Assembly: GCA_951828385.1 (NCBI GenBank)
Contig: OX639973.1
Span: forward strand, 4,269,200-4,333,199
DNA length: 64,000 nucleotides
Reading direction: 5' to 3'
Source: an uncultured Poribacteria bacterium
GTDB lineage: Bacteria; Poribacteria; WGA-4E; WGA-3G
Shown: positions 1 through 64,000 of the stretch, one piece after another
Layout: each line of letters opens with the position of its first letter
How positions within the stretch are numbered: position 1 is the stretch's first letter
Made by a program: the position numbers and the translations under genes
The notes under the pieces: generated by a model
The model's database searches: none
What the model was told of the DNA's origin: nothing
What the model saw: only the letters and a program-made list of their open reading frames with translations

Positions 1-225
1 CTGCTGAAAATAACCTTGATCTGCTGATCGGGATTCAAATCATACTATGCATTATACAAGACATACCGAAAAAATTTCAAATCAATTTTATTTTATTGTA
101 GGCGCAAAACGGAATATTCAATAGCAAGCAGTGCACCGTTCTTCTCAAAAGTTCGCGACGCTGTCAAAAATCGCCTGTTAAACACATGTACACTGACGGA
201 TGAAAGAGAGGAAGCCCCACGCGAT
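1..225. other. 5' flank, no gene seen
   Basis: AT-rich stretch at the window edge. I see no convincing reading frame, RNA gene or clear promoter. An AGAGAGGAAG sequence at about 205-215 is the likely ribosome binding site of the next gene. Confidence 0.5.
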
Positions 226-2172
226 TTGAAAAGCGAATTGACTTCAGCACCTTATAGATTCAGAGCACCTCCCGAACAAAATAGTCGAAGCATTAAGTTT
301 GGCGCGTCATGGCGAGCGATTCTACTCGGCACGCTCTTGATCATCCCGAACATGTACTGGATTCTGGACTCTGCCGGGCAAGGGTATCCGACGACTATTT
401 CTCTCTATTTTAACGTCATTTTCTGCGTTTTTGTTATCATGGGGGTTAACCTCGTCTTGGTACGGGTTGCTCCTGGGATCGCGCTGCAACAAGGCGAATT
501 GCTGACGGTTTACGTCATGTTAGCGATCGCTTCTTCGCTGGCAGGGCACGATGTACTTCGCGTCCTGATCCCGATGATTCCGTACGCGTTCTGGTACGCA
601 ACGCCAGAAAATGACTGGGCAGACCTGTTTCATCGGTATATCCCGGATTGGATGGCTGTCAAAGAACGGACCTTCTTAACAGAGTATTATCGCGGCGAGA
701 CAACCCTTTACGAATGGGAAACTGTCCACGGTTGGCTGACGACAACAGTTGCTTGGGGAGGTTTTCTATGCGTGATGGTATTCCTGATGGTGTGTATCAA
801 CAGTCTCGTTCGGAAGCAGTGGACAGAGCACGAGAAACTGAGCTATCCCATCATTCAGTTGCCGCTTGAATTGACAAGCGGTGGTAGAACAAACTTGCTC
901 ACAAACAAAATGATGTGGCTTGGGTTCGGGATTGCAGGAGCGATTGACATCCTCAATGGGCTCCACTATCTTTATCCGAATGTGCCGAGTTTGGGCGGGA
1001 GACTCTACGATTTACGTCCATTCTTTACACAGAAACCGTGGAGTGCAGTGGGTTGGACACCTGTCGCTGTCTTTCCGTTCGCAGTGGGCATCGCTTTCTT
1101 TATTCCGCTGGATCTGTCGTTTTCATGTTGGTTTTTCTATCTCTTTTGGAAGGTAGAGCGCGTCTTCGGAGATGCTTTAGGGGTACGGGGTATGCCGAAC
1201 TTCCCGTTTACGGATGAGCAATCCTTCGGTGCGTATCTCGGCTTGTTCGTTATCGCGATTGTTGCGACGCGGAAGCACCTTGCACAAGTTGGACGCAAGT
1301 TATTTAGAAACGACCCACGCGTTGACGATTCCGACGAACCGATGTCCTATCGGGTGACGGTGTTAGGACTGATCGCAAGTATCATCTTTATCGTCGGGTT
1401 CTGTAAAACAGCGGGGATGTCTATCTGGGCGATCCTCGTGTTTTTCGGCATCTATTATGCGATTTCTACAGCGGTAACCCGGATGCGCGCAGAACTCGGT
1501 TCGCCGGTCCACGATCTACATTTCATTGGCCCCGATGAGATGATGCCCCGTATCTTTGGCACGCGGTTGCTCGGTCCACACAATTTGACGATAATGGCGT
1601 ATCTGTTCTTTTTCAACCGTGCCTATCGCGGGCATCCGATGCCGCACATCTTGGAGGGGTTTAAATTAGCAGAACGGACCGGCATTTCTAATAGACGGTT
1701 GTTGATAGCGATGTGCATTGCTATTGTTATCGGCACCTTTGCTTCTTTCTGGGCGTTCTATCATATTTCTTACATTGAAGGGGCTCGCGATTGGTTCGCG
1801 GGACGACCGTTCAACCGGCTCCAAAGTTGGTTGACTTCGCCGAGGGTACCAGATGTGCCGGCAATTGTCGCGATGTGTATCGGTTTCCTGATTACCGGCT
1901 TTTTGATGGTAATGCGGATGCGACTCTTTTGGTGGCCTTTTCACCCTGCTGGGTTTGCGATTTCCAGCAGTTGGTCGATGAATGTCTTTTGGTTCTCGAT
2001 TTTGGTGAGTTCCGTCATCAAATGGATAATTCTTCGGCACGGGGGTGTGAGTGCACACCGAAAACTTATCCCGTTTTTTCTCGGTCTGATTTTAGGTGAA
2101 TTTATCGTGGGTAGCGTGTGGAGCCTCATTGGGATTACGACGAACCAACCGATGTACCGGTTTTTATTTTAA
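226..2172 (+). CDS. Large polytopic membrane protein, DUF6785/DUF6784-like
   Basis: A 648-residue integral membrane protein. About a dozen hydrophobic segments are visible, starting at residues 28-48 and 58-78 and running to the C-terminus. The start is a TTG preceded by AGAGAGGAAG about ten bases upstream. The only upstream ATG (200) is out of frame. Its size, the N-terminal cytoplasmic tail and patterns such as RMRAELGSPVHDLHFIGPDEMM recall the DUF6785/DUF6784 proteins common in Poribacteria, Planctomycetes and Lentisphaerae; their function is unknown to me. The overall look is of a transporter or permease, but no signature permits a substrate call. It stands alone: trpD follows after a 146-base spacer that carries dispersed repeats. 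Confidence 0.6.
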   Translation: MKSELTSAPYRFRAPPEQNSRSIKFGASWRAILLGTLLIIPNMYWILDSAGQGYPTTISLYFNVIFCVFVIMGVNLVLVRVAPGIALQQGELLTVYVMLAIASSLAGHDVLRVLIPMIPYAFWYATPENDWADLFHRYIPDWMAVKERTFLTEYYRGETTLYEWETVHGWLTTTVAWGGFLCVMVFLMVCINSLVRKQWTEHEKLSYPIIQLPLELTSGGRTNLLTNKMMWLGFGIAGAIDILNGLHYLYPNVPSLGGRLYDLRPFFTQKPWSAVGWTPVAVFPFAVGIAFFIPLDLSFSCWFFYLFWKVERVFGDALGVRGMPNFPFTDEQSFGAYLGLFVIAIVATRKHLAQVGRKLFRNDPRVDDSDEPMSYRVTVLGLIASIIFIVGFCKTAGMSIWAILVFFGIYYAISTAVTRMRAELGSPVHDLHFIGPDEMMPRIFGTRLLGPHNLTIMAYLFFFNRAYRGHPMPHILEGFKLAERTGISNRRLLIAMCIAIVIGTFASFWAFYHISYIEGARDWFAGRPFNRLQSWLTSPRVPDVPAIVAMCIGFLITGFLMVMRMRLFWWPFHPAGFAISSSWSMNVFWFSILVSSVIKWIILRHGGVSAHRKLIPFFLGLILGEFIVGSVWSLIGITTNQPMYRFLF

Positions 2173-2173
2173 T

Positions 2174-2300
2174 AGTTTTCAGTTTTCAGTTATTGGTTAT
2201 CAGTTCCTTTGTTATGGTATCAAAGTTCTTGTGAGTGCTACAAGAAAATTGAATGCCACAAGATATTAACGGATAGCCAAGTGTTGACTGCTGATAGCCA
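2174..2300. repeat. AGTTTTCAGTT/ATCAGT-type dispersed repeat
   Basis: The spacer before trpD holds tandem AGTTTTCAGT-like units (2174-2205) and, about 80 bases on, the partly complementary GTTGACTGCTGATAGCC (2283-2299). Similar units occur at 17248-17280 and 24375-24539, so this is a dispersed intergenic repeat family. Confidence 0.5.
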
Positions 2301-2318
2301 TTCATAGGAGAAAATTGG

Positions 2319-3338
2319 ATGATTCGAGAAGCGATTCAGCAGGTTATGGCGGGGAAAGCCTTAACCGAAGCAGAGATGGTTGAGACGATGAACGAAATCA
2401 TGGAAGGTGAGACGACAGACGCGCAGATCGCCTGTTTTCTGACGGCTCTACGGCTTAAAGGTGAGACAATAGAGGAGATTACGGGTGCCGCGCGCGTCAT
2501 GCGGGATAAAGCCACGCCTGTTCCGACGAAGCATCCATTGGTTGTTGACACGTGTAGCACGGGTGGCACAGGTCTGCGCCTTTTCAACATCTCAACCACT
2601 TCCGCTTTCGTCGTTGCAGGAGCAGGGGTGCCGGTCGCGAAGCATGGAAACCGAGGTGTAACGCGACAGAGTGGTAGTGCGAATGTCCTGATGGCGTTAG
2701 GTGTAAATATTGAGATTAGTCCTGAACACGTTGGACACTGCATTGACGCAGTCGGTATCGGCTTTCTATTTGCCCCGGCGCTGCACAGTGCCATGAAATA
2801 TGCTATCGGACCGCGGCGAGAGATCGGCATCCGAACAATTTTCAATGCCTTGGGGCCGCTGACGAATCCGGCAGGCGCGCAGGCACAGGTGTTGGGCGTT
2901 TATGCGCCGGAACTTACTGAAACTCACGCAAATGTGTTGAACAACCTTGGATGCCAGCACGCCTTTGTTGTACATGGGGATGACGGTTTAGACGAGATCA
3001 CGACGACAACGACGACGCGTGTCTCGGAGCTGCAGAACGGTGCTGTCAAGACTTACACGCTTGATGCAACGGCGTTCGGAATCCCGAAAGCGGCGTCTGC
3101 CGCGCTCTTAGGCGGTAGCCCCGAAGAGAATGCTGAGATTACCGTCAATATCTTAAAAGGTGAAAAGGGACCCAAGCGCGATATTGTTGTGCTGAACGCT
3201 GGTGCAGCGATTGTTGCGGGTGGGAAGACGGATAGTCTTGATGCCGGCATTGAACTTGCAAACAGCTCCATTGATTCAGGCGCAGCATTGGCGAAGTTAG
3301 AGGGACTGAAGTCGGTATCGAATAATGAAGGGAATTAA
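2319..3338 (+). CDS. trpD: Anthranilate phosphoribosyltransferase
   Basis: A 339-residue enzyme of tryptophan synthesis that joins anthranilate to PRPP. The ATG follows AGGAGA at good spacing. Family landmarks are the KHGNR segment (about residues 108-112), FLFAP...HSAMKYA, and RTIFNALGPLTNPAG. The Asp-Glu pair that binds magnesium is in GLDEIT (about 225-229). One feature is unusual: the PRPP-binding loop, normally GTGGDG followed by TFNIST, here reads STGGTGLRLFNIST (about 81-94). The conserved Asp is therefore Thr, and the following loop has RQSGSAN rather than SSxSGSAD. The adjacent trpC gene supports a role in tryptophan synthesis. The altered loop leaves some room for a related phosphoribosyltransferase with another acceptor. 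Confidence 0.85.
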   Translation: MIREAIQQVMAGKALTEAEMVETMNEIMEGETTDAQIACFLTALRLKGETIEEITGAARVMRDKATPVPTKHPLVVDTCSTGGTGLRLFNISTTSAFVVAGAGVPVAKHGNRGVTRQSGSANVLMALGVNIEISPEHVGHCIDAVGIGFLFAPALHSAMKYAIGPRREIGIRTIFNALGPLTNPAGAQAQVLGVYAPELTETHANVLNNLGCQHAFVVHGDDGLDEITTTTTTRVSELQNGAVKTYTLDATAFGIPKAASAALLGGSPEENAEITVNILKGEKGPKRDIVVLNAGAAIVAGGKTDSLDAGIELANSSIDSGAALAKLEGLKSVSNNEGN

Positions 3339-3342
3339 CAAT

Positions 3343-3362
3343 CCCAATCCTTTAGGATTGGG
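3343..3362 (+). other. Hairpin after trpD: TnpB element left end or terminator
   Basis: A perfect 8-bp stem, CCCAATCC/GGATTGGG, with loop TTTA, starts five bases after the trpD stop codon. It could terminate trpD, but it has no U-run. Hairpins with a TTTAG apex also occur at the right end of the TnpB element (4669-4690) and at 6381-6402, so I favour an IS200/IS605-type end hairpin. TTAAC at 3335-3339, overlapping the trpD TAA, is a candidate insertion site. Confidence 0.5.
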
Positions 3363-3398
3363 TCCAACCCAGTAACGCCCGTGCTAAATAAAAAAGGT

Positions 3399-3427
3399 TT
3401 GACATTTGCTATAGAATGTAGTATAAT
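3399..3427 (+). promoter_or_regulatory. Consensus sigma-70 promoter of tnpB
   Basis: TTGACA (3399-3404), a 17-base spacer, and TATAAT (3422-3427): a perfect match to consensus. Transcription would start near 3434 and run through a long hairpin leader into tnpB. Confidence 0.85.
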
Positions 3428-3433
3428 GATAGT

Positions 3434-3511
3434 ATCACGTAGGCAGACATGCTAAGCGTTGTCGCAAGACAATGTGTCTGCCTCCTACTTAGCAGAGGAT
3501 AAAAGCGTGAT
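3434..3511 (+). ncRNA. Structured leader of tnpB
   Basis: The predicted transcript start is followed by nested pairing. AGGCAGACA (3441-3449) pairs with TGTCTGCCT (3474-3482) and encloses TTGTC-GCAA-GACAA (3459-3472). TATCACG (3433-3439) can pair with CGTGATA (3505-3511), closing the whole leader just before the start codon. It may limit tnpB translation or form a separate RNA. The tnpB-less element at 6130-6412 has a comparable leader. Confidence 0.5.
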
Positions 3512-3513
3512 AC

Positions 3514-4602
3514 GTGAGCATTCCAATGGCGATCAAATCACATAAAATAGCATTAGACACGACAGCCGAGCAGTCTGTATTCTTTTCTAAACAATGCGGC
3601 TATTCCCGTTTTGCTTACAATTATGCTTTGTCGGATTACCAAGATGCCCCCCGACATTGGGAAGTGCTTAATAACCGTTTTAATAAAGCCAAAAAAGGTA
3701 TAGATTGGACGAAAGAGTTAGATCAACGTGCTGCGTTATTTGGTATAAAACACTTGGGTGATGCTATATCCCGGTATAAAAGCGGACAAAATAGATTTCC
3801 AAAGAAAAAGAGACGGAGAAACAAACAATCCTATAGCACTGATCCTGCTACGACATTCATAGAAGGCAAACGTATTAGATTACCTAAAATCGGGTGGGTG
3901 CGAACATTTCAAAAGTTGCGATTTAAAGGTGAGATTACAAAGGTGACTGTATCAAGAACGGCACACCGTTGGTTCGTCTCTATAACCGTTGACACAGGCA
4001 CCCCTACTGCTCCACGAGACACACGTGGACTCCCTGTTATCGGTATAGACGTAGGTATCAACTCACTTGCTACACTTGATACAGGTAAGCAGTATCGGAA
4101 TCCAAGACCGCTAAAACGGTTTGAGAAAAAACTTAGGCGTGAACAACGTTCGTTGAGTAAGAAAGAGTATCTATCTAACAACTATTATAAGCAGAAACGT
4201 AAAGTGGAACGTATCCACTACAAAATCGCTTGTATCCGAAATGACGCTCACCATAAAGCGACTACAGAGATCGTCAATATGGCAAGCGTGATTGGAATAG
4301 AAACGCTCAAGATTACAAACATGCTTAGGAACAAGCACCTTGCCAAAGCGTTATCAGATAGTGCTTTAGGCGGTTTTCTCGCTATGCTCAAATCTAAAGC
4401 AGATATACTTGGAATCCCTATCAAAGAAGCACCACAGTTCTATGCTTCAAGTAAAACGTGTAGCAGTTGTGGACACAAGAAAGAAAAGTTATTGTTATCA
4501 GAACGCCAATATAATTGCGGTGCGTGCGGTATTTCTATAGATAGAGACCGAAACGCTGCAATAAATCTAAAGCACCTCGCCGTCGGGCTGGCGGAGAGTT
4601 AA
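3514..4602 (+). CDS. tnpB: RNA-guided endonuclease TnpB, IS200/IS605 family
   Basis: A 362-residue TnpB nuclease, ancestor-type relative of Cas12, expected to cut DNA matching an omegaRNA guide next to its element. It has an N-terminal OrfB-type helix-turn-helix region (MAIKSHKIALDTT onward). The RuvC-like catalytic acids lie in GIDVGINSLATLD, GIETLKITNM and DRDRNAAIN. A four-cysteine zinc ribbon, CSSCGHKK...YNCGACG, precedes the last motif. All three acids and four cysteines are present and the length is typical, so it looks intact. Translation could begin at GTG 3514 or, more like the family, at ATG 3526. Neither has strong spacing to AGAGGA (3493-3498). It is driven by its own consensus promoter. 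Confidence 0.92.
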   Translation: MSIPMAIKSHKIALDTTAEQSVFFSKQCGYSRFAYNYALSDYQDAPRHWEVLNNRFNKAKKGIDWTKELDQRAALFGIKHLGDAISRYKSGQNRFPKKKRRRNKQSYSTDPATTFIEGKRIRLPKIGWVRTFQKLRFKGEITKVTVSRTAHRWFVSITVDTGTPTAPRDTRGLPVIGIDVGINSLATLDTGKQYRNPRPLKRFEKKLRREQRSLSKKEYLSNNYYKQKRKVERIHYKIACIRNDAHHKATTEIVNMASVIGIETLKITNMLRNKHLAKALSDSALGGFLAMLKSKADILGIPIKEAPQFYASSKTCSSCGHKKEKLLLSERQYNCGACGISIDRDRNAAINLKHLAVGLAES

Positions 4603-4700
4603 AACGCTTGTGGAGTTTGTGTAAGACCTCGTTTGGGGGCAGTAAACGTTGAAACAAGAACGGAGGAATCCCACTGCTTTAGCTGTGGGAGGAAGTCAAC
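4560..4700 (+). ncRNA. Putative omegaRNA scaffold / right end of TnpB element
   Basis: In TnpB systems the guide RNA scaffold spans the tnpB 3' end and right end of the element. Here the stretch holds CGTCGGGCTGGCGGAGAG at the end of tnpB and a final hairpin TCCCAC-TGCTTTAGCT-GTGGGA (4669-4690), followed by GGAAGTCAAC. The guide would then start near 4701, inside a dispersed palindromic repeat. The boundary positions are inference. Confidence 0.45.
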
Positions 4701-4704
4701 CTAT

Positions 4705-4858
4705 TAGTCTGTCAACATTGAAATGAAAGGTGAACCCAGTTCGTAGTAGTGCGATTCTGCGGCGTACTCGCCCAAATGCGAAGTGCATTATCGCACGTCC
4801 TAAAGCGCAATAAATTGCGCCACTACGAACCATCTATCGGTTTAGATGTGACAGACTA
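4705..4858. repeat. Palindromic MITE-like repeat between tnpB element and trpC
   Basis: Terminal inverted repeats TAGTCTGTCA (4705-4714) and TGACAGACTA (4849-4858) enclose further pairing. GTTCGTAGT (4739-4747) pairs with ACTACGAAC (4822-4830), GTGCGAT (4749-4755) with ATCGCAC (4790-4796), and GCGCAA-TAAA-TTGCGC (4805-4820) forms a compact hairpin. There is no coding capacity. It is probably a REP/MITE-type dispersed element that would fold strongly in RNA. Confidence 0.7.
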
Positions 4859-4882
4859 CTATTAAGGATGAGGGATAACGGA

Positions 4883-5656
4883 TTGATATTAGATACAATC
4901 ATTGCCCATAAACAGAAGGAACTTGCAGCAGAACAGAAGCAGGTCCCGCTCGCGAAGTTGGAAGCTGAGGTTTCAAATCTCCCACCGACGCGGGATTTTC
5001 GGGGTGCCATCGCAGGTCGTGATACCGTCAAACTTATCGCGGAGGTAAAGAAGAAGTCGCCCAGTAAAGGGACTATCCGCGAAGATTTCCATCCGGTGTC
5101 AATTGCCGAAACCTATGTGAAAAATGGGGCGGCTGCTATTTCTGTGCTGACAGATAAACATTTTTTTGCAGGTGAACTCGACTATCTGCGCGCAATTCGA
5201 GACACTGTTGATGTGCCGCTGTTAAGGAAAGATTTCACGATTGATCCATATCACATCTACCAAGCACGCGTCGCCGGGGCAGATGCTATCCTGTTAATTG
5301 TAGCGGCGTTGACTGCATCACAGTTACAGACGTTCATAGAGGTCGCAGCGTCGTTGGCACTGGCGTGTCTGGTGGAGGTGCATACACGTGAAGAATTGGC
5401 GATTGCGTTGGATGTAGAAGCGCAGATTATCGGTATCAACAATCGTGATTTGCGTACATTTCACACGGACATTGCGACAACGTTTCAGTTACGTGAAGCG
5501 ATCCCCGAGGATAGGGTTGTCGTGAGTGAAAGTGGTATCTACTCGCGTGAAGACGTAATGCAGCTGCAGGAAGCCGGTATTCATGCGATGCTTGTCGGTG
5601 AATCGTTGATGCGGAGCCCTGACATAGGAGAACAGGTTCGACGTTTAATCTCCTAA
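4883..5656 (+). CDS. trpC: Indole-3-glycerol phosphate synthase
   Basis: About 258 residues. The TIM-barrel enzyme converts CdRP to indole-3-glycerol phosphate in tryptophan synthesis. Landmarks are LIAEVKKKSPSKG (catalytic Lys), SVLTDKHFFAG, LLRKDFTIDPYHIYQARVAGADAILLI, LVEVHTREEL, IGINNRDLRTF, and VVSESGI near the C-terminus. All are canonical. I prefer the TTG at 4883, giving MILDTIIAHKQ like the family. AGGATGAGGG (4866-4875) is then a good ribosome binding site. The in-frame ATG at 4868 lies inside that site. It is separated from trpD by the TnpB element and a palindromic repeat, so it may now depend on a promoter there or on read-through. Confidence 0.93.
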   Translation: MILDTIIAHKQKELAAEQKQVPLAKLEAEVSNLPPTRDFRGAIAGRDTVKLIAEVKKKSPSKGTIREDFHPVSIAETYVKNGAAAISVLTDKHFFAGELDYLRAIRDTVDVPLLRKDFTIDPYHIYQARVAGADAILLIVAALTASQLQTFIEVAASLALACLVEVHTREELAIALDVEAQIIGINNRDLRTFHTDIATTFQLREAIPEDRVVVSESGIYSREDVMQLQEAGIHAMLVGESLMRSPDIGEQVRRLIS

Positions 5657-5682
5657 GATACAGCCAAGTCTATCGGCGGGGA

Positions 5683-6120
5683 CTATAGGGAAGTGACGGT
5701 AATACCGTGGCGTTTCAGGAGGGCAGTGGTTACGCCGTCGCCGGTTGTGAGTGTGCCTGAGAAAGTGCCGTCGTAGATGTCTCCACACCCGCAGGACGGA
5801 CTCCTTGCTTTGAGAATCACATGCGTTGCCCGATGCGATTGCGCAACCTGTAAGGCGTGATGTGCGCCCTTCACATATGCCGCGGTCACGTCTATCCCAT
5901 CAACAGTCATGACTTTTGCTCTGCCATTGAGGACATCATCGCCATCACCGCCGACAATTTCTGCGGGTGGGCGCGGTGTTGGCAACCCACCTGCCTCTTC
6001 CGGACAGACGGGGATCAGTTCATCGGTCTCTTTCTGTTTTATTGCTGATTCGTTTCGGCTGTCACCGCCGTCGTATCGGCAGCGAACGCCTAAAAGACAG
6101 GCACTAATGACTACTTTCAT
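5683..6120 (-). CDS. DUF523 family protein, possible thiouracil desulfurase-like
   Basis: A 145-residue cytoplasmic protein with the full DUF523 pattern. The N-terminus carries VISACLLGVRCRYDGG, followed by PVCPEEAGGLPTPRPPAEI (about 38-56), and LKARSPSCGCGDIYDGTFSG (about 103-122). Cysteines at about 8, 14, 39 and 111 are the conserved ones. In characterised relatives (TudS) three such cysteines hold a [4Fe-4S] cluster used to remove sulfur from thiouracil. Whether this protein does so is inference. It converges with trpC, 26 bases apart. Its promoter region has been occupied by the element at 6130-6412, which separates it from birA. Confidence 0.85.
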   Translation of the reverse strand: MKVVISACLLGVRCRYDGGDSRNESAIKQKETDELIPVCPEEAGGLPTPRPPAEIVGGDGDDVLNGRAKVMTVDGIDVTAAYVKGAHHALQVAQSHRATHVILKARSPSCGCGDIYDGTFSGTLTTGDGVTTALLKRHGITVTSL

Positions 6121-6129
6121 CTCTTATCT

Positions 6130-6412
6130 TCGGTGTGGAAACCCCTGAATTCATTCAGGGGAGGAAACACCGCTCCTATATTTTTATTGACAAAAAGCGT
6201 CAAAAATGCTAAAATACTCTTTGTAACTCGAAGACGTTTGTTCGCTCGAACAACTTCCGAAGTCGGAAGTGTCTGAGGTTCTGCATCGTGGGCTGCTTGA
6301 GCCCCTCGGGGGTATGTAGGTAAAGTTACGAGCCATAGCCCGAGAAACACAAACAGCCGAGAATGACGGGGTTTTAACAAGCCCCCGACTTTAGTCGGCG
6401 GGTACTTGACAA
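6130..6412 (+). mobile_element. tnpB-less IS200/IS605-type element (MITE) with its own promoter
   Basis: About 280 bases laid out like the 3340-4700 element but without tnpB. The left hairpin is CCCCTGAAT-TC-ATTCAGGGG (6142-6161). A promoter at 6187-6215 follows, then a leader with two hairpins, TTGTTCG-CT-CGAACAA (6238-6253) and ACTTCC-N6-GGAAGT (6253-6270). The right-end hairpin, GCCCCCGACT-TT-AGTCGGCGGG (6381-6402), is followed by TTGAC (6406-6410), like right ends of IS200/IS605 elements. The only long frame inside (minus strand) lacks coding character. It is probably a non-autonomous derivative or a stand-alone guide-RNA locus. Confidence 0.6.
6187..6215 (+). promoter_or_regulatory. Sigma-70 promoter inside the tnpB-less element
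   Basis: TTGACA (6187-6192), 17-base spacer, TAAAAT (6210-6215). The transcript would start near 6222 on the plus strand, cross the element, and run antisense into the 3' end of birA. Confidence 0.7.
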
Positions 6413-6419
6413 TGTAAAG

Positions 6420-7106
6420 CTAAGACAAATTGTGCCTTAATGGCACAATTTCCCGTAATCCCTCAAACTCATTCATGATTAAGTTCGTTTCACCGGCTTT
6501 CAGCTGCAAATAGGTATCTTCTAACTGGCGGAGTATCGTATGTAGCAGCGAAGCACGGCAGACTTCGGGATTTTGATCTTCGGAACGTGCAGACGCTATT
6601 CGCACGGAGGTTGCGATTTCACGCAGTTCAGGCGGAAAACCCTCCATAGCGATATTGACGTTCACGCCGAAACCTAAGACGAAAAAAGGGTGATGCTGCG
6701 TGTCATAAGCGAGTTCTGTGAGTACACCTGCCACCTTTTTCTTTTGAATACGGACATCGTTGGGCGGCTTAATCCGTGCATCAAGTCCGTGCGTTGTCTG
6801 AAGTGCACGTGCAATCGCAATCGCCCCGATAAGATTGGGAAGGGCGACTTGGTCGCGCAGAAGCCGGTGCCTCAGCACAACTGACACAAGGAGACACTTA
6901 CCGGATGGTGCTTCCCATTTCCTGCCATATCTTCCACGACCTGCGGTTTGATATTCGGCAATTACGAGCGTTCCCTCCGCTGCACCTGCTTTTCCACGTA
7001 CAATGGCAATATCATTGGTGGAGGCAACTTGATGGTGATGCTCAATCTGGCATCCGATAAATGTAGTCTGAAGCGTTGTGCCAAAGTCCTTAATATCCAT
7101 AGGCAC
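6420..7106 (-). CDS. birA: Biotin--[acetyl-CoA-carboxylase] ligase, catalytic domain only
   Basis: A 228-residue biotin protein ligase that would activate biotin and attach it to carboxyl carrier protein. Visible motifs are the substrate recognition segment (VASTNDIA), the GRGRYGRKW loop (residues 56-64) with SGKCLLVSVVLR, and IKPPNDV...KKKVAGVLTEL with the active-site lysine. PPND replaces the usual WPND. There is no N-terminal helix-turn-helix, so it is not a BirA-type repressor, and the C-terminal SH3-like domain is short or absent. The ATG overlaps the stop of the upstream TPR gene, implying translational coupling. The downstream element at 6130-6412 abuts its 3' end. Confidence 0.88.
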   Translation of the reverse strand: MPMDIKDFGTTLQTTFIGCQIEHHHQVASTNDIAIVRGKAGAAEGTLVIAEYQTAGRGRYGRKWEAPSGKCLLVSVVLRHRLLRDQVALPNLIGAIAIARALQTTHGLDARIKPPNDVRIQKKKVAGVLTELAYDTQHHPFFVLGFGVNVNIAMEGFPPELREIATSVRIASARSEDQNPEVCRASLLHTILRQLEDTYLQLKAGETNLIMNEFEGLREIVPLRHNLS

Positions 7107-10093
7107 TACTGGCGCAGATGTTTTTCTGCCTCAATTTTCCACTGCTCTGGCGGATTGAGTTCGAGGAAGCGTTTCCATTGTGCTTTTGCCTGCTCACGCT
7201 TTTCCGTATATTCATACATCAATGCGAGGTTATAGTTCGCAGTCAAGTTGCCCGGTTCGAGTTGTATCACACGTTCAAACTGTTCCGCGGCTGCACCGAG
7301 CAAATCCATGCTGAAAAAGTTGTTCGCATAACTCAGCAGCGTCGGAACATGCGTGTCGTCTAAAGCGAGTGCCTTCTCTAAGGTCTCTCTTGCCTTGTTG
7401 TAATCCAAGGCATGCGCGTAGTAAAGGTCACCGAGGCGTTGATACGTCTGGGTGGCGATGTCGTCCCCTTTTTCAGCGGGTTGTTGAATAAGGGCGGCTT
7501 CGGCTTCGTAGTGTTTGATTGCTTCCTTCCATGCCTGCTCCCATTCTGCGATTTTCCCGAGGTGTAGGTGGATGCCCCTATATTTTGGGGCGTAAGAGCG
7601 CATATTTTTAAATGCCTCTTTTGCGAGATTGTGTCTATCAATTTCGAGGTAAATGACACCGATTTTATAGTTCGCTTCACGGTTTTTGGGTTGGAGGAGA
7701 GCCACCTGTTTGAAATCCTCTAAAATTTGGCTGTAGCGATAAAGCGTTTTGCCAATCTGTCTATAGCGAAGTGTGAGCATTCCACGGTAGAAGTAGGCAT
7801 CCACATAGTCTGGATTTAGGGCAATCGTTGTGGTGTATTCCGTAACAGCCATTTCAGCGTGTTTATGATAGTCCTCTCCGAGCGTTTCAGCGTGCCGGTC
7901 GAGTAGACGTGCGTAACTGTAGTGCCAATCGAAGTTCTCGGGATTGTAATGATTTGCCAATCCGTAGTATCGAATTGCGTTCTCGCGTTCCTCCCGTTTA
8001 TTTTCTATCTCGGGTTGCAAGCTGCGCTTTTCAAAGATAACGGCGAGGAGATGGTGGATTTCAGGGTGTTCGGGTTCAATTTCCAATGCGGGTTGATAGA
8101 CGCGAAGGATGTTATCTTCATCGTTGCGTTGACGATAGATTGCACCGAGACGGAAAAAGGGTTCAACTTCTGTTGTCTTGACCCCTTGCATCGGGGTTTG
8201 TAAGCTACGCCCAATGTCGCTTTCAATCAAGGTCGTATCAAGTGTGATTGTTTTCTCGTAATGCAGGATGGCGTTGTCTATCTCGCCGTTTTCTTCAAAC
8301 AGAATTGCCGCGTGGTAATGGGCTGCGACATCATCAGGACTCAACCGAATAGTTTCGAGGAATGCTGGTAGCGCATCGTTGGGCTGCTTTAGCGAAAGGT
8401 AGGACAGTGCCAGAAGATAGTGTGCTTCAGTGGTTTCAGGCGCGATCTCAATAAGTCGCTTTAGCGTATCAACTGCCTGCTGATGCGCCTCGCGTCCCCG
8501 GTATATGTGCACCATTTTGAAAAGCACGTCCGGTCGTTGTGGGTCTAATACCAGTGTGCGTTCATAAAAAGTAATCGCGCTGTCTGCATCGCCGGTTGCT
8601 TCGTAGCTTTGCCCAAGAAGATAGGTGGCACTCACATCTTCGGGAAATAGCAGAAGATGGATATTTAGAGGCTCAATGGCATCTTGATAGCTTTCTTCAT
8701 CGAAAGCACGCTGTCCCTGCACGATGAATCTGTCGGCTAACGCTGGATTCAATTCCAATGCGCGTTTAAAGTAACGGACCGCTGTGTCTATATCACCCTG
8801 TTGGTGGTGGAGTTCACCGAGTTTAAAATAAGCATCAATGAAATTACCTAAGGGGAGTTCAACTTGCAAATAACTTGTGTCGGCTTCAATTATTTCAATT
8901 GTTTTCTCATAGTGTTGGATGGCGTTTTCGGTGTTGCCTGCATCGGTTTCAATCATGCCAGCATAAAAGTAAGAACGTGGATCGTCGGGAAGGACGAACA
9001 TCGCTTTCTCTATCATTGGCATTGCTTGATCCGGTGTCATTAACCCTGCGAAGTAAGGTTCCAGCGGTTCATAGAAAGTGTCTTTAAGACTCGGCATGAC
9101 GGATAACGCTTGTTGATAATGGTGTCGTGCTGCCTCGGTATTGCCGCGGGTGTAGAAGATTTCTCCGAGTGCGAAATGCGATTGCGCGTGGGTTGGCTCG
9201 GTCTCAATTGTGCGTTGATAGAGTTGAATCGCGCTGTCTGTATTGCCTTTTTCGTTAAAGATAACCGCGAGTTCGTAAAGGTCTTGTGCGGCGTAAGGTT
9301 GATGCTGTGCGGCTTTGGCGTATTCTGTTAGCGCGTCATCGAAAAATCCTTGTATAGCGAGGACTTGCCCGAGTTTGATGTAGGCGGGTGCGAACTTTTT
9401 CTTTTGATGCGTGATATTTTCAAATGCTTCGCGGGCGCGGTCTGTTTCACCTTGTGCGAGATAGACCAAACCGATGCCGTATTGCGGGTATTCCCATTTC
9501 CGATTTAGTTTTCGCGCTGTCTCAAAGGCTTGGAGGGCTGCTATGTAATCCTGCTGTTTCAAGCGGATTTCACCCATACGATAGTAAACCGGGTAGTAGT
9601 TCGGGTTTAAACGGACGCAAGCTTCAAATTCCGTAAGTGCCAATTCGCTTTCGTTTTGTTGTTGATAGATACCACCCAAATTGAAACGTGCCCAAAACAG
9701 ATCTGGCTCAATTGCGAGGGCGCGCTGTAGATAGGTAACCGCTGTGTCAAACGCCTCATCGGTTTTCGTAGCCTCAAGGGCGTGGACGTAGCCTAAACCG
9801 TAGTAAAATGCGGCATCCATTGCAGGAGAGGTGGGCTGCTGTCTCTGGGAATTCTCTTTTTCTGTTTCATAAAGCGTTAGGAGTGTGGAGAGTCGTCCCT
9901 GTTTCTGCCATTTCAGGATAAGTTCGCGGTGTTTCTCGGCCGGCTTCTTTTTTTCTCGTAGGGCCTTTGCAAAATCTTTCCTGATGTTCGTTTCCCATTT
10001 TTCTGCAGCGGTGGAAACTTGTGAAAAAGGTATAGTAATTATTAAGTTTATGATTAGCACGATAAGTATGGAATTCAAAGCTGTCTTTTTCAT
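7106..10093 (-). CDS. Secreted or membrane-anchored TPR-repeat protein
   Basis: About 995 residues, almost entirely tetratricopeptide repeats. A cleavable signal peptide (MKKTALNSILIVLIINLIITIPFSQVSTA) is followed by 20 or more 34-residue units with the usual pattern of Ala8, Gly/Ala20 and Pro32 positions (for example FWARFNLGGIYQQQNESELALTEFEACVRLNP). The ATG at 10093 is preceded by AAAGGAAAA; the longer frame from 10120 has no such site and would bury the signal peptide. It probably acts in the periplasm as a scaffold for protein contacts. No catalytic domain is visible. It lies directly after the ribokinase gene and overlaps birA by a few bases, forming a likely three-gene transcript. Confidence 0.85.
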   Translation of the reverse strand: MKKTALNSILIVLIINLIITIPFSQVSTAAEKWETNIRKDFAKALREKKKPAEKHRELILKWQKQGRLSTLLTLYETEKENSQRQQPTSPAMDAAFYYGLGYVHALEATKTDEAFDTAVTYLQRALAIEPDLFWARFNLGGIYQQQNESELALTEFEACVRLNPNYYPVYYRMGEIRLKQQDYIAALQAFETARKLNRKWEYPQYGIGLVYLAQGETDRAREAFENITHQKKKFAPAYIKLGQVLAIQGFFDDALTEYAKAAQHQPYAAQDLYELAVIFNEKGNTDSAIQLYQRTIETEPTHAQSHFALGEIFYTRGNTEAARHHYQQALSVMPSLKDTFYEPLEPYFAGLMTPDQAMPMIEKAMFVLPDDPRSYFYAGMIETDAGNTENAIQHYEKTIEIIEADTSYLQVELPLGNFIDAYFKLGELHHQQGDIDTAVRYFKRALELNPALADRFIVQGQRAFDEESYQDAIEPLNIHLLLFPEDVSATYLLGQSYEATGDADSAITFYERTLVLDPQRPDVLFKMVHIYRGREAHQQAVDTLKRLIEIAPETTEAHYLLALSYLSLKQPNDALPAFLETIRLSPDDVAAHYHAAILFEENGEIDNAILHYEKTITLDTTLIESDIGRSLQTPMQGVKTTEVEPFFRLGAIYRQRNDEDNILRVYQPALEIEPEHPEIHHLLAVIFEKRSLQPEIENKREERENAIRYYGLANHYNPENFDWHYSYARLLDRHAETLGEDYHKHAEMAVTEYTTTIALNPDYVDAYFYRGMLTLRYRQIGKTLYRYSQILEDFKQVALLQPKNREANYKIGVIYLEIDRHNLAKEAFKNMRSYAPKYRGIHLHLGKIAEWEQAWKEAIKHYEAEAALIQQPAEKGDDIATQTYQRLGDLYYAHALDYNKARETLEKALALDDTHVPTLLSYANNFFSMDLLGAAAEQFERVIQLEPGNLTANYNLALMYEYTEKREQAKAQWKRFLELNPPEQWKIEAEKHLRQ

Positions 10094-10143
10094 TTTATTT
10101 TCCTTTGGCGGATTGTCCAATATGATTTTTTTATTCTGTTTTT

Positions 10144-11088
10144 TTACTTTCCGGATTCCAATAAACGTTCAATTTTCGCGCGTGTCGGCATGGACGGTGT
10201 AGCACCGATAACAGTGACTGCTGCTGCGCCTGCGGCATTTGCAAACGCAACTGCCGAGTGTAAAGTTTCACTGCTTGCCAAGGCGGTTGCGAGCGCACCA
10301 CAAAACGCATCCCCCGCGCCTGTGGTATCTACAGGTTTAACAGACAGTGCGGAAATCCTTTCAGATGTCGTTCCTGTCAACATCAACGCCCCTTGTGCGC
10401 CGAGGGTTAGCACAACAGCAGCGTTTGTGGTGTCCACCATACGGGTGCGTAACACCTCCGCTGCCCGACTGGCTTCTTCTTGACTGCTAACTTTCATCCC
10501 CGACAACAATTCCGTTTCGGATTGGTTCGGGGTGAGAATATTGACGTATTTCAAAAGGCTATCCGGCAGTGGTTGCGCAGGTGCAGGATTTAGGACCACT
10601 GTTGTGCCGTGTCTTTTGGCAATTGCTGCTGCGTGTTCGGATGTTGCAATCGGCGTTTCCAATTGGAGGAGAAGCACATCCGCGTCTGCGATACAATCAG
10701 CGGCAGCATCTATATCTGCTATCGTGAGTGCCATATTGGCGCGCGGTACAACGATAATGCTATTGTCGCCATCCGGTTCAATAACGATTGTTGCTACGCC
10801 TGTGCCGATGTCTGTACGTCTTGTGACAAACCTGCTGTTAATATGTTCATTTTCTGCCGCAGCGAGTAGCATTTCTCCGAAAGGATCCGCACCGACACTT
10901 CCGACAAGCGTAACTTCGGCACCTAATCGTGCTGCAGCAGTTGCCTGATTGAATCCTTTCCCACCTGTGAATATATCGAAGGCATCGCCGATGAGCGTTT
11001 CGCCTTTATCGGGTCTCCGAGCTGCGTGGCACACCAGATCGATGTTCAGGCTGCCGACAACAGTGACTTTCGGTGTTGCGCGGTTCAT
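10144..11088 (-). CDS. rbsK: PfkB-family sugar kinase, probably ribokinase
   Basis: About 314 residues. It has VTVVGSLNIDLV at the N-terminus, the first PfkB signature around TGGKGFNQATAAARLGA (residues 41-57), and the second signature DTTGAGDAFCGALA with catalytic Asp at about 260. The NID and GGKGxNQA patterns fit ribokinase, which phosphorylates ribose at C5. Other sugars are possible, since no rbs transporter genes are nearby. I take the ATG at 11088 (MNRATPKV) rather than the longer frame from 11142, because family members begin just before VVGS; GGAAC lies about nine bases upstream. It is the first gene of the rbsK-TPR-birA run. Confidence 0.87.
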   Translation of the reverse strand: MNRATPKVTVVGSLNIDLVCHAARRPDKGETLIGDAFDIFTGGKGFNQATAAARLGAEVTLVGSVGADPFGEMLLAAAENEHINSRFVTRRTDIGTGVATIVIEPDGDNSIIVVPRANMALTIADIDAAADCIADADVLLLQLETPIATSEHAAAIAKRHGTTVVLNPAPAQPLPDSLLKYVNILTPNQSETELLSGMKVSSQEEASRAAEVLRTRMVDTTNAAVVLTLGAQGALMLTGTTSERISALSVKPVDTTGAGDAFCGALATALASSETLHSAVAFANAAGAAAVTVIGATPSMPTRAKIERLLESGK

Positions 11089-11277
11089 TGCCACTTGTTC
11101 CTGTCCTTTTAACGATTTTAGACAATTATAGTTGACATGCAATGCTAATGAAAAATCCGAGGGGACGCATCACGATTATTTTTTTATGCCTGTAAGTTGG
11201 ACATGTACACTGGGGCCTTTGACTGTCAGTAAAATAAACCTCCATTTGATGTAAAAAATCTTGGTGTTAAAAATCCC

Positions 11278-12183
11278 CTATGGTGGGGTGGGCTTCGTGC
11301 TATTACGTTTTTTCCATTCTGTGTAGAACTCGTCCAAACCTAAATTCGGCGGGAGGGGCTTTGTGCGCTGAAGTTCGTCCCGCTCGCGATTGAGTTGTTC
11401 TCGCTCCACTTTCAATTCATGCAACTTTCTCGCCAGAACTTCTTTGTTTTCCTGGAGTCTCTGCGCGTCCTGTTCTATCTGCTCCGGGGTCTTGACGGGG
11501 CCAAACTCCGCGACCCGCCTAAAAAAACGATCGACCTCCTCGGCGGGTTGCGTTTTCAAAGCCTCTTTCCGCGCAGCCTCGAGTGCTTCGGGGGACATAA
11601 GCGCAAAAGTCGCTAAGAGATTTTCGCGTCGTCTCTTTGAATCCGCGAGAACGGCATCTCCATGGGCTAATTCTCTTTTCGCCAGTGCGATGTCCCTTTC
11701 TTTGTGGGCCCTTCTCCGCTGGTCCCATTCGTCATACCGCTTCGCACGCGCCCTGGACGCTTCGGTATATTCTTTATGGATTTCCTTGGCGAGATCCAGC
11801 GGCAGACCTTTGAGAGGCCCTGTATGCACAATTTCCACCGTGTCGTCGGATGTGGAAACATCGCTGCGATCGTGCGCGTGCACAGTGGGTGTCTGGGTCT
11901 CCGTCTCGGAGGAGCCCTTGAGCGACGCAGAGGTGGATCGGGGGGTCCCGTCTCGTTTGGTTTCCCCCGCTTTTAGGCGACGAATTTCGGCGCGTGCATC
12001 TGCAAGGGCTTTACTCTGCCTTGCCGCGCGGGCACTATGCCTTGCCTCGTTGGCACTTTCACGTCTCTCATCCCTATATGTATCAAGGAAGACAATCGTC
12101 CCAGAAACGCCTACAACCAGTAAAAATAACTGGATCGTAGATACTTCAATATCGCGCTTGGTTAAAAAACGAAGAATATTCAT
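11278..12183 (-). CDS. Membrane-anchored coiled-coil protein, unknown function
   Basis: A 301-residue protein with one N-terminal transmembrane segment (about residues 18-35, IQLFLLVVGVSGTIVFLD) and then a highly charged body. Arg/Glu/Lys/Ala-rich heptads cover about 36-70 and 135-285, predicted as long coiled coils, interrupted by a Ser/Thr-rich linker (about 75-120). I recognise no family. It lies downstream of, and codirectional with, the broken sigma-factor gene and might have been its partner; that is speculation. The start is well supported: AGGAGA seven bases before the ATG, in a 12-bp unit that is duplicated in tandem just upstream. Base composition is richer in GC than that of its neighbours. 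Confidence 0.6.
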   Translation of the reverse strand: MNILRFLTKRDIEVSTIQLFLLVVGVSGTIVFLDTYRDERRESANEARHSARAARQSKALADARAEIRRLKAGETKRDGTPRSTSASLKGSSETETQTPTVHAHDRSDVSTSDDTVEIVHTGPLKGLPLDLAKEIHKEYTEASRARAKRYDEWDQRRRAHKERDIALAKRELAHGDAVLADSKRRRENLLATFALMSPEALEAARKEALKTQPAEEVDRFFRRVAEFGPVKTPEQIEQDAQRLQENKEVLARKLHELKVEREQLNRERDELQRTKPLPPNLGLDEFYTEWKKRNSTKPTPP

Positions 12184-12190
12184 GAGTCTA

Positions 12191-12214
12191 TCTCCTATAG
12201 GGTCTCCTATAGGG
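12191..12214. repeat. Tandem duplication of a 12-bp unit carrying the ribosome binding site
   Basis: TCTCCTATAGGG occurs twice in a row (12191-12202 and 12203-12214). Read on the minus strand each copy supplies AGGAGA. The proximal copy sits seven bases before the start codon at 12183. The distal one is 12 bases further away. Confidence 0.8.
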
Positions 12215-12360
12215 TAGTTATCCGCTTGTGTCTCGCATCTATCCGCGTCCGGACAGACGGGCTTTTGACACGGCGGGGTTGTTATCCATTAATTGTCGAG
12301 AAATACGATTTTTCGACATTCGGATACGGTTTCTATCCAAACATTAGGGTTTGGGTGAAC

Positions 12361-12375
12361 TCGCAACAGTTGCGA
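12361..12375. promoter_or_regulatory. 15-bp perfect dyad, possible operator
   Basis: TCGCAAC-A-GTTGCGA is a perfect inverted repeat in the 259-base gap between the sigma-like gene and the coiled-coil gene. A second dyad GATTGA/TCAATC lies at 12411-12429. Either could be an operator or a dispersed repeat fragment. No promoter was identified with confidence in this gap. Confidence 0.35.
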
Positions 12376-12442
12376 AGTTCCTTAGTTGATTGCTAACATT
12401 GATTGACAAGGAATCAATCTGTGTCGGCATTGGGTTGAAAAG

Positions 12443-12817
12443 TTATCTCCTCTTCTTAACCATTGCAGAGACAGGATCCGTGGAATTGTCCTTCGCGGCT
12501 TTCTTCCAATCCACTATCACACGTTTCACTGTTTCCTCAATGGTAGAGCGAGAGATGCCGAGTGCTTCTGTAATCTCCGAGAGCGGTTGTCTATCAAAGT
12601 AGCGTTCCATAATCCATCTGTCCCTCTCCTCAGAGAGGCAGGCTATCAACGCTGCTAAGTTGCGTGCGATGGGGAAAAACCACTTGCGGATGCGTTCCCA
12701 TTTTTTCTGAACTGCTTCAGCGGTTGAGTCTATCGTTTTTGCTATCTTTTTGGGCTTTAGCCCATCAAGTAGCAGGTCTACGATTTCTCGGTCCTGATCT
12801 TGGAGGAGACGGAGGAG
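12443..12817 (-). pseudogene. C-terminal part of sigma-70-like factor, cut off by in-frame TAA
   Basis: The minus-strand frame of 12818-13231 continues without a shift beyond its TAA (12820-12818) for 124 more codons. The first part reads LLRLLQDQDREIVDLLLDG and then LKPKKIAKTIDSTAEAVQKKW, a sigma region 4 type helix-turn-helix. A second helix-turn-helix follows (LSEERDRWIMERYFDRQ, LSEITEALGISRSTIEETV). A glutamine codon CAA changed to TAA would explain the break. No start codon with a ribosome binding site lies near the break. The only internal start (TTG 12649) would give just the second helix-turn-helix. I call it a disrupted gene. Confidence 0.7.
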
Positions 12818-13231
12818 TTATGCCACCAAATCCCGATTTGCCTCGGTGTACTCGGCATCGGTTTCTGTGAGCCTTGTCCCTTCGCTGACAGATGGACCGT
12901 CGAACGGGACAACTGCCAAGTGTCGCGTTTGGCGTGATCTTCTTATCGCGTCGATCATCAGATTTCCCGCTACTTTTACCAACCACTCCAACGACTTCTC
13001 CGGTTCTTGGATTTCTTGCCGTTTCTTGACGGCTTTAATGAACGTGTCGCTGGCGATTTCATCGAGATCTACGACGGTATCTGGATGATTCCATCGCCTT
13101 CTTTTAACTGTGTTGAGGACGGTTTCGTAATACGCGTTGAAGAGTAGTCTACATGCCTCCTCTTCATCGTCAGTTTCTACAAATCGTCGATTTAAACGAA
13201 CATCGTTCACTTTCCTGACTATGCCCCTCAC
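12818..13231 (-). CDS. N-terminal part of sigma-70-family factor (region 2), ends at in-frame TAA
   Basis: 137 residues matching ECF-type sigma region 2. LLFNAYYETVLNTVKRRRW, then DLDEIASDTFIKAVKKRQ and SLEWLVKVAGNLMIDAIRRSRQTRH correspond to the core-binding and -10-recognition helices. It should recruit RNA polymerase core to special promoters. The reading frame stops at TAA 12820-12818, in the linker before region 4, and the same frame continues with region-4-like sequence. As written, the product lacks -35 recognition. The start is uncertain: GTG 13231 has GAAGAG abutting it, and another GTG lies eight codons in. An IS5-type element sits about 140 bases upstream. Confidence 0.7.
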   Translation of the reverse strand: MRGIVRKVNDVRLNRRFVETDDEEEACRLLFNAYYETVLNTVKRRRWNHPDTVVDLDEIASDTFIKAVKKRQEIQEPEKSLEWLVKVAGNLMIDAIRRSRQTRHLAVVPFDGPSVSEGTRLTETDAEYTEANRDLVA

Positions 13232-13390
13232 CTCTTCGGAGATAAAGTTATGATTGGCTTTATGATTGGCTTATATCTAATCACGAAAATTTCGCTTCAA
13301 TTCCGACACAATACCTATTTTTTCTCAAAAAATGTGTGTATCTATACAAAATTTGATTTTTGGAAGGTGAAGTTTAGACATTATATTGAT

Positions 13391-13947
13391 TTAATCGCGA
13401 GGTGTCGGATAAGCCCAAGGTCTGAAGTTTAATCTAAAGTTGTGTAGACCACAGCAAGTTTCCATGACTAAATCGGCGAACCCTTTTTTGGTATTGCGCA
13501 ACTTCTCCTTGACGATGCGGTACCTTTTGATGCCACCGATGGCGTGTTCAACGCGTATGCGTATTGATGAAATCTCGCGATTCTTTGCTTTTTCTTCATC
13601 TGTGAGGTGGCGACCTTTGGGTTTCTTTTTCGGTTGAATGATCTGAACATCGGGGCAGGTAAACCCTTGGAAACCCGAATCTTGATACAGCAGGCTCCCA
13701 GGCGGCGGAGAATAGCCTGCTGTGTCAGCGATACGCTTGTCGTGGATGCGACCTTCATACGACGCTGTGAGAAACACGACTTTGCTATCGGTATTGATCA
13801 TTACATTATTTTTCACGGTGTGTTGTTTCTTTTTCCCACTGTAATATGCTTTTTGTGCTTCTACGTCTTTCGGACGCTGAATCGGACGTTCCGTGCCATC
13901 ATGAAAAAAAAGGATGTGATGCCTGAGCCTCCACCGAGAGTTCCGCA
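13391..13947 (-). CDS. IS5-type transposase, orfB (DDE catalytic domain)
   Basis: The catalytic half of the transposase. The three acidic residues of the DDE fold can be placed: Asp in FFHDGTERPIQRP, Asp in LLYQDSGFQGF, and Glu in RIRVEHAIGGIKRYRIVKEKLRN. The open frame extends up to 14053, but only the part after about 13947 has family character. It should be joined to orfA by a frameshift at a run of eight T on the coding strand (13921-13914), where orfA reads PFFS-stop and orfB reads LFFHDG. The required shift is +1. This may be programmed, for instance by transcript slippage on the homopolymer, or may be a mutation. Confidence 0.8.
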
Positions 13948-14339
13948 GATTTATCAAAGGGTGCGGCGGGTGTTTCCCGGGATGGCAACTCGCCAAGGTC
14001 TGCCAAAGCACGATTGACGACTGGTAAAAGCCGGTGAATCCACTTGTTCGCAATAGGTTGAGACATCTCGAAGAGCTCAGCGAGGACTTCTTGGGTCATT
14101 GCCTGTCGCAGGTAAATGAGAATAAAGAGCAACTTATCTTCAAGACTCGGTAAGCAACTATTTTTGTAGTGGGTATAGCGTCGCTTTTTTCGGTCTTTAC
14201 CCTCAAGCGTCTTTGTTTCGACGGATGCCAAAAATCGCTTGGAGAAATAAGGAACGAGTGCCGAGAACTCTTCAAGCGTATAACCTGTCAGCGACAGAAA
14301 GCGTTTCGGTTTATCCTTCAGAGTTTTATAACGGGTCAT
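13899..14339 (-). CDS. IS5-type transposase, orfA (DNA-binding part)
   Basis: 146 residues forming the N-terminal half of the transposase. It contains the helix-turn-helix-like region LPSLEDKLLFILIYLRQAMTQEVLAELFEMSQPIANKWIHRLLPVVNRAL typical of IS5 relatives (DUF4096/HTH_Tnp_4 type). It ends shortly after the eight-T run where the shift into orfB would occur. With the shift, the fused protein would be about 310 residues, the normal size for the family. Confidence 0.8.
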   Translation of the reverse strand: MTRYKTLKDKPKRFLSLTGYTLEEFSALVPYFSKRFLASVETKTLEGKDRKKRRYTHYKNSCLPSLEDKLLFILIYLRQAMTQEVLAELFEMSQPIANKWIHRLLPVVNRALADLGELPSRETPAAPFDKSAELSVEAQASHPFFS

Positions 14340-14509
14340 CAGTTGGGCTCCACTATGATATTTCTTCTGATTTTATCATAAACCAACTAAAACTTACAAG
14401 TAAATCGTTATAAGGTCTTTTGATAGTAGACGTGGTTAGGAATGCACGTCGCAACTGTAAAGCCAAGGCAAATACTGTTCGGTGTCGCGCAATTGACGTG
14501 CTTGGTAAC

Positions 14510-14528
14510 GGGCGGGGAGACCCCGCCC
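14510..14528. repeat. GC-rich hairpin repeat GGGCGGGG-AGA-CCCCGCCC
   Basis: A perfect 8-bp stem with a 3-base loop in the gap between the IS element and the antiporter gene. It resembles short REP-like palindromes. The gap (14398-14692) otherwise holds only the antiporter promoter. Confidence 0.6.
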
Positions 14529-14606
14529 CTACGAGATGTATAATGGTATGTGTAGGGGTGTTTTGATTGGGTGTTTCCCGTAGGTTTTCCAACCCAAACT
14601 TTTGGC

Positions 14607-14635
14607 TTGCAAGGGGCATCAAAAGTTGTTATGAT
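14607..14635 (+). promoter_or_regulatory. Probable promoter of the NhaC-type antiporter gene
   Basis: TTGCAA (14607-14612), 17-base spacer, TATGAT (14630-14635), about 58 bases before the chosen start codon. Confidence 0.5.
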
Positions 14636-14692
14636 ACATATAATCGATAATGGGAAGCCTTATGAACTGAAAGAAGAGTGCCGAGGGCGCTG

Positions 14693-16363
14693 ATGAATTC
14701 TAAATTAAAATATGTAGTTGGCTTTGTAATTTTTATCGGACTTTGCTTCATCTTCCAGTGGCGTGCAGGACAGGTTAGCGGTGCTGAAACGCTTTTGTGG
14801 TACAGCATAATTCCGCCGTTACTTGCTGTCACGTTAGCCATCGTGACGGCTCGATTGTTTCCGAGTCTCTGTATAGCCGTCGGTGTTGGGCTTCTGCTCT
14901 CGTGGTATCAGAAAGGTGGGACACCGAGCGGTTTCTTGGCAGAAGCCGTCTGGTTCGTCCGTGCCGTGAGTGTCGGAAATGATGGGATAGATCTCTTCAA
15001 TGTCTGGGTAGTCCTGTTCGTTTGCCTTATCATGGCGACGATCTCTGTTGTGGTCGCCTCGGGTGGCATTGGCGGTGTGGTTATTTGGCTCTCTCAGTTT
15101 GCGAAGGGGCCGCGTTCGGCACAATTTATCACAGGTTTGATGGGGATCGCCATCTTTATTGGCGATTATTCTAATGCGATGCTCGTCGGACCGACAATGC
15201 GTCCGCTCACCGATCACCATCGCGTCAGCCGTGAAAAATTAGCGTTCCTTGTGGATTCCACAAGCGCACCGATTGCCGGTCTCGCGTTTGTGAGTACTTG
15301 GATCGGTTATGAAGTGGGACTCTTTGAAGATATATCAGGGACACTTGGGCTTGGACGTGACGGGTATTCCATGTTTTTCGATGCGCTGAGTTTTCGGTTT
15401 TACTGTGTGTTGACCATCATTTTTGTTATCGTCAATGCGCTCAGTGGCAGAGATTATGGGGCGATGCGCCAAGCCGAGATCCGTGCGCGAGAGACAGGAG
15501 ATATTGCTGCCCCGGATGCACAGGCACTCGGACACGCCGGATCTTTTACCAGTCTACCCAACGCCGTTGTCCAACCCTTTTCGGCGGTTTTACCGCTTTT
15601 AGCACTTTTTGGATTGCTGTTGGGTGGGTTCTGGATAGACGGCAACGGCACAGGGTCTATTCTTTCGCTGACTGCTTGGCGGAACGCGCTTTCGGAGGCG
15701 AACAATGTGATGGTGCTTGCGAGTGCGGCAGCAAGTGCGTTTGTTATCTCGATTATCTGTGCGCGTTGGCTCTCAAAGCTACAGTTTTCCGAGATCGCTC
15801 CAGTCGTTTGGAACGGTATAAAAGGGAGCCTCACACCTTTAAGCATTCTGTTATTGGCATGGGGACTCAAGGCGAGTTGCGATAGACTCATGACGGGTGA
15901 TTTTCTGGCTACGATGCTCAGTGATGTTGTATCACCGCTCTGGTTCCCGATCCTTGTTTTTATCTGTGCATCTGTGACCTCTTTTGCAACCGGCACGAGT
16001 TGGGGCACAATGGCGATCCTGATTCCGACTGCGATTCCAGTGGCGTTTTCGCTTGATGGCGATAGTTATGGACTTACGACAATCATTTGCCTCGGGGCAG
16101 TGCTGGATGGTGCCATCTTTGGCGACCACTGCTCACCGCTTTCGGATACAACGATTTTGAGTTCTATCGCCAGCAGTTGCGATCCGCTGCACCATGTGCG
16201 AACACAATTGCCCTATAGCCTCACTGTTGCAAGTATTGCGCTGTTTTGTGGTTATCTGCCTGCCGCGCTCGGTCTTTCCTCAGCGATCGGGATTGCGTGT
16301 GGGACCGCCGTAATTGTTTTGCTACTTTTTAGCGTAGCTCGCAAGCCAAAACTTGCTATATAA
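14693..16363 (+). CDS. Na+/H+ antiporter, NhaC family
   Basis: About 556 residues and roughly 12 membrane segments. The family core is visible in the first half: GIGGVVIWLSQFAKGPRSAQ, then GIAIFIGDYSNAMLVGPTMRPLTD and REKLAFLVDSTSAPIAGLAFVSTWIGYE. The second half has FATGTSWGTMAILIPTAIPV and GAVLDGAIFGDHCSPLSDTTILSS. These are the conserved acidic and polar transport motifs of NhaC-like proteins. It would exchange sodium for protons across the inner membrane, as expected in a marine organism. ATG 14693 follows GAGGG at seven bases. A GTG five codons earlier is in frame but overlaps that site. It stands apart from its neighbours. Confidence 0.9.
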   Translation: MNSKLKYVVGFVIFIGLCFIFQWRAGQVSGAETLLWYSIIPPLLAVTLAIVTARLFPSLCIAVGVGLLLSWYQKGGTPSGFLAEAVWFVRAVSVGNDGIDLFNVWVVLFVCLIMATISVVVASGGIGGVVIWLSQFAKGPRSAQFITGLMGIAIFIGDYSNAMLVGPTMRPLTDHHRVSREKLAFLVDSTSAPIAGLAFVSTWIGYEVGLFEDISGTLGLGRDGYSMFFDALSFRFYCVLTIIFVIVNALSGRDYGAMRQAEIRARETGDIAAPDAQALGHAGSFTSLPNAVVQPFSAVLPLLALFGLLLGGFWIDGNGTGSILSLTAWRNALSEANNVMVLASAAASAFVISIICARWLSKLQFSEIAPVVWNGIKGSLTPLSILLLAWGLKASCDRLMTGDFLATMLSDVVSPLWFPILVFICASVTSFATGTSWGTMAILIPTAIPVAFSLDGDSYGLTTIICLGAVLDGAIFGDHCSPLSDTTILSSIASSCDPLHHVRTQLPYSLTVASIALFCGYLPAALGLSSAIGIACGTAVIVLLLFSVARKPKLAI

Positions 16364-16410
16364 ACGTATGGGGTTGCTGGTTTCCGTAAGTTTCAAGAAA
16401 GGAGAATGAT

Positions 16411-17229
16411 ATGAAGGTGGCACTTGAAGGACAAGTCGCGGTTGTTACAGGGGGTGCGCAAGGTATCGGTCGAGCGATTGTAGATCAGTTAATTGATAAT
16501 GGTGCTTCTGTGGCAATTGTTGATATTGATGTGCAGGCAGGTAAGGAAACCGTCAAAGAAATTCAACAAAGCGGTGGGACCGGTCTATTTGTGGAAGGCG
16601 ATGTGTCAGATGCGGCACAGATGGAGGGTGTTGCGGACCGGATTGCGGGACACTTTGGCAAAATTGAGATTTTGGTGAACAATGCTGGAATTAATACCAA
16701 GAGCGATAGGGTGCCGATTCATCAATACACCTTAGAGGATTGGCACCGTATTTTACAGATAGATTTGACCGGTGTTTTCACAATGAGTCGTGCGGTTATC
16801 CCATATATCCTTAAAACGCATAGCAGGTCTGGCTCCGAGAATGCGACTGGACGGATTGTTAACATCAGTTCTATTGCGGGGTTGGTGCCGTTACGTTTGC
16901 AGAGTGCTTACGTTGCGGCGAAAGCAGGCGTTGCCAATCTGACGCGTTCAATGGCGTTAGAACTCGGACCCGAGGGGATTCTGGTAAATGCTATCGCACC
17001 GGGTTCGACGTTGACCCGCGGCACGGAGGCACTCTTCTATGGAGATGACGGGGCATATACAGAAAACGCTGCGAGTCTGTTATCGCACATTCCATTGGGG
17101 AGACCGGGAAAGACGACGGAAATTGCGGCAGCGGTGCTTTTTCTCGTTTCGCCGGATGCGAGTTATGTCAACGGTAGCGTGCTTGCGGTAGACGGTGGTT
17201 GGACTGCAGGTTATACGCGAGATTGGTAG
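16411..17229 (+). CDS. Short-chain dehydrogenase/reductase (SDR)
   Basis: A 272-residue classical SDR. It has the NAD(P)-binding TGGAQGIG (residues 13-20), an Asp at the end of beta-2 (VDIDV) suggesting NAD preference, NNAGIN, the catalytic Ser in NISSIAG, and Tyr-Lys in AYVAAKAG. The C-terminal VNGSVLAVDGGWTAGY is typical of FabG-like members. The substrate cannot be read from sequence. AAGGAGA precedes the ATG at good spacing. It is followed after a repeat-containing 60-base spacer by a cupin gene, so both may serve one carbohydrate or aromatic catabolic route. Confidence 0.88.
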   Translation: MKVALEGQVAVVTGGAQGIGRAIVDQLIDNGASVAIVDIDVQAGKETVKEIQQSGGTGLFVEGDVSDAAQMEGVADRIAGHFGKIEILVNNAGINTKSDRVPIHQYTLEDWHRILQIDLTGVFTMSRAVIPYILKTHSRSGSENATGRIVNISSIAGLVPLRLQSAYVAAKAGVANLTRSMALELGPEGILVNAIAPGSTLTRGTEALFYGDDGAYTENAASLLSHIPLGRPGKTTEIAAAVLFLVSPDASYVNGSVLAVDGGWTAGYTRDW

Positions 17230-17247
17230 ATGCACCTACACCTCTTA

Positions 17248-17280
17248 AACTAACAACTTATAACTGATAACTAACAACTA
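17248..17280. repeat. AACTAACAACT/ATAACTGATAACT dispersed repeat unit
   Basis: Short iterated units of the family also seen at 2174-2300 and 24375-24539, filling the SDR-cupin gap just before the cupin ribosome binding site. Confidence 0.5.
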
Positions 17281-17296
17281 TTTCAAGGAGATGAAA

Positions 17297-17713
17297 ATGG
17301 CAAAGATTACTACGTTTAAAGGGTATCAAGGCGAACCCCCTATTCCGAAACCGGCGCATCAGGTGCAGGCGAATGTCGTCACGGTTCAGGACGGTGTGCC
17401 TGTACGGTACTCCGGTTGTGATGGCATTGGTGTGCGTGTCGTGCATCCGGCGAACCCGAACGCGCCTGCACAAAACTTGGGGCTTGTCATGTTTTTTGTG
17501 CCGCCACACGTTGTGCTTGAGCCGGGGAGCCACCACACCGAGGAATGCTACGTCATCCTAAAAGGTAAAGGCGTGATGACGCTTGCTGGTGAAAAGGTGC
17601 CAGTTGAAGCGGGGACGTTCATCCATCTCCCGCCGTGGTGTGAGCATGGGATTGAAAACACAGGCGATGAATCGATGGAGGTCTTAATCTGTACCTCTCC
17701 GCCGAACCCGTAA
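17297..17713 (+). CDS. Cupin-domain protein
   Basis: About 138 residues forming a single cupin barrel. The first metal-binding motif is in GSHHTEECYVILKGKG (His, His, Glu). The second is in PPWCEHGIEN (His). GTFIHLPP lies between them. Single cupins bind a metal and act as isomerases, dioxygenases or sugar sensors; the function here is not determined. Two in-frame ATGs lie at 17291 and 17297. AAGGAG (17285-17290) abuts the first and is well spaced for the second, so I use 17297. It follows the SDR gene and precedes a terminator-like hairpin. Confidence 0.82.
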   Translation: MAKITTFKGYQGEPPIPKPAHQVQANVVTVQDGVPVRYSGCDGIGVRVVHPANPNAPAQNLGLVMFFVPPHVVLEPGSHHTEECYVILKGKGVMTLAGEKVPVEAGTFIHLPPWCEHGIENTGDESMEVLICTSPPNP

Positions 17714-17749
17714 CGTAAATTGACCCGAAAAACGTTGTGCTGAGGAATC

Positions 17750-17800
17750 AAATGCCTGATTTGAGGGTACTCGTGCCTTCTCACAGGCATTTTTCATTTT
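17750..17800 (+). terminator. Probable rho-independent terminator after cupin gene
   Basis: AAATGCCTG (17750-17758) pairs with CAGGCATTT (17784-17792), with an inner GAGG/CCTTC stem, and runs into TTTTTCATTTTT. Confidence 0.7.
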
Positions 17801-17887
17801 TAATTCAACTTTTTCGCCATATTTTCGTTAAATAAAGTATCTATAAGTGTTTAGAAACCACACTTTTAAACTGTGGGGGGTTGATTT

Positions 17888-20338
17888 ATGCGCGATTCGA
17901 TGGGCGGTTTTGACAGGGGAAGGTCATCTCGGAGACGGTCGAGTTCTTATAGCAATGGCGGCAGACGCCTCCGGAAGCAGAACCATGAACCACTAACGAC
18001 AATGGAAGATGTGCCTGAACGCCTAAAGGAACAAGCAGAGGCACTGTTTGAAACAGGCGAAGAAATCAAGATTGCTGTTTCAACAGATCTGCGCTTTGAC
18101 GGTACCTACGGCAAGGATTGGCTGTTAGTTACCAATAGGCGGCTCATCGCTTTTAATCAGAATGGTGCTATGGGGCACCACATGCGCGAAGTACCTCTTA
18201 CGTCCGTTGAAGATATCGAAATCATTGAGATGTATGGAAATAACATTCTCAAGGTGAGTACCGCGGACAACGCATTTGAAGTGTCGCGTTACTCAAAGCG
18301 GTTAACCCCGAAGTTCAATCTTGCTGTTTCCGAGTTGGAAGAATTAATTCCGCAAAAGGAAAGAGATGCGGATGGAAGACCGCGCGGCAGGCGCGGACGT
18401 GGTCCCGGTGGGAAGGATAAAGGTCGCTGTGAAAAGTGTGATCAACCTATTCCAAGTTGGTCGGGTGTGTGTGTCAATTGCGTCCAAAAAGGAAAGCTCA
18501 TCTTTCGACTCATCAAATACGCTGTTCCGCTTTGGCACGTTGTTGTGCCGGCATTCCTCATAATGATGGTCATCCGTCTCGTCGGGCTCTACCCTGAGAT
18601 ACTCATGATGGATCTGATCGACAGGATTATAAACCCTGCCGGACATGCTATTGCTACAGGATTGCCAATACCGGAAACAGATTGGGGCCACCTTCAAGGT
18701 ACTGTAAACTTCTTAGGCGAATGGTTTGAAAACATACCCGTCGGTGGGAGTTTCGGCCATCTGATAGCGATTGTGCTCCTGATGGCGGGCATTAACGTAT
18801 TCACAATGGCAGCTGGGGCTGTACGCGGCTATATGATGGCGTGGGTGGGACAGAATATCACTCGGCGGCTTCAGAATGAAACCTATGAACATCTGAACGC
18901 GCTCTCCATTGATTTTTTTCACGAGCGGGATACGGGAAACTTGATGTCAAGGATCACGCACGATGTGTCAAGGCTCCGAGACTTTATCGCGAATGGGTTA
19001 CAGGATATTGTCGGTGATTCTCTCACGATCATTTATATCTGTGTGATCATGTTTTCTTTCAACTGGCGACTTTCCCTCTGGACGTTGATACCTATTCCGT
19101 GTCTTATCTTCTTCACAATCTTTTTTGGCAAAAAGATGAGCAAGGTGTACCACGTTTTATGGAAGCGGTATGCCAACATTAGCACGATTCTCGCAAGCAC
19201 GATTCCGGGGGTACGCGTTGTTAAGGCGTTTGCTCGCGAACGCTACGAGATAAACCGATTTAGCGATTTGACGTATCAGGTATTTAATGGTGAGTTGAAC
19301 GCTGCGAAGCTTGGAACGCTTTACCGCCCGATTATGGAGTTTATCGTCTTTACGGGGCGTATCATCCTCTGGTTGGTAGGTGGGTGGCAGATTTTCCAAG
19401 GCGAGGTGAGCCTTGGTATTCTATGGATGTTCCAAGGTTATATGATGCGGTTTTTTAGACCTGTGTATACACTCTGCCAGATGAACGAGCGATTCATTCG
19501 AGCAGGCACTTCTGCCGAGCGGGTGTTTGAAATTATGGACACACCGCCGAGTGTGGCTGATAAAGAGGACGCGGTGGCTCTTGGGCATATCCGAGGTGCT
19601 GTGGAATTTAGAGATGTCCATTTCTCTTATGATGGCGAGAAAAATGCGCTCAACGGTGTCAGTTTTACAGTGGAGCCGGGTGAGATGATAGGGTTGGTTG
19701 GGCACAGCGGTGCGGGCAAAAGCACGCTTATCAACCTGATTACCCGCTTTTACGATCCAAACGATGGGACAATCATGATTGACGGTCACGACAGTCGCGA
19801 CATTCAAGTGAAGGCACTGCGTCAACAGGTCGGTGTCGTGTTGCAGGATCCGTTCCTGTTCCAAGGCACGATCGCCGACAATATCGGTTACTCAAAACCC
19901 GGGGCATCTCGGCGAGAGATTATTGCGGCTGCGCGGGCTGCAAATGCACACGATTTTATTATCAAGTTCCCTGATGGTTACGACACATTGGTAGGTGAAA
20001 GAGGCGCGAGAGTCTCTGGCGGCGAACGGCAACGTATCTCTGTTGCTCGGGCGATTTTGAAAAATCCGCGCGTGCTTATCTTAGATGAAGCCACCTCCTC
20101 TGTTGATACGGAAACGGAATCCAAAATCCAAGAGGCGTTGGAACGGCTCGTTCAAGGCAGAACGGTGTTTGCGATTGCGCACAGGCTGTCAACCCTTAAA
20201 TATGCTGACCGCCTTGTCGTGCTGAAAGAGGGAGAGGTAGACGAAATCGGGACGCATGAAGAACTTCTTGCCAAAGCGGGAACTTACGCCGGGCTGTGTG
20301 AGAAGCAAACCGAACTATCGAGAATTCGCGCATGGTGA
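17888..20338 (+). CDS. ABC exporter (fused permease-ATPase) with N-terminal PH-like and zinc-ribbon regions
   Basis: An 816-residue half-size exporter with extra N-terminal parts. Residues 1-40 are Arg/Ser-rich; 45-155 resemble a bacterial PH-like domain (LLVTNRRLIAFNQ...VPLTSVEDIEIIEMYGNNILKVS). A four-Cys ribbon CEKCDQPIPSWSGVCVNC follows at about 180-197. Six transmembrane helices fill about 215-530. The nucleotide-binding domain (about 575-810) is intact: Walker A GHSGAGKST, Q-loop VLQDPF, signature VSGGERQR, Walker B VLILDEATSS, H-loop IAHR. The immediately following DUF1854 gene is the partner usually seen with this exporter type. NCBI annotates such pairs as cyanophycin metabolism-associated, but no cyanophycin gene is visible here. 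Substrate unknown. Confidence 0.88.
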   Translation: MRDSMGGFDRGRSSRRRSSSYSNGGRRLRKQNHEPLTTMEDVPERLKEQAEALFETGEEIKIAVSTDLRFDGTYGKDWLLVTNRRLIAFNQNGAMGHHMREVPLTSVEDIEIIEMYGNNILKVSTADNAFEVSRYSKRLTPKFNLAVSELEELIPQKERDADGRPRGRRGRGPGGKDKGRCEKCDQPIPSWSGVCVNCVQKGKLIFRLIKYAVPLWHVVVPAFLIMMVIRLVGLYPEILMMDLIDRIINPAGHAIATGLPIPETDWGHLQGTVNFLGEWFENIPVGGSFGHLIAIVLLMAGINVFTMAAGAVRGYMMAWVGQNITRRLQNETYEHLNALSIDFFHERDTGNLMSRITHDVSRLRDFIANGLQDIVGDSLTIIYICVIMFSFNWRLSLWTLIPIPCLIFFTIFFGKKMSKVYHVLWKRYANISTILASTIPGVRVVKAFARERYEINRFSDLTYQVFNGELNAAKLGTLYRPIMEFIVFTGRIILWLVGGWQIFQGEVSLGILWMFQGYMMRFFRPVYTLCQMNERFIRAGTSAERVFEIMDTPPSVADKEDAVALGHIRGAVEFRDVHFSYDGEKNALNGVSFTVEPGEMIGLVGHSGAGKSTLINLITRFYDPNDGTIMIDGHDSRDIQVKALRQQVGVVLQDPFLFQGTIADNIGYSKPGASRREIIAAARAANAHDFIIKFPDGYDTLVGERGARVSGGERQRISVARAILKNPRVLILDEATSSVDTETESKIQEALERLVQGRTVFAIAHRLSTLKYADRLVVLKEGEVDEIGTHEELLAKAGTYAGLCEKQTELSRIRAW

Positions 20339-20366
20339 TTTAACTATTGCAGAAGGAGGCATATTG

Positions 20367-20876
20367 ATGAAGGAAGCGATTAAGGTAACGGATGAATTAG
20401 AGTTTCTTGATGCGAGCCGTGTCAGAATTGAGCGAAACGCATTTGAGGAGCTCGTTGTCCAACTTCCGGATGGAACAACGCACGTGAAGGTTGAACCGAT
20501 CTGTGCTTTTCCTGTAAGCGAGACGAACCGATATATTTCTCTCGTAGATGAAGAATCTAATGAGATCGGCATTATTGAGGATATAGAGCAGCTCCCTCGC
20601 GCGTCCGGTGAAGTGCTTGTTGAGGAGTTACAAAAACGCTACTTTATGCCGAAGATTACCAAAATCCACGAGTTGGATGGACAATTCGGGATTACGCAAT
20701 GGGTCGTTGAAACTTCACAAGGAGACGTAGAGTTCGGTATGCGTACTCGATACGATATTGTCACGCTTGAGAACGGACGCGTCCTGATTAAGGATGCCGA
20801 TGGTAACAGATATGAAATTGAGAACTACCATAAGTTGGACCCGAAAAGTCTCGCGCTACTTGAGACGCAATTGTAG
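20367..20876 (+). CDS. DUF1854 family protein
   Basis: About 169 residues, soluble and acidic. It begins at the ATG after AAGGAGG (20353-20359), 28 bases past the exporter stop. The longer frame from 20256 overlaps the exporter and is not used. VQLPDGTTHVKVEPICAFPVSETNRYISLVDEESNEIG and the tail VLIKDADGNRYEIENYHKLDPKSLALLE fit DUF1854. This family is found mainly next to ABC exporters of the preceding type and presumably helps them. No catalytic motif is visible. It is translationally close to both neighbours and likely cotranscribed with the exporter. Confidence 0.85.
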   Translation: MKEAIKVTDELEFLDASRVRIERNAFEELVVQLPDGTTHVKVEPICAFPVSETNRYISLVDEESNEIGIIEDIEQLPRASGEVLVEELQKRYFMPKITKIHELDGQFGITQWVVETSQGDVEFGMRTRYDIVTLENGRVLIKDADGNRYEIENYHKLDPKSLALLETQL

Positions 20877-20900
20877 GGGCACTGTTGATGAGGAGAAAAT

Positions 20901-22028
20901 ATGGGAGAAAATGTGAGAATTGAACGTATTGAATGGGCACGCTTAACAGGCGAGCGTCCGCGCAAAGCCGGTTGTAATTCTCGGCTCGGTGAACACGGGC
21001 TGCATGTCCGCCCCCCTATCGCTCGTTTAACGACGACGGATGGCGTGAGCGGCTTTGGGTTTTCATCGATTTCACGTGAAAAAGCGGAGGCGATTGTCGG
21101 GTTTCAGCTCAGCGATGCGTTTGACGCAGAGAAGGGTGTCACCGAAGAATTCAGAATGTTAGAGTATCCACTCTGGGATTTGGTGGGACAGTTAGCACAG
21201 AAACCGGTGTATGCGATGCTTTCCGGCCAGAACGGTGCGTTTCGCGCCCCGTGTTACGACACCTCGCTCTACATTGATGACCTACATCTTGAGGACAACG
21301 CTGAAGCCGCGGCACTTATTGCTGCCGAGGCATTAGAAGGAAAGGCACGCGGACATAACGCCTATAAGATCAAAGTCGGACGTGGCGCAATGCACATGCC
21401 ACTTGATAAAGGCACACAGCGGGATATTGATGTTATTCGTGCCGTGCGCGAGGCTGTTGGATCCGATGCTACGATTTTGATAGATGCAAACAACGGTTAT
21501 AATCTCAACCTTACCAAGCAGGTATTAGGCGGGGCTGCGGATGCGAAGGTCTATTGGATGGAAGAGGCGTTCCACGAGGATGCCCGCGTTTATAGTCTCT
21601 TGAAGGAATGGCTAAATGCCGAAGGTTTGGAAACCCGTATTGCGGATGGCGAGGGTGGGGCATCACCGCACCTTGTGAATTGGGCAAAAGATGGGCTCAT
21701 TGACATCGTCCAATACGATATTTTTCACCCTGGCTTCTCACGTTGGCTTGAGTTGGGACCCGAATTGGATGCGTCCGGCGTTGGCACGGCACCGCATCAT
21801 TATGGCGGCTACTACGGCAATTTCGTCACCTGTCACCTTGCAGCGAAGGTGGAGCGATTTGAGTTCACCGAGTGGGATCATGCGACGACTCCGGGTATAG
21901 ATGATTCCGGTTATTCTGTATCCAACGGTTATGTAAATGTGCCACAAAGTCCTGGTTTCGGATTAAATATAGAGGAAGGCCCTTACCAAAAAGCGCGTGA
22001 AGAGAATGGGTTTGAGGTTCGGGCGTAG
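20901..22028 (+). CDS. Enolase-superfamily enzyme (mandelate racemase/muconate lactonizing type)
   Basis: A 375-residue protein with an N-terminal capping domain and C-terminal TIM barrel. Recognisable pieces are the KxK-like YKIKVGRGAM (about 155-164), the metal ligands in LIDANNGYN (about 196-203), EEAFHED (about 221-226) and ADGEGG (about 246-251), and HHYGGYYGN near the C-terminus with a candidate general-base His. It would abstract a proton alpha to a carboxylate, probably dehydrating or racemising a sugar acid, with Mg2+. The exact substrate is unknown. The ATG follows GAGGAG. It sits 24 bases after the DUF1854 gene and precedes a tiny membrane peptide and a PhyH gene. Confidence 0.85.
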   Translation: MGENVRIERIEWARLTGERPRKAGCNSRLGEHGLHVRPPIARLTTTDGVSGFGFSSISREKAEAIVGFQLSDAFDAEKGVTEEFRMLEYPLWDLVGQLAQKPVYAMLSGQNGAFRAPCYDTSLYIDDLHLEDNAEAAALIAAEALEGKARGHNAYKIKVGRGAMHMPLDKGTQRDIDVIRAVREAVGSDATILIDANNGYNLNLTKQVLGGAADAKVYWMEEAFHEDARVYSLLKEWLNAEGLETRIADGEGGASPHLVNWAKDGLIDIVQYDIFHPGFSRWLELGPELDASGVGTAPHHYGGYYGNFVTCHLAAKVERFEFTEWDHATTPGIDDSGYSVSNGYVNVPQSPGFGLNIEEGPYQKAREENGFEVRA

Positions 22029-22116
22029 TAATAATTGATACCGCCCCAGTTGTACGAGTAGCCTAACTTTTCACAATGCTAATTTGCTGTGAGTTCCGCC
22101 GGCGGGAGATAAATTG

Positions 22117-22248
22117 ATGCGCTGGAAGGCATTTTTAAAAGCGATGTTTGGTTGGCGCAATCTCGAGATTTTTTCGGAGTTCCCGGTGGAAAGCCTTATA
22201 TTTTTTATTGCTGCGATAGCAGTGGTGATTCTGATTAAGCAGTGTTAA
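22117..22248 (+). CDS. 43-residue putative small membrane protein
   Basis: A small frame from ATG 22117 to TAA 22248, with GGGAG (22103-22107) at good spacing. The product starts with a basic stretch (MRWKAFLKAMFGWRNLEIF) and ends in one hydrophobic segment (about residues 25-40, SLIFFIAAIAVVILI) closed by KQC. This looks like a single-pass peptide with cytoplasmic N-terminus. I recognise no family. It lies between the enolase-type and PhyH genes in the same direction. Support is the ribosome binding site and a coherent hydrophobic profile; comparison with related genomes would decide. Confidence 0.5.
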   Translation: MRWKAFLKAMFGWRNLEIFSEFPVESLIFFIAAIAVVILIKQC

Positions 22249-22312
22249 TCCTGGTTGGCTGAATTTTCTCTAAACGTGGAAGATTACAAAAGACTGCAAG
22301 GGAAACAAAATT

Positions 22313-23053
22313 ATGGTGTATTTAACAGAAGCAGACAAAACATTCTTTAAAGAAAACGGCTATCTGGTTGTGCGCGGCGCGCTGGAGCAGGAAGCGATCG
22401 ATGCTGCACTTGATAGGCTCTGGGAGGCACTTGACGAAGATAGGGACGATCCGGAGTCCTGGATTCGTAAAGGTTATCGTACGGTGCCTGTTGGTGGTGA
22501 AGACGTTATCGCTGGCACAACATACAATAACCGCGTTTTCGCTATGGCAGAAGAACTGGTCGGTAAAGATAAATTGAATCCGAGTGGTGGTGCGGGGCCG
22601 CATATCAATTTTCCGGATCCAGATAGAGAATGGCGCGAACCCGGTGGCGGACATCTTGACGGTTACCACACCCCTACGAACGGTGTGCCGAAAGGTGTTG
22701 TCGGTGCGTTCACACTCGGTGCGACGGTTTATCTTGACACGGTTGAAAAACAGGGTGGCGGATTTACCGTTTGGCCCGGGAGCCATCAGATTTGGGCGGA
22801 ATATTTCAGACACCACGACTTGGATAGCCTCCCTGGTGGCGTTGCTCCATTTGATTTAGGACCGAGTTATGAGTTCACAGGCAACGGCGGCGATGTCTGT
22901 TTCTGGCATCATCAGATGAGCCATACTGCGGGTTCAAACTGCGGGCACAACGTCAGAATTGCGCTTATCAGCAGGTACCGACGGAAAGATCTCGACGAGA
23001 TTAGGTTTGAAACCCCCGATGATATGTGGAAATATTGGGACGGAATTTCGTAG
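22313..23053 (+). CDS. Phytanoyl-CoA dioxygenase (PhyH) family oxygenase
   Basis: A 246-residue Fe(II)/2-oxoglutarate oxygenase. The iron-binding triad is visible as His-x-Asp in GGHLDGYHTP (about residues 109-118) and a distal His in SHTAGSNCGHNVRIALISRY (about 201-220). In that segment Arg would bind 2-oxoglutarate. The N-terminus FFKENGYLVVRGAL is typical of the family. Members hydroxylate varied small molecules, so phytanoyl-CoA need not be the substrate. PhyH expansions are a hallmark of Poribacteria. AAGGGA lies upstream of the ATG. It closes the run of codirectional genes that begins at the exporter. Confidence 0.88.
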   Translation: MVYLTEADKTFFKENGYLVVRGALEQEAIDAALDRLWEALDEDRDDPESWIRKGYRTVPVGGEDVIAGTTYNNRVFAMAEELVGKDKLNPSGGAGPHINFPDPDREWREPGGGHLDGYHTPTNGVPKGVVGAFTLGATVYLDTVEKQGGGFTVWPGSHQIWAEYFRHHDLDSLPGGVAPFDLGPSYEFTGNGGDVCFWHHQMSHTAGSNCGHNVRIALISRYRRKDLDEIRFETPDDMWKYWDGIS

Positions 23054-23242
23054 GGGCAACCTCTCTTGTAAACGTACCTCTTGGAAGCGGGCAGGGTTCA
23101 AAAACTCGCTGAAGATCGCTTTACTTGTTTGATCGCTTCGATATATGTTATGCTATTATTAGTTGTTTTTTTAAGGAAAACGGCATTATAGTTATTGGTG
23201 TTGTTGCCCTTCACAAAGGAATTAGGTTAGGAAAATTTGGGA

Positions 23243-23707
23243 ATGGACCTCTATATGAACCCTTCCGAAATCTCAGAAATAATAGGGGTGGAAGAAGGAA
23301 TTATCAACCGCACATTGAAACGGCGAGATGTGGAGATTGAACCGTATCTACGGGTCGTCTCTGCTCCGTCTGATGAAGCCGGAAGTGCCACAAAGCCACA
23401 AATACAACTACGTGTTGATGGGCTCGCGCCGCTAATCAAAAAACTCACCTATAATATTCCAACAGATGATATTATTGAAAATCTGAGCTGTCAGATTATT
23501 GATATTACTTACCTACGCGAAACTTGCGACAAATTGGAAACGGAGAATCAGGCACTTATCGCCGAAAATACGCAGCTGCGAGAAACGATTGAATCTTTTC
23601 AAACCGAAAGAGGGGATTGGTCAGCACAAGTTGAGAATTTAACGAGTCAATTAACGCGCGAACAATCTAAAAGTTGGGTAACTCGCCTATTGAAACGGAA
23701 AGATTGA
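23243..23707 (+). CDS. Unknown protein with C-terminal coiled coil
   Basis: About 154 residues. The N-terminal third (MNPSEISEIIGVEEGIINRTLKRRDVEIEPYLRV) looks like a small winged-helix or helix-turn-helix fold. The middle QIQLRVDGLAPLIKKLTYNIPTDD is compact, and residues from about 95 form a coiled coil (LETENQALIAENTQLRETIESFQTERG). It ends in a basic tail, VTRLLKRKD. ATG 23243 is ten bases from AGGA; TTG 23237 is an alternative. It is followed at 44 bases by a membrane protein gene. Possibly a DNA-binding regulator, but this is a guess. Confidence 0.55.
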   Translation: MDLYMNPSEISEIIGVEEGIINRTLKRRDVEIEPYLRVVSAPSDEAGSATKPQIQLRVDGLAPLIKKLTYNIPTDDIIENLSCQIIDITYLRETCDKLETENQALIAENTQLRETIESFQTERGDWSAQVENLTSQLTREQSKSWVTRLLKRKD

Positions 23708-23750
23708 GCAAATTTAGAGCGGTGAGACTATAGATTCCTGAAGGGTCGCC

Positions 23751-24374
23751 ATGACGAAAGAAAGACGAAATCAACTGATTGCAATCGGATTTTTGGTCGC
23801 TGGTATTGTTTTTCTCTATATAGAGGGTATCTCACGACTACCGGCGATTATCACGCAAAATGCTGTTTTGCTCAAGGGGATCGCGCTGGTGCTGCTGAGT
23901 ATTGCTGCCATCCTCGGTGGGACTGCCTTCGAGAATAAACAACGCATCGCCCTTATATCCGGTGTGGGTTTGGTCATTGGATTAGGATTTCTCTATTGGT
24001 TTCCGATTCCATCAGTGCTACGCGGTTCGGCATTTCATATCCTGTTCGCTTGTGCGATTGCATTCGGTATGACGACAACTGCGAAGCGGATCGCGACTAT
24101 GGGTGCCGCTCTCTTGGCATGTATCGGTTTTTTTTTCCTTTACCAACCCTTTTTCCCATCACTTGGGAGTACGGCTTTACATCTACTTCTACCCGGTATC
24201 ATCGTTTTTTCGATTGTCTTTTCGCAGAAAACCTTGTGTGAACGCTTCTCTATTGGTTTAATCGCATTGGGTTTGATTGCACTCTGCCAACCGTTTTTCA
24301 TGTTGTTTTACCAAACCGGCTTTCAGTTATTGCTTACCGGTTTAACAGGATTTATTGTCGCAGCACACCGTTAG
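23751..24374 (+). CDS. Unknown multi-pass membrane protein
   Basis: 207 residues, almost entirely hydrophobic, with seven to eight helices (for example IAIGFLVAGIVFLYIEG, GIALVLLSIAAILGG, LISGVGLVIGLGFLYWF). A loosely repeated pattern of paired helices ending in YQPFF/CQPFF suggests an internal duplication. No family is recognised. The ATG is preceded by GAAGGG. It lies between a coiled-coil protein gene and a FAD oxidoreductase gene, the latter after a 165-base repeat-filled spacer. Confidence 0.6.
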   Translation: MTKERRNQLIAIGFLVAGIVFLYIEGISRLPAIITQNAVLLKGIALVLLSIAAILGGTAFENKQRIALISGVGLVIGLGFLYWFPIPSVLRGSAFHILFACAIAFGMTTTAKRIATMGAALLACIGFFFLYQPFFPSLGSTALHLLLPGIIVFSIVFSQKTLCERFSIGLIALGLIALCQPFFMLFYQTGFQLLLTGLTGFIVAAHR

Positions 24375-24539
24375 TAGTTGTCAGTTGTCAGAGTTAGAGT
24401 CGTCAGTTTTCAGTTCGGTTTTTCTGCGAAAAACCTTTCAGTTTGCCTCGCAGTGAGAGTTAAGAGAAAGACTTGATGAATCAGATCGCCCTCTTAACTG
24501 ACAACTGATAACTATTCCCTCTGATAACTGAAAACTTCA
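24375..24539. repeat. Palindromic GTTGTCAGT/ACTGACAAC repeat element
   Basis: The left part, AGTTGTCAGTTGTCAG with AGTTTTCAGTT, is complementary to the right part, ACTGACAACTGATAACT with ACTGAAAAC. The intervening sequence can also pair (TTTTTC-TGCG-GAAAAA). The whole spacer is one imperfect palindrome, the fullest copy of the family also at 2174-2300 and 17248-17280. Confidence 0.65.
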
Positions 24540-25691
24540 ATGTCAAACATATCTCCTAATTCCAAGAAAAAAAAAGTTGTGATAGTGGGTGCGGGTATCA
24601 TCGGTGCCACGCTCGGTTATCATCTGTCCCAGCGAAAGGGTCTTACTGTGACGCTTCTGGAGCGGGATGTCCCCGGTGCAGGCGCGTCCGGTCACTCTTT
24701 TGCATGGGCAAACGCTTTTGGAAAAGACCCACGTGAGTATCACACGCTCAATCGGCGTGCGTTAGATATGTGGTACCGGTTGGCACATCATCTTGATGCG
24801 GATATTGGTATCCACTACGGCGGTGAAATGCGGTGGGAGAACGACCCGCAACGTGCCACGCAGCTGCGGGAACGTATCCAACAGATCCAAGCGTGGGGGT
24901 ATCCGTGTCGTCTGATCACCTCTGACGAAATGTTAGCACTTGAACCACACCTACACCCCGGTACTGTGTTAGCTGCGTCCCTCTCCGAAGCAGATATTCA
25001 CATCGAAACCGACACATTTATTGATGTTTGTCTCTGTCATGCGCGCGAAGCAGGTGCGGTTGTGCAGGCACAAACCAGCGTCACAGGTTTTGTCATTCGT
25101 AACGGCAATATCGCTGCTGTGAAAACGACCCATGGAGAGTTTCCGTGTGATGTCGTTGTCTTGGCGAGCGGTATTCAGACGACCGAATTGGCTTCTCTGG
25201 CAGAAGTCAATATTCCGCAACAACGGAGTCCGGGCATTGTTATTAAAACGACACCGTGTGCTGAGGTTTTACACAACGTAGCAATCATTCACGCACCGTC
25301 AACAGATGAACGCCATCAACACCTCCATCTCCGGCAATTGGCTGACGGAAGCCTCAGAATCGGGCAGGGAACCCAAGAAGGGATAAACCGTGATGACTCG
25401 CAACAGTATGCCGACGCACTGCTTGATCGTGCGAAAGCCTATTTGCCGAGAATAGCGGAGGCGAAGGCGATTCCAACACCTGTTGGGTATCGTCCGATGC
25501 CGCTTGATGGGTTTCCGGTACTCGGATTTACTGAATCGGTGCCGAACCTGTATATTACCTTAATGCACAGCGGTGTGACGTTAGCACCTTTGGTGGGTGA
25601 AATGGCGACGTTAGAAATCGTAGATGGTGTAGAGGTGGATTGGTTTGCACCCTATCGACCAGAGCGGTTTAGCGTGCGTTCCAGCGGCTAA
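24540..25691 (+). CDS. FAD-dependent oxidoreductase, DAO (glycine/D-amino acid oxidase) family
   Basis: A 383-residue flavoenzyme. An N-terminal dinucleotide-binding fold shows VVIVGAGIIGATLGYHL (GxGxxG, residues 14-30) with Glu at the end of beta-2 (LLERD). The DAO landmarks SGHSFAWANAFG and the C-terminal GYRPMPLDGFPVLGFTES...LMHSGVTLAP complete it. It should oxidise an amine or amino acid, passing electrons to oxygen or a carrier. The substrate cannot be told. The ATG at 24540 has no clear ribosome binding site because the repeat element ends directly in front of it. Confidence 0.85.
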   Translation: MSNISPNSKKKKVVIVGAGIIGATLGYHLSQRKGLTVTLLERDVPGAGASGHSFAWANAFGKDPREYHTLNRRALDMWYRLAHHLDADIGIHYGGEMRWENDPQRATQLRERIQQIQAWGYPCRLITSDEMLALEPHLHPGTVLAASLSEADIHIETDTFIDVCLCHAREAGAVVQAQTSVTGFVIRNGNIAAVKTTHGEFPCDVVVLASGIQTTELASLAEVNIPQQRSPGIVIKTTPCAEVLHNVAIIHAPSTDERHQHLHLRQLADGSLRIGQGTQEGINRDDSQQYADALLDRAKAYLPRIAEAKAIPTPVGYRPMPLDGFPVLGFTESVPNLYITLMHSGVTLAPLVGEMATLEIVDGVEVDWFAPYRPERFSVRSSG

Positions 25692-25857
25692 CAGCGCAAA
25701 AAAGGCGCGCTTGCCGAGTTTATCGCCCTAAGCATATTCAACTATTTCCCCAACTAAAACATCAAGGTAAAAATGCCTGAAAACCCAGTAAATATAAGGG
25801 TTCATGAACTTTTTTATCACCCCAATTTTAAAACGAAACCTATTTAGTCTATTATCC

Positions 25858-25886
25858 TTGTTTTTTTCTGAAATTTAGTGTATACT
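25858..25886 (+). promoter_or_regulatory. Probable promoter of the AT-rich gene pair
   Basis: TTGTTT (25858-25863), 17-base spacer, TATACT (25881-25886), about 50 to 65 bases before the first gene of the pair. Confidence 0.5.
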
Positions 25887-25933
25887 TAGAGTTATATCTT
25901 GATACTGTTATTAGGTTTATTTTAAGAATATTA

Positions 25934-26341
25934 TTGAAGGAATATAGGAAATTGAAATTATTAGGCTCACATTTAGATAATTGTCCTCCAGAAGATGCTG
26001 AACCCGCGTCAGGAATAGTATATTATCTTGTTCGGAATAATCCACCTCAAGAAGGAGATTTTATCCCTGGAATAGAAAAACACCCAAGTGTTTATAAACA
26101 CAGACCAAAAGATCAGATATGCCAAGCGCATGGATTTTCAGTATTTAAAGACATCGAAGATGCTTTGAAAATTAAAGAAGAATTTAACTCTCTTAAAGAC
26201 ACAGAACCTGCCGTAGGTGAATTAACTCCAGAATGTGGAGTGATTAAGAATACGCCTTCGCGGACTCGCCGTTCACATCACACATGGTGGCCACCTGATG
26301 GCATGAAAATATGGTCCTTATTTAAGATAGAAATGCAGTAA
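25934..26341 (+). CDS. Unknown protein in AT-rich accessory patch
   Basis: 135 residues or somewhat less. Start choices are TTG 25934 and TTG 25952; the latter has AAGGA and TAGGAAA in front. The middle (SGIVYYLVRNNPPQEGDFIPGIEKHPSVYKH) and C-terminal NTPSRTRRSHHTWWPPDGMKIWSLFKI have no motif I know. There is no signal peptide or membrane segment. The DNA is clearly more AT-rich than the surroundings, suggesting transfer. The next gene begins ten bases on with its own AAGGAAAG, so the two form an operon. A toxin/immunity or defence role is possible for such pairs, but nothing in the sequence proves it. Confidence 0.6.
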   Translation: MKEYRKLKLLGSHLDNCPPEDAEPASGIVYYLVRNNPPQEGDFIPGIEKHPSVYKHRPKDQICQAHGFSVFKDIEDALKIKEEFNSLKDTEPAVGELTPECGVIKNTPSRTRRSHHTWWPPDGMKIWSLFKIEMQ

Positions 26342-26351
26342 GGAAAGTATT

Positions 26352-26768
26352 ATGTCTGATATACTTAACATCCCAGAATTAGGCGAACTTGAGATTGTGG
26401 AAATATATGACTACTACAATGTGCCTATCCTTTTCTCATGTCGGAATTCTGTATCTCATCTATACATAGTTATCTTTGCAGATCACTTGCCTGAGTATGA
26501 GATGTGGCTCTATGCAGAAGTGTCGCTCATGCGCCTTAATCTCATACGATCTGGTGTAGTTGATCTTCATGATGCTTTTTCTAAGCCAGAAATGGGACGC
26601 TTACTTAAAGTGATGATCCCACACAGTAATTCTACGGAATTTAATTCTGAGTATGTTACTCCAGATCAACTTCACAGCGATGTATTTCCGCCTATTAATA
26701 AATACCTTAATTTTGGAGATACTCCTCTTGTTGCCCAGGCAAATTTGGTAGAAATAGCAAAATCATAA
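26352..26768 (+). CDS. Unknown protein (DUF6575-like?), reading frame ends at in-frame TAA
   Basis: 138 residues before the first stop. ELGELEIVEIYDYYNVPILFSCRN...LYIVIFADHLPEYEMWLYAEVS...GVVDLHDAF resembles the small DUF6575-type proteins, a tentative match from memory. After TAA 26766-26768 the same frame stays open for 135 more codons, so this is probably the front half of a roughly 273-residue protein. AAGGAAAG lies eight bases before the ATG. It is cotranscribed with the preceding unknown gene. AT-rich composition again marks it as accessory DNA. Confidence 0.65.
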   Translation: MSDILNIPELGELEIVEIYDYYNVPILFSCRNSVSHLYIVIFADHLPEYEMWLYAEVSLMRLNLIRSGVVDLHDAFSKPEMGRLLKVMIPHSNSTEFNSEYVTPDQLHSDVFPPINKYLNFGDTPLVAQANLVEIAKS

Positions 26769-27176
26769 AGGCTTCTTACATCACTTAGTGAGTCAGGTGC
26801 AGATACAACGTTCTCATGGGCATCACCAAAGTCAGATGAACAAAAGACAGTATCTTTATCAAAAAATGAAATACCTAAACTCATAGGAATTCTTCAGACC
26901 TTTCAAGAAGAACAAGAAACGCCTGTCACAGTTACTGGAGAATTAATTGGTATATCTCTTGGCAGTAAAAAATTTGAGATAAAGACGGAAAATAAAACTT
27001 ACAAAGGATTTATTTTAAAAGACGCTGATAGCAGTATAAAAAACGCAGCTGTGAGTCGTAGATATAAAGGACAAATTAAAGAAATATTAAACAAAAGCGA
27101 GGCAACAGATGAAATTGTCAAAACAGAATATTTACTACTAAAACTTGAGGAGATAGATTCTCAGTATTCTTCCTAA
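26769..27176 (+). pseudogene. Continuation of the DUF6575-like gene beyond an in-frame stop
   Basis: Directly after the TAA the frame of 26352-26768 continues as RLLTSLSESGADTTFSWASP and on to KLEEIDSQYSS with stop TAA 27174-27176, 135 codons without interruption in AT-rich DNA. No start codon with a ribosome binding site lies near its beginning, so independent translation is unlikely. A change of one base (for example CAA to TAA) would produce the break. TVTGELIGISLGSKKFEIKTENKTYKGFI looks like a small beta-rich domain. Confidence 0.6.
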
Positions 27177-27213
27177 CCAAAGTATTAAGTCTTAAAATTC
27201 TCCAAACTCAAAA

Positions 27214-28086
27214 CTACTTATTGCGTTCATATTTTTCCCTATACGCTTTTACCAAGTCTCCTTTCCGAAAGCCGGGGACAGCCGTAGCGCACTCCTGTGC
27301 CAGATGTTCGTAATCAATCTCCATCAAACGCGCTAAGACGGTAGGATTTTTCGCTTTCAAAAGTATCCACTGCTTATGCTTTTCACACTGCTTCTCGTCT
27401 GTCTCTCTACGCGAATAATCCTGCCACCCTTGACACGGGACAGCGAAATCAAATGGGTTCTGAAAGACTTTCAAAGCGTCAGGTGTGTTATTGTACTGCC
27501 ATATCTCAAAATCTTTATGTTGAATGGGTAGCGGTTTATATTGACGCATATCGTTGTGCGTGGTTGGTAAACGAGTCCATATCTGAAATTCGGTATTTAC
27601 TGCGTAAGACTTGCCTGTACTGAGGTGGAAGGCATCCCTTGGGAGCGGCAATTTGCTGATGAAGCGCATATCCCGGTCAAGCCGCTTGTGGGTGGTAAAT
27701 TTTCGGAAATTGACGGGGACAACAAAGGCGATGATGTCTGCTAAATGGGCTGCATGATTAAAGAAGGCTATTGCTAATTTGCCGCGTTTACCGAAAGGTG
27801 GATTCCCGATGACCACAGTATCTTGCGGGGCGGATGGTAAATCGGTGATTTTAAAAAAGTCTTGGCGTTTCACATCCTTACATTTCGGCACGAGATCGAT
27901 GCCGAATCGTTTTTTCGAGGGTAAGAGTTTGTAAAACGCACCGGTGCCGGCAGCAGGTTCGACAAAAAAGAGGTCGCTGAGATTCCGGTTTAGCGTCGAG
28001 AGCGTGTTTGTGAAATGCGCCCAACATGCTTCCGCGACCTCTGATTTAGTGTAAAACTGACCTAATAGATTCTCCAAACCTTCCAC
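27214..28086 (-). CDS. Solitary SAM-dependent DNA adenine methyltransferase
   Basis: A 290-residue methylase. Motif I, FVEPAAGTGAFY (about residues 41-52), binds S-adenosylmethionine. The catalytic motif IV, VVIGNPPFGKRG (about 91-102), is the (N/D)PP(F/Y) signature of N6-adenine methylases. It begins with LGQFYTKSEVAE, as in Type I/IIG-like M domains, but is short and lacks a target-recognition domain or nuclease. No restriction gene adjoins it, so it is an orphan methylase or anti-restriction remnant. The start is a GTG in AAAGGTGG context and is uncertain by a few codons. It converges with the AT-rich unknown pair. Confidence 0.8.
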   Translation of the reverse strand: MEGLENLLGQFYTKSEVAEACWAHFTNTLSTLNRNLSDLFFVEPAAGTGAFYKLLPSKKRFGIDLVPKCKDVKRQDFFKITDLPSAPQDTVVIGNPPFGKRGKLAIAFFNHAAHLADIIAFVVPVNFRKFTTHKRLDRDMRFISKLPLPRDAFHLSTGKSYAVNTEFQIWTRLPTTHNDMRQYKPLPIQHKDFEIWQYNNTPDALKVFQNPFDFAVPCQGWQDYSRRETDEKQCEKHKQWILLKAKNPTVLARLMEIDYEHLAQECATAVPGFRKGDLVKAYREKYERNK

Positions 28087-28142
28087 CTTTTAGTATCTCG
28101 ATACTTGTCAAGGCAGCCCGTCTCAATACATTCAGTCAAGGC

Positions 28143-29309
28143 TTACTCAAAGCGTACCAACTTACCATCTTTGACAATCAAGACCTTCTCGTCGTAAACC
28201 GCGTCCCCGTTAGCATCAAAAGAGAATTTGCCGAAAATTGTGTCAAAATCTCTGATACTTGCGAGCGCGTCTCGAATCGCTGCAGCATCGGTTGATTGTG
28301 CGTTCGCGATCGCCGCCGCCAGAATATGAAGTGTTGCATACGAACGCGCGGCGTAGTTGGTCGGTTCTGTGCCGAATTTGGTGCTGTAATTTTCCACAAA
28401 GGCTTGATTTCCTGGTGTGTCAAGGGCAGTTCCCCACCCTACAAAAGTTATTGCACCCTCAGCAGCTGCACCTGCGGCTTGCACATCTGCTGCAGTCAAT
28501 GTACGGACGATAAAGGGAGCGGATATACCGAGTTCACGCCCTTGCATGAGGATCCCAGGCTTTTCCGGCGATAAACATGAAACAAAAATAACATCAGGGT
28601 TCAAGGTCTGGATTCGGGTTAATTGTTCAGAAAAGTCGGTATCCCCACCTTGGAAGGTTTCAGTCGTTATCACTTCAACGCCTTTCGCGGTAAGGACTTC
28701 CTGCACGGACGCGTCTCCATCGGTGGAGAAAAAATCGGTTTCATCATACATTGTCGCGGCGCGTTGATAACCGAGTTTTGTCTGTGTGACTTCAATGCCA
28801 GGCGGAATAAGTCTATCTGTCGTCAGCGAGACGCGAAAAACGTAATCTCCGATCGCACTGAGACCGCGGGCAGCGGATGTCGGGCTAATCGCCACAACCT
28901 GATTTTCTTGCGCTATCGGAAAAGTCATCTCAGTTTGACCTGAGGTAGCAGGTCCGAGAATAATAGACACGTCTTCTTGGTGAATCAGTTTATTGAAAGC
29001 TTCAACGGCTCCGTCTATAGTGCTCTGATCGTCTTCGATAATAAACTTGAGTTTTATTCCACTCGGATGCGCAGCGTTAATCTCGCTGAGTGCCAACTCA
29101 AAGCCTTGTGAGTTTAGGATGCCAAACGGGTCAGCGAGTCGTCCTGTTAGTGGTAAAACGACACCGACAGAAATTTCTTTACTGGGTTCTACGATCTGAG
29201 GCGCGTCAGATTGGATAATTTGGGAAACCCGATCACAGGCAGAAAGTCCTGCAATCAATACGATAATTACGGATAAAAGTGTGAAAGTTATGTTTTTTTG
29301 AATGTTCAT
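28143..29309 (-). CDS. Branched-chain amino acid type ABC substrate-binding lipoprotein
   Basis: A 388-residue periplasmic binding protein. A lipoprotein signal ends in LSAC with lipid-attached Cys25. The mature part matches Peripla_BP_6 (LivJ-like): ISVGVVLPLTGRLADPFG, IILGPATSGQTEMTFPIAQENQVVAISPTSAA, YDETDFFSTDGD, and VIFVSCLSPEKPGILMQGRELG. It should capture an amino acid or related solute for an ABC importer. No permease or ATPase gene is nearby, so it is an orphan receptor. A minus-strand promoter lies at 29401-29428. Confidence 0.88.
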   Translation of the reverse strand: MNIQKNITFTLLSVIIVLIAGLSACDRVSQIIQSDAPQIVEPSKEISVGVVLPLTGRLADPFGILNSQGFELALSEINAAHPSGIKLKFIIEDDQSTIDGAVEAFNKLIHQEDVSIILGPATSGQTEMTFPIAQENQVVAISPTSAARGLSAIGDYVFRVSLTTDRLIPPGIEVTQTKLGYQRAATMYDETDFFSTDGDASVQEVLTAKGVEVITTETFQGGDTDFSEQLTRIQTLNPDVIFVSCLSPEKPGILMQGRELGISAPFIVRTLTAADVQAAGAAAEGAITFVGWGTALDTPGNQAFVENYSTKFGTEPTNYAARSYATLHILAAAIANAQSTDAAAIRDALASIRDFDTIFGKFSFDANGDAVYDEKVLIVKDGKLVRFE

Positions 29310-29400
29310 AAAACTCCTTTGACGATATACAATGTGTGCCTATTCGTTTGGTTATCAAGAAAATAGCACGTGGTGTGTGCTTTCCATTTTAGTTGTACTT

Positions 29401-29428
29401 ATTATATCATTTTTCCTGTGAAAATCAA
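29401..29428 (-). promoter_or_regulatory. Promoter of the binding-protein gene
   Basis: Read on the minus strand: TTGATT (29428-29423), 16-base spacer, TATAAT (29406-29401). Confidence 0.55.
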
Positions 29429-29461
29429 GGTAAAAGCAATTTCTCTTGGGATTTTCTGTCC

Positions 29462-29490
29462 TTGACCAATTTTCTATTGTCGGGTATATT
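29462..29490 (+). promoter_or_regulatory. Promoter of the Gfo/Idh-enolase pair
   Basis: TTGACC (29462-29467), 17-base spacer, TATATT (29485-29490), about 39 bases before the start codon at 29529. Confidence 0.6.
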
Positions 29491-29528
29491 ATAGGAAATC
29501 GAAGCGTCAGAAGATCACATGGAGTTAT

Positions 29529-30530
29529 ATGACAACAGAAGTAAAATCAAGGGTCCGCTGGGGGATTCTCAGCACAGCAAATATTGCCACGAAGGTCGCA
29601 CAAGCGATCCATCTTGCTCAGAACACTGATTTAATTGCGGTTGCGAGTCGGACAGAAGAACGCGCTGCCACATGGGCAGAAGACCACAATGTTCCCACGG
29701 CTTACGGCACTTACGCCGCGCTCCTCGCCGATGATTCGATAGATGCCATCTACATCCCTTTACCCCCTTCACTCCATGCTGAATGGACAATCAAAGCAGC
29801 GGAACACGGTAAACACGTCCTTTGTGAAAAACCGCTTGCCGCGAATGCTGACGAAGCTCTCGCTATGGCGGATGCGTGTCGTCAAAACGGTGTGCAACTG
29901 ATGGACGGTGTTATGTGGGTGCACCATGATCGGACAGCGGCAATGAAAGAGAAAATAACAGACGGCACGCTCGGCAAACTTCGCCGAGTGACAGCGGCGT
30001 TCACATTCAATTGGGATACAATCCCTGTTCGGAATATCCGTGCGATGAAGGAATTCGCGGGTGGAAGCCTCGGCGATTTAGGTTATTACTGTGTCCGCGC
30101 GATTCTCTGGGCTTATGAGCAGATGCCGACACAGGTATTCGCAACGGCACGCTACAAGGTGGGGGTTGATTTCAACCTTGCGGGTATCCTCTGGTTTGAC
30201 GATGAACGCATCGCTACTTTGGATTGTGGGTTCGACACGGGACTCCGAAAGTGGTTTGAAGTGGCAGGCACGCGTGCCTCGATTGTCTGCGATGATTTCA
30301 CTGTTCCAACCTCCGAAGGGACTGCTCGATTTTGGGTTCACGGTTCGGACGGGAACGCGCAAAACACTGTTGGCGGGTGCATCCAAGAAGTTAAGATGAT
30401 AGAGTGTTTCTCTCGGATTGTGCAATCTGGAAATCTTGAGGCAAAATGGTCCGATGTTGCCGTCAACACAATGCGCGTCTGTGACGCGCTCCTTGAATCA
30501 GATCGGCGAAAAGAGGTTGTTAAACTGTAG
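29529..30530 (+). CDS. Gfo/Idh/MocA family oxidoreductase
   Basis: A 333-residue NAD(P)-dependent sugar-type dehydrogenase. The N-terminal Rossmann start RWGILSTANIATKVAQAI (residues 9-26) replaces the usual GxGxxG with STANIA, as in the dihydrodiol dehydrogenase and glucose-fructose oxidoreductase branch. The conserved Lys is in HVLCEKPLAANADEA, and FAGGSLGDLGYYCVRA contains the candidate catalytic Asp. The C-terminal domain is a mixed sheet. A ten-base gap to the next enolase-type gene makes an operon for oxidising and dehydrating a sugar or sugar acid. Confidence 0.88.
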   Translation: MTTEVKSRVRWGILSTANIATKVAQAIHLAQNTDLIAVASRTEERAATWAEDHNVPTAYGTYAALLADDSIDAIYIPLPPSLHAEWTIKAAEHGKHVLCEKPLAANADEALAMADACRQNGVQLMDGVMWVHHDRTAAMKEKITDGTLGKLRRVTAAFTFNWDTIPVRNIRAMKEFAGGSLGDLGYYCVRAILWAYEQMPTQVFATARYKVGVDFNLAGILWFDDERIATLDCGFDTGLRKWFEVAGTRASIVCDDFTVPTSEGTARFWVHGSDGNAQNTVGGCIQEVKMIECFSRIVQSGNLEAKWSDVAVNTMRVCDALLESDRRKEVVKL

Positions 30531-30539
30531 GAGGCTTGC

Positions 30540-31727
30540 ATGAAGATTACGAACATTGAGACTTTTGTTGTGGACGCGGGGTGGCGGCCTTGGATTTTTG
30601 TGAAGGTGGAGACCGATGAAGGTATCACCGGCTACGGTGAATGTAGTGATGGCAGGAACCCTAACGGTGTGGCGGGGACTATCAAAGACCTCACACCGCT
30701 ACTCATCGGACGCGATCCGCGTGCTTATGAGATGCGGTTTTGGGATATGATTCGCGGTTCTCGGCAAAGCCCTGGCGGCATCGCTGCGAAAGGGATCGCG
30801 GGTATTGAGTGTGCGCTGGTGGATATTAAGGCGAAGGCGTTAGGAATCTCCGTTGTGGAACTGTTCGGTGGACCGACACGCGACGATGTGCGCGTCTATT
30901 GGTCGCACTGCGGTTCCTCTCGGGCACGCAACTATGAACTCATTGGGGTGCCACCTTTAAGAACGATGGACGACATCACCGCGTTAGGTCGAGAAGTTGT
31001 TGAGAAAGGATTCACCGCTCTCAAAACCAACATTGTTATTCCCGGCGACCCAGCTTCCGTCTATTTCCCTGGCTTCAGCAATGGACCCGGTACCACCGAC
31101 GGAAACGTAACACCTCAACTCCTGCGGCACATTGAAACCTTAATCGGCACCTTTAGAGAGGCAGTTGGTCCCGATGTTGGTATTAATCTTGATCTGAACT
31201 TCAATTTCAAACCGGAGGCGTGCATGCGTATCGCCAAGGTGCTTGAACCGTTCGACATGTTATGGTTAGAGATTGATATGTACGACCATGAGGCGCTCCG
31301 TCAAATCAAGGATTCCACGACGACGAAGATATGTACCGGCGAAAATCTCTATTACATGCGCGAGTATCTACCCTATTTTGAATGCCGTGCTGCCGATGTT
31401 TTCATGATAGATGTGCCGTGGAACGGATTCGCACCCTCAAAGAAGATTGGTGACTTGGCGAATGTGTTCCACCTCAATGTTGCGCCGCATAACTATTATA
31501 GCCACCTCGCTACCTATATGAGTGCGAGCCTCTGTGCCGTGTTACCGAATGTGCGGATCATGGAGATTGATATTGATGATGTTCCATGGAAAGACGACTT
31601 GACGACGCGCATCCCAGAAATTGTGGACGGCTATATGAAAACCCCGACGCGTCCCGGGTGGGGAACTGAGTTGAATGAAGAGGCAGTCAAAGCGCATCTC
31701 TGGGATAACCGGAGAGGCGATTGGTAA
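30540..31727 (+). CDS. Enolase-superfamily enzyme, sugar-acid dehydratase-like
   Basis: A 395-residue protein. The capping domain reads VKVETDEGITGYGECSDGRNP and the barrel carries AGIECALVDIKAKALG, LKTN, the metal ligands in GINLDLNFNFKPE, WLEIDMYD and CTGENLYY, and NVAPHNYYSHLATYMSASLCA. This pattern is close to galactonate/gluconate-type dehydratases of the mandelate racemase group. It probably removes water from a hexonate, Mg2+-dependent. GTAGGAGG lies upstream of the ATG. It is paired with the preceding Gfo/Idh gene; substrate not determined. Confidence 0.87.
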   Translation: MKITNIETFVVDAGWRPWIFVKVETDEGITGYGECSDGRNPNGVAGTIKDLTPLLIGRDPRAYEMRFWDMIRGSRQSPGGIAAKGIAGIECALVDIKAKALGISVVELFGGPTRDDVRVYWSHCGSSRARNYELIGVPPLRTMDDITALGREVVEKGFTALKTNIVIPGDPASVYFPGFSNGPGTTDGNVTPQLLRHIETLIGTFREAVGPDVGINLDLNFNFKPEACMRIAKVLEPFDMLWLEIDMYDHEALRQIKDSTTTKICTGENLYYMREYLPYFECRAADVFMIDVPWNGFAPSKKIGDLANVFHLNVAPHNYYSHLATYMSASLCAVLPNVRIMEIDIDDVPWKDDLTTRIPEIVDGYMKTPTRPGWGTELNEEAVKAHLWDNRRGDW

Positions 31728-31775
31728 TAATACTTACGTGAGAGTTACCTGAACATAAACGGGAGAATTAACTTT

Positions 31776-34700
31776 ATGAACAGTGAAAACAATGTTTTGA
31801 ATGAGAAAAGTACTTCCATCAAGTCCAAGATTGAAGAAGCGGTGCTGATGGCACGTCAACGCCTTCTTGATGTGACGTTGAACAACCGTCTCCTGAACTA
31901 CCGGCCAAGTAGGCGGAGAACTATTCAGGTAGTTGACGAAATTCCGAAAGAAATTTTTGACATTCTCGTTTTGCAACCAAAGACCATGCAATTTAAACCA
32001 TCAGAAATTTCCGAGAAAGAAACTCGGTTGCTTTTTGAGGAGGAAGTTCTTAATGAGTACTTGCCTCTTCCGAACTTACCAGACACTGGCCCCTTAAAGC
32101 ACCATACTGATCGTCTTTTACAGACCAATTTGACAAAAAAAGAACTCCTCAAAAAGTTATCCTATGTTCACCGACAGGCTGAAACAGTCTTTAAAGAGCA
32201 GGGCTATTCCATTCTCTATCTTGCCCTTGGTTTTCTTGAATGGACAGAAATCGAACGTGCAAATCAGTTAAACAGGGCACCATTAATACTTATACCAATT
32301 GAGCTAATAAAACAGCAAAAAGTTCGCACCCGATTTAGTCTCAGTTGGAGTGGCGCGGAACTATTTCCGAACATATCTCTGGAAGCCAAACTCAGAGAAC
32401 AAGGTGTTGATCTTCCTACTCTTGAAACATTTGAGGAGAAAACTGCCGTTGATACCTATTTTCAGTCCGTGACCGATGCAATATCCCATCAGGAAAACTG
32501 GCGTGTTGTACCAGACATCTATCTTGATTTTTTTAGTTTCACCAAATTTGTAATGTATAGAGATTTGGATCCGACAAGCTGGGCAATAGGTGTTCATCCT
32601 TTGCTCGGGGAGATTCTTGGAGAATCTACCCAATCACCTGAAGTCAATGAGTTTAAACCAGAAGAAGTTGACCAAGTGCCGAGTCGCAATTTTTATCATG
32701 TGATGGACGCAGATTCTTCGCAGATTGCAGTTATAGAAGAAGTTAAAAAGGGGCGTAATTTGGTAGTTGAAGGCCCACCAGGAACTGGGAAGTCTCAAAC
32801 TATCGCAAATATTATTGCCGAACTTCTCGCTGCTGGCAAAAAAGTGCTTTTTGTCAGTGAAAAGATGGCTGCGCTTGAAGTCGTAAAAGAGCGACTTGAC
32901 AGTGTTGGTCTTGGGGATTTCTGCTTAGAGTTACACAGTCACAAATCTAATAAGCGTGAAGTCTTAAAAGAACTTAAACGAACGCTTGCTGCAGGATTGC
33001 CCCCAAAAACATGGCAGAATCAGATATTCGATCAAATTGATTTCCGTAAAAAGAGCCTCAACGCCTATGTCAATGTGCTCCATGAACCTATCAGTCAGAC
33101 ACAAAAGTCTCCTTTTACACTTTTCGGAATTCGCGAAATGGCACAATGTCATTTTGAAAAGGTTAAGCGCGACATGCCACGGATTATGTTTGCCAATCCA
33201 ACCGAAACTACACCGAATTGTTGGGACACAGCAAAGGAATGTCTCAATCAACTCACAACTATACTGCCTTTTGTGACTCCTATATCAAATAATCCTTGGC
33301 GTGGTTGCAAACCCGACATTGTAACACCTGCCTACGTGAAAGACACAAAAATATTAATTGATACATGTGTTAATGCCTTGGATGCTTTGGAAAAAGCAAT
33401 TCATGATCTCTCGGATGTTTGTGCGCTTCACATTCCTACGATGCTGGAAACTTTACCACAAGCCCTGATGGGTGTTGATGTAATTTTGAAGGCGATCCCT
33501 GTTGAACGAGAGGTTTTATTAAACGATGCTTGGAATCATCCAAATCGCGAGTCTGACACGTTAATCAAAAAAGTTGCAGACGTGCAGAAAGGCATTACTG
33601 AAGCCCATGCTAAGTTTGACAAAGCACAACTCATCGTTACTTTGGAAGCATTACAAGCGTTAGAAGGCACAATCCGTGATACTGAGGAAAATTGCGGCAT
33701 CCAACCCACTAGCACACCTGAAGATTTCCAATCCATGCTCAACACCGCGGATGTGATGGCAAAGTCAATTCCTGTTGAGCAAGAAGTGTTACGCAATGAA
33801 GCATGGAATAGTCCCAATCCTGAGGCTGAAAAACTTATTAAGCAAGTTGAAAGTGTTCGGAAAGTCCAGGCGAATGTGCTAACTATTTTTACTCCAGCAG
33901 CCTTAGAACAGGAGATTGACTCACTGCGTGATGAATATAAAAATTTATGTGGGATATTTCTGCCCTTTCGACTCTTCCACAGCAAATACAATTCTATTAG
34001 AAAGGAGATTCGCAGCTTTTACAAAGGAAAACCACCTCGTAAAATTGAGGATGAGAAAATTCTCAAAGATCTTGATGAACTGGGACGCTGTATTAAGAAG
34101 CGAAAAGAGATACAAGCGTTAGAGCAGATTGGTCGATCTTTATTTGGATCGCATTGGGAAGCAGAAAAGAGCGATCCTGCCCAACTCCGTCAGTTTGCGA
34201 AATGGATTGTGTTGTTTCGGAAAGAGCTTCTTGATGGTCCGTTGACTGACAGGGCAGTAGATATTGTGAGTGAAGGAATTGCAAGTAAACGTCTGAAAAA
34301 CCTCATTGAGCAAGCCAGAATACAACATAAGGATTTTGTAAAACAACGCGAAACTCTTTTCAGCCAACTTGAAATTGACACTAAAACCGTATTCGGTTTA
34401 GATACAGAAGATGTATCTTTTGGCGAACTCTCTTCACGACTTGAAATGTGGAAAACAGGACTGCCTTTATTTGATTCATGGATGCAATTCGCCAACAGCG
34501 AGATTGGCGATCCACCTCAAAAGCCGGAACAACTTATAGCGGACCTCGCTAAATTGTCACAATGTACTGACCTTCGGAAAGAAATTGAAGGTTTAGAACA
34601 AACTGGGCAGGATTTATTTGGTAGATATTGGCACGGTGAAGATAGCAATCTAAAACGACTAAACGAATTTGCAGAATGGATTGTGGATTTTCGCAAACAA

Positions 34701-37304
34701 CTAATTGGAGGTATTTTTACAAAACATGTTATTGATATAGTTAGTACTGGAGTAGATCAGAAACAAATTGAAGATCTCGCCAAGCAGGTTAAAGTTGCAG
34801 AAAACCATTTTGTGGAACAACGGGACGTTTTATTTGATCACCTTGGCACTGATGCGAAAGCTTTATTTGGTGTAGAAACTGAAAAAGCCTCTTTCACCGA
34901 ACTACGTTCGCATCTCGAATTATGGGGACAGCAACTAACTCGCCTTCAAGCGTGGGAGTCATTTGTAAGATTGCGCGACGCTTGTCAACAAACAATTGCA
35001 CAACCGCTAATTAATAGAATTGAAAGCGATATGCTTGAATCAGAGGACATAGTTTCATGCTTTGAGGGGAATCTTGCTGATGCTCTTCTTGACAAAGCAT
35101 TTCGCGAACGTCCTGAACTGCGCGATTTTGTCTTTAATCTACATGAAAAAAAAATAACACGTTTCCGAGAACTTGACAACGAGATCATAAATTTGAATCG
35201 ACTACGTCTCACTACTCAATTGCATCAGAACCGTCCTCGCCTGTTTAGAGGGGCATCCGCTGAGTCAGAAATCGGTATTCTGCAAAATCAATTCAGTCGA
35301 GAACGTGGGCACATGCCTATCCGAGAACTGTTAACAAAAACAGGTGGCTTAATCCAAAAAATTAAACCGTGTTTTATGATGGGTCCGCTCTCTATAGCAC
35401 AATTCTGCGATCCGCAGATGGTTCAATTTGACGTAGTTGTATTTGATGAAGCAAGCCAAATTCGTCTGGAAGACGCGCTTGGCGCGCTTTTGCGTGGCAA
35501 GCAAGCCATCGTAATTGGCGACACTCGCCAACTACCGCCCACCCGTTTTTTTGATGGTATCGTTGAAGATGATGAGGAAAAAGATGAAGATGATTTTATG
35601 AACCCAATCGTTGGTGTGGTAAGCATTTTAGATCTGTGTAGGCAAAGTGTTCCTATGAAGGAGTTGAAATGGCACTACCGCAGTCGGCACGAGTCTCTCA
35701 TTGCTGTTTCCAATCAGGAGTTTTATGACAATAACTTGTATGTCTTTCCATCGGCTATTGATAAAGTAGAACATTTGGGACTTAAGTTTGTACACATTCC
35801 TGATGCTGTCTATGACCGTGGTAAAAGTTCTACTAATCCGGAAGAGGCACAAGCTGTTGTTAAAGCTGCGTTTGCGCATTACCGAAATTATCCAAATAAA
35901 AGTCTTGGCATAGGCACATTTGGCATAAAACAACAACAAGCAATTCTTGACGAATTTGAAGTCCAATTCCAGCAGCAACCAGAAATGGTAGAATTTTTTG
36001 TGAGCAACCGAGAGGAATATTTTTTCGTTAAAAATTTGGAAACAATTCAAGGTGACGAACGCGACGTTATTTTCATAAGTGTCGGCTATGGATTCGGCAA
36101 GGATGGGAAACTCCATAAAAATTTCGGACCTCTTAACAGCGATGGTGGAGAACGCCGTTTGAATGTTCTCATCACGCGTGCTCGTGAGAAGTGTGTCGTC
36201 TTTTCAAATTTCCATGCAAGCGATCTTCAATTAGATATTGATGCGCCTTTTGGAGTGAGGGCACTGAAGACTTTTCTTGATTATGCCGAAACAGGGAATC
36301 TACCAATGGATAAACCTAACGATCCACTGGTAGATCCTGAGTCTCCGTTTGAAGAATCTGTGTACGAATTCCTGAGAAGCCAAGGTTATACTGTCAGTAA
36401 ACAGGTTGGGTGTGCAGGCTATCGGATTGATTTGGCGGTGGTCGATCCAAACGCGCTTGGACGTTATCTTATTGGCATTGAATGTGATGGAGTACCTTAC
36501 CACAGTTCACCTGTAGCAAGAGATAGGGATAGATTACGGCAGCAGCAACTTGAAAGGTTAGGATGGAAACTCCACCGTATTTGGTCAACAGATTGGTATC
36601 GCAATCGTGCTGAAACAAGACAACGACTTTTGGAAGCTGTTGAGCGTGCTAAGGCTGAAAAATTGTCACCGATTCCAATACCAAAACCTATTGATCCGCC
36701 AAAACCATCCGAGCCAGCCCTTTCTTCTGAATCCAATTTCAATCCCTCAAATCCTCTTTCTATTGCAGACCATGTTCAGGATTACCAAGTTTGTAAAGAC
36801 CTAAAAATCCCAATGCAGGGTAAGTTACACCTGCAAACTACATCCCAACTCGCCAAAGCTGTGAGAGAGGTTGTAAAAATCGAGAGCCCTGTCCATACAG
36901 ATTTAGTTGTCCTCCGAATTCGTCAACTCTGGGGATTAAAACGAGCAGGGGAACGAATTAAAAATGCGATTGAGAAGGGCGTAGCAGCTGCCCAAAGAGA
37001 CAAACTTATTCATAAGAATGGGGATTTTCTGTGGGCAGCAGACAATACGGAGATAAAGATTCGTTGTTGGACCAAACCCAAAATTGAGTGGATATGTGAA
37101 GAGGAAATTGTTGAGGCAATGAAACTTGTTCTAATTTTACAAGGTGCTATCACACCTGAGGCATTAATAAGGGAAGCCGCTAAACTTTTCGGTTACAAAT
37201 CTGTAGGGGAAATTATTATGCGGAGGATGAAATCGCTCTTGGACAAGTTCGTCAAAGTGGATAAATTTCAGATCTTACCAAACAGTAGGGTGCAACTATT
37301 ATGA
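31776..37304 (+). CDS. DUF4011-SF1 helicase-Vsr/MTES_1575-type nuclease-DUF3320 protein, candidate single-gene anti-phage system
   Basis: A 1842-residue multidomain protein. Residues about 10-300 fit DUF4011 (LMARQRLLDVTLNNRLLNYRPSRR...LGFLEWTE). Then comes an SF1 helicase split by a very long insert: Walker A EGPPGTGKSQT (about 331-341), and after the insert Walker B VVFDEASQI (about 1220-1228), motif III IGDTRQLPP, motif V ETIQGDERDVIFIS and motif VI LNVLITRARE (about 1460-1469). A PD-(D/E)XK nuclease follows at about 1527-1640: RIDLAVVDP, YLIGIECDG, YHSSPVARDRDRLRQ. A DUF3320 domain at about 1670-1750 (ESPVHTDLVVLRIRQLWG) ends it. The insert holds two kinds of internal duplication. This layout matches single-gene DUF4011-helicase-Vsr defence proteins I recall as Hhe. 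All catalytic motifs look intact. GGGAGA precedes the ATG. Confidence 0.88.
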   Translation: MNSENNVLNEKSTSIKSKIEEAVLMARQRLLDVTLNNRLLNYRPSRRRTIQVVDEIPKEIFDILVLQPKTMQFKPSEISEKETRLLFEEEVLNEYLPLPNLPDTGPLKHHTDRLLQTNLTKKELLKKLSYVHRQAETVFKEQGYSILYLALGFLEWTEIERANQLNRAPLILIPIELIKQQKVRTRFSLSWSGAELFPNISLEAKLREQGVDLPTLETFEEKTAVDTYFQSVTDAISHQENWRVVPDIYLDFFSFTKFVMYRDLDPTSWAIGVHPLLGEILGESTQSPEVNEFKPEEVDQVPSRNFYHVMDADSSQIAVIEEVKKGRNLVVEGPPGTGKSQTIANIIAELLAAGKKVLFVSEKMAALEVVKERLDSVGLGDFCLELHSHKSNKREVLKELKRTLAAGLPPKTWQNQIFDQIDFRKKSLNAYVNVLHEPISQTQKSPFTLFGIREMAQCHFEKVKRDMPRIMFANPTETTPNCWDTAKECLNQLTTILPFVTPISNNPWRGCKPDIVTPAYVKDTKILIDTCVNALDALEKAIHDLSDVCALHIPTMLETLPQALMGVDVILKAIPVEREVLLNDAWNHPNRESDTLIKKVADVQKGITEAHAKFDKAQLIVTLEALQALEGTIRDTEENCGIQPTSTPEDFQSMLNTADVMAKSIPVEQEVLRNEAWNSPNPEAEKLIKQVESVRKVQANVLTIFTPAALEQEIDSLRDEYKNLCGIFLPFRLFHSKYNSIRKEIRSFYKGKPPRKIEDEKILKDLDELGRCIKKRKEIQALEQIGRSLFGSHWEAEKSDPAQLRQFAKWIVLFRKELLDGPLTDRAVDIVSEGIASKRLKNLIEQARIQHKDFVKQRETLFSQLEIDTKTVFGLDTEDVSFGELSSRLEMWKTGLPLFDSWMQFANSEIGDPPQKPEQLIADLAKLSQCTDLRKEIEGLEQTGQDLFGRYWHGEDSNLKRLNEFAEWIVDFRKQLIGGIFTKHVIDIVSTGVDQKQIEDLAKQVKVAENHFVEQRDVLFDHLGTDAKALFGVETEKASFTELRSHLELWGQQLTRLQAWESFVRLRDACQQTIAQPLINRIESDMLESEDIVSCFEGNLADALLDKAFRERPELRDFVFNLHEKKITRFRELDNEIINLNRLRLTTQLHQNRPRLFRGASAESEIGILQNQFSRERGHMPIRELLTKTGGLIQKIKPCFMMGPLSIAQFCDPQMVQFDVVVFDEASQIRLEDALGALLRGKQAIVIGDTRQLPPTRFFDGIVEDDEEKDEDDFMNPIVGVVSILDLCRQSVPMKELKWHYRSRHESLIAVSNQEFYDNNLYVFPSAIDKVEHLGLKFVHIPDAVYDRGKSSTNPEEAQAVVKAAFAHYRNYPNKSLGIGTFGIKQQQAILDEFEVQFQQQPEMVEFFVSNREEYFFVKNLETIQGDERDVIFISVGYGFGKDGKLHKNFGPLNSDGGERRLNVLITRAREKCVVFSNFHASDLQLDIDAPFGVRALKTFLDYAETGNLPMDKPNDPLVDPESPFEESVYEFLRSQGYTVSKQVGCAGYRIDLAVVDPNALGRYLIGIECDGVPYHSSPVARDRDRLRQQQLERLGWKLHRIWSTDWYRNRAETRQRLLEAVERAKAEKLSPIPIPKPIDPPKPSEPALSSESNFNPSNPLSIADHVQDYQVCKDLKIPMQGKLHLQTTSQLAKAVREVVKIESPVHTDLVVLRIRQLWGLKRAGERIKNAIEKGVAAAQRDKLIHKNGDFLWAADNTEIKIRCWTKPKIEWICEEEIVEAMKLVLILQGAITPEALIREAAKLFGYKSVGEIIMRRMKSLLDKFVKVDKFQILPNSRVQLL

Positions 37305-37306
37305 TG

Positions 37307-38371
37307 TCACTGTAGGATGGTAACATCATCCGCACTATGGACGGGGTGAGGGTTCAGATCGTAGTCACCATCCAGTGAAATATCGTCAATAAGGACAACC
37401 TTTCTTGACCTCGCGGATTGGTGCATAGCGAAAAACGTCTGGACAATGTGCAAGTTGCTGCGACCATTCGTGATCGGTTTTTCACCCGTTTGCAAGCACT
37501 CCAAGAAGTGAGCCATCACGTTTCCAAAGGCATCGGGGAACCACGTTCCCTCTATCGACGGTTTAATTTCACGTGTCTCCGGCTGCGTGAGGTGAACCGT
37601 CAGGTCGGCACTGTTTCCGTAGATAGCACCTTTGGTGCCTTGGATGCGGATTTCCTCGTGTGGGTGCTGTAAGTTGCGTCCGGGATTGGCAAGGAACGCC
37701 CAGTTACACGAAAGCAAACCCTGTACACCGCTCCGACTTTTGAAAAGCGCGACGGAAACGGTTTCGCCTTCCTCAATTGAGCGGTTATGTCCGTGTGCTT
37801 GGCAGTAAACGCTTTCGTATTCGCCGAACCATTTATGGACAAGCCCGATATGGTGTACTTGCATCGCGGGGATCAAGTGGCGTTCAGGGAATTCGGTATA
37901 AAATCCGTTGCAGGTTATGGAAACGTGGTAGATTTCGCCGAGGTGTTCAGCGTTGATGTAGGGTTCAATAGCGAGGAAACCGGGAACAAAGCACGAGTTT
38001 TGGTTCACCATAAGCTGCACGTTGTATCGCTCACAGATGTTGACCATTTCAACTGCCTGTTGCATTGACATAGCGAAGGGTTTTTGGCAGAGGATATGCT
38101 TACCGGCTTCGGCAGCGGCTTTAACGATAGGGGAACGGATCCAGGGTTGCACCGCCATGTCAACCACGTCAACATCGGTATCAGCAATTAGATCAGCGAT
38201 GCAGGTGTATCTTTTATTGATACCAAAGGTGTTACCCACTTCGTTGAGGCGTGTAACGTCTTTGTCGCAAATCGCAGCAACGCGTAAGTTTTGCCGCTGG
38301 TAACCGAGCAGGTGCTGTTGCCCAATACCCAACCCGATTAAGCCGATCCCAAATTCTTGCTTGTCTGCCAT
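37307..38371 (-). CDS. Gfo/Idh/MocA family oxidoreductase
   Basis: A 354-residue dehydrogenase with GIGLIGLGIGQQHLLGYQ (GxGxxG-like, residues 8-25). The family EKP lysine motif appears as ILCQKPFAMS (about 93-102), with Gln in place of the usual Glu. PAMQVHHIGLVHKWFG carries candidate active-site His residues. It should oxidise a sugar or inositol-like substrate with NAD(P). It ends two bases from the end of the large helicase-nuclease gene (convergent). A second Gfo/Idh gene lies 21 bases upstream in the same direction, making a two-gene operon. Confidence 0.88.
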   Translation of the reverse strand: MADKQEFGIGLIGLGIGQQHLLGYQRQNLRVAAICDKDVTRLNEVGNTFGINKRYTCIADLIADTDVDVVDMAVQPWIRSPIVKAAAEAGKHILCQKPFAMSMQQAVEMVNICERYNVQLMVNQNSCFVPGFLAIEPYINAEHLGEIYHVSITCNGFYTEFPERHLIPAMQVHHIGLVHKWFGEYESVYCQAHGHNRSIEEGETVSVALFKSRSGVQGLLSCNWAFLANPGRNLQHPHEEIRIQGTKGAIYGNSADLTVHLTQPETREIKPSIEGTWFPDAFGNVMAHFLECLQTGEKPITNGRSNLHIVQTFFAMHQSARSRKVVLIDDISLDGDYDLNPHPVHSADDVTILQ

Positions 38372-38392
38372 TGTATGAGTTGTCCTTTGAAA

Positions 38393-39649
38393 TCAGATGC
38401 CCAAACCTTCGTCAATCTCGCGTTGATAGGTATTAATGGATTCATCAAGCATCTGATCCATCTGAACGATTTGCCCCGTTGCACCGGACTCAAGCATTGC
38501 GTAGGAGACAGCGACAGAGCGTGTGCCTTGATAGGCGTTGACTTCAACTTCTCGGTTTCCGGCAATAATTTCAGCAAATTCACCGTATTCCATAGCGATA
38601 TTTTTCGCGTCACCTTGTGTAAATGAGTAGTTCCACAATCGGTCGCCGCCGAACAGGTCTGCTGTGAAAGCATCTAAGTGAAAGTCTGGGACGAGGTCCA
38701 AAATCCGCTGGTCGTTAATCGTTTCCTGTCCGTCAATATTGAGGGTAATAATTCCGCCGCCTCGGTCCCCAGGGAGTGTCATAGAACCTTGGGAGCCGTG
38801 AATTTTACGGAGCCAGTTGCCTTGTCCCCATGCGCCATGGTCCTCAATATATTGCCCGACAACGCCGTTTTTGAAAGTTAGCGTTGCATAAGCGGCATCC
38901 TCTGCAGTCGCCTCAAATTCAGCGGGCATCTCGCGCTGCCATTTCGTATAGACACCAGCAGGATTAGAGCCGGATTCACCGGTCACTGCGGCGGAATTAT
39001 GTCGGATAGGTTCATGAAGACGGGTTTGCGCATAGACGGTGTCAATTTCGCCGAGGAGATACTCCATCATGTCAGCATAGTGGACACCGACATCCAGCAG
39101 TACACCGCTTTGGTCTTTCTGATGTCGCCAGACGGAGATAAGCATGCGGTTGCTGCCCCCGATGGCATGATGGATAAGGAGGCGCGGTGTGCCGATAACT
39201 TCCGCCTCAAGCAGTGCTTTGGCAAGTCGGTTGATCGGATCCCGTCGATAGTTCTCTGCGACGCTGAGGATGGCATCAGATGTATCCGCGGCACGCCGAA
39301 TGAGATTACACGCGCGGACAGTTAACCCCATCGGTTTTTCGACCATAGTATGCCAACCGCGTTCGAGCGTTTCAATAGCAACGGTGTGATGATACGGTGG
39401 CGTGGTTGTCACATCCACAGCATCGACACCGACTTCAGCGAGTTCTTCGAGACTTCCAACGACAGTGGGTTTTTCACCAAACCGTTCTTCTGCTTGCGCA
39501 GCGAGTGACTCGGCATTGGCAAGGACAGGATCGCATGCACCGACAAGGCTAAACCGTGTCCAGCCTGCCCGATGGAGTTCTGCTAACCCATACATGTGCC
39601 GATGTCCCATCCCGCCACAGCCTACGATTGCCAATCTAATTTTGTCCAT
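38393..39649 (-). CDS. Gfo/Idh/MocA family oxidoreductase
   Basis: A 418-residue member with the standard RLAIVGCGGMGHRHMYGL (residues 4-21), HTMVEKPMGL with the conserved Glu-Lys-Pro (about 104-113), and LLDVGVHYADMMEYLLG, the usual DxxxH active-site pattern. A C-terminal extension of about 60 residues ends in VEVNAYQGTRSVAVSYAMLESG. It is the first gene of the pair with 37307-38371 and likely acts on a related sugar derivative. Confidence 0.88.
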   Translation of the reverse strand: MDKIRLAIVGCGGMGHRHMYGLAELHRAGWTRFSLVGACDPVLANAESLAAQAEERFGEKPTVVGSLEELAEVGVDAVDVTTTPPYHHTVAIETLERGWHTMVEKPMGLTVRACNLIRRAADTSDAILSVAENYRRDPINRLAKALLEAEVIGTPRLLIHHAIGGSNRMLISVWRHQKDQSGVLLDVGVHYADMMEYLLGEIDTVYAQTRLHEPIRHNSAAVTGESGSNPAGVYTKWQREMPAEFEATAEDAAYATLTFKNGVVGQYIEDHGAWGQGNWLRKIHGSQGSMTLPGDRGGGIITLNIDGQETINDQRILDLVPDFHLDAFTADLFGGDRLWNYSFTQGDAKNIAMEYGEFAEIIAGNREVEVNAYQGTRSVAVSYAMLESGATGQIVQMDQMLDESINTYQREIDEGLGI

Positions 39650-39680
39650 GTTATCCCCTTTTTTGCAAGCGCGTCCTCTT

Positions 39681-41186
39681 TTAGTTTAGGAGTGCTTCTA
39701 ACCGCTTGAGATCAGTTTCCATTTGTGCTACGTTGTCACGGTAGTGTTGGGAACGGCTAAGCACCTTATCGGCATATTTTTTCCCGCTGCTGATAAGGGG
39801 ACCAGCGACTCTCACCTTACCGGGGCCGATGTTATAAGCGCCGAGTGCCAAGGTTAGATTCCCTCTATATTTCTCTAAAAGCATCTTAAAATAAGTTAAA
39901 CCGGCGTGCAAGTTTTTGTGTGGATCAAATCGTTCGTCTATGTATGAATCAAGTTTCGGCTTCCGTTTGTCCTGATACTGCGGGACTGTAAGTCCAAGTT
40001 CACGGGCAGTTTCGGGCATCATTTGCATCAATCCGCCTGCGCCGTTCTTAGACACGGCGCTCGGATTAAAGTTGGATTCAGCGTAAATAATAGCGAGCAT
40101 GAGTGCTACATCAATATCGTATTGTTTTGCTATTTGGATGGCTTTGTCCGCGGACTTCGGTTGTTCTCTTTTTTGTGTTTGCGTTGTCGGTTTGGATATG
40201 GGGGCTTGCGGTGCACTTAAGGCATCTGCATCAGGCTTGCGTGCACTTAAGGCGACTGCATCAGACTTGCGGGAGATAGGTTGTGTCCTTCCAAAAGACA
40301 TGCCTATTGAAACGAGATGTCTGTGCTCGAGATTTTCTTGGTTGAGGTAGGTGTAATGCAGCTGCTTTCCCAATTGGTTCAGTGAAAATCCGAGGCTCCA
40401 TGATTGAGGCGGTGCCTCGTCGCCAAAGGTAAATGTTGATCCGACGCGAGCCGCAATTGTATCGCTTCCGATTTCTAAGCTGGTTCCGAGGCATGTCGGT
40501 GCAATATCTAACCGATTGTGCCATCGGATAAGTGGGTGGGGTGTAAACACAGTACCGAGAGCCAGTTGCTGGTCAAAGGTTTGTAAAACTTGTCCATTTT
40601 TATGCCGAATAGTAACGCCAGAAATATCGCGTAGCCGTACGCCGAGAGCGAAGTGCGTATTAAGTGTTGTCAACACACCGAGATCATAATTTTGTGCCCA
40701 GCGGCTGCCGTAATAAGGGGCGCGACTATACCCTGTGCTGGCGCCGAGTTGCAAAGGACCGAATTTCCTTGCATAAGAGAACAGTGCCTGATTATTGCCG
40801 AGTTCAAAACTACCAATCGGGTTTGCGACATGATCTGATAGAAACCGATCGCCGCCATTTAAGTCGAGGAAATTGACACCGAATGTACCGATAGGTTTGA
40901 TAGGATAAGCGAGGGAAACAGCACCTTGAGACAGGTCGTAAATCAGGTTTCCGCGCTGCAGCGTTGCAAGCCCCGCGGGATTCCAGAGGGGGCTTGTGGC
41001 ATCGTCTGCACTGCTGATAAATGCGCCACCCAATCCGATGCCCCGCGTACCAACTTCGGGTCTGAGGTTGATCGGATCGGATGAAGTACTTTTTTGACCG
41101 AGAAAATACGAAAATAAGAGAAAAGCAGCCGCTATGAGTAGCAGCCCCCATTTACGGTATGGTAATGTACTTAGTTGGTTTTTCAC
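39681..41186 (-). CDS. PorV/UPF0164-like outer-membrane beta-barrel fused to lytic transglycosylase
   Basis: About 501 residues from GTG 41186 (AAAGGCAGAA upstream); the longer frame from 41258 overlaps the M23 gene more. A hydrophobic segment (GLLLIAAAFLLFSYFL) precedes a PorV-like start, RPEVGTRGIGLGGAFISSADDATSPLWNPAGLA. A 260-residue beta-strand-rich barrel follows. After a linker with a duplicated ten-residue unit comes an SLT domain: YAESNFNP with catalytic Glu at about 370, then KNGAGGLMQMMPETARELGL and LALGAYNIGPGKV. The enzyme would cleave murein glycan strands, here apparently tethered to an outer-membrane barrel. It follows a LysM-M23 peptidase gene with a 35-base overlap, indicating a coupled cell-wall module. 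Confidence 0.82.
   Translation of the reverse strand: MKNQLSTLPYRKWGLLLIAAAFLLFSYFLGQKSTSSDPINLRPEVGTRGIGLGGAFISSADDATSPLWNPAGLATLQRGNLIYDLSQGAVSLAYPIKPIGTFGVNFLDLNGGDRFLSDHVANPIGSFELGNNQALFSYARKFGPLQLGASTGYSRAPYYGSRWAQNYDLGVLTTLNTHFALGVRLRDISGVTIRHKNGQVLQTFDQQLALGTVFTPHPLIRWHNRLDIAPTCLGTSLEIGSDTIAARVGSTFTFGDEAPPQSWSLGFSLNQLGKQLHYTYLNQENLEHRHLVSIGMSFGRTQPISRKSDAVALSARKPDADALSAPQAPISKPTTQTQKREQPKSADKAIQIAKQYDIDVALMLAIIYAESNFNPSAVSKNGAGGLMQMMPETARELGLTVPQYQDKRKPKLDSYIDERFDPHKNLHAGLTYFKMLLEKYRGNLTLALGAYNIGPGKVRVAGPLISSGKKYADKVLSRSQHYRDNVAQMETDLKRLEALLN
40211..40270. repeat. Two tandem 30-bp copies in the fusion linker
   Basis: The unit starting GTGCACTTAAGG occurs at 40211-40240 and 40241-40270 with three mismatches. 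It encodes two copies of a ten-residue linker (SARKSDAVAL and SARKPDADAL) between the barrel and transglycosylase domains. Confidence 0.8.
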
Positions 41187-41937
41187 TTCTGCCTTTGTAC
41201 CTAATTTCAAAATGTAAATGGGGTCCGGTGGATATACCAGTATTTCCGGACAAGCCAATGACTCTGCCTTGGCTTACAGTTTGTCCAACTTTTACTCTGA
41301 TGCGTGACAAATGTCCATACCAAGTGGTAAAATTGCCTTCGTGTTCTATACCGACGATTTTCCCGTAACCGCCTCTCCGCCCAGCAAAGATGACTCTACC
41401 AGCCTTGGAAGCGTAAACACGGGTGCCTGTAGCGGCACGGAAGTCAATTCCAGCGTGGTGTTGGTAGCGTCCCGTTACGGGGTGGGGTCGGTAGCCGTAC
41501 TTTGATGTAACGACTAAAGGGACCCTGAGCGGTTTTCCGAAACCGGGGGCACGCTCACTAATTCGTATCATTCTGCCGATCTGGAGGCTGCGCGGCGAGG
41601 AGATACCGTTAATCCTCTGAAGATCGCGCCATTCAACGTTATGGCGGCGACCGATACTAAAGAGGGTATCTCCGGGTTGAACCTTATACCAGCTATCTTC
41701 AAATGTGAGAGCTTCTCTGGGGATACGCAGCGTCCTTCCAGTCCGTATGCGATGTGCTGATTTAATACTGTTCGCTTGGATAATCGATTTGAGGGGTACT
41801 TGGTACTTCTGAGCGATTTCCGATAATGTTTCACCTTTCTGAACCAGATGTTGCTGAACACCAGCAGCGAATGCTGTTCCGAAAAGTGTCACTACAGACA
41901 AAACAGCGATAAGAATGTAAATTAACCTTCTCTTCAT
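41152..41937 (-). CDS. LysM-domain M23 metallopeptidase (NlpD/LytM type)
   Basis: A 261-residue exported protein: signal peptide (residues 1-25, IYILIAVLSVVTLFGTAFAA), two LysM modules at about 28-72 and 81-126 (HLVQKGETLSEIAQKY..., YKVQPGDTLFSIGRRH...), and an M23 peptidase at about 140-255. Zinc ligands are visible in HHAGIDFRA (HxxxD) and TGPHLHFEIRY (HxH). It either cuts peptide cross-links of murein or acts as an amidase activator; the intact metal ligands favour real peptidase activity. It is cotranscribed with the downstream barrel-transglycosylase fusion. Confidence 0.9.
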   Translation of the reverse strand: MKRRLIYILIAVLSVVTLFGTAFAAGVQQHLVQKGETLSEIAQKYQVPLKSIIQANSIKSAHRIRTGRTLRIPREALTFEDSWYKVQPGDTLFSIGRRHNVEWRDLQRINGISSPRSLQIGRMIRISERAPGFGKPLRVPLVVTSKYGYRPHPVTGRYQHHAGIDFRAATGTRVYASKAGRVIFAGRRGGYGKIVGIEHEGNFTTWYGHLSRIRVKVGQTVSQGRVIGLSGNTGISTGPHLHFEIRYKGRSEKPTKYITIP

Positions 41938-42028
41938 TTGGTACCCTGATAAAACGAAACAGAAGCAACCCTGTCGAAATCTGAACAGTGCGGATATTGC
42001 TCGCTTAGACAGAATCTGCGACTACTAA

Positions 42029-42565
42029 CTAATTCCTAACGGTCAGTAAGACATTTTTCGTGTCTGTAAAAATTTGTGTATCGGTTTCAATTCCGGAAGA
42101 ACCGACTGAAACAACTTCACTAATCACAGTCACAACAAGTTGAATAACTTCAACTTGAACGTTTTCCCCGCCCAGTGTCTGAGGAGCGGTCCAGGTGACT
42201 GGGTTTTCGGTGGATGCGGAAAGTTCGCCAAACTGGGTAATATTCAACCAGTTCAACGTAACACTGCTCCCTCTAACCCCTTTCACCGCAGCAGTTAATT
42301 CGATTTCTTCACCAGGTTGTACTGTTTTCTTGGTAACGGTGATTTTTACATCAAGATCGGTAACCTGCTCCGGTTCCGCTACGTCCGGGATTTGTTCAAC
42401 AACATCTGTGGCGGTAATACTTTCTGATGTAGTATCCTCTTCTGAGACAGGATTTTTTAGATTGCTACCGCCGCAGCCTACTAAACTTAATACAAGACCT
42501 ATTAGGAGAATATAAACACCTATTAGGGACATGTAGAAAAATATGTCAATTCGAGATATTTGCAT
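42029..42565 (-). CDS. Lipoprotein with Ig-like/PKD-type domain
   Basis: 178 residues. The hydrophobic leader ends in LVGC with lipid-attached Cys31, followed by an acidic Ser/Thr/Pro linker to about 65. A beta-sandwich-like domain (DVKITVTKKTVQPGEEIELTAAVKGVRGSSVTLNWLNITQFGELSAS...VTWTAPQTLGGENVQVEV) resembles bacterial Ig/PKD modules. No enzymatic motif. It is probably a surface or periplasmic binding lipoprotein. AGAGAGGA lies in front of the ATG. It stands alone, 90 bases upstream of the LysM gene. Confidence 0.6.
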   Translation of the reverse strand: MQISRIDIFFYMSLIGVYILLIGLVLSLVGCGGSNLKNPVSEEDTTSESITATDVVEQIPDVAEPEQVTDLDVKITVTKKTVQPGEEIELTAAVKGVRGSSVTLNWLNITQFGELSASTENPVTWTAPQTLGGENVQVEVIQLVVTVISEVVSVGSSGIETDTQIFTDTKNVLLTVRN

Positions 42566-42599
42566 GGTACCATCCTCTCTTCATATCCGCTGGATTGAA

Positions 42600-42854
42600 A
42601 GGCTATTTTTATCAACAAAGAGGCTTCAAACTCGGACAAGTAACGATTTGTATTTTCTCGCGGTTCTTATTCAATAGGAACGTGTTCCAAAGTCGTCAAT
42701 ATTAAGAACCGAACGAGTTTGCGAATAATGTCCTAATCGTTCAAATCATAGATTTGTTGATAAATAACGGATAGCGAAGAGAGTTGGTTACAAAACCAAT
42801 ACATTCGACAATAAAGCATTCGGCTGGGCGGTTGATCCCAGCCGAAGTTATGGA
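42600..42854. other. Spacer without gene except a terminator-like hairpin
   Basis: No coding frame or promoter of note was seen. The right end holds the hairpin at 42819-42846. Confidence 0.5.
42819..42846 (-). terminator. Hairpin downstream of cytochrome c gene
   Basis: TTCGGCTGGG (42819-42828) pairs perfectly with CCCAGCCGAA (42837-42846), nine bases past the stop of the minus-strand cytochrome gene. The U-run is weak, so it may stabilise the mRNA end rather than terminate alone. Confidence 0.6.
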
Positions 42855-43625
42855 TTATTTTCCTGTGTTTTCTATTTGATCGCGCAAGAACGCAATGATG
42901 TCGGCAATATCTTGGTCGCTGAGAATGTCCGGGGCATAAAACGGCATGAGAGAACCGCCGCCTCGAATTTTGGTAGCCCAGCGCGTCATTGCTGCATCGA
43001 CATTACGCGGTGCTCTGGAACGAACGAGTTGAGGACCGATACCCGCTTTTTTCGCCGATGGGTGACAAGTAACGCATGCGCGCCCGAAAAGTTGCCAGCC
43101 TTTGCTTGCATCACCGCTCATAGCGACGATTTTTTCACCGGCTGCCTTTTTGGCAGCGTCATCGAGCATGGCGATTTCAAATTCAGGCCCTTTATTGTCG
43201 CCAGAGATAACTTCAAAATAAGCCATGAGTGCTTCGGCATGTTCTGCCGGAATTGCGGTAGGATTAACTTTATCGCCTGGTACCCTCTGCAAGAAATGCT
43301 CATAACAGAAGCCCCCGCCGCCCGCGGCGCGTGCAAAGTCTGCGCCTTTGATCATTCCACCTTTGGCTTCTCCACGGTGTGGGACCCCAACGACGCTATG
43401 CCCCGCACGAATGACACCATCTGGGTTTTCGGTTTCATCGAAATCCGCGTGGCAATTTGCACAGGTGAGCCCGGTTGCTTTGGCAGGGTCAATTGTACCT
43501 TTAAAGGTTGGATCGTGAAAAAGTTCGCGCCCCAGTTGCGCTTTGTCTGACATTTGCGCTTGTGTAAAAAAGATGAATGCCGTGATCAAAACGCCACATA
43601 GGGCAAACGAAACGCATTTACGCAT
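42855..43625 (-). CDS. c-type cytochrome with two CxxCH haem motifs
   Basis: A 256-residue exported electron carrier. A signal peptide (residues 1-23) precedes two haem-attachment motifs: TCANCHADF (about 53-61) and ACVTCHPSAKK (about 180-190). Candidate Met ligands are in SLMPFYAPDILSDQDIADIIAFLRDQ, the usual C-terminal cytochrome c helix. The first module has an unusual spacing with an insertion GRELFHDPTFKGTIDPAK, like di-haem peroxidase-related or c-type dehydrogenase subunits. Its redox partner is unknown. A near-consensus promoter and a terminator-like hairpin bracket it, so it is a single-gene transcript. Confidence 0.85.
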   Translation of the reverse strand: MRKCVSFALCGVLITAFIFFTQAQMSDKAQLGRELFHDPTFKGTIDPAKATGLTCANCHADFDETENPDGVIRAGHSVVGVPHRGEAKGGMIKGADFARAAGGGGFCYEHFLQRVPGDKVNPTAIPAEHAEALMAYFEVISGDNKGPEFEIAMLDDAAKKAAGEKIVAMSGDASKGWQLFGRACVTCHPSAKKAGIGPQLVRSRAPRNVDAAMTRWATKIRGGGSLMPFYAPDILSDQDIADIIAFLRDQIENTGK

Positions 43626-43659
43626 TATAAATCTCCTTTTAATGCTGTATTATCTAAGC

Positions 43660-43689
43660 ATTATACCAAATAATGCTAATTATTGTCAA
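43660..43689 (-). promoter_or_regulatory. Near-consensus promoter of the cytochrome c gene
   Basis: On the minus strand: TTGACA (43689-43684), 18-base spacer, TATAAT (43665-43660), about 35 bases before the start codon. Confidence 0.75.
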
Positions 43690-43761
43690 TAAAAAAAATG
43701 AAACGGTGTTTTGCACCGAATATTGAGACACTTGATCGTCTGTATCGTTGATTGGAGCGAC

Positions 43762-44325
43762 TTAGGTCTCTTTCAATAGAGCGATGTAGGGCAGATTTCG
43801 ATACTGCTGTGCGTAATCAAGACCATACCCGACCACAAACGCGTCAGGGATTTCAAAACCGATATAGTCGATAGCGACAGGTACTTGGCGTTGAGAAGGT
43901 TTGTCAAGTAGTGTGCAGACCTTAACGGTTTTCGGGTTCAGTGTTCGGAGGTGTTCAGCAAGAAGTTTCAGCGTGTGTCCAGTATCAACAATATCCTCAA
44001 CGATGAGGACGTGCCGCTGTTCAAGATAATCGCTGCCACCCCGGATCAGTTGGACCCTTGAGGGTTTTGTGGTGTTATGATAACTCGTGAGTTGTACGAA
44101 TTCAAAGCGGACCTGGACTGCTCGCCCCGAATCTGTAAGCTGCGCGCTAAAGATAGCGCGCGAGAGATCCGCGAAAAATAGCACACTGCCCCTGAGTACG
44201 CCGAGGAGGACTAACTCTCGATTTTCATAATCGGTGGAAATCTGCGTTCCAAGTTCACGAATGCGGTTCTGAAGACAGGATTCAGAGATGAGAACGGATT
44301 CAGGGAGAGGTTTAGTCGCTGACAT
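43762..44325 (-). CDS. hpt: Hypoxanthine phosphoribosyltransferase
   Basis: 187 residues from ATG 44325 (MSATKPLPESV), the normal size; the longer frame overlaps tilS too far. The PRPP-binding loop HVLIVEDIVDTGHTL, the flexible loop SSV-like LTSYHNTT, and LVLLGVLRGSVLFFADL are diagnostic. KVCTLLDKPSQRQV and YIGFEIPDAFVVGYGLDY supply the purine-binding end. It salvages hypoxanthine or guanine with PRPP. The start overlaps the tilS 3' end by 14 bases, the tilS-hpt order found in many bacteria, so translation is probably coupled. Confidence 0.93.
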   Translation of the reverse strand: MSATKPLPESVLISESCLQNRIRELGTQISTDYENRELVLLGVLRGSVLFFADLSRAIFSAQLTDSGRAVQVRFEFVQLTSYHNTTKPSRVQLIRGGSDYLEQRHVLIVEDIVDTGHTLKLLAEHLRTLNPKTVKVCTLLDKPSQRQVPVAIDYIGFEIPDAFVVGYGLDYAQQYRNLPYIALLKET

Positions 44326-45742
44326 AATGTAGGTAGAGATATTGCCGTGTGTCAGATGTGATCTTAAAAGACTCACTGGTAGTGTAACCGATGACCCACA
44401 AAATCTCGTCGCCACAAACAAGCAATGGAATGCTATCGCGTTCGGAGCGAGGCACCTTGGCATCTATCAAAAAATCCTTAATCTTTTTCGTTCCCCGCAT
44501 ACCATAAGGCTGAAACCGGTCGCCTTGCTGCCGATTACGCACTATAAGCGGAACTGTTTCTGAAGACGGTTTTGCAAACACCTTCCTTAATGTGTCATAG
44601 TCAAATGTTGCTTCAAACTTGCCATCCGGTAATGCAAGTGTCCCAAAGGACGCAACATCACCCAATTCAGCAGTAATTTCTGTATTTAAAATTGCGATAG
44701 ACGTTTTACCAATAGTAGCTACCGGATAGGCGAAACTTTCGATTTCAACCGGTTTTCTTTCAAAGATGAGCCGCTGATAAGCGCGTCGAAATCGCAAATC
44801 GTTCGGAAGTGCCAACACGGTGTTCGGCGTATCCCCTTCAACAAGGTTTAGCATCGCTTCACAATGTGCGAAATAGAGATCGCTCATGTCACCCAACATT
44901 TCAAAGACGCTCTGCCGGAGCATCCGTCTTTGTAATGCGATGTGATATTGTCGGAATTTCACCCTATCGAGTACAACGTTCTTGTGAGGACTTTGTATCC
45001 GGCACGTCTCAAATGCTTTTCGTGCGACTGTGTCAAGGTATTCCGATTCAGCACCCAACACGTCGGCGGTACGACTTAATCCGGTTTTGATATTCGGATT
45101 ATAATCACGCGCGAGTTGCGGGATCAATTCATGCCGCACACGGTTCCGAAGGTAATTGACATCTGTATTGGTCGTGTCTTGTCGGGGTGTAATCCCTATT
45201 GATGTCAGAAATGCCTCAATCTGTTGCCGTGTTGATCCAACGAGTGGACGGATGAACTTAATGTCTCTGACAGGTGCGATGCCTTTTAATCCAGCGGTCC
45301 CACTTCCGCGAATAAGGTTCATCAAAACCGTCTCAGCGATATCGTCCTGATGGTGTCCTAAGGCTACTTTAGTGGCACTCATTTCCGTACAAACAGATTC
45401 GTAAAACTGATAGCGCGCCTTTCGACCCGCTGCCTCTACAGACAGTTTCCACTGTTTTGCCAAACGCGGCACTTCGGCATGTTGAATCGTGCAAGGCAAC
45501 TCCAAATCTGCTGCGTGCTGTTGAACAAATTCTGCATCTACATCAGCCTCCGGACGGAGGCAGTGATTTAAATGCACGACGTGAAGTTCGCAGTTGAGTT
45601 GCGAGCGTAAGGCGTGCAGCCCGTACAGAAGTGCAAGCGAATCTGCGCCGCCTGAGACCGCCACAAGCACAGTCTCACCGTTTTCAATCATCTTGTGCTG
45701 CGCAATGAAGCGGTGCATCTGTCGCACAAAGTCGGTTGTCAT
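44312..45742 (-). CDS. tilS: tRNA(Ile)-lysidine synthetase
   Basis: About 476 residues. The PP-loop SGGADS (residues 30-35) binds ATP. HLNHCLRPEADVDAEFVQQHA, ALGHHQDDIAETVLMNLIRGSG and GIAPVRDIKFIRPLVG are the TilS core. A C-terminal domain ends QGDRFQPYGMRGTKKIKDFLIDAKVPRSERDSIPLLVCGDEILWVIGY. It converts C34 of the CAU-anticodon tRNA-Ile to lysidine, changing decoding from AUG to AUA. I choose ATG 45742; a TTG four codons earlier is possible. A tRNA with CAU anticodon lies 62 bases upstream on the same strand, without a visible promoter between them. Confidence 0.93.
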   Translation of the reverse strand: MTTDFVRQMHRFIAQHKMIENGETVLVAVSGGADSLALLYGLHALRSQLNCELHVVHLNHCLRPEADVDAEFVQQHAADLELPCTIQHAEVPRLAKQWKLSVEAAGRKARYQFYESVCTEMSATKVALGHHQDDIAETVLMNLIRGSGTAGLKGIAPVRDIKFIRPLVGSTRQQIEAFLTSIGITPRQDTTNTDVNYLRNRVRHELIPQLARDYNPNIKTGLSRTADVLGAESEYLDTVARKAFETCRIQSPHKNVVLDRVKFRQYHIALQRRMLRQSVFEMLGDMSDLYFAHCEAMLNLVEGDTPNTVLALPNDLRFRRAYQRLIFERKPVEIESFAYPVATIGKTSIAILNTEITAELGDVASFGTLALPDGKFEATFDYDTLRKVFAKPSSETVPLIVRNRQQGDRFQPYGMRGTKKIKDFLIDAKVPRSERDSIPLLVCGDEILWVIGYTTSESFKITSDTRQYLYLHYVSD

Positions 45743-45803
45743 GAGGTGTGCCAATTTTTAACAGCAAGTTCGGGGAACCTGCCAGCTGCGTCAAAAGGAG
45801 CAA

Positions 45804-45877
45804 TGCCGGTGCGGAGAGTCGAACTCCGGACAGCACGATTATGAGTCGTGTGCTCTAAACCACTGAGCTACACCGGC
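45804..45877 (-). tRNA. tRNA with CAU anticodon: elongator Met, or the Ile(AUA) substrate of TilS
   Basis: A complete 74-base cloverleaf on the minus strand. The acceptor GCCGGTG pairs with CACCGGC, the D-arm is GCTC...GAGC, the anticodon arm is CACGA-CTCATAA-TCGTG, the T-arm is CGGAG-TTCGACT-CTCCG, and the discriminator is A. CCA is not encoded. It lacks initiator features (the initiator is at 48139-48212). The anticodon-stem bases next to the loop (CGA/TCG) match E. coli tRNA-Ile2 rather than tRNA-Met, and tilS follows directly. The acceptor stem is more Met-like, so identity stays open. Confidence 0.9.
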
Positions 45878-45923
45878 ACGTGTCTGATTGGGCTTGCGAA
45901 GCCTTCCGAGCATTTTCATTTTA

Positions 45924-45952
45924 AGTATAACACACATCAGAAAAAAAGTCAA
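45924..45952 (-). promoter_or_regulatory. Promoter of the tRNA(CAU)-tilS-hpt cluster
   Basis: Minus strand: TTGACT (45952-45947), 17-base spacer, TATACT (45929-45924), about 47 bases before the mature tRNA 5' end. Confidence 0.75.
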
Positions 45953-46051
45953 ATGTTTTTTAACCTGTCAGGAGTATCAGTGCGCCTTCCATTTCAGCAG
46001 TCCGGACGTAGGTTTCCATTTATTGGGACTTAGCTCCGTGCTGCCGCGCGA

Positions 46052-47935
46052 TTATCCATCTCTTAGGTAAGGTATCATATCCCACAAATAGATAACTCCA
46101 TCAAACCCACCGCTCGCAAGCAGGCTGTTATTTGGTGAAAAGGCAAAAGATTCAACATCGCTTTTATGCCCTGACAACTCGACGATAAGTTCCCGAGTTT
46201 CTATATCCCAGACCTGAATCCGCTGCTCGGGCCACGTTCCGCCGATGAGGAGTCGGCTGCCGTCGGGTGAAAACGCAAGGGATTCAAAATTCACCGTATC
46301 AAGGGTAGCAATGGGGTGCCACGTCTTTGTATCCCACAAGGTAACAGTTTCGCTCATACCTGTCGCGAGGTGCTTTCCATCGGGTGAAAACGCGATCCCT
46401 CTGACTACCCCAGAACCTTCAAGTGTAGCGATATTTTTCCCTGTAGCAACTTCCCACACCTTGGCGGTTCTGCCAACAAGGTAATCGCCAACAGAAAAAA
46501 TGTAAGTTGTGCCATCTGCATGTGTTTGTATTTCCCAGTTTTCACCACCCGCACTGACCAAGAGGGTTCCATCAGGTGAGAACGCGAGGGATACGATGCC
46601 CCCTATATGCCCCGATAGGGTGTGAAAGCATTGCTGTGTCTCTACATGCCAAAGTTTGACCGTTTTATCCGCGCCACCTGTCGCTAAGCACATACCATCT
46701 GGTGCCATTGCTACGGTATTAACATGCCCGCTATGCGTGAAACTGGCGCGCTTTTCGTCATCCCACAATTCAACGGTATCATATTCTGGATCAGGCGTAC
46801 AACTCAACCCGAGGCAATCCCCTTCTGGGGAAAATACAAGGGTCCGCGCCCGTCCTCTAACTTCGTCAAGTTCCTTGATTTCTTTGCCAGTGTTGATGTC
46901 CCACAATGTAATTGAGTTGGCTCCCATTTTAAGTTCTGCAAGGTGTTTTCCATCGGGTGAAAATCGAACCCGCCGGCCCCAGCCATCCTTATCATGATCT
47001 ATAGATAGGGGTCTTTTTATTGTACGCCACTTCTCTGCGTGAATAGTATGTGGTATCAGGATGCCATCTGCAACACGCAGGACGCTGACAGTGTCGTCCT
47101 CATAGTACGTTGCCATAGATGTCCCATCCGGAGAAAACGCAACAGTCTCAATCGGTTTTTCATGGGTAACACACCAGAGTTGTTCCCCAGTCTCAACGTC
47201 CCAGAGTGCCGTGCAATAATCCATACGCTGACCAACGGTCGCAACATACTTTCCATCCGGGGAAAAAGCGATGTCCCCTATTCCACCTCTGTTGAAAGTC
47301 TCAACATACTCTGGGTCGAATGTTACAGATTCCTCGTGTTTTTCATGTGTGAAAGTCCAGCGGATTTCCTCTGTGTCAATGTGCCATAGTGTCGCCGTCG
47401 CGTCGCTGCTACTGGTCGCTAAAAGCGTGCCATCTGGCGAGAAAGTTGTTGATGACACTGAGTCTTGATGTGTAATGGTAAAACAAGCGGCTCCGGTCTC
47501 AATATTCCACAGCGTTGCAGTCGCGTCCCTACTACCGGTAGCGATAAATTTACTATTGGGTGAAAATGTAATTGAATTGATATAACCTTTATGGGTGTAG
47601 GTGGCAAGTGCTGTTGCAGTCTTGAGGTCCCATAAGGTTATTTTACCATCCCAATCGCCAGTAACGATTCGGGTACCGTCAGGCGAAAAAACGACCTTTG
47701 AAAGGAGCCCGGTATCTTCAACAGCCATTAATGACACGAAATCTTTGGTGTGGGCATCATAGAGCCATACACCAAGGCGCGATGCTATGGCAATCAGATT
47801 TTCGTCCGGTGATACAGCGACATCAGAGATACCGCCTTTTTCAAATCGGGCAACCGCTCCAGGCGGTAAACAGACAGTATTCTCTCGCGGGTAATTCGCT
47901 GCAAAGGCTTTAAGGGACTGATCGGGGATACTCAT
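46052..47935 (-). CDS. WD40-repeat beta-propeller protein
   Basis: About 627 residues made of roughly a dozen WD40 blades. The repeated pattern is VAFSPDGT-x-LAT-x4-DxTVxLWD; examples are ITFSPNSKFIATGSRDATATLWNIETG and LAFSPDGTLLVSAGG. There is no signal peptide, kinase or effector domain, so it is probably a cytoplasmic scaffold. ATG 47935 has GGAG at seven bases. The extra 52 codons of the longer frame (from 48091) have no coding character. At least two propellers would be needed for this number of blades. It lies downstream of the tRNA pair. Confidence 0.85.
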   Translation of the reverse strand: MSIPDQSLKAFAANYPRENTVCLPPGAVARFEKGGISDVAVSPDENLIAIASRLGVWLYDAHTKDFVSLMAVEDTGLLSKVVFSPDGTRIVTGDWDGKITLWDLKTATALATYTHKGYINSITFSPNSKFIATGSRDATATLWNIETGAACFTITHQDSVSSTTFSPDGTLLATSSSDATATLWHIDTEEIRWTFTHEKHEESVTFDPEYVETFNRGGIGDIAFSPDGKYVATVGQRMDYCTALWDVETGEQLWCVTHEKPIETVAFSPDGTSMATYYEDDTVSVLRVADGILIPHTIHAEKWRTIKRPLSIDHDKDGWGRRVRFSPDGKHLAELKMGANSITLWDINTGKEIKELDEVRGRARTLVFSPEGDCLGLSCTPDPEYDTVELWDDEKRASFTHSGHVNTVAMAPDGMCLATGGADKTVKLWHVETQQCFHTLSGHIGGIVSLAFSPDGTLLVSAGGENWEIQTHADGTTYIFSVGDYLVGRTAKVWEVATGKNIATLEGSGVVRGIAFSPDGKHLATGMSETVTLWDTKTWHPIATLDTVNFESLAFSPDGSRLLIGGTWPEQRIQVWDIETRELIVELSGHKSDVESFAFSPNNSLLASGGFDGVIYLWDMIPYLRDG

Positions 47936-48138
47936 CGAGCTGCTCCATAAGGACGAAAGAAATAAGGTATGTGGGATGCGTCGAATTACGTTAAAGAAAG
48001 TAATACTTCGCTCGTTCGGCTTCTGGTGTACGATCTGGGCGGGTTCGATACCAGCGGAAGTGTTCATAGTGGGCGGTGTAATGTTCGCCAAGATACAAAA
48101 AAGTTCAAGGGGATTTTTAGGAGGAAGGTTAAAAAGGA

Positions 48139-48212
48139 TTGCAGGGGGGGGATTTGAACCCCCGTCCTCCGGGTTATGAGCCCGACGAGCTACCTGGCTG
48201 CTCTACCCTGCG
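48139..48212 (-). tRNA. Initiator tRNA-fMet (CAU)
   Basis: A 74-base cloverleaf on the minus strand with initiator hallmarks: an unpaired C1-A72 end (CGCAGGG against CCCTGCA), three G-C pairs closing the anticodon arm (CGGGCTCATAACCCG), and the D-arm AGCAGCCAGGTAGCTC typical of tRNA-fMet. The T-arm is GGGGG-TTCAAAT-CCCCC. CCA is not encoded. Confidence 0.95.
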
Positions 48213-48235
48213 GCAAGAATTATTGTCCTACATCA

Positions 48236-48321
48236 TGGTCGAGGAGGGACTTGAACCCTCACACCTTTTTACGGGCGACGGATTTTAAGTCCGTTGTGTC
48301 TACCGATTCCACCACTCGACC
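48236..48321 (-). tRNA. tRNA-Leu (UAA)
   Basis: An 86-base class II tRNA on the minus strand. The acceptor GGTCGAG pairs with CTCGACC, the anticodon arm ACGGA-CTTAAAA-TCCGT gives anticodon UAA, and a long variable arm (CGCCCGTAAAAAGGTGTG region) separates it from the T-arm GAGGG-TTCAAGT-CCCTC. The discriminator is A and CCA is not encoded. It is transcribed first, 23 bases before tRNA-fMet. Confidence 0.95.
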
Positions 48322-48336
48322 GCAAATAGTGTTAAT

Positions 48337-48365
48337 AGTATACACCATCGGTAGGTGTTTGTCAA
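48337..48365 (-). promoter_or_regulatory. Promoter of the tRNA-Leu-tRNA-fMet pair
   Basis: Minus strand: TTGACA (48365-48360), 17-base spacer, TATACT (48342-48337), ending 16 bases before the mature tRNA-Leu. Confidence 0.8.
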
Positions 48366-48437
48366 CTTTTTTTGATTTTATTTTCTTAAAAGTACTGATG
48401 CCACCGTATAAATGACTGTAAAAGATTTTCTTAGCAC

Positions 48438-48466
48438 TTGACTTTTTTTCTTGAATCGCATATCAT
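48438..48466 (+). promoter_or_regulatory. Promoter of the aldo/keto reductase gene, giving a nearly leaderless mRNA
   Basis: TTGACT (48438-48443), 17-base spacer, TATCAT (48461-48466). The start codon is at 48475, only nine bases beyond the -10 element, and no ribosome binding site is present. Confidence 0.6.
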
Positions 48467-48474
48467 AGCGTATT

Positions 48475-49248
48475 ATGAAAAACGTTAAACTTGCATCAGG
48501 ACACGAAATACCAATACTGGGTTTGGGGACTTGGCAGCTCAAAGGCAGGCAGTGCCGGCGCATCGTCAAAGAAGCCATTGATTTGGGGTATACCCATATC
48601 GACACGGCGTGGATGTACCAGAACCAACGCGAGATCGGGAAAGCACTTCGCGACATTCACATCGACCGCGAAGCTATTTTTCTTACCACTAAAATTTGGC
48701 ACACCCATCTCAAGCATGCCGAGGTCCTCGCGCAGTTTGAGGAGTGCCTCAGCGATTTGCAAATGGATTACGTTGATCTGTTATTGATTCACCATCCGAG
48801 CGGCTCTGTTCCGGTTGCTGAAACTTTTGATGCATTCCAAAAACTGTACGACGCGGGTCAGGTGAAAAGCATCGGTATCAGTAACTTTAGCATCGCTCAG
48901 GTTGAAGAGGCGTGTGAGGTCTCAGAACTTCCGATTTGCACGAATCAGGTAGAGTATCATGTTCGGAGAAACCGCTCCGAATTGCGGGACTATTGCCATA
49001 CCCGTGACATTGTAATGACAGCGCATCGTCCTCTCGCTGTTGGCAACCTTGCCGGTGACGCGGTGTTGGGCGAGATCGGCGAGAAGCATGGAAAGACTGC
49101 AGCACAAGTTGCCTTGAAGTGGTTAGTCCAGCAGGAGATCATCACAATTCCGAAATCGGGTTCGGTGCCACATTTACAAGAGAATCTCGATGTCTTCGCG
49201 TGGCAGCTGACCGACGAAGAAATGCAAACACTTGATACTGTAACGTAG
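48475..49248 (+). CDS. Aldo/keto reductase
   Basis: A 257-residue NADPH-dependent reductase of the 2,5-diketo-D-gluconate reductase-like group. The catalytic tetrad is visible: Asp43 and Tyr48 in HIDTAWMY, Lys in FLTTKIW (about residue 73), and His in LLLIHHP (about 104). GISNFSIAQVEE and the C-terminal IPKSGSVPHLQENLDVFAWQLTDEEM complete the fold. It reduces aldehydes or ketones; the substrate is not known. It is probably expressed from a leaderless transcript (see the promoter at 48438). It stands alone, followed by about 600 bases of repeats. Confidence 0.92.
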   Translation: MKNVKLASGHEIPILGLGTWQLKGRQCRRIVKEAIDLGYTHIDTAWMYQNQREIGKALRDIHIDREAIFLTTKIWHTHLKHAEVLAQFEECLSDLQMDYVDLLLIHHPSGSVPVAETFDAFQKLYDAGQVKSIGISNFSIAQVEEACEVSELPICTNQVEYHVRRNRSELRDYCHTRDIVMTAHRPLAVGNLAGDAVLGEIGEKHGKTAAQVALKWLVQQEIITIPKSGSVPHLQENLDVFAWQLTDEEMQTLDTVT

Positions 49249-49474
49249 GACATCATGATTATAGTAAAATCCGAAAATATGTTTACACTCGTAGCATAGG
49301 AAACCGTTAGCTCCTGTGGCTCCGTGAGATGGACATTCACAAGTTTGCATAACCATGTGAGTGTGTAAGTAATTACAGGCTCTACTATAATAACCCAAGT
49401 TGCTACTAACAAATTTTGATGTTTTTGCTTGGGTATTTCTGCGTATTTCAACGAAGGGGCTTAGGCATTTTCCT

Positions 49475-49605
49475 CACCCCATATGAAGATTAAGAATTTA
49501 ATCGGGTAATTTTTTCCAATGTCCGGTGCGGTTAGGAAACCGCACCTACCGGGTTTGGGGGAACATAGAATTACCCAAATATTTTATTAAACTTCATACG
49601 GGGTG
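49475..49605. repeat. Inner palindromic element with central hairpin
   Basis: About 37 bp at each end (49475-49511 and 49569-49605) are imperfect inverted repeats, CACCCC-TATGAAG... against CTTCATA-GGGGTG. The centre has the hairpin GGTGCGGTT-AGGA-AACCGCACC (49525-49546). Confidence 0.7.
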
Positions 49606-49685
49606 CGGTCGCTTGAATATACCGTTTTCTATAGACATACCACCCCTACGGGGTGAAGAAAGTTTTGAAAACTCATTCAAACGTC

Positions 49686-49808
49686 TTAGGACTTACGCAA
49701 TTTTGACTGCAGCCCGTTCTGTTAGATGAGAATTTTCGGAAAACACAGCGTTCTGGTGGCACAAACTATGAAGTTTGTGCTATAAAAGAGCAGCATGCTT
49801 AAGTCCTA
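49686..49808. repeat. Second inner palindromic element
   Basis: TAGGACTTA at 49686-49694 and its near complement TAAGTCCTA at 49800-49808 enclose the hairpin GCACAAACT-ATGA-AGTTTGTGC (49759-49780). Confidence 0.55.
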
Positions 49809-49865
49809 CATCTATAACATGTTAGGTAGCAACTTGGGTTATTAATAAGGAAACGATAAAATCGC

Positions 49866-51143
49866 ATGAAATTTGGACTGTTTTATGAACATCAAATTCC
49901 GCGTCCGTGGTATGCGGGCGCGGAACATCAACTTTTTCAAGATGCGTTGGCGCAGGTGGAACTCGCTGACGCACTCGGATTTGACTATATCTGGGAGGTA
50001 GAACACCATTTCCTTGAAGAGTATTCACACTCTTCTGCGCCGGAAGTATTCCTTGCAGCGTGTAGCCAACGGACGACACAGATTCGGTTAGGACACGGGA
50101 TTGTGTTGATGCCCCCAGCGTATAACCATCCGGCACGTGTCGCTGAACGCATTTCGACGCTTGATTTAGTATCAAACGGACGTGTAGAATGGGGAACAGG
50201 GGAGTCTGCTTCGCATATAGAGCTCGGTGGCTTCAATGTTGACCCGAAACATAAACGCGAGATGTGGGCAGAATGTACACGCGAGACGGCGAAAATGATG
50301 ACGCAATCGCCTTATGCCGGGTATGAGGGACAGTATTTTTCGATGCCGACGCGCAATGTTGTTCCAAAACCGTTGCAGACACCGCATCCACCGCCGTGGG
50401 TGGCTTGTTCCAGCCGCGATAGTCTCCGTTACGCTGCCAGATACGGACTCGGCGCGTTAACCTTCGCGTTTGTCGATGCAAGCGAAGCCAAATTTTGGGT
50501 GGAAGAGTATTACGAGATTTTTGAGAAAGAATGCGAACCGCTGACGCAGCGAGTGAACCCGAATATCGCCATGGTGTCAGGATTTTCATGCCATAATAAT
50601 GAGGAGACGGCTGTCGCTCGTGGGTTGGATGGGTTGCGTTTCTTCCGATTCGCGCTTGCACACTACTATCACAACGGCTCACAGATACCAGGACAGACAG
50701 ACATTTGGCAGTTATACAAACAGACAACGCAAGAACCCGCTGAGGGTAGAGCGGGGATCGGGACACCAGATCAGGTGCGTGAACACCTTGAGGTGATGGA
50801 GGCTGCTGGGGTGGACCAAGTCGTTTTCATTCAGCAGGCTGGCGCGAACCGCCATGAAGATATATGCGAATCGCTGGAACTGTTTGCGGAACGCGTGCTA
50901 CCGGATTTCAAGGCGCGGGACGCTGCACAGGTTGAGAGAAAAAATAAAAGACTTGCCGAGGCAATTGAGAGTGCTGAAAAACAAAAACCGGCATTGGCTT
51001 CTCTCAGTGAAGCACCGGTTGTGGATGCCTATCCGGTCCTCAAACGGAAGTTGGAAGAAAAAACGGAAGAAACCGAAACGACTGAGATGAGTGATGATGG
51101 CGAAAAGTTTCTGTTGTCTATAGAAGGTGGAAAACGCAACTAA
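49866..51143 (+). CDS. LLM-class flavin-dependent oxidoreductase (bacterial luciferase-like)
   Basis: 425 residues. The luciferase-like fold is shown by MKFGLFYEHQIPRPW, the DALGFDYIWEVEHHFLEEYSHSSAPEVFLAACSQRT stretch, RIRLGHGIVLMPPAYNHPARVAERISTLDLVSNGRVEWGTGES, and later PDQVREHLEVMEAAGVDQVVFIQQAG. It would use reduced FMN and oxygen to oxidise an organic substrate, unidentified here. The C-terminal 60 residues (from about 365) are charged and partly helical and lie outside the family core. The ATG follows the repeat region directly; AAGGAAACG is the likely ribosome binding site. Confidence 0.88.
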   Translation: MKFGLFYEHQIPRPWYAGAEHQLFQDALAQVELADALGFDYIWEVEHHFLEEYSHSSAPEVFLAACSQRTTQIRLGHGIVLMPPAYNHPARVAERISTLDLVSNGRVEWGTGESASHIELGGFNVDPKHKREMWAECTRETAKMMTQSPYAGYEGQYFSMPTRNVVPKPLQTPHPPPWVACSSRDSLRYAARYGLGALTFAFVDASEAKFWVEEYYEIFEKECEPLTQRVNPNIAMVSGFSCHNNEETAVARGLDGLRFFRFALAHYYHNGSQIPGQTDIWQLYKQTTQEPAEGRAGIGTPDQVREHLEVMEAAGVDQVVFIQQAGANRHEDICESLELFAERVLPDFKARDAAQVERKNKRLAEAIESAEKQKPALASLSEAPVVDAYPVLKRKLEEKTEETETTEMSDDGEKFLLSIEGGKRN

Positions 51144-51191
51144 AGCAACCTATAGCAGCGTGTACTTTTTAGGACAGACACAGCTTCCTAT

Positions 51192-51218
51192 GCTGGCGAG
51201 GTTTAAAACCTCGCCAGC
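51192..51218. repeat. Perfect 13-bp stem hairpin
   Basis: GCTGGCGAGGTTT-A-AAACCTCGCCAGC between the monooxygenase and regulator genes. It could terminate the upstream transcript but has no U-run on either side. It looks like a dispersed palindrome. Confidence 0.65.
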
Positions 51219-51229
51219 GGCAGCGGCGT

Positions 51230-51297
51230 GTAGGTTCTGTTGAAATAAATCAAAAACCCGATTTGGACAACGGACAAATCGGAGCAGAAACCTAATA
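51230..51297. repeat. Palindromic unit before the NtrC-type gene
   Basis: TAGGTTCTG (51231-51239) and CAGAAACCTA near 51285-51294 are nearly complementary and flank the hairpin CCGATTTG-N9-CAAATCGG (51258-51282). The unit would form the 5' leader of the regulator mRNA if transcription starts upstream. Confidence 0.5.
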
Positions 51298-51306
51298 TTT
51301 AAAAAT

Positions 51307-52746
51307 ATGAAAAATGTGTTGGTTGTTGACGACGATGAGAAAATCTGTTGGGCATTTGAGCAGTTCTTAGAAAGCGAAGGCTACTCCGCCGGTATTGCGA
51401 ACAGTGCTGAGGAGGGTTTGCGCCGTATCGCTGCTGACAATCCAGATGTCGTTTTACTTGATGTGAACCTACCCGGTATGAGTGGTTTGGAGGCGTTAGG
51501 TGAGATAAAAGCGAATCACCCATGGGTGATTGTGGTTATCATCACGGCTTATGACGATGTAGAAACAACAATAGAGGCGATGCGCTTACAGGCGTTCGAT
51601 TTTGTGCCGAAACCGATTGATCTGGATATCGTCAAGGGTGTACTGGAGCGCGCGTTCCGAACGCAATCCGTCCGCAGCACCTTGCCTGTGGAGACGATGG
51701 ACGAGTCGCCCGCGGAAACACAGATTGGTGGACATCGACTGGTTGGAAAAAGCAGCCAGATGCGCGAGATTTACAAACTCATCGGGGTTATGGCGAGTAA
51801 TACTGTCACAGTTTTGATTGAGGGTGAGACAGGGACAGGCAAAGATCTTGTCGCCCGCGCAATTCACGCCGGGAGTGAACGGAAGGAGCAGCCATTCATT
51901 CCGGTTGATTGTGGTGCTCTCCCTGATGAACTTTTAGAGAGTGAACTTTTCGGTTATGAAGCCGGTGCGTTCACAGGTGCTAAGAAGGAAGGGAAACCGG
52001 GGCGATTTGAACTCGCTGATGGTGGCACCCTTTTCCTTGATGAAGTCGGCAACATGACCCCGGCACTACAGGTGAAGCTGCTCCGTGCTTTGCAAACGCA
52101 AGAGATTGAGCGATTGGGTGGGACGCGCACCCTTAAAGTGGATGTCCGCGTTATCGCCGCCACGAACCAAGAACTTGGCGAAATGGTAAAACGGGGGCAA
52201 TTCCGTGAGGATCTCTACTACCGCTTCAGACGTATCGCACTCCATCTGCCACCGTTGCGGGACCGTCAAGAGGACATCTCATTGCTCGTTACACACTTTC
52301 TGCAACTTATCCAAGAGGAACTCGGCAAGCCGATTCGTGGTATCTCTGAAGAAGGGCTGAAACTGCTACAAGACTATGCCTGGCCCGGCAATGTTCGGGA
52401 GTTAGAGAACTGTCTCAGAAGCGCAGCAGCACTCTCCCGCGCCGATGTGATTCTTCCGGACGACCTACCCCCAGAAATTCGCATAGGCAGCGAGATAGCT
52501 CCTACCGACGGTTCGCAGTTAGAGGTTTCTCTCAAATCCATTTTGCAAGATACTACGAGAGAAGCAATCGTGCAGGGGAAACAAGGGCTTTATGAAGATG
52601 TCGTTGCCGTCCTGGATAAGGTATTAATTGAACTCGTCCTTGATGAATTTTCGGGTAACCATAGCAAGACAGCTGAATTGCTCGGCATGAGTCGCACTAC
52701 ACTTTTGAAGAAAATTAAGCAGAGTAGTCGGACGGATGTTGAATAG
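51307..52746 (+). CDS. Sigma-54-dependent response regulator, NtrC family
   Basis: 479 residues in three domains. The receiver domain (1-120) has phospho-acceptor Asp52 in VVLLDVNLPGMSG, acidic pocket VVDDDE and Lys in FVPKPID. The AAA+ domain (about 140-380) has Walker A GETGTGKD (about 172), the sigma-54-contacting GAFTGA loop (about 219-224), Walker B GGTLFLDEVG, and the arginine finger region FREDLYYRF. A Fis-type helix-turn-helix lies at the C-terminus (HSKTAELLGMSRTTLLKKIKQ). It activates sigma-54 promoters after phosphorylation. No histidine kinase gene is in the window, so it is an orphan. All key motifs are intact. Confidence 0.93.
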   Translation: MKNVLVVDDDEKICWAFEQFLESEGYSAGIANSAEEGLRRIAADNPDVVLLDVNLPGMSGLEALGEIKANHPWVIVVIITAYDDVETTIEAMRLQAFDFVPKPIDLDIVKGVLERAFRTQSVRSTLPVETMDESPAETQIGGHRLVGKSSQMREIYKLIGVMASNTVTVLIEGETGTGKDLVARAIHAGSERKEQPFIPVDCGALPDELLESELFGYEAGAFTGAKKEGKPGRFELADGGTLFLDEVGNMTPALQVKLLRALQTQEIERLGGTRTLKVDVRVIAATNQELGEMVKRGQFREDLYYRFRRIALHLPPLRDRQEDISLLVTHFLQLIQEELGKPIRGISEEGLKLLQDYAWPGNVRELENCLRSAAALSRADVILPDDLPPEIRIGSEIAPTDGSQLEVSLKSILQDTTREAIVQGKQGLYEDVVAVLDKVLIELVLDEFSGNHSKTAELLGMSRTTLLKKIKQSSRTDVE

Positions 52747-52768
52747 ACACAGCAGGAGATGAGAGATC

Positions 52769-53485
52769 ATGAGATCATGGATTCGGATTGCGCACCGTGG
52801 CGCATCGGGACGCGCGCCGGAAAATACACGCGCGGCATTCAAAAGCGCAATTGAACTCGGTGTTGATGCTGTTGAACTTGATCTACACGGTACCGCTGAC
52901 GGTGAGATTGTTGTGATACACGATGCTACCTTGGATCGGACGACGGACCTCTATGGACATGTCAACGAAACCACTTTAGAAACGATTCAAAGTGCCGATG
53001 CTGGCGGGTGGTTTGCTGCCGAATTTGCGGGTGAATCGGTGCCGACGCTTACAGAGGCGTTAGCATGCATCGGAAAAGCGGCGATTGCTGTTCTGGAGAT
53101 CAAAGATCCGCTGATAGCCGAAGCGGTTGTCGCGAAAATTCATGAAACCGATACGCTGGATTTCACCGTTGTTATCTCCTTTCATACCGCGGTCTTACAA
53201 ACTATCCGGGCATTGGAACCTCGCATTGCAACCGGATGGCTCATTGGGAATCACAATGAGCATATATCTCCTGTTCGGCTGTGCCAACAATTAGGGCAGC
53301 TCGGTAGCAGTCTGCTAAACGTTAATCACCTGTTGATCACGGCGGAATTCGCTTATGAAATCCGCAGGCGTGGTATAGCATTGTGGTGTTGGACGGTAGA
53401 TGACGTTGCTCGCATGCGCGAGATGCAGACGTTCGGTGTGCAGGGTATTACATCAAATTACCCGGAACGCTTCGCTATGGTTTAG
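52769..53485 (+). CDS. Glycerophosphodiester phosphodiesterase
   Basis: A 238-residue GDPD TIM barrel that releases glycerol-3-phosphate from phospholipid head groups. The catalytic residues are visible: AHRGASGRAPENTRAAF (His9, Arg10, Glu), VDAVELDLHGTADGEIVVIHDATLDRTTD (Glu, Asp and second His), and AIAVLEIKDP for the metal site. The C-terminal half ends in GIALWCWTVDDVARMREMQTFGVQGITSNYPERF, the usual W-T-V motif. No signal peptide, so it is cytoplasmic. The last 11 bases overlap the convergent MurJ-like gene. Confidence 0.92.
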   Translation: MRSWIRIAHRGASGRAPENTRAAFKSAIELGVDAVELDLHGTADGEIVVIHDATLDRTTDLYGHVNETTLETIQSADAGGWFAAEFAGESVPTLTEALACIGKAAIAVLEIKDPLIAEAVVAKIHETDTLDFTVVISFHTAVLQTIRALEPRIATGWLIGNHNEHISPVRLCQQLGQLGSSLLNVNHLLITAEFAYEIRRRGIALWCWTVDDVARMREMQTFGVQGITSNYPERFAMV

Positions 53486-54881
53486 TTTGCCCCCTTTGAC
53501 CCCGCCAAAACGCAATCGCGATGTATGCCAGAATCGGATAAGACAACAAGGTTGTTGACCAAGCGACCCCCTCTAATCCCCAATACTGCATAAATAACAC
53601 ATTGAGAATCGGATTGAGGAGCAGCCTGATAAGGGTTGCTGTGACAACGGTTTTATGGGCTTGCCGCGCGAGGTGTGCTCGGATGAGTAGCCTGCTAATT
53701 AAACGTGGCAGCGTTCCGAGGAGATAGAGGCCGAGCAGTGAAGCGATATGAAACTGTCCTACCTCAGACAATTCTCCGTGTCCGTACAAAACCGATACGA
53801 TATTCTCCCGAAGCAGATAAAAACCTGTCAAGAACGGCACCATGAGCACCAACAGTACAACGACTCCTTGCCAGACACTGCGTTGGAGTTGCGTTCCGTT
53901 GGGGGTTGAACCGTTTTCTGAGTGCGATTCGGATGAGGCGATCTTTGCCCAGTGCGACAATAGGACAGGCAGTGTTACATTTGTGAGGGTTTCAGGGATC
54001 GCACACAAGCGGAGCGCATAATCAAGTTTCGAGATGGAACTTGCGCCTAATGTGCTTGCCATCCCTCTATCGACGACCGGATTTATTCCATCAGCGATCG
54101 CTGCACCCATCATGAGTAGGCATTGGTGTAGGAACTGTTTGGTATATGGTGTCTCTTGTAAATTGAGTTTCAGATGCCGCGCTTGCAGGTTCAGGACAGC
54201 ACAGCATCGTGGAAATAGGACGATCACTTGGAACAGTTCACCGAGGATCAGCGCGAGCGGTATGCTGAACCAAGTTAGGGGTGACTTGAACAGATAGATA
54301 GTCCCAATGACAAGGACACCACGGAGTCCTTGCACAATAACGGGCACTCGAAACGCTTGATAGGTATCTAATATCGCTTTGAGCATCGAACGGATTGATG
54401 CAATAATCGCGAAGCAGAGGAATCCACACACGATGCCGATTGCAGTAACAGGCGGGAGTCCGGCATTTGGTAAAAAGCGTTGCGAAACTGCCCACGAAAT
54501 GGCGACAAGGAGACAGCAGAGCCACGGCATTATTGTGATATAGCGGGAAAAGACGGATTGTACGCAGCGTTGTGCTTCCGTTTCGCCTTTTGCACGGGCT
54601 TCAGCTAATAGGGGGACGAGAACGGAATAGGCGGAGGCGGCACTGAGTATCTCAATAAGGAATATAGAGATCCCCCAATAGTAGTAGATGAAATCCATTT
54701 CTGCCGGATCGCCGAACCAGTTGGCGAGGGCGATGTAAATAAGAAGTGTACCGGCACGTCCGATGAGGCTCAGGGGTGCGACGATGAGGACATTTTTGAG
54801 AATAGAGGGTTCTGTTTGGGAGGCGTTATTCGGCATGAAGTGACTGAAAGGCGTGCTTGGCGTAGACAGAGTTGTGGACAC
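53475..54881 (-). CDS. murJ: MurJ/MviN-like lipid II flippase
   Basis: A 468-residue polytopic protein, shorter than typical MurJ (about 510), with 12-14 membrane helices. The pattern fits the MVF family: FVN-like start IGRAGTLLIYIALANWFGDPAEMDFIYYYWGISIFL, then VLVPLLAEARAKGETEA, and GAAIADGINPVVDRGMASTLGASSISKLDYALRL with the conserved central Arg. A helper role in cell-wall or polysaccharide export is expected. Because the match is by overall pattern, a related polysaccharide flippase is possible. Translation may begin at 54881 or at the internal ATG 54836 (MPNNASQTEPS). Confidence 0.75.
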   Translation of the reverse strand: MSTTLSTPSTPFSHFMPNNASQTEPSILKNVLIVAPLSLIGRAGTLLIYIALANWFGDPAEMDFIYYYWGISIFLIEILSAASAYSVLVPLLAEARAKGETEAQRCVQSVFSRYITIMPWLCCLLVAISWAVSQRFLPNAGLPPVTAIGIVCGFLCFAIIASIRSMLKAILDTYQAFRVPVIVQGLRGVLVIGTIYLFKSPLTWFSIPLALILGELFQVIVLFPRCCAVLNLQARHLKLNLQETPYTKQFLHQCLLMMGAAIADGINPVVDRGMASTLGASSISKLDYALRLCAIPETLTNVTLPVLLSHWAKIASSESHSENGSTPNGTQLQRSVWQGVVVLLVLMVPFLTGFYLLRENIVSVLYGHGELSEVGQFHIASLLGLYLLGTLPRLISRLLIRAHLARQAHKTVVTATLIRLLLNPILNVLFMQYWGLEGVAWSTTLLSYPILAYIAIAFWRGQRGQTKP

Positions 54882-54922
54882 CGTTTGCCGAGGTGTCCCA
54901 ACTCTGTTAGTTTGTCAGCTGT

Positions 54923-55597
54923 TTAGGGGTGGTTTTTGATAGCACCCCATGTAATTGCGAGTTTGCCCGCTGGTGCGACCGGTAGCCCTTCCTTGGCTTT
55001 CTCGTAATCCTCATCTGTAGGTTGGAATGGCTTGCTTGAGATCATAAAGACATCAAATAATGGTTCGAGGCCAGCAGCGGCTTCTCGCGGTTGAATGCGG
55101 ACGGTGTTGTTCCCCTTTTTTAAATCTGTTGGGGATAGTGAATCTGGTATATCTCTACCGCCACGCCAGGTCCATACGGGGCCCTGTGTGTCAATGACCA
55201 AACTGTCACCGGCATCGGCGATATTATCACTATTGAGGACGATAAACCAGGACTGTCCGCCACCCCTGAAATCTGCGACCCGACACCAGATGTATGCCTT
55301 TCCTGCCACAGGGCTTTCAAATGTGTAGTCTGCGAACCCACCGGCGGTTTTAGCGATCAGAATATCTTCGGCTAACCACGGTTTCTGTGCCTTATCCGCC
55401 AATTTCTTTTCACTCTTGCCGGGCTTGAGCACTTCAGCTTTGTCAAAATCCACCGCCGAAATCCAGATTTGCCAACCCCTTTCAAAGTCCGATTCACGCC
55501 ATTCCTTCACAGCTGAGACTGGAAGCACGAACAGCGTTGTCAAGAATAGGCTAATTACGGTTATAAAGAACTGAGTTGATAGGTTTGCTCGCCTCAC
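54923..55597 (-). CDS. Secreted protein, paralogue of the next gene, TWGAIK tail
   Basis: About 224 residues from GTG 55597, which has AAGGAGG seven bases upstream; the longer frame from 55660 has no such support. A signal peptide (about residues 1-30, ending LPVSAV) is followed by a beta-rich domain: FADYTFESPVAGKAYIWCRVADFRGGGQSWFIVLNS, WTWRGGRDI, and NNTVRIQPREAAAGLEPLFDVFMISS. It ends KLAITWGAIKNHP. The neighbour at 55818-56546 shares each of these blocks, so the two are tandem duplicates. The fold looks like a carbohydrate-binding beta-sandwich (CBM-like), based on general appearance only. Confidence 0.7.
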   Translation of the reverse strand: MRRANLSTQFFITVISLFLTTLFVLPVSAVKEWRESDFERGWQIWISAVDFDKAEVLKPGKSEKKLADKAQKPWLAEDILIAKTAGGFADYTFESPVAGKAYIWCRVADFRGGGQSWFIVLNSDNIADAGDSLVIDTQGPVWTWRGGRDIPDSLSPTDLKKGNNTVRIQPREAAAGLEPLFDVFMISSKPFQPTDEDYEKAKEGLPVAPAGKLAITWGAIKNHP

Positions 55598-55714
55598 GAT
55601 TGTACCTCCTTGATATTTGCTCGTAGTAGCACAATTCATCAAGTTCCTCACTCTTGCCACTACAGGCAGAAGATGGACACATTTATTGGATTTACATAGG
55701 TGCCGTTATGTGTA

Positions 55715-55768
55715 GGTGCGTTTTGCAACTGTACTTCTTCTCTAAGTGTGCCACTTGCAAAGCGCACC
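55715..55768. repeat. Inverted repeat between the paralogues
   Basis: GGTGCGTTTTGCAA (55715-55728) pairs with TTGCAAAGCGCACC (55755-55768), 13 of 14 bases. The short open frame across it is probably not a gene. Confidence 0.6.
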
Positions 55769-55817
55769 TCAAGGAAATTGGGTACGTAAACCTCGGTTAA
55801 CTCGTAATGTGACAGGA

Positions 55818-56546
55818 CTAAAACCGATGCTTGATCGCGCCCCACGTTGTTGCTAACTTATCCACGGGTTCAACAGGCGTTGGGTCGCCGCCTAAGGGTG
55901 AAGCGTTTTTGAACATATCATCGTTTGGCTCGAAATCTGTTGAAGAAATCATGATGATATCCATCAAAGTTTCTTTTGTGGCTTCAGCTTCGCGTGGGAC
56001 GATACGGATGGTGTTTTCGCCTACAACTGCTTGCGTTGGGGACTTTGTCGTGTTATCTCGACCCGTCGCCCACGCCCAATTGCCGGGTGTATCAATAACC
56101 AATCCATCTCCCTCGTGGTCTTCGCTGTTGAGAACGACAAACATGGACTGTCCGCCGCCTCGGGTATCTCCGACACGGCAGTAAATAAATGCGTCTCCAG
56201 CGACAGGACTCTCGAAATTATATTCGATGAATGCATTACCGACGCTACCGGCGAGCGCGATGACGACATCATCGCCTATTGCGGGACCGCCAATATCTGA
56301 ACCGTCGCGTTCTGCTTTTGCCTTACCAGCCAAAAAGTCTTGTGCCAAAGAATCGTCTTTGCCGAGTTTGAAGGTATCTGCGCCCTCACGGTTACTCGGT
56401 TCTGTACCTGCGTCAATCCAGATCTGCAAGCCACCTTCCAACTCAGACCCTCGGTGCGCTGCTGGCGTTTGAATCGTTAATGCGAACATTAAAAATAGAC
56501 TTACTGTGAATCCGAAAACTATGGTTGAGAGATGCCACTTTTTCAT
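55818..56546 (-). CDS. Secreted protein, paralogue of the preceding gene, TWGAIK tail
   Basis: 242 residues. A signal peptide (about 1-30, ending QTPAAH) is followed by ELEGGLQIWIDAG, YNFESPVAGDAFIYCRVGDTRGGGQSMFVVLNS, WAWATGRDN, and ENTIRIVPREAEATKETLMDIIMISS. The C-terminus is KLATTWGAIKHRF, almost the same as its neighbour. It is transcribed first of the two, from a promoter at 56658-56687 with a 5' leader hairpin. The conserved C-terminal hexapeptide in two otherwise diverged proteins suggests a functional tail, perhaps for sorting. AGGAGGAAAACC precedes the ATG. Confidence 0.7.
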   Translation of the reverse strand: MKKWHLSTIVFGFTVSLFLMFALTIQTPAAHRGSELEGGLQIWIDAGTEPSNREGADTFKLGKDDSLAQDFLAGKAKAERDGSDIGGPAIGDDVVIALAGSVGNAFIEYNFESPVAGDAFIYCRVGDTRGGGQSMFVVLNSEDHEGDGLVIDTPGNWAWATGRDNTTKSPTQAVVGENTIRIVPREAEATKETLMDIIMISSTDFEPNDDMFKNASPLGGDPTPVEPVDKLATTWGAIKHRF

Positions 56547-56587
56547 GGTTTTCCTCCTAAAATTGACAGATTGAAGGTTTGTAATAG

Positions 56588-56621
56588 GAATGTCATCGGC
56601 AGATTGAAGCCGAAGACATTC
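56588..56621 (-). promoter_or_regulatory. Leader hairpin of the secreted-paralogue operon
   Basis: GAATGTCATCGGC and GCCGAAGACATTC form a 13-bp stem with one mismatch and an eight-base loop, inside the predicted 5' untranslated region (transcript start near 56650, start codon at 56546). Confidence 0.5.
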
Positions 56622-56657
56622 TGTATTGCCCTACTATTGCGTTCCCAGATTTCTATG

Positions 56658-56687
56658 ATTATATTACATTTTTTCAAAAAAAGTCAA
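56658..56687 (-). promoter_or_regulatory. Promoter of the secreted-paralogue operon
   Basis: Minus strand: TTGACT (56687-56682), 18-base spacer, TATAAT (56663-56658). Confidence 0.7.
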
Positions 56688-56790
56688 ATTTATTTTTCGG
56701 AATTGTGTGGATATGTCATTTATTAGGTTATCTCATACCAGAGATGGCGGAAATCGTCAATTTGCTGGTCAAAAGTGGTGTGGTCGATTT

Positions 56791-57098
56791 CTAATTGGTC
56801 ATTAATGCAGCATTAAGGGCATCCCAGAATGGATTTTCATAGAGGTAGAGGATCAAACCTGCCATGATGAGGGTTTTACCGCTACCGGTTGCCATGTTGA
56901 ATAGCAGATGGACGGGTTTTCTTTCCTCGGTAGATCGTTGTTAAAGTAGTGGATAAAACTTGCAAACGCATCTTTTTGGTAATCCCGAAGTTCAAATGTA
57001 GGATTCAGGTTTTGCGTGATGCTATCCGGTATTTCGGGTTTGGGGACCCCATAGTTGAAAGCGATTTCAAGTTGTTCATGAAGAAATTGCTCAAGCAT
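56791..57098 (-). pseudogene. Truncated, frameshifted type III restriction helicase (res) fragment
   Basis: The start MLEQFLHEQLEIAFNYG and ELRDYQKDAFASFIHYFNND match the N-terminus of a DEAD/DEAH Res subunit. The frame is lost after PRKEN. In the next frame the expected Walker A sequence appears: PVHLLFNMATGSGKTLIMAGLILYLYE. It then runs into ENPFWDALNAALMTN and a stop (56793-56791). Only about 100 of the usual 800-1000 residues remain, with a single-base shift, so this is a dead remnant. Confidence 0.75.
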
Positions 57099-57106
57099 CG
57101 TAAACC

Positions 57107-57673
57107 TTAGTTTTCCCAATCAATGTCATCAAGTGTTTTAGCAGTCGCTACTCTATCAAAAAGCGTATTAAGTCGCGAAAGATTCCGTATTGCGGTAATC
57201 CTGCTGGCAACGGATTCGGGAACGGAATCAAATCGAAGGCGCAGCAACTTGAGGATATCCTCCCGTTTTGCCCGCGTTTCACCACGTCTTTCACCGCGCT
57301 TTTCGCCTTGTTTTTCACCTTGTTCAATTAGGTATTCAGCCATTGTCTGTGCCATTTTTTCTCCCTCCTCTTTGCGGGATGTTTCTTGGATGTGCTGGTG
57401 AACCAGTGTTTGCAATTCTTCATGTTCTTCTGTCGGACGGCGATGCAAGATCAACAGATACAGATAAAAAATCGCACGCTTCCACTGCTGTGTTTCCTCT
57501 TCATCAAGGGTATCAATATGCGTTACTGCTTCCACCAACGCAGTGCGTATATCTTCCTTGCTCGCATGTTCTTTTTGTAGGACAGTCAGCAACCACCCGA
57601 ACGGATGATTGGTTTTTGTTAAATCTGATGAAGGTGTTATGGTTGAAAATCCAATGTCCGTCAATTTCGTCAA
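57107..57673 (-). CDS. C-terminal part of an Rpn/PD-(D/E)XK-type putative transposase-nuclease
   Basis: 188 codons open, of which the part from HPFGWLLTVLQKEHA on has family character. AVTHIDTLDEEETQQWKRAIFYLYLLILHRRPTEEHEELQTLV is followed by a charged stretch with repeated EQGEKQGEKRGERRGE and by LLRLRFDSVPESVASRITAIRNLSRLNTLFDRVATAKTLDDI. This is the usual tail of Rpn-like proteins and of a frequent Poribacteria family. The N-terminal nuclease domain is missing, replaced by the type III Mod fragment in another frame. Probably non-functional. Confidence 0.6.
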   Translation of the reverse strand: MTKLTDIGFSTITPSSDLTKTNHPFGWLLTVLQKEHASKEDIRTALVEAVTHIDTLDEEETQQWKRAIFYLYLLILHRRPTEEHEELQTLVHQHIQETSRKEEGEKMAQTMAEYLIEQGEKQGEKRGERRGETRAKREDILKLLRLRFDSVPESVASRITAIRNLSRLNTLFDRVATAKTLDDIDWEN

Positions 57674-57845
57674 AGAAGGTTGATTTTATCTCTGGATCGG
57701 AGAGCAGTAATCTGATTAGATTATGGTCGAGTTTCCATGCGTGGTCTTTGACAGCGGCGGTGAGAAGTTCGCCTGATTCGTCAATAAAGTCGGGATTGGT
57801 CTTGAGAAGTGCGATCAGTTTTTCATTGAAATTTTCTTTTGGCAT
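57612..57845 (-). pseudogene. N-terminal fragment of type III DNA methyltransferase (mod)
   Basis: About 78 residues: EKLIALLKTNPDFIDESGEL, then TAAVKDHAWKLDHNLIRLLLSDPEI and FFDEIDGHWIFNHNTFI, a clear match to the start of type III Mod proteins. The similarity stops at about 57612, where Rpn-like sequence begins in a different frame. No catalytic DPPY or FxGxG motif is left. Together with the res fragment it marks a former type III restriction-modification locus. Confidence 0.7.
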
Positions 57846-57884
57846 AGGGCAATGACTTCCATTTGGGATGTACAGGTGCGTCGG

Positions 57885-58502
57885 TTAATCAGGAAACGTA
57901 ACGCGTTCGTAGATTTCTTGCAAGGGCAGTTCGCATTCGATGGCGGTGAGTGGCAAAATGTCCTCAAGTGCTTGGAAAGCAGTGAAAATCCAGTCTTTTG
58001 CAGTAATGGATACGGTCTCATGTTTTTTGGGGCGGCGGTAGCGTTCAACAAGTGCCTTGTCTTGGGAAACGAGGATATATTCCTGCAAGGACGCGAGGTG
58101 TCGGTAGTGCCCGAATTTTTCGCCGCGATCATAAGCCTCAGTTGAAGGAGAGAGGACTTCTACGAGGGTAACGGGGTTAAGGAGTATATCAAAAACATCG
58201 TCTTCAAAACGAGGCTCTTCACAAACGACAACGACATCAGGGTAGAAGTAGGAGGAAGTGAGAGGGGAACTCACCCGCATATCGCTCGCGTAGGTTTCAC
58301 AACCGCTGCCTTTTAGTAGGTTGCGGAGCTCGCCAAAGATATTACCTGTAATCAGATTATGTTCTCGACTCGCGCCAGACATTGCTATCAGCTCACCGTT
58401 TAAGTACTCATACCTAACTATCTCTGAGTCTGGAGATGCTTTGCGTTCAAAAGCGATGTATTCTTCGGGTGTCAGGCGCGTTTGTGCTGCGTGGGCTGCC
58501 AT
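57885..58502 (-). CDS. Uma2-family (DUF820) PD-(D/E)XK-like endonuclease
   Basis: About 205 residues from ATG 58502, preceded by GGAGGAAAA. The family core is clear: RLTPEEYIAFERKA, YEYLNGELIAMSGASREHNLITGNIFGELRNLL, CETYASDMRVSS, FYPDVVVVCEEPRFEDD (catalytic Asp), and PVTLVEVLSPSTEAYDRGEKFGHYRHLASLQEYILVSQDK (Glu and downstream Lys region). Uma2 proteins are predicted nucleases abundant in cyanobacteria and Poribacteria, with unknown biological role. It follows proA, 47 bases away, on the same strand. Confidence 0.85.
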   Translation of the reverse strand: MAAHAAQTRLTPEEYIAFERKASPDSEIVRYEYLNGELIAMSGASREHNLITGNIFGELRNLLKGSGCETYASDMRVSSPLTSSYFYPDVVVVCEEPRFEDDVFDILLNPVTLVEVLSPSTEAYDRGEKFGHYRHLASLQEYILVSQDKALVERYRRPKKHETVSITAKDWIFTAFQALEDILPLTAIECELPLQEIYERVTFPD

Positions 58503-58548
58503 GATTTTCCTCCGGTAATGGACTGAGTTAGGAGAGCATAGTCTGCTC

Positions 58549-59811
58549 CTATTCACGGATTTGACCGTTTCCGTAGACGATATATTTATAAGTTGTCAAG
58601 CCTTCGAGTCCCATGGGACCGCGGGAATGGAGTTTCTGCGTGCTGATGCCGACTTCGGCACCTAAGCCGAATTCATAGCCGTCCGTGAAGACAGTGCTGG
58701 CGTTGACGTAGACGGCTGCGGAATCGACCTCTTTGAGGAAGCGTTGGGCTGTGCTGTAACTCTCGGTAATAATCGCGTCGGAATGGTGCGAACCGTAGGT
58801 TTCTATGTGATCAATCGCCGTTTCGATGTCGTCCACTATGCGGATGGAGAGGATGTAGTCAAGGTATTCTGTGCGCCAATCTTCTTCAGTTGCGGGTTTG
58901 GCAGCAGGATAAAGCTGCTGTGTCCGTTCGCATCCGCGGACTTCAACATCCGAGTCCTGTAGCGTCTCACAGAAAGCGGGAAGGAATTTCTCGGCAGTAT
59001 CGGCGTGGACAAGAAGCGTTTCCAATGCGTTGCAGACGGCGACTTTGTACCCAACCTTCGCATTCATACAGATATTGTTTGCCATTGCGAGGTCGGCGGC
59101 TTTATCGACATAGATATGGCAGATGCCATCGGCATGTCCGAGTACGGGAACATCGGATTTTTTCATCAAAAATTGGACGAATGCGTTGCTGCCGCGCGGG
59201 ATAACGAGGTCAATGTAGTCTGGTAGACGGATGAGCTCGTAGACTGCCTGTCGGTCAGTGGTGTCAACAAATTGGATTGCGTCTGGTAGACCTTCTGTGG
59301 CGGCAGTATCGCTCAATATACGGGCAAGTGTTGCGTTGGAGTGGATTGCCTCGGAACCGCCTCGGAGGATAACGCCGTTCCCGGATTTGATACAGAGTGC
59401 GGAGACTTCAACAGTCACGTCAGGTCGAGATTCATATACCACGGCGACGACTCCGATAGGTACGCGGACGGTGCCGATCTTGAGACCGTTCGGGCGTTCT
59501 CCCATACTGATGATAGAACCGATCGGGTCAGGAAGTGCAGCGACTTGTCGGAGGTTGTCCACCATGCGTTCGATTTTTTTATCGTCTAACAGGAGGCGTT
59601 CCATGAGAGGTGCAGGGACACCCGTTTTTTCGCCGTTCTCCAGATCAATACGATTTGCTGCCTGAATTTTATCTTTGGAGTCCTGGAGGCTTTCAGCCAT
59701 TGCTAAGAGCGCATTATTTCGGATGTCGGCGGAACTGCGTGATAAAACCCGCATCGCCGATTTTGCTTTTTTGGCTTGTGATTGGATTAATTCTTGGATG
59801 TTTTGGTTCAT
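58549..59811 (-). CDS. proA: Gamma-glutamyl phosphate reductase
   Basis: 420 residues. The second enzyme of proline synthesis, reducing glutamyl-5-phosphate to the semialdehyde with NADPH. The aldehyde-dehydrogenase-like fold shows RVPIGVVAVVYESRPDVTVEVSALCIKSGNGVILRGGSEA, the active-site Cys in LGHADGICHIYVD, CMNAKVGYKVAVCNALETLLV, and the C-terminal FGLGAEVGISTQKLHSRGPMGLEGLTTYKY. All are canonical. It belongs with proB, but an MNT-HEPN gene lies between the two. Confidence 0.95.
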   Translation of the reverse strand: MNQNIQELIQSQAKKAKSAMRVLSRSSADIRNNALLAMAESLQDSKDKIQAANRIDLENGEKTGVPAPLMERLLLDDKKIERMVDNLRQVAALPDPIGSIISMGERPNGLKIGTVRVPIGVVAVVYESRPDVTVEVSALCIKSGNGVILRGGSEAIHSNATLARILSDTAATEGLPDAIQFVDTTDRQAVYELIRLPDYIDLVIPRGSNAFVQFLMKKSDVPVLGHADGICHIYVDKAADLAMANNICMNAKVGYKVAVCNALETLLVHADTAEKFLPAFCETLQDSDVEVRGCERTQQLYPAAKPATEEDWRTEYLDYILSIRIVDDIETAIDHIETYGSHHSDAIITESYSTAQRFLKEVDSAAVYVNASTVFTDGYEFGLGAEVGISTQKLHSRGPMGLEGLTTYKYIVYGNGQIRE

Positions 59812-59873
59812 AGTGTTCCTTTAGTGAACGTGATCAATAATTCATAGAAATTGTCAAGTTTGACGTAACCGAC

Positions 59874-60638
59874 TCAGATAATTGGAAGCTTCAATGAGGA
59901 ACGGATGGCTTGACGCACCACGTCGCATACACGCATAGCATGTTCTGTGTTCTCAGCAGTCGCTGGATCGCCGGGGTAGCGAGAATCCACTGCATACGCA
60001 GTGATTATCTTAAAATCAGGATACCACTGCGCCCAAGCAGGCAGCCTCGGCACAATCAATGTCAGTAATTCCTCAAGATTGTGTGTCCTTGGTACCGGAA
60101 TGCTCGCCTCTTGAAGCCACGCTTTTAGGTATTTTTCGATGCACTGTTGCGCATGGAAACAGATAGAATTGTGAAATGGACGGGACGATTGTTGCGCCAA
60201 CTGTGCTAAATTATAATCTTCTTCAGCCTTTTCCACCCACTCCAGCGTTAGCGGGTTCATCAGGACCTTCTCCTTTTTGAAGATGTCGGGTGTGTCTTGT
60301 GTGTTTTCTATCCTGCAATGTGTGTCATATCCGTGAAGGAGTTCTCCTTTTTCAGTAATCTCGCGGAGAAACCAATCGTTGTAGGCAACACGATAGGCGA
60401 TCTCTTCGGGGGAACGGACTAAGAGATCCATGCCGAACTGATACGGAATACGTTGCCGAATCTCTATAGCTTTATTGCGAAACTCTGATTTTGGAATATC
60501 CATTACGACGAGCAGGTCCACATCCGAGTCCTCTGTCGGTGTACCGTAGGCATAAGAGCCGAAGAGAATCACTTGTAGGGGTGTGAACTCGCGCACGATA
60601 TCGTCAACAACGGCTTGAATAGTTTCTCGGCTAACCAT
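59874..60638 (-). CDS. Nucleotidyltransferase (MNT)-HEPN fusion protein
   Basis: About 254 residues from ATG 60638, with AAGGAG six bases upstream. The N-terminal half is a minimal nucleotidyltransferase: ILFGSYAYGTPTEDSDVDLLV with Gly27-Ser28 and Asp39, Asp41, plus a third acid in FGMDLLVRSP. The C-terminal half (about 125-250) is a HEPN domain: EDYNLAQLAQQSS, NSICFHAQQCIEKYLKAWLQE, and an Arg/His pair in PRTHNLEELL. MNT and HEPN are normally encoded by two adjacent genes as antitoxin and RNase-like toxin; here they form one chain. It sits between proB and proA in the same orientation, so it is probably cotranscribed with proline genes. Confidence 0.85.
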   Translation of the reverse strand: MVSRETIQAVVDDIVREFTPLQVILFGSYAYGTPTEDSDVDLLVVMDIPKSEFRNKAIEIRQRIPYQFGMDLLVRSPEEIAYRVAYNDWFLREITEKGELLHGYDTHCRIENTQDTPDIFKKEKVLMNPLTLEWVEKAEEDYNLAQLAQQSSRPFHNSICFHAQQCIEKYLKAWLQEASIPVPRTHNLEELLTLIVPRLPAWAQWYPDFKIITAYAVDSRYPGDPATAENTEHAMRVCDVVRQAIRSSLKLPII

Positions 60639-60703
60639 GCGTTTCTCCTTGGGTATGAAGTGTAACATATTGCGGACTGAAATGCAACGATTTATTCGCA
60701 GAA

Positions 60704-61807
60704 TCAGTCGAGTAGTACCAGATTATCGCGATGTATGATTTCGTCGTAATCGCGGTAGCCGAGGATATTTTCAATGTCTTTGGTGTGTTTGCCAGCGAGT
60801 TTGGCGGTGTCTACGGCGTTGTAGTTCACCAGGCCGCGTGCGAACTCCACGCCGTTTTCAGTGAGGCATGAGACGGTATCGCTATAGTCAAAATTACCTT
60901 CGACGCGTCGGATACCAGCGGGGAGTAGGCTTTTACCACCTTGCACAAGTGCGTCGCGCGCGCCGTTATCTACAATAAGTCTGCCTTTCGGTGGGCGTGA
61001 ATAGGCGATCCATCGTTTCCGTCCAGAGATACGGGATTGTGGAAGAAACAGCGTTCCGAGCAATTCGCCCTTCAGGAGTCTTGTTACCACAAGCGGTTCT
61101 TGCCCATGTGCCATCACCATCATCTCTCCTGAGTTGGTAACGATTTCCGCGGCTCGCAACTTTGTTACCATCCCGCCAGTCCCACTCGTTGTTCCCGCTG
61201 TTCCCGCTGCTTGCCAGATTTCATCTGAAATGGTGGTAACAGTGTGAATCAATTCTGGGTTCGGATTGTGTCTTGGGTCTGCGGTGTAGAATCCTGCCTG
61301 ATCGGAAAGGATAATGAGGAGTTGTGCTTGGGCGAGGTTTGTCACATAAGCAGAGAGGGTATCGTTATCGCCGACCTTGATTTCGTCAACGGCGACAGTG
61401 TCGTTTTCATTGATGATAGGGATCACGCCGAAATGAAGGAGGGCACGCATCGTATCGTTCATGCGGGTGTAGCGTTCTCGGTTTGAGAAATCGTCGCGTG
61501 TGAGGAGCATGCTCGCGGCGCGTTGTCCATAGTTTGAGAACCGATCTTTGTAAGCTACCATCAACCGTATCTGCCCGACAGCGGCAGCAGCTTGTAGATG
61601 TGGTAACGTATTCGGACGCTGTTTCAGACCGAGTTGAGGCCAGCCGGCAGCGATCGCGCCTGAGGTAACAAGGATGACCTCCACGCCTTCCTGTTTCACA
61701 AGTGCCAAATCGTGGACTAATCCATCAAGGGCGGCTTCGTTGAGGTGTGCGCCGTCTGAGATGGTACTGCTGCCGACTTTTACGACGATACGTTGTACAT
61801 CAGCCAA
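60704..61807 (-). CDS. proB: Glutamate 5-kinase
   Basis: About 367 residues, starting at TTG 61807 (MADVQRIVVKVGSST), which matches family starts; an ATG at 61867 would overlap obg. It phosphorylates glutamate for proline synthesis. The kinase domain has VVKVGSSTISDG, EVILVTSGAIAAG, PIINENDTVAVDEIKVGDNDTLSA and GTGGMVTKLRAA. A C-terminal PUA domain (about 285-360) carries KGRLIVDNGARDALVQGGKSLLPAGI. It ends 66 bases before the MNT-HEPN start, downstream of obg. The ribosome binding site is weak, which suggests coupling to obg translation. Confidence 0.94.
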   Translation of the reverse strand: MADVQRIVVKVGSSTISDGAHLNEAALDGLVHDLALVKQEGVEVILVTSGAIAAGWPQLGLKQRPNTLPHLQAAAAVGQIRLMVAYKDRFSNYGQRAASMLLTRDDFSNRERYTRMNDTMRALLHFGVIPIINENDTVAVDEIKVGDNDTLSAYVTNLAQAQLLIILSDQAGFYTADPRHNPNPELIHTVTTISDEIWQAAGTAGTTSGTGGMVTKLRAAEIVTNSGEMMVMAHGQEPLVVTRLLKGELLGTLFLPQSRISGRKRWIAYSRPPKGRLIVDNGARDALVQGGKSLLPAGIRRVEGNFDYSDTVSCLTENGVEFARGLVNYNAVDTAKLAGKHTKDIENILGYRDYDEIIHRDNLVLLD

Positions 61808-61820
61808 GCCGGCGCGCTGC

Positions 61821-63110
61821 TCAGCTGGATTGCATCGCTTTTGGGCTGTAGGTGAACTCGAATTCATCAATCTGGACTGTATCTCCTTCCACCGCGCCTG
61901 CACGGGCGAGTGCGTTAATCACCCCCATGTTTTTCAGTTTCCGATACAGGAGGATCAGTGCCTGTTCGTTTTCCATATCGGTCATAAGCACAGCGCGGCG
62001 CGGTTCTGCACCCGTGACCAAAAAACCTTCTTCGGTTTCAATGAGTTCAAACCGTGCTGACGGTTCCGGTGGTAGTTCTGGTTCTAACGTAATTGTCGTT
62101 TCTGCTTCCTTTCGGGCGCGCGTTTCTAAGTATTGCAAGGAGCGGTATGCTTGCTGCATGAGTGGATTCACGCCGTCACCCGTAATTGCAGAGATTGGGA
62201 AGATTTTCCGGTTCCCGAAGTATTCCTGTACGCGTGCCAGGTTCGCCTGCGCTTCAGGCATATCTATCTTATTTACGGCAATAATTTGTGGCAGTTTCGT
62301 CAGTAATGCGTTGTAATGGTCCAATTCAAGGTTAAGTTGCTCGTAATCCTCAATCGGGTCGCGTCCATCTGTTGCACTCAAGTCGATGACGTGAATGAGC
62401 ATTTTGGTACGCTCGATGTGTCGCAGAAATTGGTGTCCTAAACCTGCGCCTTTATGCGCGCCCTCTATCAGTCCCGGGATATCTGCGAGGACGAAATTCT
62501 GCTCACGATTGATGCGGACAACGCCGAGATTCGGACGGAGTGTCGTGAACGGGTAGGCGGCGATTTTCGGTGTCGCGGCAGAGGTTCGCGCCAATAGTGT
62601 TGATTTTCCAGCGTTGGGGTAACCGACTAACCCGATATCAGCGATGAGTTTGACTTCAAGGCGGATCTCGCGTGCTTCTCCGGGTTCGCCTTTCTCTGCG
62701 ACGCGCGGTGCTTGGAAGGTACTGCTTTTAAAGCGCGCATTGCCTTTGCCACCGATACCGCCGCGGGCAACGACAACGGTTTGATCCGGTTCCGTTAGAT
62801 CCGCAAGCGTCTCGTCCGTGTCAAAATCTCTGATGATGGTGCCAGCAGGGACCTTAACAACACAATCTACGCCATCAGCACCGTCTCGTTTTTTGCCGGT
62901 ACCGTGTCCGCCGTTCTCCGCAACTTGGCGCGGGTTATGGTGCAGGTCGATGAGCGTGCTCATTCCCAAAGTTGCAATGAGGATGATATGTCCACCATTG
63001 CCGCCGTCTCCGCCATCGGGACCGCCGCGCGGGACAAATTTCTCTCGGCGGAAACTGATGCACCCGTTCCCACCGTTACCTGCTTTCACCTGAATTCTTG
63101 CTGTGTCCAT
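61821..63110 (-). CDS. obg: Obg GTPase (ribosome assembly)
   Basis: 429 residues. The glycine-rich Obg fold (1-158) begins DTARIQVKAGNGGNGCISFRREKFVPRGGPDGGDGGNGG. The G domain has G1 GYPNAGKSTLL, switch I TLRPN, G3 DIPGLIEGAHKGAGLG, and G4 NKID. A C-terminal OCT domain (about 345-425) ends KNMGVINALARAGAVEGDTVQIDEFEFTY. All are canonical. It binds the large ribosomal subunit during assembly. It leads the obg-proB-MNT/HEPN-proA run. Confidence 0.95.
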   Translation of the reverse strand: MDTARIQVKAGNGGNGCISFRREKFVPRGGPDGGDGGNGGHIILIATLGMSTLIDLHHNPRQVAENGGHGTGKKRDGADGVDCVVKVPAGTIIRDFDTDETLADLTEPDQTVVVARGGIGGKGNARFKSSTFQAPRVAEKGEPGEAREIRLEVKLIADIGLVGYPNAGKSTLLARTSAATPKIAAYPFTTLRPNLGVVRINREQNFVLADIPGLIEGAHKGAGLGHQFLRHIERTKMLIHVIDLSATDGRDPIEDYEQLNLELDHYNALLTKLPQIIAVNKIDMPEAQANLARVQEYFGNRKIFPISAITGDGVNPLMQQAYRSLQYLETRARKEAETTITLEPELPPEPSARFELIETEEGFLVTGAEPRRAVLMTDMENEQALILLYRKLKNMGVINALARAGAVEGDTVQIDEFEFTYSPKAMQSS

Positions 63111-63143
63111 GTGCTTATACTTTGCCTGAAATTGTGCAGCGGG

Positions 63144-63350
63144 TTACAACGCCTCAAATCCCGCTTGCGTTATTGCATCCCTAAGATTGACAGGGTTGAC
63201 GGACAGTTCATCGAAACGGACAACTGCCTCGCCTTTGCGGAGGTTGACTTTCGCGCTTTGAACGCCCTCAAGTGCTGTCAACGCATCTTTCACTGTTTTG
63301 ACACAATGTTGACAGGACATACCGCTAATTTTTAGTTTCGTTTTTTGCAT
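63144..63350 (-). CDS. Heavy-metal-associated (HMA) domain protein, CopZ-like
   Basis: A 68-residue single ferredoxin-like HMA domain with metal-binding GMSCQHC (Cys13, Cys16), then VQSAKVNLRKGEAVVRFDE and the usual C-terminal ITQAGFEAL. It would carry Cu(I) or another soft metal in the cytoplasm. No P-type ATPase is in the window. It is preceded, four bases away, by a small zinc-ribbon membrane protein gene. Confidence 0.88.
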   Translation of the reverse strand: MQKTKLKISGMSCQHCVKTVKDALTALEGVQSAKVNLRKGEAVVRFDELSVNPVNLRDAITQAGFEAL

Positions 63351-63354
63351 GGTA

Positions 63355-63549
63355 TTATTCCTTTCCGCCTTTACTTTTCGTCAAGAAATTGCGTTTGCAT
63401 GATGGGCAGGTTGATGTATGTGTCTGAATTGCTAATCCACATTCTGGGCAAATGCGTTTTGTCCGAAAGCGTTCGACGAAACGAGAGACAATGATAATTC
63501 CGAAAAAAAGAATGATGACGAACGCAACTTCCCAGAAACCGATAGACAC
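63355..63549 (-). CDS. Small membrane protein with zinc ribbon
   Basis: 64 residues: one N-terminal membrane helix (about 5-24, FWEVAFVIILFFGIIIVSRF), a basic linker (ERFRTKR), and a CPECG...CPSCK zinc ribbon (about 34-52) ending in a Lys/Gly-rich tail. Topology puts the ribbon in the cytoplasm. No specific family is recognised. It is four bases upstream of the HMA-domain gene, so the two probably act together or are simply cotranscribed. Confidence 0.7.
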   Translation of the reverse strand: MSIGFWEVAFVIILFFGIIIVSRFVERFRTKRICPECGLAIQTHTSTCPSCKRNFLTKSKGGKE

Positions 63550-63598
63550 ACCTTAATCCCCCGCCATTTTTTATACTTCAATATGGAAAATCTGCCAG

Positions 63599-64000
63599 TT
63601 ACACCTTCAATGCCCGTAAAGTAGAGAGGTTTACCTCGTGCATGGTTTTCATCTCTGGTGTTTCAATGATGAGCGGTATTTCGGCGAAGCGAGAGTCGTT
63701 GAGAATATACACGAATGCGGTTGCGCCGATATTGCCTTCACCAATGTGTTCGTGCCGATCCACGCGGCTTTGATATTCCGATTTTGCGTCGTTGAGATGG
63801 AAGGCTTTTAGGCGGTCAAGCCCGATAACATTGTCAAACTGATTAAATGTTGCTGCACAATCCGATTCGGTTCGCATGTCGTAGCCAGCGGCGAAAACGT
63901 GGCACGTATCCAAACAGACCCCAAACCGATCCGGGTGTTTTGTCATGCCGATGACATCTCGTAAGTGTTCAAAACAGTAGCCAAGATTTGTACCTTGCCC
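63599..64000 (-). CDS. nfo: Endonuclease IV (partial, 5' end beyond the window)
   Basis: The C-terminal 133 residues of a deoxyribonuclease IV that cuts at abasic sites in base excision repair. The frame runs off the window edge starting GQGTNLGYCFEHLRDVIG. Metal-binding residues are visible in FGVCLDTCHVFAAGYD (Asp, His), KAFHLNDAKSEYQSRVDRHEHIGEGNIG (His, Asp, His, Glu), and IPLIIETPE (Glu). The stop is TAA at 63599-63601. The gene is otherwise normal as far as it can be seen. Confidence 0.93.
   Translation of the reverse strand, partial: GQGTNLGYCFEHLRDVIGMTKHPDRFGVCLDTCHVFAAGYDMRTESDCAATFNQFDNVIGLDRLKAFHLNDAKSEYQSRVDRHEHIGEGNIGATAFVYILNDSRFAEIPLIIETPEMKTMHEVNLSTLRALKV

What the first reader, a model, noticed from the sequence alone, without database searches (positions are those of the whole stretch)
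31776..37304. Giant DUF4011-helicase-nuclease-DUF3320 protein, likely a one-gene defence system
All parts of a DUF4011/SF1 helicase/Vsr-like nuclease/DUF3320 protein are in one intact 1842-residue frame: Walker A, DEAS, GDTRQLPP, motif VI, and an IDLAV...IECDG nuclease. This is the architecture of a single-gene anti-phage system I recall as Hhe. It stands alone between metabolic genes with no partner, in DNA with lower GC than neighbours.
Basis: partly seen in the sequence, partly recalled or inferred. Interest (0 to 1): 0.7.

Follow-up and report, generated by a model that had tools for sequence, protein, structure and literature searches.

The report
Anti-phage helicase-nuclease with duplicated arm
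This is one large, intact bacterial protein of a known kind of single-gene phage defence (a helicase fused to a DNA-cutting domain); its long helical arm has been lengthened by two duplications and partly swapped between relatives, which makes the arm a testable candidate for the part that senses the virus.

Summary
The 1842-residue frame and all named domains and motifs are confirmed: DUF4011, an SF1 helicase (Upf1/Sen1/Dna2-like by fold), a Vsr-like nuclease and DUF3320, predicted here to be tandem winged helices. "Hhe" is the wrong subfamily. The best matches are PADLOC PDC-S37 (1821 bits against 681 for Hhe) and NCBIfam ProA (1431 bits, just under its cut-off of 1500). The gene belongs to a well-supported clade with methanogen, Electryoneota and Cloacimonadota proteins. 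The host family is Candidatus Poribacteria.

The gene is accessory: intact in 3 of 38 genus genomes, broken in one, a remnant in another. It sits beside the same enolase-family gene in four genera, and that slot is empty in many relatives. Its four-fold-site identity exceeds that of the neighbouring gene, so it moved between genera without its flank.

The unexpected part is the helicase insert, an all-helical arm. Both halves are duplicated in the order A A B B. Across the family the insert length goes in steps (about 575, 830, up to 1,480 residues) through separate duplications, and in this genus the arm is a recombinant mosaic. Known kind, variant arm; sensing by the arm is a hypothesis. Phage defence is inferred, not tested.

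The parts
31776..37304 (+). single gene, 1842-aa DUF4011 / Upf1-like SF1 helicase / Vsr-like nuclease / DUF3320 protein
31860..32393 (+). DUF4011 domain (residues 29-206)
   Evidence: E 9e-39
32676..33017 (+). first part of RecA1 with Walker A and motif Ia (residues 301-414)
33018..35270 (+). helical arm inserted in RecA1 between motifs Ia and II (about residues 415-1165); only helices in the model
   Evidence: pLDDT mostly 80-95, lower at about residues 600-650 and 840-930
33321..33956 (+). duplicated A unit (516-642 versus 607-727, offset about 91 residues)
   Evidence: score 178, shuffle maximum 40; both copies align to the same stretch of single-copy G064
34026..34451 (+). B unit copy 1 (residues 751-892)
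   Evidence: (score 338, shuffle maximum 56)
34506..34925 (+). B unit copy 2 (residues 911-1050)
33756..34865 (+). recombinant mosaic stretch of the arm (residues 661-1030)
35271..36221 (+). rest of RecA1 (motifs II, III) and RecA2 (motifs IV-VI), residues 1166-1482
36348..36638 (+). Vsr-like nuclease (REase_MTES_1575), residues 1525-1621, acidic residues of IDLAV and ECDG intact
36768..37301 (+). C-terminal predicted tandem winged helices containing DUF3320 (about residues 1665-1842)
30540..31727 (+). conserved left flank: MR_MLE (enolase family) gene beside which the DUF4011 gene lies in four genera
37307..38371 (-). right flank in this genus: Gfo/Idh/MocA oxidoreductase gene

Best explanation
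A one-gene, nucleic-acid-cutting anti-phage protein of the DUF4011 / Upf1-like helicase / Vsr-like nuclease / DUF3320 superfamily (PADLOC PDC-S37; nearest curated name ProA), but a separate clade from Hhe and just outside the ProA cut-off. Likely mechanism: the winged helices and the Upf1/Dna2-like ATPase load on an invader's DNA (ends, single-stranded or replicating DNA); the long helical arm on RecA1 gates or senses the substrate or a phage factor; ATP turnover then licenses the Vsr-like domain to cut. Shown here: domains, intact motifs, purifying selection, accessory distribution, horizontal exchange at a fixed site, arm duplication and arm recombination. Inferred: phage as the target, DNA as the substrate, the arm as the sensor.
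For: Domains above curated cut-offs. The two curated anti-phage families of this architecture are its best full-length matches, as is PDC-S37. Fold matches: helicase to Senataxin, Sen1, Dna2, Upf1; nuclease to I-Bth0305I (TM-score 0.80 by target) and Vsr; C terminus to SelB winged helices. Patchy: intact in 3 of 38 genus genomes, one broken, one remnant, slot of 19-124 bp in 18 genomes. Moved between genera: four-fold-site identity to G067 is 67.7% for the gene and 33.5% for the adjacent MR_MLE gene. Relatives in 333 plasmid records, 203 conjugative. Arm: duplications and mosaicism. Selection: dN/dS 0.26.
Against: No phage assay. No defence neighbours in the window apart from a core orphan MTase. 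The locus beside MR_MLE is old in the family, unlike a typical mobile defence island. The ProA cut-off is missed. Upf1-like helicases also act on RNA, so DNA as the substrate is not secured. No structural match explains the arm.
Confidence: 0.68

Rival explanations
1. It is an Hhe system proper.
For: Same domain order; significant match to the Hhe models.
Against: 681 bits against 1821 for PDC-S37 and about 4295 for a true Hhe; half the Hhe cut-off; in the tree Hhe is a distant single branch; the arm B module was not detected in Hhe.
Confidence: 0.05
2. It is a DNA repair or genome maintenance helicase-nuclease (Dna2-like) that is accessory in these bacteria.
For: Fold match to Dna2 and Sen1; Vsr-like nuclease; an old, fixed chromosomal site in the family.
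Against: Absent from most congeners, horizontally exchanged, carried by plasmids, nearest curated families are anti-phage.
Confidence: 0.12
3. It acts on RNA: a Upf1-like RNA helicase coupled to a nuclease, as predicted for CoCoNuT type II/III systems, in which a Upf1-like helicase with a coiled-coil insertion works with a nuclease effector (Vsr-like and fused to the helicase in type III-B).
For: Best fold matches are RNA helicases Senataxin, Sen1 and Upf1; winged-helix matches include SelB bound to RNA; the CoCoNuT analogy (PMC11090510).
Against: Vsr and I-Bth0305I are DNA endonucleases; Dna2 is among the top matches; no McrB GTPase partner.
Confidence: 0.15

Closest known systems
ProA (NCBIfam NF058533; probably the DefenseFinder 'Prometheus' system, a link I could not verify)
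   Same: Full-length match of 1431 bits, same domain order, single gene.
   Different: Below the curated cut-off of 1500; own clade with methanogen proteins; two-unit arm, whereas many ProA-like proteins have one unit.
PDC-S37 (PADLOC candidate)
   Same: Best PADLOC match, 1821 bits, three stretches.
   Different: The model (1550 positions) is of the length of one-unit proteins; PDC-S37 is only a candidate system.
Hhe (NCBIfam NF042953)
   Same: DUF4011, SF1 helicase, Vsr-like nuclease, single gene.
   Different: 1014 against a cut-off of 2000; arm module not detected in Klebsiella Hhe.
CoCoNuT CnuH helicases (PMC11090510)
   Same: Upf1-like SF1 helicase with a helical/coiled-coil insertion, with a Vsr-like nuclease fused in type III-B.
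   Different: Works with a McrB GTPase and other partners; DUF4011 is not mentioned in that paper; this gene stands alone.
Eukaryotic Upf1/Sen1/Dna2 helicases
   Same: Fold of the helicase core.
   Different: Far longer all-helical insert in RecA1; fused Vsr-like nuclease and winged helices.

Membership tests
DUF4011 / SF1 helicase / Vsr-like nuclease / DUF3320 superfamily | All four domains above Pfam cut-offs in one frame | tested here: met
DUF4011 / SF1 helicase / Vsr-like nuclease / DUF3320 superfamily | Intact helicase motifs and nuclease acidic residues | tested here: met
DUF4011 / SF1 helicase / Vsr-like nuclease / DUF3320 superfamily | Single gene without an obligate partner | tested here: met
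   stands alone here and in several inspected relatives
ProA (NF058533) | Score at or above the curated cut-off of 1500 bits | tested here: not met
   1431; Methanosarcina relative 1358 and L123 1491 also miss it, L117, L095 and L099 pass
ProA (NF058533) | Groups with cut-off-passing proteins in a tree | tested here: inconclusive
   window clade joins the clade that holds them at a starred branch (95, quick tree) but is separate from it
ProA (NF058533) | Protects against phage | not testable with these tools
   needs an assay
Hhe (NF042953) | Score at or above the curated cut-off of 2000 bits | tested here: not met
   1014
PDC-S37 (PADLOC) | Best PADLOC model, near full length | tested here: met
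   1821 bits, E 0
Upf1-like SF1B helicases | Helicase fold closest to Upf1, Sen1, Dna2 | tested here: met
   E 1e-8 to 1e-6 for the top hits; low TM-scores, because the arm has no counterpart

The most novel reading that the evidence does not exclude
The arm is the recognition module of this defence family: a helical arm that lengthens in steps by duplicating matching segments on its outgoing and returning halves (A A B B) and is swapped between otherwise diverging proteins by recombination, so that arm length and sequence set which phages or phage factors are sensed, in the way that target-recognition domains are swapped in type I restriction enzymes.
Probability: 0.3. Interest if true: 0.72.

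Novelty: new variant of a known kind. Interest (0 to 1): 0.5.

Why it matters
Large helicase-nuclease proteins are common phage defences, but how they tell phage from host is mostly unknown. This gene points to one specific, recombining, length-variable part as the candidate sensor, and the natural series of one-unit and two-unit arms in closely related bacteria gives ready-made comparisons to test it. It also shows a defence-type gene exchanged between genera at one fixed chromosomal site without an evident island or mobile element.

Tried and rejected
Hhe identity: rejected on scores and tree. Recent foreign island: rejected as stated, since the same gene lies beside MR_MLE in four genera, though between-genus exchange is supported. 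A MTase partner: rejected, it is core in the genus. A single tandem AB duplication: rejected, because the offsets differ (91 for A, 158 for B) and both copies of each map to one stretch in single-copy relatives. 'Two-copy proteins are one clade': the core tree puts two-copy G012 nearer single-copy G062-G064, but the AU test does not reject one clade (p 0.08), so arm exchange rests on the site-pattern mosaic and on the B2 copies of G008 and G012 pairing. Arm mosaicism as a family-wide rule: not seen in third-position identities of other close pairs. Both arm halves always growing together: holds in most multi-copy rows, but L096 grows on the B side only and L150, L154, L156 and L172 mainly on the A side. 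A first tree was spoiled by spurious reading frames and discarded. The PDB sequence search found only Upf1/Sen1/SMUBP-2-type helicases. Literature searches found no paper describing PDC-S37 or ProA.

Full report
What is there. The frame 31776..37304 (+) is an intact 1842-residue gene.

Which family. PADLOC prefers PDC-S37 (1821 bits) over Hhe (681). NCBIfam prefers ProA (1431, cut-off 1500) over Hhe (1014, cut-off 2000). An annotated Hhe from a Klebsiella plasmid scores 4295 on the Hhe model. So this is not Hhe; it is a ProA-like protein just outside the ProA cut-off. In a tree of 87 proteins (arm left out) it falls, with 100% SH-aLRT support, in a 14-row clade with methanogens, Ca. Electryoneota and Ca. 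Cloacimonadota. A second lineage of the superfamily occurs in the same bacterial family at another locus; one of those proteins (G074, same family as the window) is identical in the compared columns to a record titled Candidatus Poribacteria, which identifies the host group. The link between the NCBI name ProA and the DefenseFinder name Prometheus (seen in surveys such as PMC12629846) is my inference.

Structure. AlphaFold2 models of two pieces were made. The C terminus (mean pLDDT 88) matches the catalytic domain of homing endonuclease I-Bth0305I (TM-score 0.80 by target) and Vsr, then SelB winged helices (E-values from about 7e-3 to 0.1, so supportive rather than strong). The helicase piece (mean pLDDT 82) matches Senataxin, Sen1, Dna2 and Upf1. 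The roughly 750-residue insert between motifs Ia and II is modelled as helices only, and has no convincing solved relative. No coordinates were available, so the antiparallel hairpin is an inference from sequence.

The arm. Two duplications lie in the insert: A (516-642 versus 607-727) and B (751-892 versus 911-1050), scoring 178 and 338 against shuffle maxima of 40 and 56. Both A copies, and both B copies, map to one stretch each in one-unit relatives from other genera. The order A A B B, with different offsets, excludes one simple tandem copy; it is what lengthening of an out-and-back arm would need, by two duplications or by a copy placed at the tip. Across 87 family members the B module was found in 78: once in 57, twice in 18, three times in 2 and four times in 1. 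Nearly all single-copy proteins keep an almost constant spacing (about 258-277 residues before B, about 162-185 after), while most multi-copy ones grow on both sides. B copies of the window lineage are each other's kin, as are those of L162, so the duplications arose separately several times. Exceptions (L096, L150, L154, L156, L172) grow mainly on one side.

Arm recombination. Between the window, G008 and G012, sites shared by window and G008 dominate outside the arm, but residues 841-960 are shared mostly by window and G012 and 961-1030 by G008 and G012 (Fisher p 4e-53; peak windows 39 and 41 against permutation maxima of 28 and 24). Sites are linked, so the p-value is a guide only. The B2 copies of G008 and G012 also pair in a tree (85/97), while the cores pair window with G008 (100/100). 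An AU test does not reject a single clade of two-unit proteins (p 0.08). Third-position identities in other close pairs do not show the same pattern, so this is shown for this set only.

Gain, loss and exchange. The gene is intact in 3 of 38 genus genomes, broken in G013 and a remnant in G010. Of 30 genomes with both flanks on one contig, 18 have a gap of 19-124 bp. The slot in G029 instead holds a TnpB-like transposon gene and a small DUF433/DUF5615-like pair, judged by their sequence (not searched in Pfam). In G062, G063, G064, G066, G067 and G072 the gene also lies directly beside MR_MLE: an old address. Yet four-fold-site identity between the window and G067 is 67.7% for the gene and 33.5% for MR_MLE, and with G008 78.5% against 56.6%: the gene has travelled more recently than its flank. 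The stretch of G067 around the gene is low in GC (0.407, gene 0.397), which offers an explanation for the low GC in the window. Relatives lie on 333 plasmid records, 203 of them predicted conjugative.

How it probably works. Established knowledge of Upf1/Dna2-like helicases and Vsr-like nucleases, with the winged helices, suggests ATP-dependent engagement of invader nucleic acid followed by cutting, with the arm as gate or sensor. CoCoNuT helicases, which pair a Upf1-like helicase having a helical insertion with a nuclease (fused Vsr-like in type III-B; PMC11090510), are the nearest described analogy and keep an RNA target open. [quoted passage not shown] PMC13381803) show that helicase/ATPase-nuclease defences of this general logic exist.

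Verdict. A new variant of a known kind: ordinary in its domains, unusual in the arm. The duplication and the mosaic are computed results; sensing by the arm is a hypothesis (about 0.3).

Noticed in passing
window 27217-28086 (-): Type II methyltransferase-like gene (PADLOC MTase_II, E 8e-42) with homologues in 36 of 38 genus genomes, about 3.7 kb upstream of the finding: an apparently core orphan methyltransferase.
   Followed up: partly
window 25700-27200: Low-GC stretch (about 0.40-0.42) with only short frames (up to about 169 aa) next to the methyltransferase.
   Followed up: no
L076 4200-9500 (G029): The same MR_MLE/Gfo slot holds a TnpB-like (IS200/605-type) gene, a small DUF433/DUF5615-like pair and other frames instead of the helicase-nuclease gene.
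   Followed up: partly
L026, L023, L041, L040 just after the MR_MLE gene: A shared repeat (AAGGCTATAGTAGTACAAGTAA) sits in the slot of four genomes without the gene, perhaps a small non-coding mobile element.
   Followed up: no
L083, L084, L085, L088, L198: A second, one-unit DUF4011 lineage lies at a conserved site near a phosphoglycerate-mutase-like gene in several relatives; it is broken in G016.
   Followed up: partly
L107, L108, L109: Methanobrevibacter relatives carry roughly 1,000-1,200 residues after the helicase instead of about 360: a different, long C-terminal half.
   Followed up: no
L179 and L180: DUF262 genes lie next to both the Klebsiella Hhe gene and a Vibrio plasmid relative.
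   Followed up: no
L140 and L126: Recent-looking arm duplications: sister proteins L153 and L135 have one B unit, these have two (L140 copies 54% identical).
   Followed up: partly
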